This document shows positions 1 through 46,541 of a stretch of DNA of 46,541 bases, piece after piece (position 1 is the stretch's first letter; every line of letters begins with the position of its first letter). Below the pieces are notes generated by a model. It saw only the letters and a program-made list of their open reading frames with translations, was not told the origin of the DNA and made no database searches. The stretch spans positions 1 through 46,541 of the forward strand of contig JAIEBI010000070.1 in NCBI GenBank assembly GCA_029070965.1, given 5' to 3'. The position numbers and the translations under genes were made by a program. This DNA comes from Clostridiales bacterium. GTDB lineage: Bacteria > Bacillota > Clostridia > Christensenellales > Pumilibacteraceae.

Positions 1-73
1 TTTTTTTCAAGCCGAAGACGGCATACGAGATCCTGAGATGTCTCGTGGGCTCGGAGATGTGTATAAGCGACCG
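1..73. other. Sequencing adapter read-through (Nextera/P7), not genomic
   Basis: Positions 8-31 match the Illumina P7 flow-cell oligo with one mismatch (13). Positions 32-39 read CCTGAGAT, which I recall as the Nextera XT N715 index. Positions 40-73 match the Nextera read-2 adapter ending in the transposase mosaic end, with two mismatches (68 and 72). All three mismatches are A to C on this strand. The seven T before the adapter are the reverse complement of the poly-A seen when a read runs off the end of P7. Genomic sequence therefore starts at about position 74, and whatever lies beyond fusA (usually tuf) is lost because the contig ends here. Confidence 0.96.
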
Positions 74-132
74 ATACTATATCACGCATTTCAAAAAATC
101 TCAACCGTTTTAACAACGATTTTAAAAAGATT

Positions 133-2232
133 TTAGGCTTGCGCTTTGGCCCTTTCGCCGATAACTTTTTCAGCGATATTTCTGGGAACTTCGGCGTAGT
201 GGTCGAACTGCATTGTGTAGTTGCCACGGCCTTGGGTGCGCGAACGAAGGTCGGTTGCGTAACCGAACATTTCGGACAGCGGGATTTCGGCGTGAATGAT
301 TTGGCTGCCGTTTACAAGGTCGGTACCGAATATGGTGCCGCGACGGGAGCTTACGTTACCCATAACGTCGCCCAAGTATTCGTCGGGCAGAGTTACGTCA
401 ACCTTCATGATAGGTTCGAGCAAGTACGCGTCGCCCTTTTTCATGCCGTCCTTGAACGCCATAGAGCCTGCAATCTTGAACGCCATTTCGGACGAGTCGA
501 CCTCGTGGTAGCTTCCGTCGTACAACGTTACCTTAAAGTCAACGCACTCATAGCCGGCAAGAATACCGCTCATGCGCGCTTCCTGAATGCCGTTGTCGAC
601 AGCGGGGATATATTCCTTCGGAACAGAACCGCCGACGGTCTTGTCCTCGAATATATAGCCTTGACCCTGTTCGAGCGGCTCCATGATGACCTTGCAGTGG
701 CCGTACTGACCTTTACCACCCGACTGACGAATGTACTTGCCTTCCGCCTCGACCTTTTTGCGAATGGTCTCGCGGTACGCAACCTGCGGCTTACCGACGT
801 TGGCTTCCACTTTGAACTCGCGGAGCAAACGGTCGACGATAATGTCAAGGTGAAGCTCGCCCATACCGGCGATAATGGTCTGACCTGTTTCTTGGTCGGT
901 GTAGGTCTTGAACGTGGGGTCTTCCTCGGCGAGCTTGATAAGCGCCATGGTCATCTTTTCCTGACCGGCCTTGGTCTTGGGCTCGATAGCTACGCGGATA
1001 ACGGGCTCGGGGAATTCCATGCTTTCAAGTATAATCGGGTGCGCGGCGTCGCAGAGCGTGTCGCCCGTCGTCGTATCTTTAAGACCGACTATGGCGCAGA
1101 TATCGCCTGCGCGAACCTCCTCGATATCGGTACGGGAGTTGGCGTGCATCAAAAGCAAGCGGCCGATACGCTCCTTCTTGTCCTTGGTGGAGTTGAGAAC
1201 GTACGAGCCTGCGGGGCAAACGCCGCTGTAGCAGCGGAAGAACGCCAGCTTGCCTACGAACGGGTCGGCGGCAATCTTGAACGCCAAGCCGGAGAACGGC
1301 TCGTTGTCGTCGGTCTTGCGCTCGACCTCCTCGCCCTTGCTGTTCGTGCCTTTTACGTGCGCAATGTCAACGGGGCTGGGCAAATAGTACACAACCGCGT
1401 CGAGCAGCTTTTGCACGCCCTTGTTTTTGTACGACGAGCCGCAGAATACGGGGTTCATCGTCATGTTGATAGTCGCCTTACGCACAGCGGTGCGGATTTC
1501 GTCTACGGTAAGCTCCTCGCCTGCGAAATAGCGTTCCATAAGCTCGTCGTCCGTTTCGGCAACCGCTTCCAAAAGGATTTGACGGTACTCGTCGGCCTGA
1601 GCCTTGTACTCGGCGGGGATTTCGGTTTCGTTGATAACGTTGCCGAGGTCGTCCTCGTAGATTTCCGCTTTCATCGTTACAAGGTCAATCATACCCTTAA
1701 AGGTGTCTTCCTTGCCGATGGGGATTTGGAGCGCAACGGGATTGGCGCCCAAACGGTCCTTCATCATCTTGATGACGTTGAAGAAATTAGCGCCGTTAAT
1801 GTCCATCTTGTTGACGTAAGCGATACGCGGTACGCAGTACTTGGTGGCCTGACGCCAAACGGTTTCGGACTGAGGCTCGACGCCGCCCTTTGCGCAGAAC
1901 ACGGCAACAGCGCCGTCAAGAACTTTGAGCGAACGCTCAACCTCGACGGTAAAGTCGACGTGCCCGGGGGTGTCTATAAGATTGATACGCGTAAGCGGCG
2001 CGGTGGGCGAAGTGCGCCACTGCGTGGTGGTAGCTGCGGAAGTAATTGTAATACCGCGCTCCTGCTCCTGAACCATCCAGTCCATGGTAGCGCCGCCGTC
2101 GTGAACCTCGCCTATCTTGTGCACCTTGCCGGTGTAGAACAAAATACGCTCGGACGTAGTGGTCTTACCGGCGTCGATGTGCGCCATAATACCAATGTTT
2201 CGCGTGTTTTCCAATGCAAATTGTCTTGCCAT
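133..2232 (-). CDS. fusA: Elongation factor G
   Basis: Translational GTPase that moves tRNA and mRNA through the ribosome and, with RRF, helps recycle ribosomes. The 699-residue length is normal for EF-G. The P-loop AHIDAGKTT is at residues 17-25, the switch region reads [11 protein letters not shown] near 57-67, DTPGH is at 87-91 and NKMD at 141-144. Domains II to V follow and the C-terminal half is intact. The start ATG is preceded by GAGGAAAACATT. It is the third gene of the str operon after rpsL and rpsG, but 258 bp separate it from rpsG and hold a structured RNA-like element and a repeat. No terminator is visible between its stop and the adapter, which fits tuf following in the intact genome. 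Confidence 0.98.
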
Positions 2233-2244
2233 AATGTTTTCCTC

Positions 2245-2320
2245 AATTAAGAATTAAGAATTAAGAATGCAGAATTAAAAATAAGGTTGAGATTCTTCGC
2301 TACGCTCAGAATGACAAAAG
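2245..2320. mobile_element. MITE-like element, partial copy
   Basis: An AT-rich repeat (AATTAAGAATTAAGAATGCAGAATTAA type, 2245-2278) is followed by a short unit, GGTTGAGATTCTTCGC...CAGAATGACA (to 2320). Both units recur elsewhere: the AT-rich unit at 3572, 8471, 8674, 20487, 32758 and 41589, and the GGTTGAGAT...ATGACA unit at 41476. It lies directly upstream of the fusA ribosome binding site. There is no coding capacity, so this would be a non-autonomous element. Confidence 0.6.
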
Positions 2321-2378
2321 AATTTTTGCAATATTCGCATTCCAAACTATATAGAACGTATTTGAGAGTGCGGAGAGC

Positions 2379-2472
2379 CGCGTCAGACAAGGAAGTCCGA
2401 GCGCCGACCGACGGGAGTTTAGACCCACCTAAATGACCGAGGGCGGCGCGACGGCTGACGCCGTATCACGCG
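2379..2472 (-). ncRNA. Candidate structured RNA, copy 1 (rpsG-fusA intergenic)
   Basis: This 94-nt segment matches a 95-nt segment at 34452-34546 in sequence and geometry. On the minus strand a closing helix forms from CGCGT and ACGCG, enclosing an internal loop with GATA opposite TCTG. The central hairpin 2418-2433 has stem TTTAG/CTAAA and loop GTGGGT. In copy 2 the stem is CGTAG/CTACG with the same loop, so two base pairs have changed compensatorily. The motif CCGCC can also pair with GGTGG. That pairing uses a G-U on the minus strand but would be an A-C mismatch on the plus strand, which supports minus orientation. It lies within the str operon, upstream of fusA. I cannot match it to a named RNA family. 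Confidence 0.5.
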
Positions 2473-2490
2473 TGCTATACGCGCTCGAAA

Positions 2491-2961
2491 CTACCAGCGG
2501 TAGTGGGCAAACGCCTTGTTCGCTTCCGCCACTCTGTGCATTTCCTCTTTACGCTTTACGGCCGCGCCGGTGTTGTTGTACGCGTCCAAAAGCTCGCCTG
2601 CAAGCCGCTCGTTCATCGTCTTTTCGCCGCGTTTGCGCGCGAACATAACTATCCAGCGGATAGCGAGCGTTTGCTGGCGGTCGGCACGGATTTCCAGCGG
2701 TACCTGATAGGTAGAACCGCCGACACGGCGTGCCTTAACTTCCAGTTGCGGTTTGACGTTAGCCATTGCTTGGTTAAATACGTCAACCGGTTCGAGCGAC
2801 GTCTTTTCCTTAATAATATTAAAGGCGTCGTATACTATTGCCTGAGCCGTGCCCTTTTTGCCGTCAAGCATAATCTGATTGACAAGCTTGGTCACGACCT
2901 TGCTGTTATAAATAGGGTCGGGTAAAACGTCCCTCTTAGGGACCCCGCTTCTTCTGGGCAT
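2491..2961 (-). CDS. rpsG: 30S ribosomal protein S7
   Basis: Primary 16S rRNA-binding protein that nucleates assembly of the 30S head and lies near the E site. The protein starts [20 protein letters not shown], runs 156 residues (the normal length) and ends AFAHYRW. The start at 2961 is chosen because AAGGAG lies at proper spacing upstream and the S7 family begins at MPRR; 21 further codons upstream are open but not S7-like. It is the second gene of the str operon, 104 bp after rpsL. Confidence 0.98.
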
Positions 2962-3065
2962 GATTATCTCCTTATTCGATTTTTTGTGGGCAAGAACGCC
3001 CGTTGTTGATAGGCGTAAAAGCATTCAACAATACGCTTGTCCGCAGTCAAACGGACAACCGTACA

Positions 3066-3437
3066 TTATTTTGCTTTCTTAGCGCCGTACTTTGAGCGAG
3101 CTTGCTTGCGCTTTGCCACACCCGCAGTGTCTAATGCACCGCGAATGATGTGATACCGCACACCGGGCAAGTCCTTCACTCTGCCGCCACGGACAAGCAC
3201 AACCGAGTGTTCTTGCAGGTTGTGACCGATGCCGGGAATGTAGACCGTACCTTCCATCTTGTTGACAAGACGCACACGAGCGATCTTGCGCAAAGCGGAG
3301 TTGGGCTTTTTAGGGGTGGTCGTAGTCACCGAAAGGCATACGCCGCGCTTTTGGGGATTGTTATCGAGAATAGGGCTCAAAGACTTATACTCGACCTTTT
3401 GACGACCTTTCCTAACGAGCTGGTTGATCGTAGGCAT
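3066..3437 (-). CDS. rpsL: 30S ribosomal protein S12
   Basis: Decoding-centre protein of the 30S subunit. It starts [13 protein letters not shown] and is 123 residues, a normal length. The segment [13 protein letters not shown] carries the lysine altered in classical streptomycin-resistant mutants, and that lysine is present here, as is the one in [12 protein letters not shown]; the sequence looks like the streptomycin-sensitive form. AAAGGAGG precedes the start. It is the first gene of the str operon, with a consensus promoter 94 bp upstream. In many Bacillota rpoB-rpoC lie just upstream of this operon; here the next gene upstream is an unrelated zinc-ribbon membrane protein. Confidence 0.98.
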
Positions 3438-3530
3438 TGTTACTCTACCTCCTTTTAGTAGTATTGCCGCTCTCACTCAAATCTCGAACAAGAGCATAAA
3501 GATACGCGCATACTTATACGCGTACTACTA

Positions 3531-3559
3531 ATTATAAACGAACTCCCCTATCTTGTCAA
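3531..3559 (-). promoter_or_regulatory. Promoter of the str operon
   Basis: On the minus strand TTGACA (3559-3554) and TATAAT (3536-3531) are separated by exactly 17 bp. Both hexamers are perfect consensus, as expected for a highly expressed ribosomal protein operon. Transcription would begin near 3524, leaving a leader of about 85 nt before rpsL. Confidence 0.85.
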
Positions 3560-3571
3560 GCGATTTAAACC

Positions 3572-3606
3572 AATTAAGAATTGAGAATGCAGAATTAAGA
3601 ATTATA
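3572..3606. repeat. AT-rich intergenic repeat, single end
   Basis: One copy of the GAATTAAGAATGCAGAATTAAGAATTATAAATA-type repeat, between the str promoter and the terminator at 3656. The 3' extension ATAAATATGGTTAAGATTTTAGAATA resembles the bases after the copy at 8471 (ATAAATAATGATAAGATTTAATAT), so these two copies are probably of the same subtype. Confidence 0.6.
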
Positions 3607-3655
3607 AATATGGTTAAGATTTTAGAATAATTGCCTTGAAATATTCCTACACGTA

Positions 3656-3686
3656 AAAAGCGCGGAACGTTACGTTCCGCGCTTTT
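3656..3686 (-). terminator. Intrinsic terminator after the 3717-5471 gene
   Basis: A near-perfect palindrome with arms AAAAGCGCGGAACGT and ACGTTCCGCGCTTTT. On the minus strand it is followed by a further T and lies 30 bp past the stop of the zinc-ribbon membrane protein gene. The T/A-rich flanks on both sides would allow function in either direction. Confidence 0.85.
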
Positions 3687-3716
3687 AGGCTTTTTGTTGT
3701 TGTGCTACTGCACCTA

Positions 3717-5471
3717 TTAGGCGTTGTCCTCTTGCGCGGGCGCTTGCTCGGCAAACGGGTCTTGCTCCGCAGGCTGCTCGGGCGTTTCCGTCGTGCTTAC
3801 AGCGTCGTGGTTTTGCTCCTCGGCGGGCGCACCGTTGTCCGTAGCAGCGGCGGTCGCGGGCTCGGTTTCAAGCGCGGGCAACACAATCATACTCTTGCCC
3901 TTTCCGATGTTTTCGGGCTTGAACGCAAAGTGCAACACGATTGCGAGTATCGTAAACACAAGCGACGCCCACACATGCCCGCTCAACAACCATTTTACAG
4001 AAGTAGAAGAGGTAAGCTTTCCTTTTGCAACCAAATTCATTAATTGTCCGGAAAGCAGTCCGCAAATCAAGCCGACTAAGGTAAGCACCGCCACCGCAAT
4101 CAAAATTCCGTGCGCGGATTTGTTGTTTTTGTCGCCGTTGGCGACGTTGTGTATTACGCGATTGAACACCTTGTACGAAAAACTCATAATAAAGCCGGCG
4201 GTCAACAGGAACAAACCAAACCCCATAATGTAGGGCGCCGGATTAATAGCCGCCATTCCGCTGCCGAAAGTATTGTATATAGTGAGAAGGTTGTAGAATG
4301 CGTACCCGGGTTTTACATTAAAGCTGTATGCCGCGCTGTCTTGGTAAGTCCTGAGAATAAATGTATTGCCGCAAAGCAGGTAGAACGCAAGCATACACAG
4401 CAATGCCATCACTCCGCGCTTGATAGTGCCCAGCCAATTATCGCCACGCACAAACAGCGAGCGAAGAATTCCCGTTACGAGCAGTGTTATGGCGACAAAC
4501 ATAGATATGCCGAACATTCCGCCGCCCGTTTCGAGCAGGGGCGACACCCACATAAGCACCAGCGTCGTACCGGAAAGCGCAAGCATACGGAACATATATT
4601 TGTCAAAATTGACTATGGTCTTCTTTTTGCACAGTCCCACTATCGCCTTGATAAGATTAATAAGCGACAAGATAGCCATAACAATGGCAATTATGGCTAT
4701 TGCCAGTCCGATAGTGACGGACAATGTCGACGCAATAAACGTGCCCATATAGGCAGTACTGTAGTTTGTCGTTTCCTCGTAACCGTCGTCGTCATACGAA
4801 ATATCCGTTTGGGTTTCTACAAACGGCGCACTGTTGGCAAGTATATATCCGAGATAGTTGGTGTTTGAAAGATGATCCGCGTAAATTCCCGCATAGGCTT
4901 CGCGCATTTCTATTTCGGACGCATAAGGATGTGCGCTCCTCCACAGCCTGTATTCACTTGCGGCGGCTACAAGCTCCTTCGACACCTCGGTATTGATTGA
5001 TTCCTTAGACATACCGCCGGGGAAAGTGTAGAATAAGGCGCCTATCATATCGTAGATAGTTTGGTCGACCTCCATATACACGTAATCGGCGCCGTCGGTA
5101 GATACGTCGCCGTACAATAACTCTCTGGCTCCGCTTGTGCCGACATATCCCGACACCTTGATGGGCGCAAAAAGCGACACCATAAGCACGACAAACGAAC
5201 AGCACAGCACAAGCAAATTGACGATAAGGCTATGCTTCTTTTCAAACTTAGCGGTCTTTTCGCGCGCGCCGAGCAATTTTGCCTTCCCCTTCTTTTGGGG
5301 CGCGGGCCGTGCGGGCGCAGCCGCTTGTTCGGGAACAGGCTGCGTCGCCGCCTGTTCGGCAGCGGGCTCTACTGCGGGCTGTGCCGCCGTAGGCGCTGTC
5401 GCGGTACCGCAGGAATGACAAAACTTTGCGTCGTCGTCAAGCTGTGTTCCGCAGTTTGTGCAAAACTTCAT
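3717..5471 (-). CDS. Zinc-ribbon polytopic membrane protein of unknown function
   Basis: The 584-residue protein begins with a zinc ribbon (MKFCTNCG...FCHSCG, residues 1-22; two CxxC knuckles). A Pro/Ala/Gln-rich linker (about 25-60) and a basic stretch (KKKGKAKLLGAREKTAKFEKKHS) follow. The first membrane segment is LIVNLLVLCCSFVVLMVSLF. Next come an extracytoplasmic domain of about 130 residues and roughly eight more hydrophobic segments, then an acidic, Ala-rich tail. The start at 5471 is chosen because AGGAAGG lies just upstream and the zinc ribbon begins there; 15 upstream codons are open. It is transcribed alone. Such N-terminal ribbons are common in uncharacterised Bacillota membrane proteins, and no function can be assigned. 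A small relative in architecture lies at 13983. Confidence 0.85.
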   Translation of the reverse strand: MKFCTNCGTQLDDDAKFCHSCGTATAPTAAQPAVEPAAEQAATQPVPEQAAAPARPAPQKKGKAKLLGAREKTAKFEKKHSLIVNLLVLCCSFVVLMVSLFAPIKVSGYVGTSGARELLYGDVSTDGADYVYMEVDQTIYDMIGALFYTFPGGMSKESINTEVSKELVAAASEYRLWRSAHPYASEIEMREAYAGIYADHLSNTNYLGYILANSAPFVETQTDISYDDDGYEETTNYSTAYMGTFIASTLSVTIGLAIAIIAIVMAILSLINLIKAIVGLCKKKTIVNFDKYMFRMLALSGTTLVLMWVSPLLETGGGMFGISMFVAITLLVTGILRSLFVRGDNWLGTIKRGVMALLCMLAFYLLCGNTFILRTYQDSAAYSFNVKPGYAFYNLLTIYNTFGSGMAAINPAPYIMGFGLFLLTAGFIMSFSYKVFNRVIHNVANGDKNNKSAHGILIAVAVLTLVGLICGLLSGQLMNLVAKGKLTSSTSVKWLLSGHVWASLVFTILAIVLHFAFKPENIGKGKSMIVLPALETEPATAAATDNGAPAEEQNHDAVSTTETPEQPAEQDPFAEQAPAQEDNA

Positions 5472-5506
5472 GATTACCTTCCTCATATGGTTATTTTTAT
5501 GTGTAT

Positions 5507-5535
5507 ATTTTATCACCGACTATACCCTATGTCAA
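5507..5535 (-). promoter_or_regulatory. Promoter of the zinc-ribbon membrane protein gene
   Basis: TTGACA (5535-5530), 17-bp spacer, TAAAAT (5512-5507) on the minus strand. The start codon is at 5471, giving a leader of about 30 nt with a clear ribosome binding site. Confidence 0.8.
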
Positions 5536-5575
5536 CACTTTTGCGGATATTCTATAACAATTAATTTCCGCACGC

Positions 5576-5605
5576 AAAAAGCGCGAAACATATGCTCCGC
5601 GCTTT
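5576..5605 (-). terminator. Intrinsic terminator of the first amylase gene
   Basis: On the minus strand AAAGCGCG pairs with CGCGCTTT around a loop that itself contains the palindrome CATATG, and is followed by TTTTT. It begins about 22 bp after the stop codon at 5628. Confidence 0.85.
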
Positions 5606-5627
5606 ACTGTTTTTGGATACGGTTATT

Positions 5628-8390
5628 TTACGCTCTGTCTACAACCACGCCGCAATTATTGCTGCCGATTTTTACGGTCTTGCTGGCAAGATGGTTGCCG
5701 CCTGCCGCAGCTGCGGCGGACGTGATGGTGACCTTAATCTTTTGTCCGTTGCCGCCGGTGACGGTGTACGAGATTGTACTGCCGCTGCCGCTGCCGGTCA
5801 TTGCGGTAGCCGTGCCGAGCTTGTAGGTCTTGCGAATATCGGTAAGCATCTTGACCCAGTTCCACAAAGAGGTTTGGTCTGCCACTTGTTCCTGCACGCT
5901 CCTTACGCTGCTCGTCGCGTTAAGACCGGTGAGCTCGCACTTGAGCTTGTCGTAGCCTATGGAGTAGCCTGCGGAGGTTTGCGTTCCGCCGTACCCGCCC
6001 CATTTCATAGGCTGACGGTAAACCCTGTCCTCGTGCGGGCTGCTGGTAAGCGAATCGGTGCTGCCTGTATCAAGCGTATATTGCATAATGCCTTCCATGC
6101 CGATTTCGTCGCCGTAGTATATCCAGCTGACCCCGGGCATAGTAAGCACCATACCGTAGTACAAGAACAACGCGTTATACGAATCGTCGATAAGATTACC
6201 TTTAATTTCCGCATACCAATCGTCTGTTGATCCGTTGGTCTTGCTGAGCGCCATGCGGTTGCGCGCGCGCGGCAAGTCGTGGTTGGATGTGAAATATCCG
6301 CCTATAAACTTGGGGTTCACTTTCTTATACAGATCGTAGCTGGCAAGCGCGGTGGTAAACGTCGCGCCCATCCAACTGGCATTGGTACTTCCACCCCAAG
6401 TGCTGGTTATACCTCTTATAGTAGCAAATCCGCGCGAAGCGTAGTAGGTGTTAAACTCGAACTGCGAGTCGATACCCTGATAGTACTCATCGATACGCGC
6501 GTTCCATCCGTCAAGGTTTTCGCCTACGACAAACGCATTGGGATATTTGGATTTAAGCCTGTAATTGAATTCTCTGTAAAAGTTGTAGTTGCGGATTTGG
6601 TCGTGAGAATACAAGCCGTCGGAGACTACGCCGCTTTTACCGGCAGTTATATCATTATCAGTTAAAGTCGCCGAGCATGTGCCGCCCTTGCCTACGACCT
6701 CGTTTACCATATATATATGCTTTACCGCGTCGAGGCGGAAGCCGTCAAGTCCGTAGCCGCGAGGATTAGTCGGGCTGTTGTCCATCCACTGGTAGCAAAT
6801 GTCGAGTATGGCGTCGCGCACGGGCTGGTAGTCGTAGTTAAGCTCGGGCATGCTGCTGCCGAACGACGAGTAATAGTAGTAGTCGTGTTCGTCCTTGAAC
6901 CACTGCTTTTTGGGGCACGTACTGTTATCCTTTTTGCAATCAGCCGTGCAGGAGTGCAACGCTTGATACTGCTCTTCGTTGATCCAGCTGTAGAAATTGC
7001 GGTAATCGACCTCGGTCATGTTCGTGTTGGACAGCTCGAAATCGACCTCGCTCGCACTTTCCTTAACAAGGTTTTTGGACTTGACAAACCACTCGTTGGC
7101 TTCCGAGGTATGGTTGAGAACAAAGTCCATAACGACCTTCATACCCTTTTGGTGCGCCTTGGTGACAAGCTCTTTGTAATCCGCCGCGGTGCCCCACTTG
7201 GAATCGACGCTGAAATAATCGTCAATGTCGTAGCCGTGGTAGTTGGTGGAGGTCTGGAAAGGCGTAAGCCAAAGCATATCCACGTTAAGGCTGTCAAGGT
7301 AATCGAGCTTGCTTATAATACCGGGGATATCGCCCATGCCGTCGCCGTCGCTGTCGCAGAAGGACGCGATAAAGATTTGATATCCGGTGTTGGCGTCAAA
7401 GCCCTGTACGCCCGCCGTCCACTTTTGGTACGGGGAATCGTTAAGGCTGTTGATAATGCCGACGCCGCTGGTTGCGGTTGTCGCCGAGCCTACGGGAATC
7501 TTGCCGTAAACGTCCTCTATAACCTCGCCGGTATAGGTAGGGGTGCCTTTGCCCACCTTGCCCTCGCTGACGTACCAGTGGTAATCGCCGCCCGAGCGCC
7601 TTGCATCGTCAAACTTGATATAGTTGTTGCCGCCGTCGTTCGACCAAAAGCCTTGGCTCTGTCTGGAGCTGAGCTTGAACAACTGCGTGCCTATTTGCGT
7701 CACTTCCTTGTAGTTCATTTCGTTTGTAAGCGGCACACCGGGGACAACCGTTCCGTTCCAGCCCGCGTCATGATAGTCTCGGGTAAGGTCAATGTCGTAG
7801 ACCGCACCGGACTCGTCGATCCAAGCGGGATTAAACGTTCTGCCCTCGCCGTTTTTGGGCCACGCCCAAAGGCCCCAGTCGCCGTAAACGGTAGACGAGG
7901 ACGCCGTGCTGTAAAGCGGCGCGCCCGCGCCCATTCCGCCTGCGGGCGGATTGACCTGCTCCGACTCCAAATGCGCAGCGCGTTTGTAGTGAATATATAA
8001 ATGTCCGGATCTCGCCCAGTTTGCCGTGTTGTTATCATACTCGAGTCTAGCGGCGTTGGACTCCCATTTTGCCGTAAGCTCAACGTGGCCGGTAATCTTG
8101 GTAGTGCCGGTATACTGCTTATTGCTTGAATCAAACCAGCCGACAAAAGAATATCCGCTGCGAGTGGGCGCAGGGAGCATCGCGCCAAGCGCCTTTCCCT
8201 CGCCTACCTGTATAGGATCGGGGTTCGGTGCTCCGTTGCCGTTGAAAGTAACGGTATACGTTTTGCTCGTAATCACAATGCCGTCGGGTGTACCGGTGCC
8301 GCCGTCCGGCATATCTATGCCGCCGCAGGCAAGCATGGATAAGCTCATAACAGCGCAAAGCAAACATATGATCGCTTTTTTGAACTTCAT
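5628..8390 (-). CDS. Secreted GH13 alpha-amylase/pullulanase-like lipoprotein with one Listeria-Bacteroides repeat
   Basis: Probable extracellular glucan hydrolase. A signal peptide ends in lipobox LSMLAC (Cys near residue 22), so the protein should be lipid-anchored. Residues about 42-110 form one flg_new (Listeria-Bacteroides/InlB-type) repeat ending in ELTAKW. A starch-binding-like segment with LYIHYKRA and YGDWGLWAWP follows (about 128-280), resembling the pullulanase N-terminal (CBM41-type) domain. The GH13 barrel begins near GYQIFIASFCDSDGDGMGD (about 336). Its conserved regions are DFVLNHT (422-428), GFRLDAVKH with nucleophile D554, VVGENLD with acid/base E624, and FTSNHD with D705. 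All three catalytic acids are present. ATG at 8390 is preferred because GGAGG lies 5 nt upstream; two upstream ATGs overlap that site. Exact substrate is not settled by sequence. Confidence 0.93.
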   Translation of the reverse strand: MKFKKAIICLLCAVMSLSMLACGGIDMPDGGTGTPDGIVITSKTYTVTFNGNGAPNPDPIQVGEGKALGAMLPAPTRSGYSFVGWFDSSNKQYTGTTKITGHVELTAKWESNAARLEYDNNTANWARSGHLYIHYKRAAHLESEQVNPPAGGMGAGAPLYSTASSSTVYGDWGLWAWPKNGEGRTFNPAWIDESGAVYDIDLTRDYHDAGWNGTVVPGVPLTNEMNYKEVTQIGTQLFKLSSRQSQGFWSNDGGNNYIKFDDARRSGGDYHWYVSEGKVGKGTPTYTGEVIEDVYGKIPVGSATTATSGVGIINSLNDSPYQKWTAGVQGFDANTGYQIFIASFCDSDGDGMGDIPGIISKLDYLDSLNVDMLWLTPFQTSTNYHGYDIDDYFSVDSKWGTAADYKELVTKAHQKGMKVVMDFVLNHTSEANEWFVKSKNLVKESASEVDFELSNTNMTEVDYRNFYSWINEEQYQALHSCTADCKKDNSTCPKKQWFKDEHDYYYYSSFGSSMPELNYDYQPVRDAILDICYQWMDNSPTNPRGYGLDGFRLDAVKHIYMVNEVVGKGGTCSATLTDNDITAGKSGVVSDGLYSHDQIRNYNFYREFNYRLKSKYPNAFVVGENLDGWNARIDEYYQGIDSQFEFNTYYASRGFATIRGITSTWGGSTNASWMGATFTTALASYDLYKKVNPKFIGGYFTSNHDLPRARNRMALSKTNGSTDDWYAEIKGNLIDDSYNALFLYYGMVLTMPGVSWIYYGDEIGMEGIMQYTLDTGSTDSLTSSPHEDRVYRQPMKWGGYGGTQTSAGYSIGYDKLKCELTGLNATSSVRSVQEQVADQTSLWNWVKMLTDIRKTYKLGTATAMTGSGSGSTISYTVTGGNGQKIKVTITSAAAAAGGNHLASKTVKIGSNNCGVVVDRA

Positions 8391-8423
8391 CATTTCCTCC
8401 ATAAAGGAATTATAGTATTAATT

Positions 8424-8453
8424 ATTATACACTACAGATTATATGTTTGTCAA
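8424..8453 (-). promoter_or_regulatory. Promoter of the first amylase gene
   Basis: TTGACA (8453-8448), 18-bp spacer, TATAAT (8429-8424) on the minus strand, about 27 nt of leader. No clear catabolite-response (cre) palindrome was found by eye around it. Confidence 0.75.
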
Positions 8454-8470
8454 TAGTTTTGGTAAATTCG

Positions 8471-8699
8471 GAATTAGGAATGCGGAATTAAGAATTATAA
8501 ATAATGATAAGATTTAATATTGTGCGGCTGCGCTTAGACCCCTCCGCTACTGTCGGGGTGATGGGTGGTGTGGACTGCACTATTATAAAAGACAAATCTG
8601 CACTCCCATCATTTCGAGCTTGTCGAGAAATCTAGGCGAACCGCCGCATATATGCTACGCTATACCCCCTTTCATTCTGCATTCTTAATTCTTAATTCT
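8471..8699. mobile_element. MITE-like element bounded by inverted AT-rich repeats
   Basis: About 230 bp bounded on the left by GAATTAGGAATGCGGAATTA (8471-8490) and on the right by the inverted form (8674-8699, read CATTCTGCATTCTTAATTCT). The interior is GC-richer, has no ORF that resembles a protein, and contains a short palindrome-like segment ATTTCGAGCTTGTCGAGAAAT (8610s). The terminal repeats are the same family found alone at six other places in the window. No transposase is encoded, so it would depend on one supplied elsewhere. Confidence 0.55.
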
Positions 8700-8708
8700 A
8701 CATTAAAA

Positions 8709-8749
8709 TAAAGTACCGTATTGAAAGGGGGGAACAATACGGTACTTTA
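8709..8749. repeat. Perfect 15-bp inverted repeat in the 8403-8982 intergenic region
   Basis: Arms TAAAGTACCGTATTG (8709-8723) and CAATACGGTACTTTA (8735-8749) flank an 11-bp loop with six G. A second imperfect hairpin follows at about 8767-8793 (GATTGCAAAGAGT / ACTCTTTACAATC). The rest of this 580-bp stretch holds the amylase promoter (8424-8453), the MITE-like element (8471-8699), T-rich sequence and the terminator at 8918; I see no gene in it. The hairpin could be a second terminator for minus-strand transcripts (it is followed by TTTTAAT on that strand), an operator, or part of a small RNA. Confidence 0.6.
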
Positions 8750-8917
8750 CCAAAGGAAGAAAAAGATTGCAAAGAGTAACTCTTTACAATCAAGATTGTA
8801 CTACACAAAGATGTTGATTTTGTGAAAATTGTAAAGAAAGTTCAACTTTTTTTCGGTTTTTTGCACATTTTAGGTCGTTTTTGCGCAAAATTTGCGTTTT
8901 TCCGTTTTTGAGTTTTA

Positions 8918-8950
8918 AAAATAAGGACCGCGCAAGCGCAGTCCTTATTA
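8918..8950 (-). terminator. Intrinsic terminator of the second amylase gene
   Basis: On the minus strand AATAAGGACTGCGC pairs with GCGCGGTCCTTATT (one mismatch or wobble) and is followed by TTTTTAAAA. It starts 33 bp after the stop at 8983. Confidence 0.88.
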
Positions 8951-8982
8951 TCGTTTCTTTAATATTCGCTATTACCTATTAC

Positions 8983-11900
8983 TTATTGCACTATCGCCGT
9001 GCCGTATGCGGGTACCGTGCTACTGCCGAACACCACGTTGCCGCTTACCGTCTTGCTACTACCCGAAAAGTTGTGGTACACGGTGTACGTTTGACCGCCG
9101 CCCGTCACAACTATTTTGAGCATGCCGTTACTTTCCGAACAAGTAGCCGTGCCGTTTATGAGCGTAGGATTATCGTTACGGAACTTGGTCAAGCTCTTTA
9201 CATAGCTTAGCATCGAATTGCTGTCATTTTGTTGGTCGGCGACGCTCTTGGTGCTGTTGTTTGCACCGTTATCGTAAATAGCGGTACACTTGTTGGCCCA
9301 ACTACTCGTCCACTTCATGGACTGGCGCAAGTCGTCGTCGCCGCCCTTTTGTCCCGCAAGCCCTATCTCGTCGCCGTAGTAAATCCAGCTGAGCCCCGGC
9401 ATTGTCATTATTACCGCCATATACAGCTTGGCTTTTGCGGTATTGCCGCCGATAATGCTGTTAAGCCTGTTAATGTCATGGTTGGAGCTTATCATGCAGT
9501 TAATAGGTCTGTCGGCTCTGTTGGTTTGATACTTTTGCGCGTTGGCGTTAAACTCATTAGCCGTAGCCGCCGCGCCGCCGTCAAGCCGACCGGGCAGATT
9601 GTAGTACGTATTAAAGTCGAACAGCGAATCCATGCCTTTATAGAACGGCGAAACATCGTCGGTATTGCCGTTGAGCTGCTCGCCCAAAAGATAGCAGTGC
9701 GGATATTTGGATTTCAGCTTGTAGTTGAATTCCTTAAAGAATTCAACGTTCTTCGTTTCGTTGTAGTTGTACGGCCTGTCGTTGGCGCCGCCCTCTCTGT
9801 CGCCACCCGCATTGTCGCTTTCGTCCCACATGAATACGTGCTTAATGGCGTCCATGCGGAAGCCGTCCAGTCCGTAGCTCATCCAGTACGCCGCAACGTC
9901 CACCATTGCGTCGCGCACCGGCTGATAGTCATAGTTAAGCTCGGGCATGTTGCCGCCGAACGACGAGTAGAAATACCAGTTATCCCCCGCGCTTTCCATG
10001 CGGTTGCCGCCGCTGCTCTTCCAACGGTAAAAGTCGCGATACTTGACGGTCGCCTTGGTGCCGTCTTGATACGTAACCTCCTCGATTACGCCGTCTTTGG
10101 ATTTTTTGAACCACTCGTTATTGGGCGAGGTGTGGTTTACAACCAAGTCCATTATTATCTTCATGCCGCGGCTGTGCGCCTCGAACACAAGCCTGCGGTA
10201 ATCGGCGTTGGTGCCAAACTTGGGATCTATGCTATAATAGTCGTAGCAATCGTAGCCGTGATAGGAATTACTGCTCTGTATAGGGGTAAGCCACAGCACG
10301 TCCACGTTAAGGCTTTGCAAATAATCGAGCTTGCTGATAATGCCCTTTAAGTCGCCCACGCCGTCGCCGTTGCTGTCGCAGAACGACGCGACAAAGATTT
10401 GATAGCCAACGCCCATCTCGTCCCAACCGCTTACGGTTGACATAACCGGCAAATTTTTTGCGTAGTTGCGGTTGACGTTACCTTGACTTTCGCGCTTAGG
10501 CTCGTTGCCGCCGACGACCTCGCCTATCGTAGGCGGTTCGCTGCTGCCGTTTGCCGTCTTACCCTGCTTTATGTACCAGTGATAGCTGCCCTCCACCTTT
10601 TGCGCATTGGACAAAGTGACGGTATTATCGCCGCCGTCCTTGTTCCAGCCCGCTTGCGTTACGATAAAGTTGATTGTGGAAAGCCCGTTGTTAATCGAAT
10701 CTTTTAGATTGATTGCAAATACCGCGCCCGAGTCGTCAATCGCAACGGTATTCTTTATTTCTTGATTGTTGTCGCCGTCCTTCCAGTTGTATATATACCA
10801 ACCGTCGTAGTCGCTCGCGCTGCGCAAATAGTGAATGTACAGCGTGTTGCTCTCCTTCATTGTAGGCGCGTATTGGGTGGGCGTGTCGCCGCCACCGCCG
10901 CCACCGCCACCGCCGCCGCCAACTTGCCACTTGGCAAACAGCGTGACGTTTTCGGTAACCGTGTTGACGGAGAAATTCCACTTGGTACTGCCCTCTTCCG
11001 CGTACCAACCGCTAACAGAGTAACCGTCGCGCGTGAGCTGCGGCTCGGCAATCGTGCTGCCGGCAGGCACCGTGACTGCCGCGGGGTTGTACACGCCGGC
11101 AAGCCGCGCGTCCCGCCCGACGTTGAAGGTTACGGTAACGTCCTCGCCGTCGCCGACAACAGTCCAGCGCGCCGTAAGCGTAAGCGTCGCGCCGCTTACG
11201 GTGTCCGTTGCAAAATTCCATTTTGTGCCGCCGTTATACCAGCCGTCGAGCGTATAACCTGCATTCGTTATATTGGGCTGTACTACCTTGCCGCCGATAT
11301 CGATAGTCTGTTGCTGCGCGGTAGCCGAGCAGTTGGTAACAAAAGTGACTACGCACTTGGTGACTTCTTGTTGAATTAAAGTCCACCTCGCGGTCAAAAC
11401 AAGCGTTTCGCCGCTAACGGTGTCGGTTGCAAAGTTCCATTCCGTTCCGTCGTCCTTAAACCAGCCGTCAAGCGTGTAGCCGGCGTTGGTTATGTTTGGA
11501 CGACTGACCTTGCCGCCCTCGTCGACAGTCTGCTGCGGCGCGGTAGCCGAGCAGTTGGTAACAAACACTACCGTGCATCTGTTGGGTTCCACATGAATTA
11601 GCGTCCAACGCGCGCGCAAAACAAGCGTATCTCCGCTTACGGTGTCGGTATCGAAATCCCATTTTTTGCCGTCGTCCGTGAACCAACCGTCAAGCGTGTA
11701 GCCCTCTCTGTATGCGTTGGGATCGCTCACCTTTTCGCCCACCTTTACGGTTACCGGCGCAAGCACCGTGCCGTTGTTGGGATAAAGCGTAACAATGCAT
11801 TCGTCTTCCGGAATCGGTTCCGGTCTGTCTCCGCCTTGCTGCGTCCACTTAGCGTACAGTGTAAGCGACGTGCCGCTTACGGTGTCGGTATCGAAATCCC

Positions 11901-12207
11901 ATTCGTTATCGAAATCTCGGTCCTTGAACCAACCGCCGAATTCAAACCCATCGCGAGTGGGGTCGACGGGACGGTCAACCTTGCCTCCGATGTCCACACG
12001 CTGTGCGTCAACGCTGCTGCCGCCGTTTTCATGGAAAACGACTACGCAATACGTATCGTTATTATTATTGTTATTGTTGTTATTATTACCGCCGCCGTTC
12101 CCTGCAACGTCAATGGTGCCGCACGCCATAAAGCACGCTACGACAACCATTAAAACGGTCACAAGCAGCACAGTAAACACAACAGATTTTTTTTGCAGTT
12201 TTCTCAT
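8983..12207 (-). CDS. Secreted GH13 amylase-like lipoprotein with five Listeria-Bacteroides repeats
   Basis: A 1074-residue probable surface glucan hydrolase. The signal peptide ends in VVACFMAC (Cys29), a lipobox-like site. An Asn10 run (41-50) leads into five flg_new/InlB-type repeats at about 52-121, 136-202, 211-276, 286-348 and 356-427, each ending in a variant of LTARW or LYAKW. A polyglycine linker (about 429-440), a starch-binding-like domain (LYIHYLRS...DYDGWYIYNW) and the GH13 barrel follow. Catalytic regions are DLVVNHT (687-693), GFRMDAIKH with nucleophile D786, LLGEQLNG with acid/base E843, and SSNHD with D911. Repeats 3 and 4 are nearly identical (NITNAGYTLDGW), and their DNA shares a 28-bp identical stretch, so they arose by recent duplication. 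GAGAGGG precedes the ATG. The catalytic half is paralogous to the neighbour at 5628. Confidence 0.93.
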   Translation of the reverse strand: MRKLQKKSVVFTVLLVTVLMVVVACFMACGTIDVAGNGGGNNNNNNNNNNDTYCVVVFHENGGSSVDAQRVDIGGKVDRPVDPTRDGFEFGGWFKDRDFDNEWDFDTDTVSGTSLTLYAKWTQQGGDRPEPIPEDECIVTLYPNNGTVLAPVTVKVGEKVSDPNAYREGYTLDGWFTDDGKKWDFDTDTVSGDTLVLRARWTLIHVEPNRCTVVFVTNCSATAPQQTVDEGGKVSRPNITNAGYTLDGWFKDDGTEWNFATDTVSGETLVLTARWTLIQQEVTKCVVTFVTNCSATAQQQTIDIGGKVVQPNITNAGYTLDGWYNGGTKWNFATDTVSGATLTLTARWTVVGDGEDVTVTFNVGRDARLAGVYNPAAVTVPAGSTIAEPQLTRDGYSVSGWYAEEGSTKWNFSVNTVTENVTLFAKWQVGGGGGGGGGGGDTPTQYAPTMKESNTLYIHYLRSASDYDGWYIYNWKDGDNNQEIKNTVAIDDSGAVFAINLKDSINNGLSTINFIVTQAGWNKDGGDNTVTLSNAQKVEGSYHWYIKQGKTANGSSEPPTIGEVVGGNEPKRESQGNVNRNYAKNLPVMSTVSGWDEMGVGYQIFVASFCDSNGDGVGDLKGIISKLDYLQSLNVDVLWLTPIQSSNSYHGYDCYDYYSIDPKFGTNADYRRLVFEAHSRGMKIIMDLVVNHTSPNNEWFKKSKDGVIEEVTYQDGTKATVKYRDFYRWKSSGGNRMESAGDNWYFYSSFGGNMPELNYDYQPVRDAMVDVAAYWMSYGLDGFRMDAIKHVFMWDESDNAGGDREGGANDRPYNYNETKNVEFFKEFNYKLKSKYPHCYLLGEQLNGNTDDVSPFYKGMDSLFDFNTYYNLPGRLDGGAAATANEFNANAQKYQTNRADRPINCMISSNHDINRLNSIIGGNTAKAKLYMAVIMTMPGLSWIYYGDEIGLAGQKGGDDDLRQSMKWTSSWANKCTAIYDNGANNSTKSVADQQNDSNSMLSYVKSLTKFRNDNPTLINGTATCSESNGMLKIVVTGGGQTYTVYHNFSGSSKTVSGNVVFGSSTVPAYGTAIVQ

Positions 12208-12254
12208 ACAAACCCTCTCGGTTATTTATATAGCTTCAATCAGCACTTAGTTAC

Positions 12255-12283
12255 AATATAACACCGATTACGCGTTTTGTCAA
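12255..12283 (-). promoter_or_regulatory. Promoter of the second amylase gene
   Basis: TTGACA (12283-12278), 17-bp spacer, TATATT (12260-12255) on the minus strand; the leader is about 40 nt. It sits in the 91-bp gap after yhhQ, so each amylase gene has its own promoter and terminator. Confidence 0.8.
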
Positions 12284-12298
12284 CCCGCGCAAGCGTAT

Positions 12299-13006
12299 TT
12301 ACCGCTTATTCAACAATTCTTGCCGCATTTTATGTCGGCGCGCAAGATACAGTATGGGTGTGTCCAACAGCGACGTGAACACGAATATTATATATCCCGA
12401 CCCGAATATGGACATAAGCGTAACAAAGTCATAAGTCCCCGCAAACGCCAGCACCGTAAACAACAGCGAGTTTATAAGCTGGCTTACAAGCGTCGAGCCG
12501 TTGTTGCGCAGCCATAAAAACCTCTTTTTGTCGCCGAATTTTTTCTCCGTAAAGCTCCACCACTTGTGGTACAGCCACACGTCGAATATCTGACTGACCA
12601 CGTACACTATAAGCGAAGCGCACACTATGCGCGGCGTTGCGGTGAATATCGCGCGGAAGGACGGCAACAGCGTATCGCTCGCGCTCGGCACAAAGCACAA
12701 CCAGCTTGCCGACAGTCCCAAAAAGAACAGCGTGGCAAAAAGCCCTATGTACACCGCCTTATTAGCCGCCTTTTTGCCCTCGCACTCGGACAAAATGTCG
12801 GTGACGAGAAATGTGGACGCAAACAGCACGTTGCCGAGAGTCTGTTCCATGCCGAACGCCTTTACCAGAATAAGCACCTCGATATTGGCAAACACGGTGG
12901 CGACGGCGGATACGGCGTACAATCCCGACTTGCCAAACAGCTGATATGCAAGTAACACCACGCCGTAAATGAACACGACCGATACGATAAGCAGTAATTC
13001 GTTCAT
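12299..13006 (-). CDS. yhhQ: Queuosine-precursor transporter, YhhQ/VUT family
   Basis: Integral membrane importer for a queuosine precursor (preQ0, preQ1 or queuine). The 235-residue protein has about six to seven hydrophobic segments. Family signatures are TLGNVLFASTFLVTDILSE in the N-terminal half and FLWLRNNGSTLVSQLINS near residue 165, the conserved Asn/Gln-rich stretch of the DUF165/VUT family. Its start overlaps the end of the radical SAM gene by 4 bp (ATGA), so the two are translationally coupled. Family members differ in specificity: E. coli YhhQ takes preQ0 and preQ1, and the chlamydial one takes queuine. Beside a probable queuine lyase, queuosine or queuine is a reasonable guess, but that is inference. 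Confidence 0.9.
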   Translation of the reverse strand: MNELLLIVSVVFIYGVVLLAYQLFGKSGLYAVSAVATVFANIEVLILVKAFGMEQTLGNVLFASTFLVTDILSECEGKKAANKAVYIGLFATLFFLGLSASWLCFVPSASDTLLPSFRAIFTATPRIVCASLIVYVVSQIFDVWLYHKWWSFTEKKFGDKKRFLWLRNNGSTLVSQLINSLLFTVLAFAGTYDFVTLMSIFGSGYIIFVFTSLLDTPILYLARRHKMRQELLNKR

Positions 13007-13698
13007 TCGCCCACCCCGAAATCGGTATTGTTCAGCAATATGTCCACGCGTGGATGATCCTTATATATAGGATATACGCGCGCGCGGAATAGGTCTATAA
13101 CGGCACGGTCGGGCTTGACGGCGGTCGAGTTGTCGCACATTATATTTACGCAAATGCGCTCGAAGCTGTTTAACCCTAATTTAATATCATTGAGCATGCT
13201 TTGCTCGGTTTGTCCGCTAATGCCGAGCAAAAAATTCGCTTCGTCAAAGCCGTTCGCTATTACGACGGGGTCGCTATCCTTTATGCCTTTGAGCAAAACG
13301 CGCTCGCGCAAGTCGTAATCGAATGTTTCCAAACCCAGCTTGAATTTGAGCGTAAAGCCGTCGAACTCCCGCCTAAGCTCTGCAAGCCTATCCTTATATA
13401 TATAATGCACTTCGAAGTGAATTACCGTTATGCCCTTGTCGCGGCATATCGATTTGATTAAATCGAGCGTGCGGCAGTCCAGCTCGAACACCGAACCGCT
13501 GTTTATAACCTCCAACTCGCCGTACTCGCCCGTCACGTTGGACAACACCTCGGCGTTGAGCGCAAAGTTGTCGTCGTCGGACGGCGAAAAATCCAAGTGG
13601 TAATCGCAAAACGCGCACCGCTTATACGCGCACCCTCGCCCGCGCAGCAGCACGATTTCGCGCTTGCGCTTGTCGTTGATAATCGAATATCTATCCAT
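13003..13698 (-). CDS. queL: Radical SAM protein, probable queuosine/queuine lyase (QueL)
   Basis: The 231-residue protein has an Fe-S cysteine motif near its N terminus, RGCAYKRCAFCDYH, with C23, C28 and C31. This is Cx4Cx2C rather than the common Cx3Cx2C. Downstream segments IHFEVHYIYKD, LKFKLGLETFD and NFLLGISGQTEQSM fit a compact radical SAM barrel. Overlap with a YhhQ transporter and a riboswitch-like leader point to queuine salvage. Such a radical SAM enzyme, QueL, was described in Clostridioides difficile, where it frees queuine for direct insertion into tRNA. The ATG at 13698 is chosen because upstream codons lie inside the terminator hairpin. No Shine-Dalgarno sequence is visible; only 7 nt separate the terminator T-run from the ATG. 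The function assignment is mostly from context. Confidence 0.72.
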   Translation of the reverse strand: MDRYSIINDKRKREIVLLRGRGCAYKRCAFCDYHLDFSPSDDDNFALNAEVLSNVTGEYGELEVINSGSVFELDCRTLDLIKSICRDKGITVIHFEVHYIYKDRLAELRREFDGFTLKFKLGLETFDYDLRERVLLKGIKDSDPVVIANGFDEANFLLGISGQTEQSMLNDIKLGLNSFERICVNIMCDNSTAVKPDRAVIDLFRARVYPIYKDHPRVDILLNNTDFGVGE

Positions 13699-13824
13699 AG
13701 TAAATAAAAAGGGCGTTTGCAACCATCACAAACGCCCGAACCTATCGGTTCATGCCTCCATAGTTTTGATTTTGGTGATTATTTCACCACGGCAGGATGG
13801 TTACGAACTGCCTAATATTAAATT
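13699..13824 (-). promoter_or_regulatory. Riboswitch-like leader with intrinsic terminator, upstream of queL-yhhQ
   Basis: From the promoter at 13831-13859 the transcript would start near 13824. In RNA order the leader has a stem GGCAG/CTGCC, a hairpin GGTGA-AATAA-TCACC, an A-rich linker ending in CTATGGAGG, a hairpin GAACC-GATA-GGTTC, and a strong terminator (13711-13737, GGGCGTTTG/CAAACGCCC, then TTTTT). The terminator ends 7 nt before the start codon. This is the plan of a transcription-terminating riboswitch. The operon context suggests a preQ1 or queuine ligand. It does not fit the short preQ1-I pattern I know; preQ1-III or an undescribed class are the options. GGAGGCATGAACCGATAG could also be read as a three-codon leader ORF. 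Confidence 0.6.
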
Positions 13825-13830
13825 AAATAC

Positions 13831-13859
13831 ATTATATACAACACCCGACCGCTTGTCAA
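13831..13859 (-). promoter_or_regulatory. Promoter of the queL-yhhQ operon
   Basis: TTGACA (13859-13854), 17-bp spacer, TATAAT (13836-13831) on the minus strand; both hexamers are perfect. A promoter this strong in front of an attenuated leader fits control by termination rather than by initiation. Confidence 0.85.
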
Positions 13860-13925
13860 TCGTTTGCGGGATATTTCGCGCCGCCGCCGATCTCATTTTC
13901 TAATCTTATTCTAATCTTATTCATA

Positions 13926-13953
13926 TTGACTTTTAATAATGGGAGTATATAAT
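13926..13953 (+). promoter_or_regulatory. Promoter of the small zinc-ribbon gene
   Basis: TTGACT (13926-13931), 16-bp spacer, TATAAT (13948-13953); start codon 30 bp further. It diverges from the queL promoter 66 bp away. Confidence 0.75.
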
Positions 13954-13982
13954 ATATTTGTACAACACGTAAGGAGAAAAAT

Positions 13983-14441
13983 ATGTTTTGCACCAAATGC
14001 GGTACGCAGCTTACCGACGACAGCAGATTTTGCTATAAGTGCGGCGCGCCGATGAACCACGACGAAGAGCCGAAGGACACCGTTTGGCAAGGCGAACTCG
14101 ACAATGCCGTAGCGGAAAAGCCCGAGCCTGAGCAGCCCGCCACTCAACCCGTCGCCCAGCCCGCAACTGCGCAACCGCAGCAGCAAAAAGCTTTAAGCTC
14201 CGCCGCGGACGACGGCATAATAAGCATACTCGGATTTGTTTTTGCATTTTCGGCACCGCTTATCGGGCTTGTACTATCGCTTATAGGCTACCGCAAACCC
14301 AAGTACCGCAATTTGGCTATTGCGGGAATAACAGTCGGCACAATCCTTTTAGTCGGCTTGCTCGTGATTGTCGCGATTGGATTTAAAAACATGTCCGATT
14401 CTTCCATTCCGCTATTCATTTTGATAGCCACATTACTGTAA
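13983..14441 (+). CDS. Small zinc-ribbon membrane protein
   Basis: The 152-residue protein opens with a zinc ribbon, MFCTKCGTQL...FCYKCG (two CxxC pairs, residues 3-21). A Glu/Pro/Gln-rich linker leads to two or three membrane segments: ISILGFVFAFSAPLIGLVLSLI, then LAIAGITVGTILLVGLLVIVAIG and a short C-terminal hydrophobic end. The C-terminal part resembles the DUF4190-like helical hairpin common in such proteins. AAGGAG stands 7 nt before the ATG. It shares its N-terminal plan with the gene at 3717 but not its size. Function unknown. Confidence 0.85.
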   Translation: MFCTKCGTQLTDDSRFCYKCGAPMNHDEEPKDTVWQGELDNAVAEKPEPEQPATQPVAQPATAQPQQQKALSSAADDGIISILGFVFAFSAPLIGLVLSLIGYRKPKYRNLAIAGITVGTILLVGLLVIVAIGFKNMSDSSIPLFILIATLL

Positions 14442-14452
14442 ACTTAGCGCAC

Positions 14453-14480
14453 AAAAAAAGCAGCCTCGGCTGCTTTTTTT
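14453..14480. terminator. Bidirectional intrinsic terminator
   Basis: AAAAAAAGCAGCC and GGCTGCTTTTTTT form a 13-bp stem with a TC loop, placed between two convergent genes (stops at 14441 and 14486), so it can serve both. Confidence 0.95.
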
Positions 14481-14485
14481 GATTG

Positions 14486-15184
14486 TTATTTTACTTTTAA
14501 CGTGTTTAAATATGCTTTGGTGTCGGGCGGTACGCGGTAGCTTTCCCTCGCCTTTTGAATAGCTTTGTTGTGCACGAACTTGGGGAACGTTTGATTTGTA
14601 AACAGCGGTAATGTTTTGTCGTAATACTTGACCAAACATTCGGCAAGCAACCACGCCGCCGCCATATCCACGTAGTACTGACCGTAAGTTACGTTATTGC
14701 GCAAGGTGTCCAGTATCCTATCTATATACTCGTCGCAAAGACAGCAGGAAAACATTATCATTATGTAAAACCGTTTTTCGTACTGACCGTCGCGGTCCAA
14801 CAAATAACGGAAATCGTTCCACACCGTTTCCTTATCCGCCCAATCCAAACAGGGCGTAACGCAGTCCACGTGCGCCCACGAGCGGAACATCGGGACGAGC
14901 CGCGACAAATATTCGCGCGACTTGTCGTAATCGCCCTTCCGCGCGGCAAGCGCGCCCGCAAACAGCACAATATCGTAAGACAAATCCTTGTCGGCAAAAA
15001 AGCCGCTAAGCACTTGCTCCCGCGCCGCAATCGGCACCGACTTGGCTAACTTTTTTATTATCGGCGTGCGAATGCCGAGTGTGGGATAGCCCTCACAATT
15101 TACAATGGGGTTGTTGAATTTGTCGTACTTTTCGTCGACGTTTTTCAGCAATTCGGCTTTGCATTGTTCATAAGTTTCGTACAT
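14486..15184 (-). CDS. DNA alkylation repair (AlkD-like HEAT-repeat) protein
   Basis: The 232-residue all-helical protein is of the COG4912/AlkD type; relatives are DNA glycosylases that excise positively charged alkylated bases such as 3- and 7-methylpurines. Recognisable parts are the N-terminal GIRTPIIKKLAKSV, SWAHVDCVTPCLDWADKE with a candidate conserved Asp, EKRFYIMIMFSCCL, and YYVDMAAAWLLAEC. The WAHVDCV segment differs from the more usual WxxCD form, so whether it is an active glycosylase is not certain. AGAGGAG precedes the start. It lies 10 bp after mfd and is the last gene of the DUF1858-pth-mfd operon, a repair context consistent with the assignment. Confidence 0.85.
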   Translation of the reverse strand: MYETYEQCKAELLKNVDEKYDKFNNPIVNCEGYPTLGIRTPIIKKLAKSVPIAAREQVLSGFFADKDLSYDIVLFAGALAARKGDYDKSREYLSRLVPMFRSWAHVDCVTPCLDWADKETVWNDFRYLLDRDGQYEKRFYIMIMFSCCLCDEYIDRILDTLRNNVTYGQYYVDMAAAWLLAECLVKYYDKTLPLFTNQTFPKFVHNKAIQKARESYRVPPDTKAYLNTLKVK

Positions 15185-15194
15185 AATTCTCCTC

Positions 15195-18100
15195 TTACTG
15201 CACCTGTGTTAGGTAGCGCAATAAATTCTTTACGTTATCGAATATCACGAGCGGGGCTTTGACGGCGGTAAACGTGCCGCCGAATTTTTCAAATCCGTCC
15301 TTGACGTCCTGCACATCGGTGAACTCGATTTTGGCACCCGACCGCAAAAGCGTTACGGTAGCCGCGTTGATAGCGGCGGCGAGGTTTTTTATTAAACCTA
15401 CGTTGGCGAGGTTGCGAATTTCCACCGGCACGCTTTCGTACGCGTCTTTCAGTCCGTTCAATAGTTCGTCGCGCTCTCCTTCCGTCTTTAACTGCGATAT
15501 GCGCTTGTACAGCTCCACGCGCATTGCGCTGTCGCAGTAGTCTTTGGGAATGACCGCCGTAAAATCCACCTTCATTACGGGGTCCTTGTGCTTGGCTACC
15601 GCCTGACCCTTGATTTCCGCAACCGCTTCGTTTAGCAGCTTGCAATACATATTGTAGCCCACGCTTACCATGTGTCCGTGCTGTTCGGCGCCGAACACGT
15701 TGCCCACGCCGCGTATGCGCATGTCCTGCTCGGCTATCTTTACGCCGCTGCCGAGGTCGGTGTACCGCGACACGGCGGTAAGCCGTTCGAGCGCCGCGCC
15801 CGCAAGATTGCTTTCGCTGCCGTAGGTAAAGTATACCTGCGCCACTCTATCCGACCTGCCTACTCTGCCTTTGAGCTGGTACATTTGGCTGAGCCCCATA
15901 TTTTCCGCGCCGTACACTATCATGGTGTTGGCGTTGGGAATATCTATTCCGTTTTCTATAATTGTGGTGGCGACAAGCACGTCCGCCTTGTTTTCGGCAA
16001 ACTTTTCCACCGACGCGGTGAGCAATTTTTTGTCCATTTGCCCGTGCGCGTAGGTAAACCGAATGTCGGGCATCAGCGATTGAAGGCGCGCCGTATATTC
16101 GGCAATTCCGCCCGCGCGCGGTCCGCCGTTTACGTAGTTGTATACGATAAACGCCTGCCCGCCCCGCGCAATCTCGCGCGTAACCGCGTCCACTATAAGC
16201 GCGTCCGAATACTCGGTTACGTACACCTGCGCAGGGAGTCTCCCCGTGGGCGGCGTTTCCAGCATGCTAACGTCGCGTATTCCCGACATTGCCATATGCA
16301 ACGTGCGCGGTATTGGCGTTGCGGAAAGCGTAAGCACGTTTATGTCCGTTTTGAGATTTTTAATCTTTTCCTTGTCGGACACGCCGAACTTTTGTTCCTC
16401 GTCGAGTATTAGCAATTCGAGGTTTTTGAACTTGACCGAGCTGCCGAGTAACTTATGCGTGCCGCACACTATATCCACCGAACCGTCGGCAAGTCCCTTT
16501 AACGTTTTTGCGGTGTCGCCCTCGGCGCGGGACAGTGCGGCGACTTTTACGCCGAACCTTTCCATTCTCGCCTTGGTTGTGTTGTAGTGTTGGTGGCAAA
16601 GCACGGTTGTCGGCGACATAAACGCCACTTGCCCGCCCTGCGCTATCACCTTGAACGCGACGCGAAGTGCAACCTCGGTCTTGCCGAAGCCGACGTCGCC
16701 GCACACAAGCCTGTCCATAATCTTGCCGCTTGTCAAATCGTGAAAGCACGCGTCGATTGCCGAAAGCTGGTCGGGCGTTTCCGAATACGGAAAGTCGGCG
16801 GCAAATTCGTCCTCCATTTCCCCGTCGCTTACGTACACCTTGCCTTTTACCGTTTCGCGCCGCGCGTACAGCTCCAAAAGGTCGAACGCCATCGCTTTCA
16901 GCCGCGACTTGACCTTTGCCTTTACCCTTTCGAATTCGGCTCCGCCTATCTTGCTCAGCTTGGGCGGGTTGTCGGCAAAGTCGTATTTGCTAAGCCGACT
17001 CATGTTTTCGACGGGCACGTACAGCGTGTCGCCGCCCGCGTACCTGACCGTTATATAATCGCGCTCGTAGTCGCCGAAATCGACTGCGCCCACCGCCTCG
17101 CAAATGCCTATGCCATGCGATTCGTGAACGACGTAGTCACCCGCCTTTGGCAACTCCGCCATACCCGTGCGCTTGACCGAAGTGAAAGGATCGCGTTTTT
17201 TGCCGACGTTGCGCATGCCGATGATAATTGTATTGCCGTCAAAAAACACGCCGCCGTCCGAAACGGGGCTTATGTACTCGACGTCGTAGCATTCCACGCT
17301 TTCCAGTCCGTCGCGTACGTCCGCGCCGACAAGCACCCTAATACCGCGGCTGTTCCACACCGCAATATCATCTTTGAGCTGAGTAAAATTTTTACCGTAC
17401 AGCGGTAGGTCTATACTTTTCAGTTTATATACGCAGTCGGGCGAAAAAAAACGGTTGTTACTGTCCACCGCGTGGAAGCATAATCTAAAATTGTGCGTGG
17501 GCGGCACGGACACAAGGTTGTCCGCCGCGCAGAACGGCGCTTCGCCCGCCTCGATAAGCCGCTTGGCGCGCGAGGCGTGTTCGCGGTAAGCGAATATGCA
17601 GTTGTCGTAAACGGCCTTGGCGTCCTCGGCTATTACAAGCCCGTTAAAAAACTTGTCTACCGTTGTGTGCGGAAACAAAGAAATAAGCGTTTGCTCGCCG
17701 TCGGTGTCGCCCGAGGTGAGCCGCTCCGCCATTCGATGTTCTATGGGCACGCCTGCGGTTTTGCGCTTTTCGCCCGCTTTGATTAGCTGCTCTATTGCGG
17801 CGGTCTTATCACCAAACACCGTTTCGGTTGCGGGGTACGCGGTAAAGGACGTCAAGCTCTCCCCCGCGCTTTGCGAGCTTATATCAAGCCGCCGTATGCT
17901 GTCGCACTCGTACCCGAAAAATTCTATACGTGCCGCTTTGCCGTCAGGCGCGCACACGTCCACAATGTCGCCGCGAACGGCAAACTGCGCGGGCTCGTCC
18001 ACGTGTCCGACGCGCACGTACCCCGCCGTTGTCAGCTTGTTCAACAGCTCGGCGGTGGGAATGGACTTGCCCACCTCAAAATCCACCGTCGCCGATAAAA

Positions 18101-18473
18101 CAAGCTCGGGCGGAGGCAATAATTGCATAAAGGCTTCGGCGGTGGTTACAACCACGTCGCACTTGCCGCTTGCCATATTGTACAGGGCTCTGGCGCGGTC
18201 GCCCGACCGCTCGTTGCCCGACACGAGTATAACGTTGTTTTTGGGCAACAACAGCTCTGCCGACGGATAGTGCATAGACAGCTCGGTATACGCGGCGCGA
18301 GCGGACAAAACGTCGGCGCAAACGTACATATATTTATTGAACGCACAGCAAAAAAGTCGGACGTCCGACTTTGTCATGCCGAACACCGACGTGCGCTTTC
18401 CGCCGTTTACCGCCCTGATAATATCTGCGGTAACGCCGTTCATGTCGTTTATTACGCGACCTATATTTCGCAT
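15195..18473 (-). CDS. mfd: Transcription-repair coupling factor Mfd
   Basis: Superfamily 2 translocase that removes RNA polymerase stalled at DNA lesions and recruits UvrA. With about 1092 residues it is slightly shorter than typical (about 1150). The UvrB-like N-terminal region covers about 30-300. The polymerase-binding domain begins at PKAGDYVVHESHGIGI (about 442-457). The motor has Walker A CGDVGFGKTEV (about 591-601), LDEEQKFGV as Walker B (DEEQ about 691-694), SATPIPRT as motif III and GRVGRSDRVAQVYF as motif VI. The C-terminal regulatory domain is present. ATG at 18473 is used; a TTG three codons upstream is also possible, and the ribosome binding site is weak. It starts 36 bp after pth. 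Confidence 0.97.
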   Translation of the reverse strand: MRNIGRVINDMNGVTADIIRAVNGGKRTSVFGMTKSDVRLFCCAFNKYMYVCADVLSARAAYTELSMHYPSAELLLPKNNVILVSGNERSGDRARALYNMASGKCDVVVTTAEAFMQLLPPPELVLSATVDFEVGKSIPTAELLNKLTTAGYVRVGHVDEPAQFAVRGDIVDVCAPDGKAARIEFFGYECDSIRRLDISSQSAGESLTSFTAYPATETVFGDKTAAIEQLIKAGEKRKTAGVPIEHRMAERLTSGDTDGEQTLISLFPHTTVDKFFNGLVIAEDAKAVYDNCIFAYREHASRAKRLIEAGEAPFCAADNLVSVPPTHNFRLCFHAVDSNNRFFSPDCVYKLKSIDLPLYGKNFTQLKDDIAVWNSRGIRVLVGADVRDGLESVECYDVEYISPVSDGGVFFDGNTIIIGMRNVGKKRDPFTSVKRTGMAELPKAGDYVVHESHGIGICEAVGAVDFGDYERDYITVRYAGGDTLYVPVENMSRLSKYDFADNPPKLSKIGGAEFERVKAKVKSRLKAMAFDLLELYARRETVKGKVYVSDGEMEDEFAADFPYSETPDQLSAIDACFHDLTSGKIMDRLVCGDVGFGKTEVALRVAFKVIAQGGQVAFMSPTTVLCHQHYNTTKARMERFGVKVAALSRAEGDTAKTLKGLADGSVDIVCGTHKLLGSSVKFKNLELLILDEEQKFGVSDKEKIKNLKTDINVLTLSATPIPRTLHMAMSGIRDVSMLETPPTGRLPAQVYVTEYSDALIVDAVTREIARGGQAFIVYNYVNGGPRAGGIAEYTARLQSLMPDIRFTYAHGQMDKKLLTASVEKFAENKADVLVATTIIENGIDIPNANTMIVYGAENMGLSQMYQLKGRVGRSDRVAQVYFTYGSESNLAGAALERLTAVSRYTDLGSGVKIAEQDMRIRGVGNVFGAEQHGHMVSVGYNMYCKLLNEAVAEIKGQAVAKHKDPVMKVDFTAVIPKDYCDSAMRVELYKRISQLKTEGERDELLNGLKDAYESVPVEIRNLANVGLIKNLAAAINAATVTLLRSGAKIEFTDVQDVKDGFEKFGGTFTAVKAPLVIFDNVKNLLRYLTQVQ

Positions 18474-18509
18474 TTCGCCCAAACCGTTGTACCGTCTGAT
18501 ATCGCTGTC

Positions 18510-19085
18510 TTATGTATCGCTTACTACTGTTTTTGTCAAATCCTGCCACGGCTTGCCCGCAAGCCAGTCGCCTGCAAACTCCGCCGCCGCGCACAACGCT
18601 TTTTCCATAACGCTGTTAAAAGCAGCGGGAATTTTGGACAATACGTAATCGGCAAGCCCCATATAATTGGGCTTCGGCCCGATACCGATGCGCACCCGCG
18701 CAAAATCGGTAGAACCAAGCTTAGCCACAATATCGCGCATGCCGTTGTGCGTACCCGCGCTACCGCTAAGCCGCGCGCGCACCGTACCCTTTGGCATATC
18801 TATATCGTCGTACATGACAAGAACGTCCTTGGGCTCTATCTTGTAGTACCGCGCGAGAAAGCTTACCGCGTCGCCCGAAAGATTCATGTACGTGTTCGGC
18901 TCGACAAGCAATACTTTTTGTCCGCTTATATTGCAATCGGATATATACGCGTTGCTTTTTTTGTCCAACGCAAAATCGGGCGCACGGAACAAAGCCGCTA
19001 CTTTGTCCACCGCCATAAATCCGATATTGTGGTAGGTGCCCGAATAATCGTTACTCGGATTGCCCAAGCCGACGACAAGCTTCAT
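18510..19085 (-). CDS. pth: Peptidyl-tRNA hydrolase
   Basis: Cleaves the ester bond of peptidyl-tRNAs that drop off the ribosome. The 191-residue protein begins MKLVVGLGNPSNDYSGTYHN, with catalytic His at residue 19. VMYDDIDMPKG carries the Asp that positions it, and GSAGTHNGMRD the conserved Asn-containing loop. Length and motifs are normal. Its start lies 3 bp after the DUF1858 gene, so it is probably coupled. pth followed by mfd is a common order in Bacillota. Confidence 0.97.
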   Translation of the reverse strand: MKLVVGLGNPSNDYSGTYHNIGFMAVDKVAALFRAPDFALDKKSNAYISDCNISGQKVLLVEPNTYMNLSGDAVSFLARYYKIEPKDVLVMYDDIDMPKGTVRARLSGSAGTHNGMRDIVAKLGSTDFARVRIGIGPKPNYMGLADYVLSKIPAAFNSVMEKALCAAAEFAGDWLAGKPWQDLTKTVVSDT

Positions 19086-19088
19086 AAA

Positions 19089-19298
19089 TTAATCGATAAC
19101 CGCGTTAAGCTTTTCGACCAAATCATTCACGTCGTTGCCGTGTGCCGCGGCAGCTTCCGCAACCGTTTCACCGCGCGAAATGGGGCAACCCAAGCAGTGC
19201 ATGCCCATGTCGAAAAACACCTGCGCCACCTTTTCGTTGTCGGGCGCCAAGCACAGTACGTCGTAAATAGTCATATCGGGTGTAACTTTATTAGCCAT
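19089..19298 (-). CDS. DUF1858 small protein
   Basis: A 69-residue protein with the DUF1858 pattern: VTPDMTIYDVL, then a helix, GMHCLGCPISRGETVAEAAAAHG. The CLGC pair could bind metal or form a disulfide; the biochemical role is unknown. AAAGGAG precedes the start. It is the first gene of the operon with pth, mfd and the AlkD-like gene. Confidence 0.88.
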   Translation of the reverse strand: MANKVTPDMTIYDVLCLAPDNEKVAQVFFDMGMHCLGCPISRGETVAEAAAAHGNDVNDLVEKLNAVID

Positions 19299-19337
19299 GA
19301 TAATTCTCCTTTTGTTTAGTATATACGCAATAACCTA

Positions 19338-19366
19338 AGTATACACGCGCAACTGCCTTTTGTCAA
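19338..19366 (-). promoter_or_regulatory. Promoter of the DUF1858-pth-mfd-alkD operon
   Basis: TTGACA (19366-19361), 17-bp spacer, TATACT (19343-19338) on the minus strand. It sits within the 77-bp gap, 10 bp after the stop of the RadC-like gene. Confidence 0.82.
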
Positions 19367-19375
19367 TTAAATTGA

Positions 19376-20353
19376 CTAAGCACCGTCGTCGCCTTTCAAT
19401 ACGGCGCAAAGCTGTGCGGCAATATCGGGCAGCTCCTCGGCTGTTTCCCTGCCTGCGTACAACGAATAGTCGTCGGGCGCGGTAATGTTCCCCACCATAT
19501 CGGGCGAACGCAAATATTTGACCGCCGGCACAAAGATATACAGCGGATACCAGCCCTTGTCCCGCGGCGGCGTGCCTATCGTGTAGTATCCGTAATCGCC
19601 GAAAATAAGATAGTCGAGCATTGTCACGTTTACGTCTTTCAGCATAGCAGCAAGCTCGGCGACAGCTTGCGCTATATTAAACGTTTGCGGAAACATGTCG
19701 GGCTCGCGCCGCGCGATAAAAACGTACTTGCAAGAATGTTTACACGCCGAACTCAGTATATCGCGCATGGGCACGCCGTCCGCCGAATAACATTCTATCG
19801 CTCGCACGTTTAACTCGCCGTCCATAAACGCCGCATAAGTGCCAGCCGCAAGCTTACCAAAGTAAGCTATGCCGAAAAAGTCCGCCGCCTCCAACCTGTT
19901 TCTAAGCTTGACCGACTTTTGTCCGCTTGTCAGGCAAAGCCCAAACAGCGCGGGCAGTATGGACGCGGCTTGCGCGGTGATGTGCGACAGCCGCATAAGC
20001 TCGGATTGCGGCGCGCACATAACGCCCGCCACCGATCCGTATTTGTCTATCAGCCTGTGCGCAATTACGTTGGTGTCCTTTTGCGGAATAAAAAAGGACA
20101 GCAACAATTCCACAAGCTCGATATCGCTCAACCCTGTTAAATCGATATCGTTCTTGGCGGAATCGCGAAGTCTTTCCCTGTGCCCCGCGTGCGCGTTTTG
20201 CCTGCCTTCTCGTTCTTCAAGACGGCGGCGCAAATATTTTTCCAAATACGGCGCTATCGGCAGTATATGCGAAGCGCCCTCTTCCGTCGCCCCGACCTCG
20301 TCCGAATATCCTTCCGTATTTGTCTTGTTTTTCGGTTCGTTATCGCTTTCCAT
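19376..20353 (-). CDS. RadC-like protein with degenerate JAB/MPN domain
   Basis: A 325-residue protein. The middle carries the RadC helical signature HAGHRERLRD, then LSDIELVELLLSFFIPQKDTNVIAHRLIDKYGS (about 55-110). The C-terminal part follows the RadC fold: GELNVRAIECYSADGVPMRDIL resembles its beta strands, and MLDYLIFGDYGYYTI matches the DHIIIG...YYSF-type end. The metal-binding HxHPxG motif of RadC is absent; that place reads VFIARREPDMFPQTF, so it is probably not a peptidase. The first 50 residues are acidic and disordered. Starting at ATG 20353, no Shine-Dalgarno site is visible. Function of this family is unknown even where the motif is intact. Confidence 0.8.
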   Translation of the reverse strand: MESDNEPKNKTNTEGYSDEVGATEEGASHILPIAPYLEKYLRRRLEEREGRQNAHAGHRERLRDSAKNDIDLTGLSDIELVELLLSFFIPQKDTNVIAHRLIDKYGSVAGVMCAPQSELMRLSHITAQAASILPALFGLCLTSGQKSVKLRNRLEAADFFGIAYFGKLAAGTYAAFMDGELNVRAIECYSADGVPMRDILSSACKHSCKYVFIARREPDMFPQTFNIAQAVAELAAMLKDVNVTMLDYLIFGDYGYYTIGTPPRDKGWYPLYIFVPAVKYLRSPDMVGNITAPDDYSLYAGRETAEELPDIAAQLCAVLKGDDGA

Positions 20354-20359
20354 AAGTTA

Positions 20360-20427
20360 ATATTGAATTTAATAATATTAAATTGTTTTCTTAAATTCAA
20401 TATAGACTTTTTCTTTTCGCTCGTCAA
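20360..20427 (-). promoter_or_regulatory. Promoter with overlapping operator-like inverted repeat, RadC-like gene
   Basis: TTGACG (20427-20422), 17-bp spacer, TATATT (20404-20399) on the minus strand. A perfect 13-bp inverted repeat, ATATTGAATTTAA (20360-20372) and TTAAATTCAATAT (20391-20403), covers the -10 box and the predicted start point near 20392, and ends 7 bp before the ATG. This position suits a repressor site better than an RNA hairpin, since one arm is mostly upstream of the start of transcription. Confidence 0.65.
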
Positions 20428-20462
20428 GATATTTCATACAAGTTATTGCCTTATAAGGCAAC

Positions 20463-20484
20463 AAAAAAGGGTGCAATTGCACCC
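20463..20484 (-). terminator. Intrinsic terminator of the degV-degV-nusG-like operon
   Basis: On the minus strand GGGTGCAATTGCACCC (a full palindrome, 20484-20469) is followed by TTTTTT, about 33 bp past the stop of the NusG-like gene. A second palindrome, TTGCCTTATAAGGCAA, follows directly. Confidence 0.85.
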
Positions 20485-20486
20485 AT

Positions 20487-20519
20487 AATTCTGCATTCTT
20501 AATTCTTAATTCTGAATTA
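20487..20519. repeat. AT-rich intergenic repeat abutting a stop codon
   Basis: An inverted-orientation copy (ATTCTGCATTCTTAATTCTT) placed between the terminator and the stop codon of the NusG-like gene. The TAA stop at 20519-20517 is at its edge. Confidence 0.6.
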
Positions 20520-21074
20520 TTTCTTTTCCACTATTTCCAGCGCAACACGCGCCTTGGTTTTGCCGCCGAACATATCCAGCTCTATTTCGGCGTAGCGGTT
20601 GTGGCGGTTGATGTAGGTTATCATTCCCTCGCAGCCCATAAGCGCCCCGCCCGTTATCGTTACGGTATCGCCGTTTATAAAGCCGACCGAACGTTCCACG
20701 TACCGCTTGCCGCGCAGTAAAAATTCCAATCGCTGTCGCTCGTTGTCGGGCAGGGCTATATTGTCCTTGCCGCTTGACAGCAGGCGGATAATGTCCTGCG
20801 AGGAGTACACAAACGAGCCGAATTCGGTCAGAAACGATTTTTGGTCGAGCCTTGTTTCCACAAATACGTAGCTCGCAAAAAGCGGGCGTTTTTGGTAGTG
20901 CTTGCCTGCCCAGTTCCGCGCCGCGCGGTAGTACGTTTCTGTTTGCGGACAAAAGGGCTCTATCACTTGCGCGGTAAAACCCTTAGTATCGGCAAACCGC
21001 GCGATATCCTGTACCACGCGGTTCTCTTTGCCCGTTCTTACGTAAAACACATACCAATAGTACGGTTCTTGCAT
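20517..21074 (-). CDS. NusG-family transcription factor paralogue
   Basis: A 185-residue protein with an N-terminal NGN domain (YYWYVFYVRTGKENRVVQDI, then KRPLFASYVFVET near residue 65) and a C-terminal KOW domain (GFINGDTVTITGGALMGCEG near 130-150). NusG-like proteins bind RNA polymerase and change pausing or termination. The divergent sequence and the lack of secE or rplK neighbours mark it as a specialised paralogue (LoaP or UpxY-like) rather than housekeeping NusG. It is the last gene after two degV genes, 16 bp downstream, and no polysaccharide or antibiotic cluster is beside it, as is usual for such paralogues. The AGGTGAT site upstream of the ATG is moderate. Confidence 0.82.
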   Translation of the reverse strand: MQEPYYWYVFYVRTGKENRVVQDIARFADTKGFTAQVIEPFCPQTETYYRAARNWAGKHYQKRPLFASYVFVETRLDQKSFLTEFGSFVYSSQDIIRLLSSGKDNIALPDNERQRLEFLLRGKRYVERSVGFINGDTVTITGGALMGCEGMITYINRHNRYAEIELDMFGGKTKARVALEIVEKK

Positions 21075-21090
21075 TTATCACCTACAATAA

Positions 21091-21966
21091 TTATATATCG
21101 CGCTCTTTATCACTTACGAAGGTACAGCCGACCATGCCTGCGCCTGTGTGCGCGCCGATTACCGGTCCGACCCAGCCGATTATTACTTCGCAGTCGGGGC
21201 GGATTTCCAAAATTTTGGCTTTGAGCGTTTCGGCTACTTCCCAATTATCGGCCGTGGGAAGGTACACCCTTTTGGTGCTTGCGCCGTTGAACTGCTTAAA
21301 GAAATCCGCCATATAAGCTACGCCGGCCGCCACGCCTATCTTTTTGGTTACTATGGACAAGCCACCTTCTTTATTGATGCACAGTATGGGTTTGATGCGA
21401 AGCGCCGTGCCTATTACCGCCGACGCGCCCGACACCCTGCCGCCGCGTTTAAGGTGCATAAGGTCGGTGGGCATAAACCTGACCGATATATGCTTGGTAA
21501 TATAATTCATTTTTTCCAGCGCTTCCGCCGCGGACAAGCCCTCGTCGCGAAGCCGCTCCGCCTCATCGACTACAAGCCGCTGTACGCTGGTTGCCGCAAG
21601 CGAGTCCAGCACGTACACACGCGTTTTGCCCAAACGCTCATTCACATTGGCGGCTGCTGTAAGTGCGCTTTGATATGTGGACGATAAGCCCGACGACAGC
21701 GTAATGTGCAACAAGTCACCCTCGCATTCGCTAAGCACCTTTTCAAAAAATTCCTCATGCTCGGCAATGTTTATTTGCGAGGTCGTGGGCATTTTGCCGT
21801 CACGGATAAGGTCGTAAAATCCTTTGTATTGTCCGTCGTTGTCAAAATCGTCGACGTGCGGTACTTCGTCTATTGTATATACCTGCGATATGTACTTAAT
21901 TCCGCGCCTGTCGAGGTCGCTGCAAAATATATCGCACGAACGGTCTGTGGAAAGTGTAAATGCCAT
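21091..21966 (-). CDS. DegV family fatty-acid-binding protein (copy 1)
   Basis: The 291-residue DegV (EDD fold) protein resembles FakB, which holds a fatty acid for phosphorylation by FakA. Family features are STDRSCDI at the N terminus, MPTTSQINIAEHEEFF, LSSGLSSTYQSAL, YVLDSLAATSVQRLVVDEA and MHLKRGGRVSGASAVIGTALRIKPIL. AAGGAG precedes the ATG. It follows a second degV gene by 29 bp and clearly arose by duplication. No fakA-like kinase is in the window, so ligand and role are inferred from the family only. Confidence 0.93.
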   Translation of the reverse strand: MAFTLSTDRSCDIFCSDLDRRGIKYISQVYTIDEVPHVDDFDNDGQYKGFYDLIRDGKMPTTSQINIAEHEEFFEKVLSECEGDLLHITLSSGLSSTYQSALTAAANVNERLGKTRVYVLDSLAATSVQRLVVDEAERLRDEGLSAAEALEKMNYITKHISVRFMPTDLMHLKRGGRVSGASAVIGTALRIKPILCINKEGGLSIVTKKIGVAAGVAYMADFFKQFNGASTKRVYLPTADNWEVAETLKAKILEIRPDCEVIIGWVGPVIGAHTGAGMVGCTFVSDKERDI

Positions 21967-21995
21967 TTTTTGTTCTCCTTGTTGTTTTTTTGTCG

Positions 21996-22868
21996 TTAGA
22001 TTTCGCTGCGAAGCTTGTCGGATATAAAGGTTATGCCTACTGCGTTAGCGCCGGTGTGCGCACCGATAACCGGACCTATCAACGCCACCTCTATGTCGCA
22101 GTCGGGACGCGCAAGCTTTGCCTTTTTGAGCATGCCCTCGGCAAGGTCGCTGTCCGCACTGGCTATATAAACCTTGTGCGGTTTTTCCGCGCTGTCGCGC
22201 TTAAAAATATTTATCATTTCCGCAACGCCCTTGCTTGCGCCTATCTTTTTTTGCATAACCACAAGCGCACCCGCAGGGTCGAACCGCAGTATGGGTTTTA
22301 TGTTGAGCGCCGTGCCTATGTACGCCGACGGGCCGGACACCCTGCCGCCCCGTTTAAGGTGCATAAGGTCGGTGGGCATAAACCACGTGTGATTGTGATT
22401 GACAAAGTTCTCCAAAAACGCAACCGCGTCCTCGGCGGATACGTCCTCGTCGCGCAAGCGCTGCGCCTCGTCCACAACAAGCCTTGTGGCTATCGTCGCG
22501 GCAAGCGAATCCACTATGTATATGCGCCGCCCCGTTTCCTTTAATATTTGCTCGGCAACGGCACGCGCCGCGAGCGGCGAGGTGGTAAGCCCCGACGATA
22601 TGGTGATATGCACTATATCGCCTTCGCACTTCTTTATAAGCTCGCCGAAAAATTCCTCGTAGTCGTTTTGCGTGACCTGCGAGGTCGTGGGCATTTCCCC
22701 GTCACGAATTTTGGCGTAAAAATCTTTAAGCTCGTCGTCGCGCGTAATCTCGTCCTTATGCTCGCACCCGTCGATGGTGTAGTACGTGGATATGTAATCT
22801 ATCCCGCGCTCGCGCAGCTCGCTTTTGTATATGTCGCAAACGGTGTCGGTAGATAAATGAAACTTCAT
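21996..22868 (-). CDS. DegV family fatty-acid-binding protein (copy 2)
   Basis: The 290-residue paralogue of the adjacent gene shows the same landmarks: STDTVCDIYKSELRERGIDYIS, MPTTSQVTQNDYEEFF, ISSGLTTSPLAARAVAEQ, YIVDSLAATIATRLVVDEAQ and MHLKRGGRVSGPSAYIGTALNIKPIL. GGAGG lies 8 nt before the start. It is first in the operon degV-degV-nusG-like. A TATAAT box (22901-22896) lies upstream, without a good -35. The two copies may bind different acyl chains, as different FakB proteins do. Confidence 0.93.
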   Translation of the reverse strand: MKFHLSTDTVCDIYKSELRERGIDYISTYYTIDGCEHKDEITRDDELKDFYAKIRDGEMPTTSQVTQNDYEEFFGELIKKCEGDIVHITISSGLTTSPLAARAVAEQILKETGRRIYIVDSLAATIATRLVVDEAQRLRDEDVSAEDAVAFLENFVNHNHTWFMPTDLMHLKRGGRVSGPSAYIGTALNIKPILRFDPAGALVVMQKKIGASKGVAEMINIFKRDSAEKPHKVYIASADSDLAEGMLKKAKLARPDCDIEVALIGPVIGAHTGANAVGITFISDKLRSEI

Positions 22869-23195
22869 GTTCTTGTCCTCCGATTTACTGGTTATATTAT
22901 ACTCTATAACATTTGATTTTTATATTTATAAAAGACAAAATGCACGCATACGCCTTATGCGTCGCAAAAAAGTATACACATTTATATTACATGTGTCATT
23001 TTTTTGTTTACCCGAAAACCGAACGTTTCCGACCACCTCGGCAACCGTTTCGCTATTTTGCGGCAAAAATCGGCGGGATATTACAAAAGAAGGCGTTTTA
23101 CGCATGTATGCGAAACTTGAAAATTTACGGTGAAAATGGTATAATTTTCTTAAATCAGCGAGAAAAATTCAACAAGCAAAAGGAGCTACTTTCTT
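22869..23195. other. Divergent intergenic region between degV and spo0A
   Basis: This 327-bp gap has no ORF resembling a protein. It holds a TATAAT box for the degV operon at about 22896 and the spo0A promoter at 23117-23145. The remainder is AT-rich near degV and GC-richer in the middle (23020-23080), with no clear hairpin or repeat. Confidence 0.6.
23117..23145 (+). promoter_or_regulatory. Promoter of spo0A
   Basis: TTGAAA (23117-23122), 17-bp spacer, TATAAT (23140-23145), with about 45 nt of leader. It looks like a vegetative (SigA-type) promoter. I did not find a clear 0A box or SigH promoter by eye. Confidence 0.7.
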
Positions 23196-23924
23196 ATGAA
23201 AATCAGGGTTATGGTATGCGATGACAACGCGGAGTTTACGGCGAGCGTAAAAGCGCACTTTGCCACTTCGGACAAGATAGAACTGGTGGACGTGGCGTCC
23301 GACGGCAAGCAGGCTTTGGACAAACTGGTGACGGTGCGACCGGACGTGTTGCTGCTCGATTTGGTCATGCCCAACCTCGACGGATTTTCAGTGCTGGAAC
23401 GGGTCAACAAAGGCAATATGAAAATCATAATCGTGTCGGCGCTCAGCCAAGAGGCGTTTATTTCCAAGGCTATGGGGCTTGGCGCGGACTTTTATATGAT
23501 GAAACCGGTGTCCTTCGGCGTGCTGGACGAACGCATAATCGAGGCGTTCAACAACAAGCGCCCGTCGGCAAAAAACCGTTCTATGGACGAGAAAATAAGC
23601 AATATCTTTATTACAGTCGGCATTCCCGCGCACATTAAGGGGTATCAGTACCTGCGTGAGGCGATTAAAATGACTATCGACAATCCCGAAATAATCAACT
23701 CCATAACCAAAAAGCTATACCCTGAGGTCGCCGATCACTTTAAGACCAGCCCCAGCAAGGTGGAACGCGCCATTCGCCACGCCATAGAGGTTGCGTGGAA
23801 CCGCGGCAAGATAGAAAACATTAACACCCTGTTCGGCGTGCGCGTGTACAACCACAACGAAAAGCCGACCAACGGCGAGTTTATTGCACTGGTCGCCGAC
23901 AAGATGCTACTTGAAAGCGTGTAG
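23196..23924 (+). CDS. spo0A: Sporulation response regulator Spo0A
   Basis: Master regulator of entry into sporulation; phosphorylated Spo0A binds 0A boxes. The 242-residue protein has a receiver domain (1-118) with acidic pair D9/D10, phospho-acceptor D55 in LLLDLVMPN, S81 and K103. The Spo0A C-terminal effector domain (about 130-242) includes ISNIFITVGIPAHIKGYQYL, SPSKVERAIRHAIEVAWNRG and NTLFGVRVYNHNEKPTNGEF. AAAGGAG lies about 10 nt before the ATG. In many sporulators spoIVB precedes spo0A; here it does not, and spo0A is monocistronic with its own terminator. Its presence indicates a sporulation-lineage member, but not that the organism still makes spores. Confidence 0.96.
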   Translation: MKIRVMVCDDNAEFTASVKAHFATSDKIELVDVASDGKQALDKLVTVRPDVLLLDLVMPNLDGFSVLERVNKGNMKIIIVSALSQEAFISKAMGLGADFYMMKPVSFGVLDERIIEAFNNKRPSAKNRSMDEKISNIFITVGIPAHIKGYQYLREAIKMTIDNPEIINSITKKLYPEVADHFKTSPSKVERAIRHAIEVAWNRGKIENINTLFGVRVYNHNEKPTNGEFIALVADKMLLESV

Positions 23925-23960
23925 ATTAATTCGGAATTCATACTCAAAACACCTCAAAAG

Positions 23961-23996
23961 ACGGTGCAAAGCGTTATTCGCTTGACACCGTTTTTT
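23961..23996 (+). terminator. Intrinsic terminator of spo0A
   Basis: ACGGTG...AAGCG pairs with CGCTT...CACCGT around TTATT and runs into TTTTTT (23991-23996). The 3' arm contains the -35 box of the next gene's promoter. Confidence 0.8.
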
Positions 23997-24010
23997 GTAT
24001 TTGTTAAAAT
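23982..24010 (+). promoter_or_regulatory. Promoter of the 24052-32084 gene group, inside the spo0A terminator
   Basis: TTGACA (23982-23987), 17-bp spacer, TAAAAT (24005-24010). The -35 lies in the 3' arm of the spo0A terminator stem. Confidence 0.75.
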
Positions 24011-24051
24011 ACGTGTATAATTACGTATATACTAATGAAAAGCACAAACCT

Positions 24052-24636
24052 ATGAAAAGACTTATTCTGGTATCGTCGCCGCCCGCTTGCGGCAAAACGT
24101 ACATATCCAAGCAGCTGGCAAAAAACCTTCGGCACGTGGTGTATCTGGACAAGGATACGCTTATTCCCCTATCCAAGCAAATTTTCCGCGTCGCCAAAAA
24201 GCCGTACGACCGCAGCTCGGACTTTTTTGAAGAACAAATACGCGACTACGAATACGACGTTATACTCGACCTCGGCTTTGAGGCGTTGCAGTACGACGAC
24301 ACAGTGCTTATCAACGCGCCGTTCACCCGCGAAGTGCGCAACCCCGATTACATAGCCGCCTTACGCAACAAGCTTGCCGAGCAAGGCGCAAAGCTTACCA
24401 TTATTTGGGTTGTCACCTCGCCCGAGGTTTGCCACACGCGCATGGTGCGCCGCAATTCCGACCGCGATTCGTACAAGATTAAACACTGGGACGAATACAT
24501 AAAGGGCATTGACTTTTCCGTCCCGCAAAACGTATCGGGCGACGACGCCGACGGACTGCTGTTGTTTTACAACTCGTCCGAGGCGGAGTTTGTCAAGTCC
24601 ATGCACGACGTGCTTGAAATACTCGATCCGCAATAA
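24052..24636 (+). CDS. P-loop kinase-like ATP-binding protein (AAA_33 type)
   Basis: The 194-residue protein has Walker A SPPACGKT (residues 9-16). VVYLDKDTLIPLSKQ follows, with the acidic residues typical of small-molecule kinases, and then WVVTSPEVCHTRMVRRNSDRD, a lid-like region rich in Arg. It resembles AAA_33 kinases acting on small molecules or nucleotides; the substrate cannot be told. ATG at 24052 is preferred because the Rossmann strand MKRLILVSS begins there; upstream in-frame codons overlap promoter sequence. No clear Shine-Dalgarno site is seen. It is the first gene of a long plus-strand series. Confidence 0.8.
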   Translation: MKRLILVSSPPACGKTYISKQLAKNLRHVVYLDKDTLIPLSKQIFRVAKKPYDRSSDFFEEQIRDYEYDVILDLGFEALQYDDTVLINAPFTREVRNPDYIAALRNKLAEQGAKLTIIWVVTSPEVCHTRMVRRNSDRDSYKIKHWDEYIKGIDFSVPQNVSGDDADGLLLFYNSSEAEFVKSMHDVLEILDPQ

Positions 24637-24644
24637 ATTAGATT

Positions 24645-25409
24645 ATGTCAGAAAACACCGAACAAAACTCGACAATATCTACTCCGACCGAAAAACAATA
24701 CGCCGACTTTAAGTCTGCGTACGCTTCGGTACCCTCGGAGGAAAAACGGCGCGCATACACGATGCTTATCGCGGCGGGCATAACGCTTGCCGTGTTGCTT
24801 TTGTCGCGGCTTGTTTGGCTGCTCAAACCGGTACTCGATCTTGTATATTACGGCACGCTGCCCGTAATCCTATATTATATAATTATCTTGGTTATTTTTA
24901 CGGTATTCATAATAGTGCTTAACCACTTACTGAAAAAGCTGTGCGCATGCCGATTGTTTTTACCGCAAAAAAAGCATATGGACGTGCCGCGCACGCTCGC
25001 CGTTATTTTGGTCGGCGCAATAGCCATGCTGTGCGTAAGCGCAGGCTTTAAGTTTAAAGTAAAAATTCAAGTGGAAATGGGCTCGGGCGTCACTATGGCT
25101 ACCGCGCTAATCAATCTTGCCATCTACGTTTATTACGGATTGCATTTGTGGCTGGGGCTTACCGCCGCCGCGCTCGTCCAGCGCGCGCTCACCATTCTGT
25201 TCCCCACCAAATTTTCGGTGCCGTGGGGATCGATATTTTTGGTGACCGTGTTCGGGCTTTTAGAGTTTGCTTTTGAGTTCGGCACCACCACGCATTTGTA
25301 TCCGTGGCTGTATTACATACTCACCTACGCGTACGCCGTGGTGTACGAGCTGACAGACCACAGCTTTCACCTCACGTACTGGGCGTCTATTATAATAATG
25401 GTTTTGTGA
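24645..25409 (+). CDS. Polytopic membrane protein of unknown function
   Basis: The 254-residue protein has a hydrophilic N terminus of about 40 residues, then six or seven hydrophobic segments, among them AYTMLIAAGITLAVLLLSRL, ILYYIIILVIFTVFIIVL, TLAVILVGAIAMLCVSAG and SIFLVTVFGLLEFAFEFG. I do not recognise the family. It starts 8 bp after the kinase gene and ends 1 bp before the LtaS-like gene, so it is probably a partner of that enzyme, perhaps in presenting or moving its lipid-linked substrate (inference). No strong ribosome binding site is visible, and coupled translation is likely. Confidence 0.75.
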   Translation: MSENTEQNSTISTPTEKQYADFKSAYASVPSEEKRRAYTMLIAAGITLAVLLLSRLVWLLKPVLDLVYYGTLPVILYYIIILVIFTVFIIVLNHLLKKLCACRLFLPQKKHMDVPRTLAVILVGAIAMLCVSAGFKFKVKIQVEMGSGVTMATALINLAIYVYYGLHLWLGLTAAALVQRALTILFPTKFSVPWGSIFLVTVFGLLEFAFEFGTTTHLYPWLYYILTYAYAVVYELTDHSFHLTYWASIIIMVL

Positions 25410-25410
25410 T

Positions 25411-27483
25411 ATGTCGATAAAACAAACCGCCAAAAACGTTGGGATCGCATTTCTCCGCTTTATAAAGATTAACTATCTTATGGTTGCGTATATCTTTGCC
25501 GCCGTACTGATAGAGCTTACCGGCATTGCGGTTACGGCTGGCAGATTTTACATGACCTCGCCGTGGCTGTTCCTTTCGCTTATAGCGTTCGCCTGCCTTA
25601 TTTCGCAGTATCTCCCCGGGCACAAGCTGCGTTACGCGTACTTTATGTGCCTGATACTGATTAACTTTATACTCGACTTTGTGTTTATCGTTATCTTTGA
25701 CAGCACCGGCGGAACGATATTCGACTATGCAATGCTCAGCCTGCGCAACGACGCTATGATAATAGTCGAGGTTATCCCGATGAGCTTTACGTTCATATTC
25801 GTGTCGGGCATTATAATTGCGCTTTACGGCACGCTCGGCTTTATGTTTACCAAGCGCGTGGAAAAACCCAACGTCGCGTTTTCCGCCAAAATAACCACGG
25901 CGGCTCTATGTGCGCTCGTAATACTGGGCAACGCCATGCTCTCCTTTTTCGGCAACTACCGCTACGATTCCAACAACCTCAATTACAAGCTGTACCAGCA
26001 GGAAACGGGCACGTACTCCAACAAAGGCATAGTCGGCAACATGTACAACGAGCTTGTGCGCGGACTGTGGTTTTCCGATATCGATATCGGCGACACCGAG
26101 GAGCTGCACGACTTTATTTACCAAAGCTACACCGAGCCGACCCCGCTCACCGGCAAGGCCGACGGATATAACGTTGTGACTATTCTTTGCGAAAGCTTTG
26201 AATGGTTCACCTTCCTCTGCGACGCCGAAAAGTTCCCCAACGGCTTTGCAAAGAACATAAACGGCGAAGACGCCGACGAGGACTACATTAAATACGCGCT
26301 CAAACAGCTTTACCCCAATTTTTACAGAATATACGAAAGCAAGTCCACCGTTATTCTCAACAACGCGCACTCGCTGGAAAAAACGGACATTTCGGAGAAC
26401 AAGTCGATACTCGGCAACTATCCGCTGCTTTACAAGTATATAAACTACGGCTACCCCGAAAATTCTCTGCCGTACAGCCTGCCCAACGTGCTAAACACGT
26501 TGTACGGCGTGGAAAGCAATTCCTTCCACAACGGCGACAAAACATTTTACAACCGCAACATTCACCATACCAACGCGCTCGGCTTTAACAGCTACACCGC
26601 GGCGGAGGATATTTATCCCAAGGACGAAGACGGCGGGGGCTTGGGCGAACGCCGCCTCGACTCGGTAATGTTCGATACGTGCAAGGAACAAATGTTCCCC
26701 ACCGACCACAGGTTTAACACGTACATAACCACCATAACCCAGCACGGCCAGTACGCCGAGCGCGACAACCTTAAAGACTACTATGCCAAAATGGACGAGT
26801 ACGGTATTCTCCCCTACGACGAGGACGACGAGGACGGCAACGCGCTGCGTTACTACTGCGCCGCCGGTATGGATACCGACAAGGCTATCGGCATAATGCT
26901 CAACTATCTCGATCAAAACGGCTTAGCCGATAACACGCTTATAACTTTATTCGGCGACCACAACGCATACTATCAAGGCATAAGCAACTACGCAAAAAAT
27001 ATTTACTTTACCGACCAAGTAAACTACACCGAGCTATACCGCGTGCCCGTAATGATAAAGGTGGGCAACCGCGATTTGGGCAATCCCATAATAAACAAGT
27101 TCACTTGCACAAGTGATATTTATCCCACCATACTCGACCTTTTGGGCGTAACGACGTTTTCCAACCTGACGTACGGCGTCAGCGCGTTTTCGGAGAACGA
27201 GTCCATACTGTACTCGCGCGCCTACGACAAATTCCTAACCGACAAAATATACTTTAACACCCTGAGCAGTATCATATACCAAGCGCCCGACGTGGACGCC
27301 GACTATTTGGCGGAAATAGAGCAACGCGCCACCGTGTTGCTGGATAAAATCTCCCACCTTAACCGCATTTTTGCGGCGGACTACTTTAAGGGTTCGCGCG
27401 GCAAGGAGTTTAACACAATGCTGCGGGCGATAAACGAACAGCCCGCAAGCGCGAAAGAGGAGGGAACGAGTAGTGCGGCTTAA
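25411..27483 (+). CDS. LtaS-like phosphoglycerol transferase (sulfatase fold), membrane-bound
   Basis: The 690-residue protein has about five membrane segments (25-180) and an extracytoplasmic sulfatase-fold domain. In lipoteichoic acid synthases a Glu, a Thr, a His and an Asp-His pair build the manganese site. Candidate equivalents are E261 in TILCESFEWF, T325 in SLEKTDISENK, H445 in TQHGQY and D516-H517 in FGDHNAYY. The end motif TSDIYPTILDLLGV is typical of the family. It probably transfers glycerol-phosphate or a similar phospho-group onto a surface polymer or glycolipid; the divergent Thr region leaves the exact product open. A start 1 bp after the upstream gene implies coupling. Confidence 0.85.
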   Translation: MSIKQTAKNVGIAFLRFIKINYLMVAYIFAAVLIELTGIAVTAGRFYMTSPWLFLSLIAFACLISQYLPGHKLRYAYFMCLILINFILDFVFIVIFDSTGGTIFDYAMLSLRNDAMIIVEVIPMSFTFIFVSGIIIALYGTLGFMFTKRVEKPNVAFSAKITTAALCALVILGNAMLSFFGNYRYDSNNLNYKLYQQETGTYSNKGIVGNMYNELVRGLWFSDIDIGDTEELHDFIYQSYTEPTPLTGKADGYNVVTILCESFEWFTFLCDAEKFPNGFAKNINGEDADEDYIKYALKQLYPNFYRIYESKSTVILNNAHSLEKTDISENKSILGNYPLLYKYINYGYPENSLPYSLPNVLNTLYGVESNSFHNGDKTFYNRNIHHTNALGFNSYTAAEDIYPKDEDGGGLGERRLDSVMFDTCKEQMFPTDHRFNTYITTITQHGQYAERDNLKDYYAKMDEYGILPYDEDDEDGNALRYYCAAGMDTDKAIGIMLNYLDQNGLADNTLITLFGDHNAYYQGISNYAKNIYFTDQVNYTELYRVPVMIKVGNRDLGNPIINKFTCTSDIYPTILDLLGVTTFSNLTYGVSAFSENESILYSRAYDKFLTDKIYFNTLSSIIYQAPDVDADYLAEIEQRATVLLDKISHLNRIFAADYFKGSRGKEFNTMLRAINEQPASAKEEGTSSAA

Positions 27484-28057
27484 CGTAAACGTCATGTGCG
27501 CAAGCGAGTTTGCTCTCGCCATCGCGCTTACCGTGTTTATACTGCTTACCGTTATTCTCGCGGTACTCTTGATATTTCTTGCCGCAAGCAAGAATTTTCG
27601 CGCGGTGTTCTTCCGCGAAAAATCGCGCAAAAAGAAATCTACAAAAAAACAGCCTGCCGCAGTGTCCGAGCCTACGCCGGTAATACCGCACGGCGGCGTT
27701 GACACTATACCAATCGACCCGCCCAAGGCGGCGCGCCGCACCTCTACCCGCAAAACGGAGGAAAGCGACGTTCCCGAATTTCTGAACGCTATTCCTACCG
27801 TGCCGCTGAATGGCTTTCCCCAAGCAGCGCCCACGCCGCGCGGCGGCAAAGCCAAAGCGAGCGGCATGCGCATGTCGGAAATTCCGAGCGACGAGCAAGG
27901 CGGCACGTACACCGCACGAATGATTACAATAACGCGCGCGCGACAGTCCTCCGCGCCGACAAAGTCTGCCGAAGCCAAATCCGACAAAACGGACAAAGCG
28001 GACAAGACCGACAAGGCGGAAACCTCTCGGCCGCCGCGCACTCCCAAAAAGAGATAA
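27473..28057 (+). CDS. Single-pass membrane protein with long Lys/Arg/Pro-rich cytoplasmic tail
   Basis: The 194-residue protein has one membrane helix (EFALAIALTVFILLTVILAVLL, about 12-35). A basic stretch (REKSRKKKSTKKQ) and a low-complexity tail ending in repeated KTDKADKTDKAE-type units follow. It starts with GTG inside the end of the LtaS-like gene (11-bp overlap), preceded by GAGGAGG, so it is tied to that enzyme in expression. By the positive-inside rule the tail should be cytoplasmic. The family is not recognised; it might anchor or regulate the neighbouring envelope enzyme (inference). Confidence 0.7.
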   Translation: MRLNVNVMCASEFALAIALTVFILLTVILAVLLIFLAASKNFRAVFFREKSRKKKSTKKQPAAVSEPTPVIPHGGVDTIPIDPPKAARRTSTRKTEESDVPEFLNAIPTVPLNGFPQAAPTPRGGKAKASGMRMSEIPSDEQGGTYTARMITITRARQSSAPTKSAEAKSDKTDKADKTDKAETSRPPRTPKKR

Positions 28058-28061
28058 TTAA

Positions 28062-29639
28062 ATGAAAAAAACAAAGCTGTTACACAATTTGCAGCCGCTG
28101 CTTTTCGGCTGTATCACCGGCATAGTGTGCGGCGCGGTAATCGCGCTGTTTTTGGTATGCTCGCGCATTGTAATCAGCTTTGCTTTTTCGGTATATTCGC
28201 TTGAACGCACCGTGCTTGCCGTTACCTGCACGCTTATACTCGTGCTGCTGTGCTGTTTGATTACAGCCGTACTGCAAATGCTTGTACCCGCCGCCAAGGG
28301 TAGCGGAATCCCGCTTGCCGAAGGCTGCGCCCGCGGTATGCTCAAAGCCAAGTGGCTGCGTACTGCGGCGGCGCTCATTGCGGGCAGCCTACTCGCGTTC
28401 CTGTCCGGCATGCCGCTGGGCAGCGAGGGTCCGTCCATAGGCGTAGGCGGACTTATCGGCGAAGGCGTGGGACGTATGGCAAAAAAGCCTGTGCAGTTCA
28501 GGCGGTATTTGATAACGGGCGGAGCAAGCGCGGGACTTGCGGTAGCGTTCAACGCGCCGCTGACCGGCGTGGCGTTTGCCTTGGAGGAAACTCACCGCAG
28601 GTTTTCGCCGAGCATACTGCTTGCGGCGTTCAGCGCGGTAGTCCCCGCGGTAATGGTGTCGCAATTAATATTTTGGGGGTTCAGCCACGTCCCCTACCTC
28701 AGTAGCTTGGGGATTAAAGCCGGAGCTGCCGCACTTCACTCTTTGAAGCAAGCGGACTACAAGTCGATTGCGGACCTGTTCACGATTTGCGCCGTTGCGG
28801 CCGGCGTCGGCGTGCTTTGCGCGCTACTTGCCGCGGCGTTCAACTGCTGCATATTCCTTTTCGGCAAGCTGTTCGGCAAAATAAAAAGCGCGCCGCTTAG
28901 GCTACTGCCGGTGTTTATGCTGACCGCCGTGTTCGGATTGTGCATTGCTTACGTCGTCGGCACAGGCGAAGCGACGTTCGACAAAGTGTCTATCGCCACG
29001 ACAGCGGGCATGCTTATACTGCTGCTTATAATGCGGTTTGTCATGACAGTCGCCGCAAGCGGCAGCAGCGCGACAGGCGGACTGTTCCTGCCCATGATAG
29101 CTATCGGCGGAATATTGGGCACTATAATCGCCAAGGTCGCGGTATACTGCGGTATGAGTGCGGCGTTTGTGCCTAACGTAATAATGCTGACGATTTCTGC
29201 GTTTTACGCCGCGTCGGCAGGCGCACCGATAAGCGCCATCGTGCTATCCGTAGAGCTGACTATGAGCTTTGCCAATATCCTGCCCTGCGCGGTTGCGGTG
29301 GGCATAGCTTCTGCCGTTGCTGCCGTACTTCGCACGGCGCCGCTGTATGAGCGCATGATGGAAAACCTTTACGAACAAACGGAATTAATCGACAACGACA
29401 TAACCGTGACGGGCGTAATTCCCGCAAGCTCGTTTATTTGCGGCAGGCGCATACGCGACGTGCTGTGGCCGCACAACTCGCTCGTAACCGAGCTGAGCCG
29501 CGACAGCGTGGGCATAGTCCCCGATGGCGAAACGGTACTGACGGAGGGCGACGTGCTCACCATTCGCGCCGAAAAAATCGACGAGCAAGTATTTATTGAA
29601 CAAATACAAGACTACATAATTACGCGCAATCGAAATTGA
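28062..29639 (+). CDS. ClC-family chloride/proton antiporter with C-terminal RCK_C (TrkA-C) domain
   Basis: The 525-residue protein holds the ClC ion-pathway motifs: KGSGIP (79-84) and GSEGPSIGVGG with the gating glutamate E122. FALEETHRRF carries E175/E176, one of which matches the internal proton glutamate. GGLFLPM (about 345) completes the anion site. Glutamates at both positions favour an H+/Cl- exchanger over a channel. After about ten helices the last 85 residues (TVTGVIPASSFICGRRIRDV to the end) form an RCK_C-like ligand-binding domain instead of CBS domains. It begins 4 bp after the preceding gene. Confidence 0.92.
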   Translation: MKKTKLLHNLQPLLFGCITGIVCGAVIALFLVCSRIVISFAFSVYSLERTVLAVTCTLILVLLCCLITAVLQMLVPAAKGSGIPLAEGCARGMLKAKWLRTAAALIAGSLLAFLSGMPLGSEGPSIGVGGLIGEGVGRMAKKPVQFRRYLITGGASAGLAVAFNAPLTGVAFALEETHRRFSPSILLAAFSAVVPAVMVSQLIFWGFSHVPYLSSLGIKAGAAALHSLKQADYKSIADLFTICAVAAGVGVLCALLAAAFNCCIFLFGKLFGKIKSAPLRLLPVFMLTAVFGLCIAYVVGTGEATFDKVSIATTAGMLILLLIMRFVMTVAASGSSATGGLFLPMIAIGGILGTIIAKVAVYCGMSAAFVPNVIMLTISAFYAASAGAPISAIVLSVELTMSFANILPCAVAVGIASAVAAVLRTAPLYERMMENLYEQTELIDNDITVTGVIPASSFICGRRIRDVLWPHNSLVTELSRDSVGIVPDGETVLTEGDVLTIRAEKIDEQVFIEQIQDYIITRNRN

Positions 29640-29670
29640 GATTGGGCGAGTTTAAGGAGTGAAAAAACAA

Positions 29671-31197
29671 ATGACTACGGTAGCTATAACCGGAATAACC
29701 GGCAACATGGGTCAAGCGACCTTCGAGGCGCTTAACGGCCTCGAAGTGGACGAGATACGTCTTTTAATCCGCACCCCCAAGCGCTTTAAAAAGCTGTTAA
29801 AAGCAAACAAGGCGTTAAGCGATAAGGTGACGGTAATACAAGGCGGCATGACAGACGTCGAGGCTATTAGACAACTGGTTACGGGCGCAAGCATAGTCAT
29901 TAACATGGCGGCGGTAATTCCGCCCCGCTCCGATCAAAACCCCAACGCCGCAGTGGCGTGTAATCAAGTCGGTACAAATTTACTTGTTACCGAGATAGAA
30001 AATATTACGGAAAACCAACCCGCGCTAATCCACGTATCGACTGTTGCGGTATACGGCAACCGCACGGGCGCGCATCCCTTTGGACGGGTGGGCGATCCCC
30101 TGCTTGTAAGCCCGCTGGACGTGTATTCGGCAACCAAAGTGCGCGGCGAATTTCGCGTACTGGAAAGCAAAATAAACAAATGGGCTGTGCTCCGCCAATC
30201 GGCAATGCTCCACCCGCAAATGATAACGGACAATATTCACGACGGGCTTATGTTCCACACGGCGTTCGACGCGCCGCTGGAATGGGTAACGGCGCACGAC
30301 AGCGGCGTGCTTATCCGCAATATTATACAGAAATATTTAGACAAAAGTATTCCCGAAAAGTTTTGGAAACGTTGCTACAACATAGCGGGCGGCAAGCTAA
30401 ACCGCCGCTACGGTATTCAAACGTTCGACGAGGGCTTTTCCGTTATGGGCGGCAGCTCCAAGCAATTTTTCAAGCCGGTGTACAACGCGACTCGAAACTT
30501 TCACGGCGTGTGGTATTTAGACGGCGACGAGCTTGAGCGTATGTTTAACTTCCAGAGCCAAACGACCGAGCAATATTGGCAGGATGTTTTCCGCGCCCAC
30601 CCCGTTTTCAAAATGGGCAAGCTGGTGCCAAAAGGCTTGATACACTTCTTTTTGTTCCGCAAGCTGTTAAAGGACGAAAACGCGCCGTCGTACTGGGCAA
30701 AGAATAACGACGAGGCGCGCATGATAGCCTACTTCGGCGGCACGGACAAATACGAAAAGCTCAAAACGGAAACATGGGCAACCTATCCTCTGAAAGACCC
30801 CTCGCAAATCCAAAACTTAGATGACAACGACTCCCCCGTGTACTACGGCTACGACATAAATAAGCCTGACAGCGAAATAACAAACGCCGACGTAGCGGCG
30901 GTAGCGGAAGCGCACGGCGGCAAGCTGCTGTCCGAGTTCGACGGGGATATGTACAAAAAGCTGAACTTTGTAACGCAGGACGGCGAAAAGTTTTCGGCAA
31001 CTGCCTACACCGTTCTGCGCGCCGGACACTGGTACAATCCCATATACGACAAATTCGTATGGGACTTTGACAGGCTTTCCAAAAAGGATAAGGTGTTCGC
31101 GTCGATATGGTACGACACTCACGACAAGGACGAGGACTACGTTTACTCGTTTGACGCCAACTTTGTCGCCAATGTAAAAAAGATAGATAAGAAATGA
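29671..31197 (+). CDS. Extended SDR (NAD-dependent epimerase/dehydratase-like) protein with extra C-terminal domain
   Basis: The 508-residue protein has an N-terminal NAD(P)-binding Rossmann fold, VAITGITGNMGQ (TGxxGxxG), and active-site YSATK with Y152 and K156. ALIHVSTVAVYG supplies the Ser/Thr strand. The first 270 residues look like a nucleoside-sugar epimerase or reductase. The next 230 residues are charged, rich in Lys, Asp and Tyr, and not recognised. ATG at 29671 is chosen; the in-frame GTG at 29659 overlaps the AAGGAG site. The next gene overlaps its end by 4 bp. Substrate unknown. Confidence 0.82.
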   Translation: MTTVAITGITGNMGQATFEALNGLEVDEIRLLIRTPKRFKKLLKANKALSDKVTVIQGGMTDVEAIRQLVTGASIVINMAAVIPPRSDQNPNAAVACNQVGTNLLVTEIENITENQPALIHVSTVAVYGNRTGAHPFGRVGDPLLVSPLDVYSATKVRGEFRVLESKINKWAVLRQSAMLHPQMITDNIHDGLMFHTAFDAPLEWVTAHDSGVLIRNIIQKYLDKSIPEKFWKRCYNIAGGKLNRRYGIQTFDEGFSVMGGSSKQFFKPVYNATRNFHGVWYLDGDELERMFNFQSQTTEQYWQDVFRAHPVFKMGKLVPKGLIHFFLFRKLLKDENAPSYWAKNNDEARMIAYFGGTDKYEKLKTETWATYPLKDPSQIQNLDDNDSPVYYGYDINKPDSEITNADVAAVAEAHGGKLLSEFDGDMYKKLNFVTQDGEKFSATAYTVLRAGHWYNPIYDKFVWDFDRLSKKDKVFASIWYDTHDKDEDYVYSFDANFVANVKKIDKK

Positions 31198-32084
31198 AAA
31201 TACTGTTAATTTATTTTTCGGGTACGGGCAATACAAAGCGTATATCCGATTTATACAAAACCGCATTCGAGGAGCGCGGCGCCGAGGTGGACAGCTTAGA
31301 GCTCCCCCTCTCCTCCCCGTTGCCCGACGTAGACGGTTACGACCTTATAGGGCTGGGTTATCCCATACATGGATTTAACGCGCCCAAGCTTCTGCTAACT
31401 TTGTGCAAAAAACTACCCAAGCGCAACAAAAAGACGGACGGATACAAAAAAACGTTTATTTTCAAAACCTCGGGCGAGCCCGTGCGTATGAGCGACGTGT
31501 CGTCGCTGAAAATGCGCAAAATATTGAAGCGGCGCGGGTACGCTGTAAACAACGAATATCAGTATGTAATGCCGTACAATATAATATTCCGCCACACCGA
31601 CAGCCAAGTTTACAAAATGTGGACGGTAGCGCAAAATCTCGTCCCCGCCGACGTGAACGAGATTTTGAGTGGAGCAACACGCTTACCAAAAAAAATGTTT
31701 TTGGGCGGATTTTTGGCGTGGATACTGCGCTGCGAGCATTGGGGCGCGCACATAATCGGCAAAACGTATAAGGCAAAAAAGGATTGCGTAAAGTGCGGCA
31801 AGTGCGAAAAACTTTGTCCCATGGGCAATATCCGCACAAACAAAAAGGGCAAGATAAAGTTCGGCGGTAAGTGCATAATATGCATGCGTTGCGTACAATC
31901 CTGCCCCAAAGCGGCTATAAACATGGGCTTACTAAACGGCTGGAAGGTAAACGGCGCGTACAGCTTTGTCGAGCCCGACGAGCCGTCGCCGCCCTCTAAG
32001 CATGACAAATATTGCAAAAAGGCATACGACAGATATTATGCCGACGCGCAGGCGCGGATAGACGGTTACAGCGACAATAATTAA
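31194..32084 (+). CDS. EFR1-type flavodoxin/2x[4Fe-4S] ferredoxin fusion
   Basis: The 296-residue electron carrier has a flavodoxin-like N terminus, LLIYFSGTGNTKRIS (residues 4-18, FMN phosphate loop), with GLGYPIHGFNAPK near 53-65. It ends with two four-cysteine clusters: C198, C201, C204, C208 (CVKCGKCEKLC) and C227, C230, C233, C237 (CIICMRCVQSC), each followed by P, as in 2[4Fe-4S] ferredoxins. The 4-bp overlap (ATGA) with the SDR gene suggests it may feed electrons to that protein or to a shared pathway; the partner is unproven. Confidence 0.9.
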   Translation: MKILLIYFSGTGNTKRISDLYKTAFEERGAEVDSLELPLSSPLPDVDGYDLIGLGYPIHGFNAPKLLLTLCKKLPKRNKKTDGYKKTFIFKTSGEPVRMSDVSSLKMRKILKRRGYAVNNEYQYVMPYNIIFRHTDSQVYKMWTVAQNLVPADVNEILSGATRLPKKMFLGGFLAWILRCEHWGAHIIGKTYKAKKDCVKCGKCEKLCPMGNIRTNKKGKIKFGGKCIICMRCVQSCPKAAINMGLLNGWKVNGAYSFVEPDEPSPPSKHDKYCKKAYDRYYADAQARIDGYSDNN

Positions 32085-32112
32085 CAAAAAGTGAAAATTT
32101 GCCGAAAAAGTA

Positions 32113-32141
32113 TTGACATAAAATACACATAGTGGTATCAT
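32113..32141 (+). promoter_or_regulatory. Promoter of the small membrane protein gene
   Basis: TTGACA (32113-32118), 17-bp spacer, TATCAT (32136-32141). GGAGG follows at 32159. Confidence 0.75.
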
Positions 32142-32168
32142 TATCATATAATCTTTTGGAGGTAAATT

Positions 32169-32696
32169 ATGGCAAAAAAACCCAATGTCCCCGTAATAGT
32201 ATTTGCATCTATTATACTTGTCGGGTTCATTCTCGTACTCGTGAGCATGTGCTCTCCTATCATCAGCCAAGCCCAGCTTAAGGTTTCGATCGGCTTGTTC
32301 GACGAAGAATGGGCGGAACTGGAAAAAGCGTCCGAAATGGCCTCGGCGCTCGGCTTGACACTTCCGGATCGCACGTTCACATTGATCGCGTTCGTTCTTT
32401 TGATTTTGTCGACGATTATGGCACTCGTCAATGCTATACTCGGCATTTTCCAAAAGGGCATCAAAGGCCTCGGCATTGCAGGCGGCGTAATCGCTATTGT
32501 CAGCGGCGTGCTTGTTCTTTCCGCAGGCATGCTCCTTGCCGGACAGTTCAACACTTATATGCGTTTGGTGAACACGACTGTAGCCCCCGGCGCCGGCATT
32601 TGGCTCGGCGGTTTCGCAGGCATTCTTATCGGCGTTATGGGCATCATTGCTGCTGCCAAAGGCGCAAAAAAGAAAGCTGCCCCCGCTGCGGCATAA
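32169..32696 (+). CDS. Small four-helix membrane protein of unknown function
   Basis: The 175-residue protein has four hydrophobic segments: VIVFASIILVGFILVLVSM, FTLIAFVLLILSTIMALVN, GIAGGVIAIVSGVLVLSAGML and GIWLGGFAGILIGVMGIIAA. The loop between the first two is about 45 residues and acidic, and the C terminus is Lys/Ala-rich. GGAGG lies 7 nt before the ATG. It is monocistronic, with its own promoter and a strong terminator. The family is not recognised. Confidence 0.85.
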   Translation: MAKKPNVPVIVFASIILVGFILVLVSMCSPIISQAQLKVSIGLFDEEWAELEKASEMASALGLTLPDRTFTLIAFVLLILSTIMALVNAILGIFQKGIKGLGIAGGVIAIVSGVLVLSAGMLLAGQFNTYMRLVNTTVAPGAGIWLGGFAGILIGVMGIIAAAKGAKKKAAPAAA

Positions 32697-32710
32697 CAAC
32701 AACTTAAAGC

Positions 32711-32737
32711 AAAAAACGGGCTTATGCCCGTTTTTTT
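32711..32737 (+). terminator. Intrinsic terminator of the small membrane protein gene
   Basis: AAAAAACGGGC and GCCCGTTTTTT around TTAT, then another T. It lies 15 bp after the stop and could also act on the converging minus-strand transcript. Confidence 0.95.
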
Positions 32738-32757
32738 GTTGCCGTTTTTCATTTTTA

Positions 32758-32795
32758 TTAATTCTTAATTCTGCATTCTTAATTCTTAATTAATT
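32758..32795. repeat. AT-rich intergenic repeat abutting a stop codon
   Basis: An inverted-orientation copy (TTCTTAATTCTGCATTCTTA and onwards) that runs up to the TAA stop codon (32797-32795) of the GH36-like gene. Confidence 0.6.
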
Positions 32796-34402
32796 TAATA
32801 GTCCGCCACTTGCAGTATATGGAACACGCTCGTCCCCTCGCCTACCGCGATGCCGCAGTGAACGAGCGCGGCGCCGGAGAATGTTTTGTTCAGTTCGCGC
32901 ACGTGGTAAAGGTTATGCTCGTCCAGCCCCGAAAACTTGACGCGCCCGCCGCTCGAAACGCACACCGCGTACGCGCGCGACTTGTCCTTGCGTACCGCCA
33001 TGCGGCAAACGTCGTCGCCGTAAATATCGCCGCGCAGCACGCACCGCGCGTCGTCCTGATACGATAATATTTGCGCGCGTACCGCACGCTTAATTCCGTC
33101 CGACAGCTCGGTCGGGTTAAACTCGTACCCGAGCGCGCCGAGCGTCGCCATGTCAAACCTCGACTTAAAGTTTTCGGGCGTCGGATTTACTATATTGCGA
33201 ATAAACGTAAGCGGATAGTATGCCGTATACGCTTTGACGTCATCGGACGGCAAGCAAAAATCAACGCGCAAGTCGCCAAATATATCTTCAAATTTATATT
33301 TAATCATATTCCTTAATGCAAACATGCCGCGCGCGACGTCGCGGCTTGTCGCGTTTTTAGGCGCGTCTATCATTACGTACTTGATATCGTAGTTCGACAA
33401 CGAATAACGCACCGCATGGTACAACATAGCCGTGTGCTCATCCGAATTGTCGTATTTGTATATGCCGTCGGACGCCTTGCAGATATTGGTACGCAACGCG
33501 CTTTGCTCATCTATACGTTCGCGGTTTATGCGCAAGCCCGCAATCAACCCGTTTTCACTGCACGCCTCGCCCAGCGTACTTATTTCGTCTCTGGTGTGCC
33601 TGCCGCCGTCCAGCGCGACGACGCCGAACCCCAGCTCGCCCGCCGCCTTGACCGACGCGACTATTTCCTTCCATTCCATTTTAGGCAAAAACAAGACAGC
33701 GGCACGCTCGGACGCTCCGTCCTCACAGTTCTCGCGCAGTACGTCGTGGAATACACGAGACACCCCGCCCCTGCCTATATCCGAATATACGCAAAGAAAT
33801 TTGGAACACTCTACCTCCTCATTAATGTCGTATAACGTTATAGCGTCCGTCACGTCGCACGTAACGGTACCATTCTTTACGGTAACGTTGCCGTCGCCGT
33901 TAGGGCACAAAAATCCGTACGCGTCGCCGCTATCTCCGCCGCACGATGCGAAGAATCCGTTAGGCTTGCCGTCGGTATTTTCGATACCGCCGCAACTAAC
34001 CGACTGGCGCACAAGCGCAATCTTTACGTCGCCTACGTCGGTACGCTTAATCGTAACCCGCCTGTATATTCCGCCGCGCGGGTGCGGTGTGTAATACATA
34101 GTGGCTTTCAGTTTGGCGTTTACGCCGCACAGATCAACGACGAGCGACTTGTCTTTACTATCGTAGTCCGTCTTAATCCACGCTTCGGTAACCGCCAAAT
34201 CTACGTCCTTCTTTTTGCCGTCAACTATTGCTTGTACGCAAAGCTCCTTCGTGTTGCCTTTGAGCCCGAGCGCGGCAAGGTCGTCCTCCGGCTCGACGCG
34301 CTTGCCGAAGTATACGTGCACAGGCACGCCGTCAACTATCTTGAATATATAGCACGCCTCGCCCGCCGAAATATAGCAAATATCACCGTCTATCCTAATC
34401 AT
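32795..34402 (-). CDS. GH36-like (alpha-galactosidase-related) protein with altered catalytic motifs
   Basis: The 535-residue protein has the GH36 plan: an N-terminal beta-sandwich (ICYISAGEACYIFKIVDGVPVHVYFGKRV, then HPRGGIYRRVTIKR), a central barrel (FLPKMEWKEIV, GFGVVALDGG) and a C-terminal sandwich (FSGAALVHCGIAV, as in LSGxxLMxxGL). Where GH36 enzymes read YIKWDMNR with the nucleophile Asp, this one reads YDIKYVMIDAP. The CSGGGGRxD acid/base loop is replaced by DLRVDFCLPSDD. It may therefore be an inactive or repurposed member. ATG at 34402 is used; an ATG four codons upstream lies only 1 nt after GGGAGG. The second copy of the structured RNA element lies just upstream. Confidence 0.7.
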   Translation of the reverse strand: MIRIDGDICYISAGEACYIFKIVDGVPVHVYFGKRVEPEDDLAALGLKGNTKELCVQAIVDGKKKDVDLAVTEAWIKTDYDSKDKSLVVDLCGVNAKLKATMYYTPHPRGGIYRRVTIKRTDVGDVKIALVRQSVSCGGIENTDGKPNGFFASCGGDSGDAYGFLCPNGDGNVTVKNGTVTCDVTDAITLYDINEEVECSKFLCVYSDIGRGGVSRVFHDVLRENCEDGASERAAVLFLPKMEWKEIVASVKAAGELGFGVVALDGGRHTRDEISTLGEACSENGLIAGLRINRERIDEQSALRTNICKASDGIYKYDNSDEHTAMLYHAVRYSLSNYDIKYVMIDAPKNATSRDVARGMFALRNMIKYKFEDIFGDLRVDFCLPSDDVKAYTAYYPLTFIRNIVNPTPENFKSRFDMATLGALGYEFNPTELSDGIKRAVRAQILSYQDDARCVLRGDIYGDDVCRMAVRKDKSRAYAVCVSSGGRVKFSGLDEHNLYHVRELNKTFSGAALVHCGIAVGEGTSVFHILQVADY

Positions 34403-34434
34403 AATTGTGACCATGCCTCCCTGTCACAAAACCG

Positions 34435-34564
34435 ATTTGGAAGCTCAGTCGCGCGTCAGACGGGCAACAGGTGGCAAGCAGCCGACGGGCGCGTAGACCC
34501 ACCTACGTAACCAAGGCGGGTTGACGCACGTAGCCCGTATCACGCGATGAATGTGCTTCCAAAT
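34435..34564 (-). ncRNA. Candidate structured RNA, copy 2 (upstream of the GH36-like gene)
   Basis: The core 34452-34546 (95 nt) matches copy 1 at 2379-2472. Shared blocks on the plus strand are CGCGTCAGAC, GCCGAC...GACGGG-type, TAGACCCACCTA, AGGCGG and CGTATCACGCG, at the same spacing. On the minus strand a perfect 10-bp terminal helix (ATTTGGAAGC/GCTTCCAAAT) closes the element, followed by CGCGT/ACGCG and CGGGC/GCCCG. The hairpin 34492-34507 has stem CGTAG/CTACG and loop GTGGGT; copy 1 has UUUAG/CUAAA there. CCCGCC can pair with GGTGGG as a helix or pseudoknot. It sits 33 bp upstream of the GH36-like gene start. Confidence 0.5.
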
Positions 34565-34568
34565 ACCT

Positions 34569-35342
34569 CTAAAACAATTTTGCCGTTATATCCAGCATCA
34601 GCTTTTGCGGCAGTATGTGCCGCAAAAAATTAAGCACCTTGTACTTGAAGCCTATTATATACAGCGGCTTTTTGCTTTTTACGCAGCACTTGTAAATCTT
34701 TTTTACGGCAGGCTTTAATTTCATTCTTTTATGCTCCCGCCCGTCTATTTTTTGCGCCGACTTGCTTGGCGCGTCGCCGTAGCGCTCGCCGCCGTCCGCG
34801 TACTTTATGCGGTTTGCCGTAAAGTTGGTTTGAATGTCGCCTGCACATATAGAACTTACGCGTATGCCGTGGCTCTTTAATTCCATGTACAGTCCGTACG
34901 CCGCCATGTTCACCGCCGCCTTGCTCGCGCAGTACATAGCGCGGTACGGCAGTGCAAACAACGCGCACGCCGACGAAATAAACACGGCGTTGCTTCCCGC
35001 CTTCATATATGTAAGCGCACACCTTACAAGGTTAAGCGCGGCAGTAAAGTTTAGGTCTATTTGCTTTTGTATTTGCTCGATAGGCAACAGCTCGGTCGCG
35101 CCCGACAGTCCGCCGCCCGCATTGGCTATTACGGTATCTATCCTGCCGTAGCGCGTGTACACGTCGTCTACCACGCGCTTTATCTCATCATAGTCGGTGA
35201 CGTCCACCGCTATATCGGGCTCGGTCGCAGTGCGCGCAATGCCCACCACTATATGCCCGTCCTCGCGGTACAGAGCGCAAAGCTCCTTGCCTATGCCCGA
35301 CGTACTGCCCGAAATTATTACTACCTTTTGCCCTTTATTCAT
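34569..35342 (-). CDS. Short-chain dehydrogenase/reductase
   Basis: The 257-residue classical SDR has cofactor loop SGSTSGIGKE (near residue 10-19) and NAGGG. The catalytic Ser lies in VFISSACALFALPYRAMYCASKAA, where YCASK gives the Tyr-Lys pair. The last 60 residues are basic (KRMKLKPAVKKIYKCCVKSKKPLYI) and could associate with the membrane. The start at 35342 overlaps the htpG stop by 8 bp, so the gene is translationally coupled to htpG; further upstream in-frame Met codons lie inside htpG. Substrate unknown. Confidence 0.88.
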   Translation of the reverse strand: MNKGQKVVIISGSTSGIGKELCALYREDGHIVVGIARTATEPDIAVDVTDYDEIKRVVDDVYTRYGRIDTVIANAGGGLSGATELLPIEQIQKQIDLNFTAALNLVRCALTYMKAGSNAVFISSACALFALPYRAMYCASKAAVNMAAYGLYMELKSHGIRVSSICAGDIQTNFTANRIKYADGGERYGDAPSKSAQKIDGREHKRMKLKPAVKKIYKCCVKSKKPLYIIGFKYKVLNFLRHILPQKLMLDITAKLF

Positions 35343-37173
35343 CGGCTTTTGGGGCAGTCTTTTTAGTCGGCTTTTGCTCGCCCGCAAGCAGCCTGTTTAT
35401 AGCCGCCAAAAATTCGGGCTCGGTCTTGTATCCCTCGGCAATAAGCGCTTCGTTGTACAGCACAGTCACCGTGTCGTCAAACGCCTGCTCAGTCAGCTTT
35501 TCCATGCCGACGATTATCGGATGCTCCATGTTCACCTGCAACACGCGCTCAGCCTTTACGCCGCCGCCCATAGCTTCCATTATGCGCTCCATTTCCAACG
35601 ACACGTCGCCCTTAGCGGCAAGGCACACGGGATACGATTTCAGCTTGTCGGTTGCCGTTACCGTCGCTTTGCCTTTGAGCTTTTCCTCTATGCGTTTTAA
35701 AAGGTCCTTATGCTCTTTCTTTTCGGTCTTTACGTCCTCGCTGCCCGACGCGATATTTTCAAACTTATGCCCGTCGTAGCTTTCCAGCATGCGCGCGACA
35801 AACTCGTCCACGGGGTCGACAAAGTACAGCACGTCGTCGCCCTTGTCCCGCGCAACCTCTAACTGCGGCAGCATGGAAATCTTTTCTATCGTTTCGCCGC
35901 AAGCGTACAGCACGGGCGCTTTTTCTTTAAGCTCCGTCGTGTACTCCTTGTAGGTAATAAGCTTTTTGTTTTTGTCCGAATAGTACAGCAACAAGTCTTT
36001 GAGCTTGTCCTTGTCGGCGCCGAAATTGTTGTACGCGCCAAATTTAATTGCCTTACCGAACTGAGTGAAAATCTTCTCGTACTTTTCCCTGTCGTTTTTG
36101 AGCAGCTTGTCCAGCTCGGAAAGTATTTTCTTTTCCAAGCCGTTAGCTATAGCCTTTAACCGCCTGTCGTGCTGCAACGTTTCGCGCGATATGTTGAGCG
36201 CAAGGTCGGGCGTGTCCACCACGCCGCGCACAAAGCCCAAATATTCGGGCAGCAACTCGGCGCACACGTCCATAATTAGCACGCCGTTGCAGTACAGCGA
36301 CAGCCCGCGCTTGTAGTCCTTGGTGTAGTAGTCGTACGGCGGCTCGGACGGAATAAACAGCAACGCCGTGTAGTCCACCGCGCCCTCCACGCGAGTCATT
36401 ACGTTGTGCAACGGGTCGCGGTAATCGCGGTACGTGTGCTTGTAAAACTCGTTAAGCTCGTTGTCGCCGAGGTCGGACTTTTGCTTTTTCCACACGGGGA
36501 TCATCGAATTGAGAATGGTCATCTCGTCCGCTTTTTTTCTGTCCTCGGTGTACATTTCGGTCATCATGCGTATGGGATAGCGAATGTAGTCCGAATACTT
36601 TTTGACGAGCGTAGTAAGCCTGTAACTTTGCAAATAGTCGGAATACTTGTCGTCGTCGCCGTCGGGTTTGAGCGATATAATTACGTCCGTGCCCGCTTCG
36701 GTGCGCTCGGCGTCCGAAATTTCAAATCCCTCCACGCCGTCCGACGTCCACTTGTACGCGCGCTCTGATCCCACCTTTTTGGTTATGACGGTAACCTGTT
36801 GCGCCACCATAAACGCCGAGTAAAACCCGACGCCGAACTGGCCTATTAAATCGGCGTTCTCCTTGACGCCCTGTTCCTTTTTGAACACTTCCGTGCCGCT
36901 TGCCGCAATTACGCCGAGATTGTCCTCCAATTCCTTGTCGGTCATGCCCACGCCGTTGTCGCTTATAGTTAGCGTACGCGCCGCCTTGTCCACCTTGATT
37001 TCTATGCCGAAATCGGCGGCAAGCGCGCTGTCGGTCAGCGACATAAATCTGCGCTTGTCCAGCGCGTCCGACGCGTTGGATATAAGCTCGCGCAAAAATA
37101 TTTCGCGGTTGACGTATATCGAATTAACAACTAAATCGAGTAGCTTTTGTGACTGTGCTTTGAACTTTTTCAT
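35335..37173 (-). CDS. htpG: Chaperone HtpG (bacterial Hsp90)
   Basis: ATP-dependent dimeric chaperone. The 612 residues start MKKFKAQSQKLLDLVVNSIY. GHKL ATP-site motifs are ELISNASDALDK, ISDNGVGMTDKEL and GQFGVGFYSAFMVA, with the first two near 29-90 and the third near 110-125. The middle domain includes RGVVDTPDLALNISRETLQHD, with the conserved Arg that contacts ATP. The C-terminal dimerisation domain is intact. AAGGAG precedes the ATG. A TATAAT box lies just upstream (37195-37190) but has no good -35, and no CIRCE site is present. Confidence 0.97.
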   Translation of the reverse strand: MKKFKAQSQKLLDLVVNSIYVNREIFLRELISNASDALDKRRFMSLTDSALAADFGIEIKVDKAARTLTISDNGVGMTDKELEDNLGVIAASGTEVFKKEQGVKENADLIGQFGVGFYSAFMVAQQVTVITKKVGSERAYKWTSDGVEGFEISDAERTEAGTDVIISLKPDGDDDKYSDYLQSYRLTTLVKKYSDYIRYPIRMMTEMYTEDRKKADEMTILNSMIPVWKKQKSDLGDNELNEFYKHTYRDYRDPLHNVMTRVEGAVDYTALLFIPSEPPYDYYTKDYKRGLSLYCNGVLIMDVCAELLPEYLGFVRGVVDTPDLALNISRETLQHDRRLKAIANGLEKKILSELDKLLKNDREKYEKIFTQFGKAIKFGAYNNFGADKDKLKDLLLYYSDKNKKLITYKEYTTELKEKAPVLYACGETIEKISMLPQLEVARDKGDDVLYFVDPVDEFVARMLESYDGHKFENIASGSEDVKTEKKEHKDLLKRIEEKLKGKATVTATDKLKSYPVCLAAKGDVSLEMERIMEAMGGGVKAERVLQVNMEHPIIVGMEKLTEQAFDDTVTVLYNEALIAEGYKTEPEFLAAINRLLAGEQKPTKKTAPKADE

Positions 37174-37200
37174 GCTTTATTCGCTCCTTATTATAACAAA

Positions 37201-37233
37201 GCGCGGCACGGAGTATGTCACACCATGCCGCGC
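37201..37233 (-). terminator. Hairpin between YitT gene and htpG, probable terminator
   Basis: GCGCGGCA and TGCCGCGC form an 8-bp GC-rich stem with a 17-nt loop. On the minus strand it follows the YitT stop by 9 bp and is followed by TTTGTTATAAT; the T-run is short, so termination may be partial, allowing read-through into htpG. Confidence 0.6.
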
Positions 37234-37242
37234 ACATATTGA

Positions 37243-38295
37243 CTAATTAAATTTGCCCAACACCTCGCTGGTGCTTGTTACGTATGCAAAGGTGTTGTCG
37301 TACTTTTTGAGTATCTTGTTGAACTCGCTGACTTGGCGTTTATGTATTACGCAAATAAGCAGCGCCTTGTTGCTGTGCGCGTACATGCCCATAGCGTCGA
37401 TTTTGGTTACGCTGTGCCTGAGCTTGGCAATCAGCTCGGCGGAAAGCTCCTCGGGGCTGTCGGTGATAATCTCGTACTTGATAGCCGACTTGAAGCCCGT
37501 AAGTATTACGTCGCCCATCATTGCGCTGCTGAACTGCTGCGTAAACGACATGAACACCGGCGTCATTCCGTTGTCGTACACAAAGTACGACGCCAAAACG
37601 ACTATCGCGTCCAAGCCCATTATGAACCACGTTATACCCGCCGCTTGGTACTTGCGCTGTATAAGCGCGGCTATTATATCGGTGCCGCCGTTGCTCGCGC
37701 CCGCGCGAATCATTATTGCAACCGCAATGCCGCCCAGCACGCCGCACGCGATTGCGCCGAGAACAGGCTCGACATTGGGACCGCTGTACTGCGGAAAATT
37801 AAGTTTCTCCATCAGCACCATGCCGCCCGAAGATAAGCCTACCGCGCATGCCGTTTTGATTGCAAAACCCTTATTCAAAAATATAAATGCAATAATGAGC
37901 AGAGGAATGTTGATTAAAATATTGGTATAACCGGTTGAAAAGCCGTACTTATACTGAATCATAGTGCCTATACCGGTAACGCCGCCGGGGGCAAAGTTAA
38001 GCTCGGGTGACGTCATAAATACCTGTACGCAAAGGGAGCGTATAAACGACGCCACGAGTATCATTATCGGCACGATAACAATGTTGCGTACGAGCTTCTT
38101 CTTTTGCTCGCGCGTAAGCGGCGCCTTTTCCTTTTTGGCTTTTGCTTTCTTTGCGCCGACAACGGGCGACTGCTCGGCTACGGCAGTAGCCGCCGCAACC
38201 TCTTGCTGCACCGTTTGCTCGGTGACTTCCGCTTGCGGCGTTTGACCGTTTTCCGCCGCCTCGGTTATTTCGTTTTGTTGGGTTTCGGAACTCAT
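37243..38295 (-). CDS. YitT family membrane protein (DUF161/DUF2179)
   Basis: The 350-residue protein has a disordered N terminus of about 80 residues rich in Glu/Gln/Thr/Ala, ending in KKAKAKKEKAPLTREQKKK. Five to six membrane segments follow, with the YitT signatures NFAPGGVTGIGTMIQYKYGFSTG and GGTDIIAALIQRKY. The C-terminal cytoplasmic DUF2179 domain (EIITDSPEELSAELIAKLRHSVTKIDA...) completes the family plan. The extended N terminus is unusual for the family. The start at 38295 is preceded by AGAGGTC; upstream codons overlap the promoter. Function of YitT proteins is not well established. Confidence 0.92.
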   Translation of the reverse strand: MSSETQQNEITEAAENGQTPQAEVTEQTVQQEVAAATAVAEQSPVVGAKKAKAKKEKAPLTREQKKKLVRNIVIVPIMILVASFIRSLCVQVFMTSPELNFAPGGVTGIGTMIQYKYGFSTGYTNILINIPLLIIAFIFLNKGFAIKTACAVGLSSGGMVLMEKLNFPQYSGPNVEPVLGAIACGVLGGIAVAIMIRAGASNGGTDIIAALIQRKYQAAGITWFIMGLDAIVVLASYFVYDNGMTPVFMSFTQQFSSAMMGDVILTGFKSAIKYEIITDSPEELSAELIAKLRHSVTKIDAMGMYAHSNKALLICVIHKRQVSEFNKILKKYDNTFAYVTSTSEVLGKFN

Positions 38296-38323
38296 AATTG
38301 ACCTCTGTATGAACTCTACATGA

Positions 38324-38352
38324 GTTATAACAAACTGCAAAAAAATATGCAA
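38324..38352 (-). promoter_or_regulatory. Promoter of the YitT gene
   Basis: TTGCAT (38352-38347), 17-bp spacer, TATAAC (38329-38324) on the minus strand. A short inverted repeat AACTCATGTAGAGTT lies just downstream. Confidence 0.65.
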
Positions 38353-38377
38353 GTATTTTAAGATAGTAAAAGGTAAA

Positions 38378-39220
38378 TCAAATTTTTTGACCGATTTTTT
38401 CTCCGCACTTGACCACCGTTTCTTTGTCAGCGGCGGTGTTTACAAAAAACTCGTCGTCAAGCTCCGCCCTGTCTTTTTCCAGCAACAGTATTACGGTAGA
38501 GCCGCCAAACTCGAACTTGCCCTTTTCCTGACCGCGCTCGAACCTGCCCTCCTTGACGGCGTTGACTATGCGCCCCACCATCATAGCGCCAACCTCTACC
38601 TGCACCGCCGTGCCGAAATTGTCGGTGTCCAGTACGGTGTATTCCCGACAGTTTTCGGTAAACACCCTGCGGTTTTCCAGCGCGACGGGCTGGACGGTGT
38701 GCAACCGACCTTTTATAAAGGTATTGTTTTTTGCCGTGCCGCCGTCGAAAAAGTGGTATCTATGATAATCGGTTACGCACAGCCTGAAAACAATGCACAG
38801 CCCGCCACGGTAACGCTCGGCAAGCTCGGCATTTTTTAACAGCGTTTCCACCGTGTAATCAAAGCCCTTTACGTTAAACTTTAACTCGTCGTCTATCCTG
38901 TACGCCGACACCTTGCCGTCGCACGGACTGCACAATGCTTGCGGTTCCATATCGAACGGACGAAGCTCGGGCTTTATGTGCCGAGTAAAAAAAGCGTTAA
39001 AGCTTTTGTAATCTTCCTCTATAAATTCCGACATGTCAATGCCGTTCTTTTTGATATACTTTTTTATTTTTCGACGCGAAAATTTGCCGTCGAGGTGATG
39101 CCCGACAAGCTTACTGAGCCACCGCCGATTTATAAGGCGCAAGCACAGCCCGCCGAACTTTGTGTAATACAAAAACCTCAGCGACTTTGGGACTTGCGGC
39201 TTTTCTACGATTTCCCTCAT
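38378..39220 (-). CDS. psd: Phosphatidylserine decarboxylase proenzyme
   Basis: Makes phosphatidylethanolamine from phosphatidylserine. The 280-residue proenzyme has a conserved self-cleavage site, FEFGGSTVILLL: cleavage between G240 and S241 would give the beta chain and a pyruvoyl-bearing alpha chain. CSPCDGKVSAY and VTDYHRYHFFDGG hold the Asp and His of the family. GGST instead of LGST is usual in the Bacillota-type enzymes. It is last in the operon flippase-like, pssA, psd, with its start 5 bp after pssA. Confidence 0.95.
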   Translation of the reverse strand: MREIVEKPQVPKSLRFLYYTKFGGLCLRLINRRWLSKLVGHHLDGKFSRRKIKKYIKKNGIDMSEFIEEDYKSFNAFFTRHIKPELRPFDMEPQALCSPCDGKVSAYRIDDELKFNVKGFDYTVETLLKNAELAERYRGGLCIVFRLCVTDYHRYHFFDGGTAKNNTFIKGRLHTVQPVALENRRVFTENCREYTVLDTDNFGTAVQVEVGAMMVGRIVNAVKEGRFERGQEKGKFEFGGSTVILLLEKDRAELDDEFFVNTAADKETVVKCGEKIGQKI

Positions 39221-39225
39221 TCCGA

Positions 39226-40065
39226 TTATATACCCATGGGCTTCTTTACAAGCGGTCCAAACAGTACGACGCCAAACACGTAATACCGAATAAGCGCAAG
39301 GCTGATTACAAGCACCGTTATGGTGACAACCGTTATTATAAGGCCCTTAGCGCGCGCCTTGAACATTTTGAACTTGAACACAAACAGGAACGCGCAAAGC
39401 AAATAGCATGTCATCATTATTACGCTTTTGTATATTATCAGTGTGTTTGCGTTGAGCCCTATCCATTCGGGATGTATATCGAACATTGTTGCGAACAAAT
39501 AGAACACGGGCAGCGCCAACGACACGTTGGTTATGGGCAAGCCCTCGTAGCTGTCCCGTCTTGTGGACGTGGGATCTTTGAGCCTGTTTACCTCGCTGAC
39601 GTCGTAGTACGCAAGCCGTACAAGTCCGCAAAGCGCAAAAACGACGTAAACGATGCAGTAGTACCACCGCGTCATGCCCATAGCCACACCTACCATTATC
39701 GGCGCAATGCCAAACGACACCATGTCGCTAAGCGAATCTATGTTCATGCCGAACAGCTTGTCGTTGTCCGAACGGCGCTTGCGCGTTTTGGCTACCATGC
39801 CGTCAAAGGCGTCGCACAATCCCGCAAGCAAAAGGAAAAACGCCGCTATGTCGTCACGCCTATCTCCGCCCGCTGCCGCGGCAAAGCATATGCCGCAAAT
39901 AGACAATGCGAGAGAAAGATATGTAAGTATGACGCCGTAGTGCCAATACCCCACAAAGTGTTTAAGCACGGGATCGCGCTTAGTCTTTTGTCCTTCCGTT
40001 TGCGTGGCGGCGATGCTGTTTTCTTCGACCGCTTCCGGTCTTTCGTTTTCAGTTATTTCCGTCAT
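39226..40065 (-). CDS. pssA: CDP-diacylglycerol-serine O-phosphatidyltransferase
   Basis: Membrane enzyme joining serine to CDP-diacylglycerol. The CDP-alcohol phosphotransferase signature reads DAFDGMVAKTRKRR...FGMNIDSLSDMVSFG: the four Asp residues of DxxDG...GxxxDxxxD are present, with an expanded loop between the halves. About 280 residues with some seven hydrophobic segments and a disordered acidic N terminus. ATG at 40065 is used (AAAGGA 11 nt upstream); the first in-frame ATG at 40077 lies on that site. It overlaps the flippase-like gene by 17 bp and is followed by psd. Confidence 0.92.
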   Translation of the reverse strand: MTEITENERPEAVEENSIAATQTEGQKTKRDPVLKHFVGYWHYGVILTYLSLALSICGICFAAAAGGDRRDDIAAFFLLLAGLCDAFDGMVAKTRKRRSDNDKLFGMNIDSLSDMVSFGIAPIMVGVAMGMTRWYYCIVYVVFALCGLVRLAYYDVSEVNRLKDPTSTRRDSYEGLPITNVSLALPVFYLFATMFDIHPEWIGLNANTLIIYKSVIMMTCYLLCAFLFVFKFKMFKARAKGLIITVVTITVLVISLALIRYYVFGVVLFGPLVKKPMGI

Positions 40066-41356
40066 CTTTGGGTTCATCCTTTGACTGTTCGTCTACTTGA
40101 ATTTGTTCCGATTGTTCGGTCGGATTATCCGTTTGAATTTGTTCCGACTGCTCGGTTACGGTTTCCTCGTCGGCAGATTTTTTGTGCTTTTTAGGCGAGG
40201 TTGGCACTGTTTGTTCCTCGTCGGCAATCGATTTTATAACCGAATCGCTTTTTAGCGCTGAGTACACGTCCACGTCCTCGGGTATTTCGGGCGGAACGCC
40301 GCCGTCGGCTTTTATCTTTTTAATGCCTATCGCGTGATACACCAGCGTGTACAGTCCGGTGACGATCATGCTTATATAGAACGATATTCCGCGCGACACC
40401 ATCATTGCCGAAAGAACGAAGGTCATGTCGGTAAAGCCTATGCCGAATACGTTGGGATACAAATATTCGTACACACCCGTGCCGCCGGGGAGAGGTATGG
40501 AGTTGTACCCTATCATGACGTATGCCTGCATGCAAAACAGCTCCAAAAACGATACGTCAACCTTGCCGAACAGCGGCGACGCCATTATTACAAAACACGG
40601 AATAAGCGTTTGCGATACGCGCTGTGCAGTGTTCAACAGCAATGCATTTACAAACAGCATGGGGTGCTTTTTGATTACCGTGCGGCAAGCGCGATATTTG
40701 GTGACCACGCCGTCAAGCTTGCCCCGCCACTTGTCCGTCTTTTTTACGATATGCATTTTGGAAAGCAGCGTTATGCCCCAGTTGCCGATTCTTAGTATTA
40801 CGCGCGCACGGAACAAGCAAAGCAATAACAATGCCAATAGTGCAAGCTGGATTACAAATCCGACTATAACAAGCGTCTTTGCAAGCCAATGCCCTATCTG
40901 CCCGAACATACTCGGGCACGCCACAACTCCGAATAAACCTACAAGTATTGTCGCCGCGGTATACGATATTATATTGAAAAGGACTGTAAAGCCAGCCGTA
41001 CCGCCGCTCATTCCGTCGCGCATCATGTAGAATGCGGAAGCGGGTTGTCCGCCGCTCGCCGACGGTGTGATAGCCGAATAGTACAAGTCGCTTGTCGAGT
41101 ACGCAATCGACGAGGTGAATTTGCTTTTGTGTCCCAGCTTACGCGCTATTATGTGCAGGCTGATCGCCTCGAAAATAACGTAGCCGAGCATCCCGCCGAA
41201 CGCGCCGACAATATACCACGGATTGCAGTTGTAAAGGAATTGCCCTATGTCGTGAATGTTTATATCCTGACTGACAAAAATCACGGTAAACGTAACGCCT
41301 ATCAATACGACGAGAAACGCTATGTTTATTATTTGCTTTTTTGCCTTTTTTGTCAT
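40049..41356 (-). CDS. Flippase-like / lysylphosphatidylglycerol-synthase transmembrane-region protein (UPF0104)
   Basis: The 435-residue protein has about eight membrane segments and the family signature SAITPSASGGQPASAFYMMRDG (about 92-113). IGYNSIPLPGGTGVYEYLY near 285 matches the family C-terminal motif. Homologues form the membrane part of MprF, which moves or modifies phospholipids, or act with glycosyltransferases. The last 90 residues are disordered and acidic, with repeats of EQSEQIQ. There is no aminoacyl-transferase domain, so it cannot lysinylate lipids itself. Leading an operon with pssA and psd, a role in lipid translocation is reasonable (inference). Confidence 0.88.
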   Translation of the reverse strand: MTKKAKKQIINIAFLVVLIGVTFTVIFVSQDINIHDIGQFLYNCNPWYIVGAFGGMLGYVIFEAISLHIIARKLGHKSKFTSSIAYSTSDLYYSAITPSASGGQPASAFYMMRDGMSGGTAGFTVLFNIISYTAATILVGLFGVVACPSMFGQIGHWLAKTLVIVGFVIQLALLALLLLCLFRARVILRIGNWGITLLSKMHIVKKTDKWRGKLDGVVTKYRACRTVIKKHPMLFVNALLLNTAQRVSQTLIPCFVIMASPLFGKVDVSFLELFCMQAYVMIGYNSIPLPGGTGVYEYLYPNVFGIGFTDMTFVLSAMMVSRGISFYISMIVTGLYTLVYHAIGIKKIKADGGVPPEIPEDVDVYSALKSDSVIKSIADEEQTVPTSPKKHKKSADEETVTEQSEQIQTDNPTEQSEQIQVDEQSKDEPKDDGNN

Positions 41357-41398
41357 ACACGCTCACTTTTTGGGCAGATTTAACCGAATACTACCACC

Positions 41399-41427
41399 AT
41401 ATTACCACATACGCGCCGATTAGTCAA
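41399..41427 (-). promoter_or_regulatory. Promoter of the flippase-pssA-psd operon
   Basis: TTGACT (41427-41422), 17-bp spacer, TAATAT (41404-41399) on the minus strand; start codon about 40 nt downstream of the start point. Confidence 0.72.
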
Positions 41428-41475
41428 GCAATGCGCGCAATATGCCGTATTATCGACCGATTTTAAAGAAAAAAT

Positions 41476-41620
41476 AAGGTTGAGATCCTTCGCTTTGCTC
41501 AGGATGACAAAAGTTTTAATTGCATGGATAATTACTTTTGTCATTCCGAACACAGTGAGGAATCTCAACCTTAATGCGGCGAAGCCGCTCAATTCTTAAT
41601 TCTGCATTCTTAATTCTTAA
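41476..41620. mobile_element. MITE-like element with 97-bp imperfect inverted repeat
   Basis: 41476-41572 is an imperfect palindrome: AAGGTTGAGATCCTTCGC...GGATGACAAAAG on the left and its inverted form, CTTTTGTCATTCCG...ATCTCAACCTT, on the right. It is followed by the AT-rich repeat (41589-41620) whose edge supplies the TAA stop of the Sel1 gene. The left arm matches the unit at 2285-2320. Translating it gives peptides such as VILSKAKDL, a known spurious product of this kind of repeat. It may also act as a transcript end for both flanking genes. Confidence 0.7.
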
Positions 41621-42669
41621 TTATTCTGCTTGGCCGTGGAATTGGGATAGCCCGCGTCCTCGGCGAGTTTTTTGAACTTTTCGGCGAGCTCGCTATCCGC
41701 CTTTGTGCCTATGCCGCGCGCGTAGCAGTCGGCAAGGTCGGCATACGCGACGGGAAAGTTTTGCTCGGCGGCGCGCTTGAACAGCGAAAACGCGCGATGT
41801 TCGTCCGCTCTTGTTCCCACGCCGTCGCGCAGGCATTTGGCAAGGTTGTACTGCCCGGGCGCACTGTCCGCGTCGGCGGCTATGGTATACAGCTGTACCG
41901 CCTTTTCTGCGTCTTTCTCCAACCCCCTGCCCGTTTCGTAGCAAAAGCCGAGGTTGGCGACCGCTACCGGACTGCCAAGCCTGCCCGCCTGCTCAAACCA
42001 ATGCACGGCTTGGGCATAGTCCATTTTTACGCCCCTGCCGTTAAGATAGCACATACCAACGTTGTTTTGCGCAATCGGATATCCGTTTTGCGCGGCGCGG
42101 TAATAGTATAGATACGCCTTTTCACCGTCCGCCTTGACCCCGCGCCCAAAATTATAACAATCGCCCACGTTGTTTTGCGCCGCAGCAAAATCCTGCTCCG
42201 CCGAGCGCATATAACAGTCGAACGCCTTTTCCAAATCGACTTCCACGCCCAGCCCGCGCTGGTAACAAAAACCGAGGTCGTTAAGTCCGCCGGGGTGGTT
42301 CTTGTCCGCGGCAGCTTGGAAAATTTCCACAGCCTTTACGTAGTCGCGTTCCACCACCGAGCCTTCAAAGTAGAAATGCCCCATCGTGAACTGCGCGTCA
42401 AGATTGCCCATGTCCGCCGCTTGCTTGATAAGCTCGTACGCCTTTTGCTCGTCCGGCTCTACGCCCAAGCCGCGTATGTAGCACACGCCCAACGAGAATA
42501 TGGCGGGCGCGTAACCGAGCTTTGCGCTCTGCTCGTAGCCGTCCACAGCCTTTTTGAAGTCAATGGGTACGCCGTCGCCCGTAAAGTGCCTTTCCGCTTG
42601 GTCGAAATACTTTTTCGCCAAAAAGTCGGTGGGCGAAAGCCCGCTTTGTTGATTGTTGTTTTTTGCCAT
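41617..42669 (-). CDS. Sel1-repeat (TPR-like) protein
   Basis: The 350-residue soluble protein is built of about eight Sel1-like repeats of 36 residues with the pattern A...LG.CY..G.GV..D..KA..Y...AA, for example AIFSLGVCYIRGLGVEPDEQKA. There is no signal peptide. Sel1 repeats mediate protein-protein contacts. The last residues QNN and the stop come from the repeat element at 41589-41620, so insertion may have trimmed the C terminus. GAGAGG precedes the start. Similar repeats end the J-domain protein at 44663. Confidence 0.9.
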   Translation of the reverse strand: MAKNNNQQSGLSPTDFLAKKYFDQAERHFTGDGVPIDFKKAVDGYEQSAKLGYAPAIFSLGVCYIRGLGVEPDEQKAYELIKQAADMGNLDAQFTMGHFYFEGSVVERDYVKAVEIFQAAADKNHPGGLNDLGFCYQRGLGVEVDLEKAFDCYMRSAEQDFAAAQNNVGDCYNFGRGVKADGEKAYLYYYRAAQNGYPIAQNNVGMCYLNGRGVKMDYAQAVHWFEQAGRLGSPVAVANLGFCYETGRGLEKDAEKAVQLYTIAADADSAPGQYNLAKCLRDGVGTRADEHRAFSLFKRAAEQNFPVAYADLADCYARGIGTKADSELAEKFKKLAEDAGYPNSTAKQNN

Positions 42670-42714
42670 AATTAACCTCTCGGTATTACATAATTATGCA
42701 ATACCATAAAAAAT

Positions 42715-42743
42715 ATTTTATCACAAACGCTGTCTAATTGCAA
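42715..42743 (-). promoter_or_regulatory. Promoter of the Sel1-repeat gene
   Basis: TTGCAA (42743-42738), 17-bp spacer, TAAAAT (42720-42715) on the minus strand, between the DJ-1 stop and the Sel1 start. Confidence 0.65.
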
Positions 42744-42747
42744 CCTT

Positions 42748-43296
42748 TTAATATTGAATTGCGGATTTGACCTTTTGCGCAGTGCCGTCGCCTTTTAGCA
42801 ACCGTACAAGCTCCAAGCCCAAATCGACGGCGCAACCCAGCCCGCGCGACGTGGTTATATTGCCGTCGGTGACGACGCGCGCGCTCATATCCATGCTTGC
42901 GCCTATGCAGCCGCCCTCAAAAGACGGATAGCAAGTCGCTTTTTTGCCGCGCAAATATCCGTTGGCGCCAAGCACCACCGACGGCGCGGCGCAAATTGCC
43001 GCTACACGCTTGCCCGATTTGATGTGCTTATCTATCGCGGTCATAAGAGGAACGCAGTGCGCGAGATGCTCCGACCCCGGCATTCCCCCGGGGAGAAAAA
43101 TCAAGTCCGCAGTAGAAAAGTCCGCTTGCTCGACCGTTAAATCCGCTTGAATTTTTATCTTGTGCGAGCCGACGATTTGCTTGCCGTCCACCGACACGAG
43201 CGCCGTATCTATCCCCGCGCGGCGCAATAGGTCCACAACGGCGAGGCACTCGACCTCCTCGGTGCCGTCGGCTATCGTAGCGTAAACCTTTGACAT
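42748..43296 (-). CDS. DJ-1/PfpI family protein
   Basis: The 182-residue protein has a flavodoxin-like DJ-1 fold: TIADGTEEVECLAVVDLLRRAG, FLPGGMPGSEHL, and the nucleophile elbow VAAICAAPSVVL with C102. E14 or E16 would be the partner acid. NITTSRGLGCAVDLGLELV is the usual end. Relatives are close to YajL/DJ-1 (redox protection or glyoxalase/deglycase claims). GGAGG precedes the start. Confidence 0.93.
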   Translation of the reverse strand: MSKVYATIADGTEEVECLAVVDLLRRAGIDTALVSVDGKQIVGSHKIKIQADLTVEQADFSTADLIFLPGGMPGSEHLAHCVPLMTAIDKHIKSGKRVAAICAAPSVVLGANGYLRGKKATCYPSFEGGCIGASMDMSARVVTDGNITTSRGLGCAVDLGLELVRLLKGDGTAQKVKSAIQY

Positions 43297-43319
43297 AGTA
43301 ACCTCCAGATTATATGAAC

Positions 43320-43348
43320 ATTATACATCTTTCATTTTATAATGTAAA
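43320..43348 (-). promoter_or_regulatory. Promoter of the DJ-1 gene
   Basis: TTTACA (43348-43343), 17-bp spacer, TATAAT (43325-43320) on the minus strand. Its -35 lies 1 bp from the -35 of the divergent thiN promoter. Confidence 0.7.
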
Positions 43349-43349
43349 G

Positions 43350-43378
43350 TTGATTTTTTTGGCAAATAATGTTACAAT
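43350..43378 (+). promoter_or_regulatory. Promoter of thiN, predicted leaderless transcript
   Basis: TTGATT (43350-43355), 17-bp spacer, TACAAT (43373-43378). A start point 7 nt past the -10 falls on the A of the ATG at 43385. No ribosome binding site precedes that ATG. Confidence 0.7.
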
Positions 43379-43384
43379 TACGAT

Positions 43385-43999
43385 ATGGAAAAACTGTGCG
43401 TAATTTTCGGTGCGGGCGAAGTGCACTCGCCGCGCAAGCATTTCGGTAAGGACGACCTTATAATAGCCGCCGACGGCGGGTATGCCGCGGCAGTTGCGGC
43501 GGGACTTGAACCGAACGTTGTAATCGGCGATTTCGATTCGGGGACTGTGCCTGCCGCCGCAGCGCATGTGATTAAGCTCAACCGCGACAAGGACGACACC
43601 GACATGCTCGCCGCCGTCAAGCTTGGGCTTAGGCGCGGATACAAAACGTTTGTGCTGTACGGCGGCACGGGCGGACGCCCCGACCACACCTATGCCAACA
43701 TCTCAACGCTGGCCTACCTAAACGCGTACGACGCGCGCGGTTTTTTGGTGGATAAATCGGTAGTAGCAACGGTCATAACCGACGGCGATATAACGCTGCC
43801 CAAGTCGGCGCACGGTACGGTGTCCGTATTCGCATACGGCGGCGCGGCAAGCGGCGTAACGTACAAAAACCTCAGCTATATCCTAAACGACGTCGAGCTT
43901 ACCCCCGATTTTCCGCTCGGCGTATCCAACGCCACCACCGACAAGCCGGCAAAAATAAGCGTAAAACACGGCTCGCTGCTTATTTATTTTCCGCGGTAA
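43385..43999 (+). CDS. thiN: Thiamine pyrophosphokinase
   Basis: Converts thiamine and ATP to thiamine diphosphate. The 204-residue protein shows the family motifs AADGGYAAAVAAGLEPNVVIGDFDS, KDDTDMLAAVKLGL and YGGTGGRPDHTYANI; the acidic residues of GDFDS and DDTDM bind Mg-ATP. The C-terminal thiamine-binding sandwich ends KISVKHGSLLIYF. In many Bacillota thiN sits near rpe and rsgA; here it stands alone between divergent and convergent neighbours, with a promoter placed to give a leaderless message. No TPP riboswitch fits in the 88-bp gap. Confidence 0.94.
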   Translation: MEKLCVIFGAGEVHSPRKHFGKDDLIIAADGGYAAAVAAGLEPNVVIGDFDSGTVPAAAAHVIKLNRDKDDTDMLAAVKLGLRRGYKTFVLYGGTGGRPDHTYANISTLAYLNAYDARGFLVDKSVVATVITDGDITLPKSAHGTVSVFAYGGAASGVTYKNLSYILNDVELTPDFPLGVSNATTDKPAKISVKHGSLLIYFPR

Positions 44000-44013
44000 A
44001 ACAATTTACACTC

Positions 44014-44041
44014 AAAAAAGGGACGGCACAAGCCGCCCCTT
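44014..44041 (-). terminator. Intrinsic terminator between thiN and the 44072 gene
   Basis: On the minus strand AAGGGGCGGC pairs fully with GCCGTCCCTT (one G-U) around TTGT and is followed by TTTT. On the plus strand the same position is an A-C mismatch, so it serves mainly the minus-strand genes but may also stop thiN. Confidence 0.85.
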
Positions 44042-44071
44042 ATCGTTTTTGCAGTAATACAATAATAAAAT

Positions 44072-44635
44072 TCAGAAAAGTATTTGAATTGTGCCGCTTG
44101 CAACCTCGGGTGAACAATAAACCGGAATTTCACTGCTCTTTATTTCAAATAGACTTATTGTGCAAGTGTAAGTGCTGCCTTTTTTAACTTTGCCGATGCT
44201 TTTTGTTATTTCATATATTTTGGAATGATTGCTGTCGTAGAAGAAAAATTTAATATCCAAATCATCGATATCTTCGCGCGGCTTTATACTGCATTCCACA
44301 CCTATGGTTGCAAAATTGGCGCTATAATCAAGACTCACGTCTTCGTTTGTTGCTTCTCTTTTTGCAAATAAATGCACACCCAAAGCAAAAAGTCCTATTG
44401 CTACCAATTCCGCAATTAATAAAATAAGAAAGCCGTTTGTTTTTTTCGGGCTTTGATTTTCCGTTATTTCTTCATTGCCGTTACTGTAAAATTCATTGTA
44501 GCGTTTCAATTTCAGTTTTGCCGATATTATTCGCGCTACAATAAGCGCCAATATAATCACGACTATAAAGGCTATTACAATGTAGCCGAGTTCTTCACTT
44601 CCGTTATTCGAATAGTTTACAGGCGGCGATACCAT
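44072..44635 (-). CDS. Small two-helix membrane protein of unknown function
   Basis: The 187-residue protein has two membrane segments (LGYIVIAFIVVIILALIVARII and GFLILLIAELVAIGLFALGVHLF) separated by a charged loop. A C-terminal domain of about 80 residues, probably beta-rich (ANFATIGVECSIKPREDIDDLDIKFFFYD), follows. The family is not recognised. The codon use is clearly more AT-rich than its neighbours, which may indicate recent acquisition or relaxed selection. AAGGA precedes the ATG. It follows the J-domain gene by 27 bp in the same transcript. Confidence 0.78.
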   Translation of the reverse strand: MVSPPVNYSNNGSEELGYIVIAFIVVIILALIVARIISAKLKLKRYNEFYSNGNEEITENQSPKKTNGFLILLIAELVAIGLFALGVHLFAKREATNEDVSLDYSANFATIGVECSIKPREDIDDLDIKFFFYDSNHSKIYEITKSIGKVKKGSTYTCTISLFEIKSSEIPVYCSPEVASGTIQILF

Positions 44636-44662
44636 GTTAATATCCTTAGTGTCGGGTTTCGG

Positions 44663-46345
44663 TTAACCTTGCTTTTTCATTTCTTTTTGCGCGGGCTTGG
44701 AGCCGAGCTTGGCGGCTTGACGAATAAAGCCTTGACCGCCCACTTCGTTCTTTTCGGTGCCGTGCCCGTTTATATAGCACAAGCCTAGATAATACATGGC
44801 GTCGGCGTGCTTTTGCTTTGCCGCCTCCTTAAACCAAAAATACGCTTGGTCGTAGTCTTGATCGATATCCTCGCCGGAATAGTAAATGGTGCCTAACGTG
44901 CATTGCGATTCGGCGTCGCCTTCCATTGCCGCGGCGGTAAGCTCGTCAAACCTCTGCCAAAACTCTTTGGTTGCGAGTTGATTACGGTATTCTTCCATCA
45001 AGCTTTCGTTTTCGGCTATCAGCTTACGTTCGGATTCGATACGCTCCTCTGTTATGTTTATGCTCGCGTTGTATTCCTTGCGCTTTTCCGAATCGCCAAG
45101 TACGTCGTACGCCGCTTGTACCTTTTGCAGCTTGGCGACAATCGCGTCGCCCGACTTGCCGGCATAGCGCTTGTACAGCTTGTTGTACGTTTCGACAATC
45201 TCCTCGTCCGTCGCCCAAATGAGCACGCCCAAATCGCCGTACAGCGTGGGCTTGGCAAGGCGTTTGTCGGCATTGGTCTTTTTGGTCCACGCCTCGATGC
45301 GCTTTTCGGTGTCGGACAGGAATTCCTCGCTTTTGGCGTACTGCTGCCACTGCTCGTTTTCGGCACGCAGCGTTTCCACCTCGGCGGTAAGCTCCTCTAT
45401 CTTTTTGTTAAGCCCGTCTATCTCGTCTTGAAGCTGTCTGCGCTTGTCTTGTTGCAGTCTGATTTGAGCGGAATTCTTTAAATCGAATTGCTTGTTGTCG
45501 CGTTCCAGCTTGCTCACGTTATCGGACAGCTCTGACTTTTCCTTTTCTATCTTTTCCTTTTCGGCTTGGATTGCGGACTTTTCGCGTTCGAGTTCCTTTA
45601 TTGTCTTTTTGGCTTTGTCAAGCTCGGATTTAAGCTCGGAGTTTTCGTTTCTTGCGCGCTTAGCCGCGTTGCCGCCCTGCTCGTTCAAAGCCTCCTCCAA
45701 TTCCTTGATGCGGGTGTTGGCGAGGGTGTTTTCGCGGTCGCGGTTGAACAGCTCCTGCTCCAAATCCCGCCTATCCTCCTCGGCGTCGCGCAGCTTGCGT
45801 TTAAGCTCGGCAAGGGCGTCCTCTGACTGTTTGAGCTTTTTGCTATCCGCCACGGCGGAGGCAAGCGCCGCTTTAAGCTTTTTGATTTCGGCGTCGGACT
45901 GAGCGCGAGCTTCGGCCACGCCTTGCTGGAACGCTTGGTTGACCAACGCTTGAATTTGCGCCTGCGCCATGTTCGCCTGCGCCTGTGCTTGGGCTTGCGC
46001 GCGCATACGCGCCATAGTCACAGAATCATGCCGATTCATGTTCATATTGCGGAACGCCGCCTGCCGCGCCGCCTCCTGCGCCTGTGCGCGCTGGCGTGCG
46101 ATAATCTCCTCTTGGCTGGGGTGCGGCGCGGCCGCCTCTCTCAGCTTGGCGTCGTATTCGGCGCGCGCCTGCGGGTCGGACAAAACCGCGTTTGCTTCGT
46201 TTATGTCCGCAAACTTGCTTGCCGCCGACGCGTCGTCGGGATTGACGTCGGGATGATATTTTTTGGCGAGCACGCGGTAGCTGCTTTTAATCTCCGCTTC
46301 CGTCGCCGTCGGCTTTACGCCCAAAATTTGATAGTAGTTTTTCAT
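44663..46345 (-). CDS. J-domain / coiled-coil / second J-like / Sel1-repeat protein
   Basis: A 560-residue DnaJ-like co-chaperone of unusual plan. Residues 1-66 are a canonical J domain with HPD at 31-33 (KKYHPDVNP) and so should stimulate DnaK. An Ala/Gln-rich segment (80-145) and a long coiled coil (about 150-345) follow. Residues 367-428 ([20 protein letters not shown]...[17 protein letters not shown]) resemble a second J domain but read YKRYAGK where HPD belongs, so that copy should not activate DnaK. Residues 477-550 hold two Sel1 repeats. There is no Gly/Phe or zinc-finger region. The promoter places the transcript start about 3 nt before the ATG, and there is no good ribosome binding site. 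Confidence 0.88.
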
Positions 46346-46354
46346 ATCTTACTG

Positions 46355-46383
46355 ATTGTACAACAGTGCGCGAATTTTGTCAA
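46355..46383 (-). promoter_or_regulatory. Promoter of the J-domain gene, near-leaderless
   Basis: TTGACA (46383-46378), 17-bp spacer, TACAAT (46360-46355) on the minus strand. A start point 7 nt downstream is 46348, leaving about 3 nt before the ATG at 46345. Confidence 0.75.
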
Positions 46384-46457
46384 GCAACGCCGCGCGTGTA
46401 ATTTTTTAGGAAGACTAATCGTTTTTTAATTTTTCGACTTATAATAGCTAAAAACAC

Positions 46458-46485
46458 TTGACCTACCCCCCCCCCGATATATACT
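46458..46485 (+). promoter_or_regulatory. Promoter with C10 tract in the spacer
   Basis: TTGACC (46458-46463), 16-bp spacer, TATACT (46480-46485). The spacer contains ten consecutive C (46466-46475). Loss or gain of one C would change the spacer to 15 or 17 bp and so promoter strength. Confidence 0.6.
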
Positions 46486-46514
46486 GTTATTAACTTTATA
46501 CCTTAGGAGGAATT

Positions 46515-46541
46515 ATGGAACAAGACAACACTCAAACAAAG
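46515..46541 (+). CDS. Start of a protein-coding gene, cut off by the window end
   Basis: ATG at 46515 preceded by TTAGGAGGAATT, an excellent ribosome binding site, opens a frame reading MEQDNTQTK to the last base. The polar start gives no clue to function. It diverges from the J-domain gene. Confidence 0.75.

Follow-up and report, generated by a model that had tools for sequence, protein, structure and literature searches.

PreQ1-I riboswitches are among the smallest riboswitches. Their subtypes were reportedly defined by McCown et al. in 2014.

Four described systems lie closest to the locus considered here; three are set out in this section, and the fourth, the queuine lyase QueL of Protein Data Bank entry 6P78, is taken up with the encoded proteins. 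The type I preQ1-I riboswitch of Carnobacterium antarcticus (PMC8752633; Rfam family RF00522) resembles it in the P1 helix, the 12-nt loop running from UUC to AUC, the A-rich L3, the CUA tail, the pocket residues, and the position upstream of Q-precursor genes. The canonical form lacks the hairpin that separates P1 from the A-rich L3 in the window (the whole 46,541-nt stretch of DNA analyzed), and its loop and tail motifs lie 10 or 8 nt apart, as against 26 in the window. The queK-qrtT-queL operon of Clostridioides difficile (PMC11477304) is likewise a queL salvage operon under a preQ1-I riboswitch, whereas the window pairs queL with YhhQ/QPTR, has neither queK nor qrtT in that pair, and carries the hairpin in its riboswitch. 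In the transcriptional preQ1-I riboswitch of Bacillus subtilis, preQ1 favors the terminator and the unbound A-rich L3 side enters an antiterminator, as proposed here (PMC11625349). That riboswitch is of type II, however, whereas the window has a type I pocket; moreover, in seven leaders of the window's genus it is the 5' loop strand, GUAACCAU(C), that matches the terminator, and eight other queL leaders use a CUAAGGA tail or part of it.

The window very probably encodes a type I preQ1-I riboswitch with a stem-loop in L3, imposing preQ1-fed-back termination on a queL-yhhQ salvage operon. The basis is computed and comprises homology, covariation, complementarity, two nearly isoenergetic states of the window leader, operon context, and pathway gaps. 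From this sequence-based evidence we infer preQ1 as the probable ligand, each aptamer taking up two molecules by analogy with the solved structure of type I, a type that binds them cooperatively, and likewise the direction of control and the cargo of YhhQ.

Promoter, Leader, and Operon Layout

All of the features described lie on the minus strand. A sigma-70-type promoter (13859-13831) consists of TTGACA (13859-13854), a 17-nt spacer, and TATAAT (13836-13831), matching 12 of 12 consensus bases. With the transcript start assumed from this promoter, the leader RNA spans about 128 nt (about 13826-13699), and its 127 nt from 13825 to 13699 fold at -38.6 kcal/mol (z -3.53), a stability equaled by none of 200 shuffles. 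The segment 3' of the aptamer, with a folding energy of -24.5 kcal/mol, includes an intrinsic terminator stem-loop, GGGCGUUUGUGAUGGUUGCAAACGCCC (13737-13711), followed by TTTTTATTTA, with the U-rich tail at 13710-13702. Between aptamer and terminator the window fold places a spacer hairpin, GAACC-GAUA-GGUUC (13751-13738). Most family leaders, judged by eye from their folds, have a hairpin of differing sequence at this position. A Shine-Dalgarno-like UGGAGG (13760-13755) lies 3' of the aptamer, 56 nt from the ATG and so not start-adjacent here.

The queL-like radical SAM gene (13698-13003, 231 aa) starts at the ATG at 13698; a longer, 239-aa version with a TTG start was set aside, its start falling inside the terminator region. 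The yhhQ/QPTR gene (Vut_1; 13006-12299, 235 aa) overlaps it by 4 bp. The original prediction of a strong promoter, a folded leader ending in a terminator, and two genes overlapping by 4 bp is thus borne out in each part, and the leader does have the look of an attenuator. Full-length queL occurs in 14 of 74 family genomes, the window's counted, and as a remnant in one more. The 4-bp overlap with yhhQ recurs in 12 of the 14 copies; in the other two, yhhQ starts 2 bp and, at L014, 208 bp farther on. This recurrence of queL copies and yhhQ spacing across the family makes the operon more than a chance arrangement.

Encoded Proteins and the Queuosine Pathway

Against the Protein Data Bank, the radical SAM protein has a sole relative at E ≤ 0.01, entry 6P78, which bears the name “Queuine lyase” and aligns with query residues 1-231 at E 7.7e-46. 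It resembles that QueL in its full-length homology and in a C-x4-C-x2-C motif (C23, C28, and C31) that is invariant in 13 aligned sequences, the window's included, but it is divergent in sequence. No Pfam family matches it at E ≤ 1. Assignment as the archaeosine RaSEA radical SAM protein was rejected, TIGR01210 scoring 31.7 bits against a cut-off of 212.15. The identification as a QueL-like protein, a predicted queuine lyase, is supported, in keeping with the earlier proposal; judged by homology to 6P78, it falls with QueL rather than outside it.

The transporter scores above both cut-offs, with 168.3 bits for TIGR00697 (cut-off 50.95) and 154.6 bits for PF02592 (cut-off 27.2), so that the pairing with YhhQ holds as well. 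The substrates of YhhQ proteins differ: that of Escherichia coli carries preQ1 and preQ0 but not queuine, whereas a relative from Chlamydia trachomatis carries queuine but neither preQ1 nor preQ0 (PMC11130926). Because its relatives differ in this way, the substrate of the window's YhhQ is not assignable from family membership.

The genome of the window, 94.5% complete, encodes tgt (515 bits), queA (459), and queH (163), and profile searches of it returned no QueT and no convincing queC. Two QueC matches, of 21.0 and 20.2 bits in 645- and 396-aa frames, were set aside as other proteins; the second rises above the Pfam cut-off of 22 only together with its neighbors (23.7). Given this gene set, in which tgt, queA, and queH stand without a convincing queC or a queT, salvaged preQ1 should be the source of queuosine. 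The organism seems unable to make preQ1 itself, and preQ1 should be needed from outside or from queuine by way of QueL. Across the family, QueC at 80 bits or more is found in none of the 14 genomes with full-length queL as compared with 8 of 60 others; in one of those eight, G029, the leader is kept and the queL match covers only 61 residues. This distribution fits a replacement of synthesis by salvage, and the pathway context agrees with the predicted conversion of queuine to preQ1 by QueL.

A Type I Core Split by a Hairpin

The aptamer begins with the P1 hairpin GGCAG-UUCGUAACCAUC-CUGCC (13812-13791), in which 13812-13808 pair with 13795-13791 around a 12-nt loop (13807-13796) reading U6 U7 C8 ... 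A12 ... U16 C17 in the numbering of the Carnobacterium structure, assigned by position. The A-rich L3 and the pseudoknot 3' strand, AAAUCAAAACUA (13772-13761), provide A30, C31, U32, and A33. The pocket residues named for type I, U6, U7, U16, C17, A30, and C31 (PMC8752633), read by position, are all present in the leader and its relatives. The leader also satisfies the marks of the type, which are UC before the P1 3' strand, UU atop the 5' strand, and CUA in the tail (PMC11625349, PMC8752633). The core GGCAG-UUCGURACCAUC-CUGCC, followed by an insert and an A-rich tail running to CAAAACUA, is found in 15 of 15 family queL leaders, and L011 differs from the family leader core by a single base. 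Loop GUUCGUAACCAUCC and tail CAAAACUA at hairpin-less RF00522 sites in other genomes (L035-L037 and L050) have the same letters as in the window; in the at least 120 loci found by pattern, the CAAAACUA tail is demanded by the search pattern itself. A P2 pairing of CCAU with AUGG was discarded after comparison with the type I structure.

Between the two halves of this core lies the inserted hairpin UGGUGA-AAUAA-UCACCA (13789-13773), which folds, covaries among homologous inserts, and is absent from canonical preQ1-I. In place of a short uninterrupted A-rich L3 there is a 26-nt gap with a hairpin; since every ligand-contacting feature is present, the insert is treated as variation inside type I. 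Such a hairpin is not described in the available parts of PMC11625349, PMC10622847, or PMC8752633, although an earlier description elsewhere is possible; in type III preQ1-I, a variable-length A-rich tail joins P1 to the expression platform (PMC10622847).

The original prediction had seen no short preQ1-I pattern in the leader and had therefore suggested preQ1-III or else a class that responds to queuine or queuosine itself. The pattern is complete but split by the hairpin, and neither suggestion is supported: the leader keeps a full type I core with the letters of RF00522 sites, and a preQ1-III match at E ≤ 10 was not obtained. That the leader belongs to preQ1-III or another known riboswitch class is hardly credible. 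It does exceed a minimal preQ1-I aptamer in length, and Ruminococcaceae are among the known sources of preQ1-III (PMC11625349); the architecture, however, consists of P1, a single extra hairpin, and the tail of preQ1-I, whereas preQ1-III is described with five helices. Among all 4227 Rfam families, no preQ1 family of any class matched the leader at E ≤ 10, RF00522 (gathering score 39 bits) included, and no family was called at gathering in the window, so that the leader likewise matched no riboswitch for an unrelated ligand. Weak Rfam matches (trpB motif, E 1.1; GibS, 1.3; L10 leader, 3.3; and others) fall far under the gathering scores and were taken as chance.

Detection by RF00522 is a broader difficulty in these bacteria. 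Gathering-level calls were made at none of 20 loci tried, which were drawn from 80 of at least 120 and included two canonical ones. At E ≤ 5, RF00522 found 3 of 9 hairpin loci (L012, L013, and L014, in the right place) as compared with 9 of 10 canonical loci, none at 39 bits or more. The insert costs RF00522 score, but in these bacteria the gathering threshold is a strict one even where type I is of the ordinary kind. A model named R1, derived from the hairpin form, has matches in 51 of 398 phylum genomes, mostly sites of 40-46 nt, and by coordinate comparison 14 of its places coincide with RF00522 matches (best E 4.7e-14); the weakest, longer matches may be chance, and the score of 68.4 bits for the window itself follows from the way the model was made.

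Structure and Covariation of the Insert

Covariation was assessed in an alignment of 36 sequences, comprising the window and 35 loci with 16-23-nt inserts and distinct cores, taken from 80 of at least 120. Across P1 and the inserted helix, 84.5% of cells are paired (71.8% in the inserted helix), as compared with 57.7% after shuffling and at most 48.4% when slid; 125 cells are changed on both sides against 50.6 in shuffles, and the covariation score reaches 0.628, where shuffles give 0.171. Not one shuffle in 500 attained any of these three values. P1 has 97.2% of its cells paired and both-side changes in 4 of 6 pairs, and the inserted helix has such changes in 6 of 6. Two further measures are less telling: pairs changed on both sides (10 of 12, against 9.0 in shuffles, reached by 8 of 500) separate structure poorly, and further pair types (31 against 30.0, reached by 206 of 500) are uninformative. 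RNAalifold, unaided, recovered both helices, including 5 of the 6 inserted pairs.

Among the matches listed, inserts between P1 and the tail motif measure 14-41 nt at 114 loci and fold at a mean of -7.1 kcal/mol against -3.0 for shuffles, with 69 of the 114 outdoing their shuffles at p ≤ 0.05 and the other 45 falling short of that level. In this same listed set, a hairpin between P1 and tail is predicted at 113 of 114 loci (L076 is without one), starting 0-2 nt past P1 in 108 of the 113 and ending 4-5 nt ahead of CAAAACUA in 77. Three family inserts are long: 45 nt in L005, 182 nt in L006, and 84 nt in L007.

That the inserted hairpin is itself the regulatory element, as a protein-binding, pause, or processing site to which the aptamer is secondary, would agree with the variation of its length and sequence, as expected of a free arm. 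By eye, however, no conserved loop or motif was seen in the inserts; the conserved property is pairing, which fits a spacer or stabilizer. Such a role is improbable, and a preQ1-I aptamer with a stem-loop in L3 remains the preferred reading.

Spread of the Two Forms and Downstream Genes

The relative frequency of the two forms was judged from the gap between GUUCGNRAMCAUCC and CAAAACUA, using a single loop-and-tail pattern over 291 class genomes. Gaps of 4-15 nt occur at 50 places in 47 of these genomes, every one of 10 nt, and gaps of 16-46 nt at 3 places in 3 genomes, including the window's; in the class, the hairpin form is thus the rarer one. The gap is 26 nt in the window and 8 nt in L035-L037, which lie outside the class sample. 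Within the family, queL is present in all 12 genomes whose hairpin form lies in the pattern range (in G029 as a remnant); the longer inserts of L005, L006, and L007 account for the remaining 3 queL genomes, and none of the 10 genomes with the canonical form has queL. In the two of these ten that were scanned (L205 and L207), the gene after the canonical form encodes a distant Vut_1 transporter. An SDR-like protein, named from its motif, follows in L205, L208, and L209.

Over a GTDB contig collection, the hairpin pattern matched at least 120 stretches, among which 114 are genuine, with 112 distinct cores. Removed as non-genuine were L070, L091, and L142 (P1 shorter than 4 bp, chance) and L099, L105, and L169 (canonical, with the tail motif twice). 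The canonical L099 and L169 are Agathobaculum loci. Most titles of the listed loci name Clostridia, Oscillospiraceae, Ruminococcus, Ruminococcaceae, or Lachnospiraceae, and cultured carriers include Ruminococcus sp. FMBCY1 (L103) and Pseudoruminococcus massiliensis (L109). Many assembly titles of listed loci name animal gut samples.

The downstream gene calls draw in part on Pfam scans of representatives. Among the 114 loci in the matches listed, the nearest gene recognized over the following 4 kb was queT at 66, queL at 35, yhhQ at 8, and a more distant Vut_1 transporter at 2, so that queT, queL, or a YhhQ-family transporter is nearest in 111; the other 3 have none (two end too soon to tell, and L147 has none). 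Of the 35 queL loci listed, 30 also have yhhQ. At the listed queT loci, the tail runs into a Shine-Dalgarno-like stretch in 60 of 66, with the estimated start 5-29 nt on in 58, which points to translational control. At the listed queL loci, the estimated start lies 50-187 nt on in 32 of 35; judged by eye, most folded queL platforms end in a stem and a T-run, exceptions being L073, with a 15-nt platform, and L102.

Trees of the downstream proteins differ in how they sort the two forms. In the QueL tree, a single branch (100/99) splits 31 hairpin rows from 6 canonical rows, and in the QueT tree the form label needs 7 changes, at least 3 of them forced by supported branches. Hairpin rows came from 80 of at least 120 loci, with identical first 120 residues dropped. 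Because midpoint rooting was the only kind used and few canonical QueL sequences were sampled, no direction of change between the forms is read from the trees.

A ligand change might produce such a branch in the QueL tree, and an operon that should handle queuine could be expected to answer to the imported base, through the same fold with its pocket shifted to queuine or queuosine. Against this, every residue of the preQ1-binding type I pocket is kept, the hairpin, at the P1 end, is distant from the pocket, and 66 of the listed loci have the same form upstream of queT; an unchanged pocket would suit feedback by the QueL product preQ1, and the C. difficile queL operon is itself under a preQ1-I riboswitch (PMC11477304). 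A shifted pocket is accordingly very unlikely, and preQ1 is retained as the probable ligand.

Proposed Switching Mechanism

In the proposed circuit, a type I preQ1-I riboswitch with a stem-loop in L3, directly under P1, would control the salvage operon. A 7-deazaguanine, whether queuine, preQ1, or both, would enter through YhhQ; QueL would convert queuine to preQ1, from which Tgt, QueA, and QueH would produce the queuosine of tRNA. With ample preQ1, the pseudoknot would close on its ligand, sequestering the aptamer strands, so that the terminator would form and transcription would stop before queL. When preQ1 is scarce, the aptamer 5' side (GGCaGUUcGUAACCAUC) would pair with the terminator loop and 3' arm, the aptamer 3' tail would pair with the terminator 5' arm, and transcription would read on. 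The putative antiterminator 3' arm, GAUGGUUGCAAACGCC (13727-13712), is complementary, with interruptions, to the aptamer at 13812-13796.

Folding calculations, all of which ignore pseudoknot and ligand, give the terminator state (P1 formed, loop unpaired) -38.2 kcal/mol and the antiterminator state, in which GUAACCAUC (13804-13796) pairs with GAUGGUUGC (13727-13719) and the terminator is lost, -38.6 kcal/mol. As the chain grows in 4-nt steps, the antiterminator state first appears at 108 nt. When the 15 family leaders are folded from P1 onward with no ligand present, the terminator state is the minimum for 12, the window's among them, and only in L003, L005, and L006 is the aptamer loop paired elsewhere; this ligand-free preference makes the main reading slightly less certain.

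Complementarity between aptamer and platform was compared in 31 distinct queL leaders, from 80 of at least 120 loci, with L073 and duplicates left out and the canonical L099 kept in. It reaches p ≤ 0.05 in 15 of the 31 (7 by the loop strand and 8 by the tail) and by neither strand in 16, about 3 of the 62 tests being expected at that level by chance. All seven loop-strand leaders belong to the window's genus; the eight tail-strand leaders, L013 of that genus included, mostly match CUAAGGA with UCCUUAG or part of it. From this we infer that the antiterminator may have been rewired inside one genus. A more ambitious proposal, doubtful at present, is that the hairpin is a functional arm defining a distinct preQ1-I subtype. 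It would stack under P1 and tune co-transcriptional folding of the pseudoknot or, where inserts are long, convey a second signal, and it would act in the translational switches of queT as well as the transcriptional ones of queL-yhhQ, with a shift of the antiterminator from tail to loop strand within one genus.

Implications for Queuosine Salvage

The riboswitch class and a preQ1-I-controlled queL operon are already known, the latter from C. difficile (PMC11477304); what appears to be new is a structural preQ1-I variant with an L3 hairpin, not described in the passages of the literature examined. L3 takes up anything from hairpins of about 10 nt to a 182-nt insert while the pocket sequence stays unchanged, which marks the place where a preQ1-I riboswitch can be lengthened, and the series of inserts is a natural set for testing the role of L3 in folding. 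Surveys with RF00522 at gathering would miss the hairpin form, judging from the copies tested, and many ordinary type I copies in these bacteria as well. Gut bacteria of such a kind are said, by Yuan et al. in 2019, to compete with the host for queuine. A queL-yhhQ operon with feedback by its predicted product would offer a directly testable salvage circuit.

Variation in the leader and its expression platform

In two leaders upstream of queL from genomes of the window's family, P1 of the putative preQ1-I type I riboswitch is separated from the tail motif by long inserts in L3, of 182 nt in L006 (~1237-1418) and of 84 nt in L007. The L006 insert folds into a long imperfect hairpin accompanied by a second, small hairpin. 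At another queL locus, L057, 186 nt lie between aptamer and queL, and the expression platform contains a near-perfect long hairpin, MITE-like as judged by eye, that precedes a terminator-like stem with a T-run.

Genes downstream of related cores

Canonical type I cores, which lack the L3 hairpin, are followed at five loci (L175, L176, L186, L188 and L195) by a gene whose product carries M(K/R)KIGxTTTVP(V/I)E or similar, and then by a protein with the motif LGID(M/L)GSREVK; the first of these genes is not known to us as a Q gene. Distant Vut_1 transporters are found downstream of both forms of the riboswitch, canonical in L205, L207, L208 and L209, all from the same genus, and hairpin-form in L094 and L117 (74-88 bits in the four loci scanned, L205, L207, L094 and L117). 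An SDR-like gene follows the transporter in L205, L208, L209, L094 and L117. Of two loci titled Bacteroides, L147, from a MAG titled Bacteroides sp., has a hairpin-form core with no recognised Q-salvage gene within 4 kb downstream; L096 shares this title, yet its QueL groups with Clostridia in the QueL tree.

Genomic context and a truncated queL

In the window, the operon adjoins two large minus-strand genes (5628-8402 and 8983-12207) encoding proteins with 'GYTLDGWF'-like modules, whose motifs suggest that they are alpha-amylase-like. Divergent from the operon, a plus-strand promoter-like site (TTGACT-16-TATAAT, 13926-13953) faces an open reading frame for a 152-aa protein with paired cysteines (13983-14441) that, judged by eye, may be zinc-ribbon-like.

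In G029, another genome of the family, queL is reduced to 61 matching residues (loci L015 and L087), and the leader with its terminator-like stem is kept despite this truncation. G029 also has a high-scoring QueC (187 bits), which would fit a genome that no longer needs salvage.
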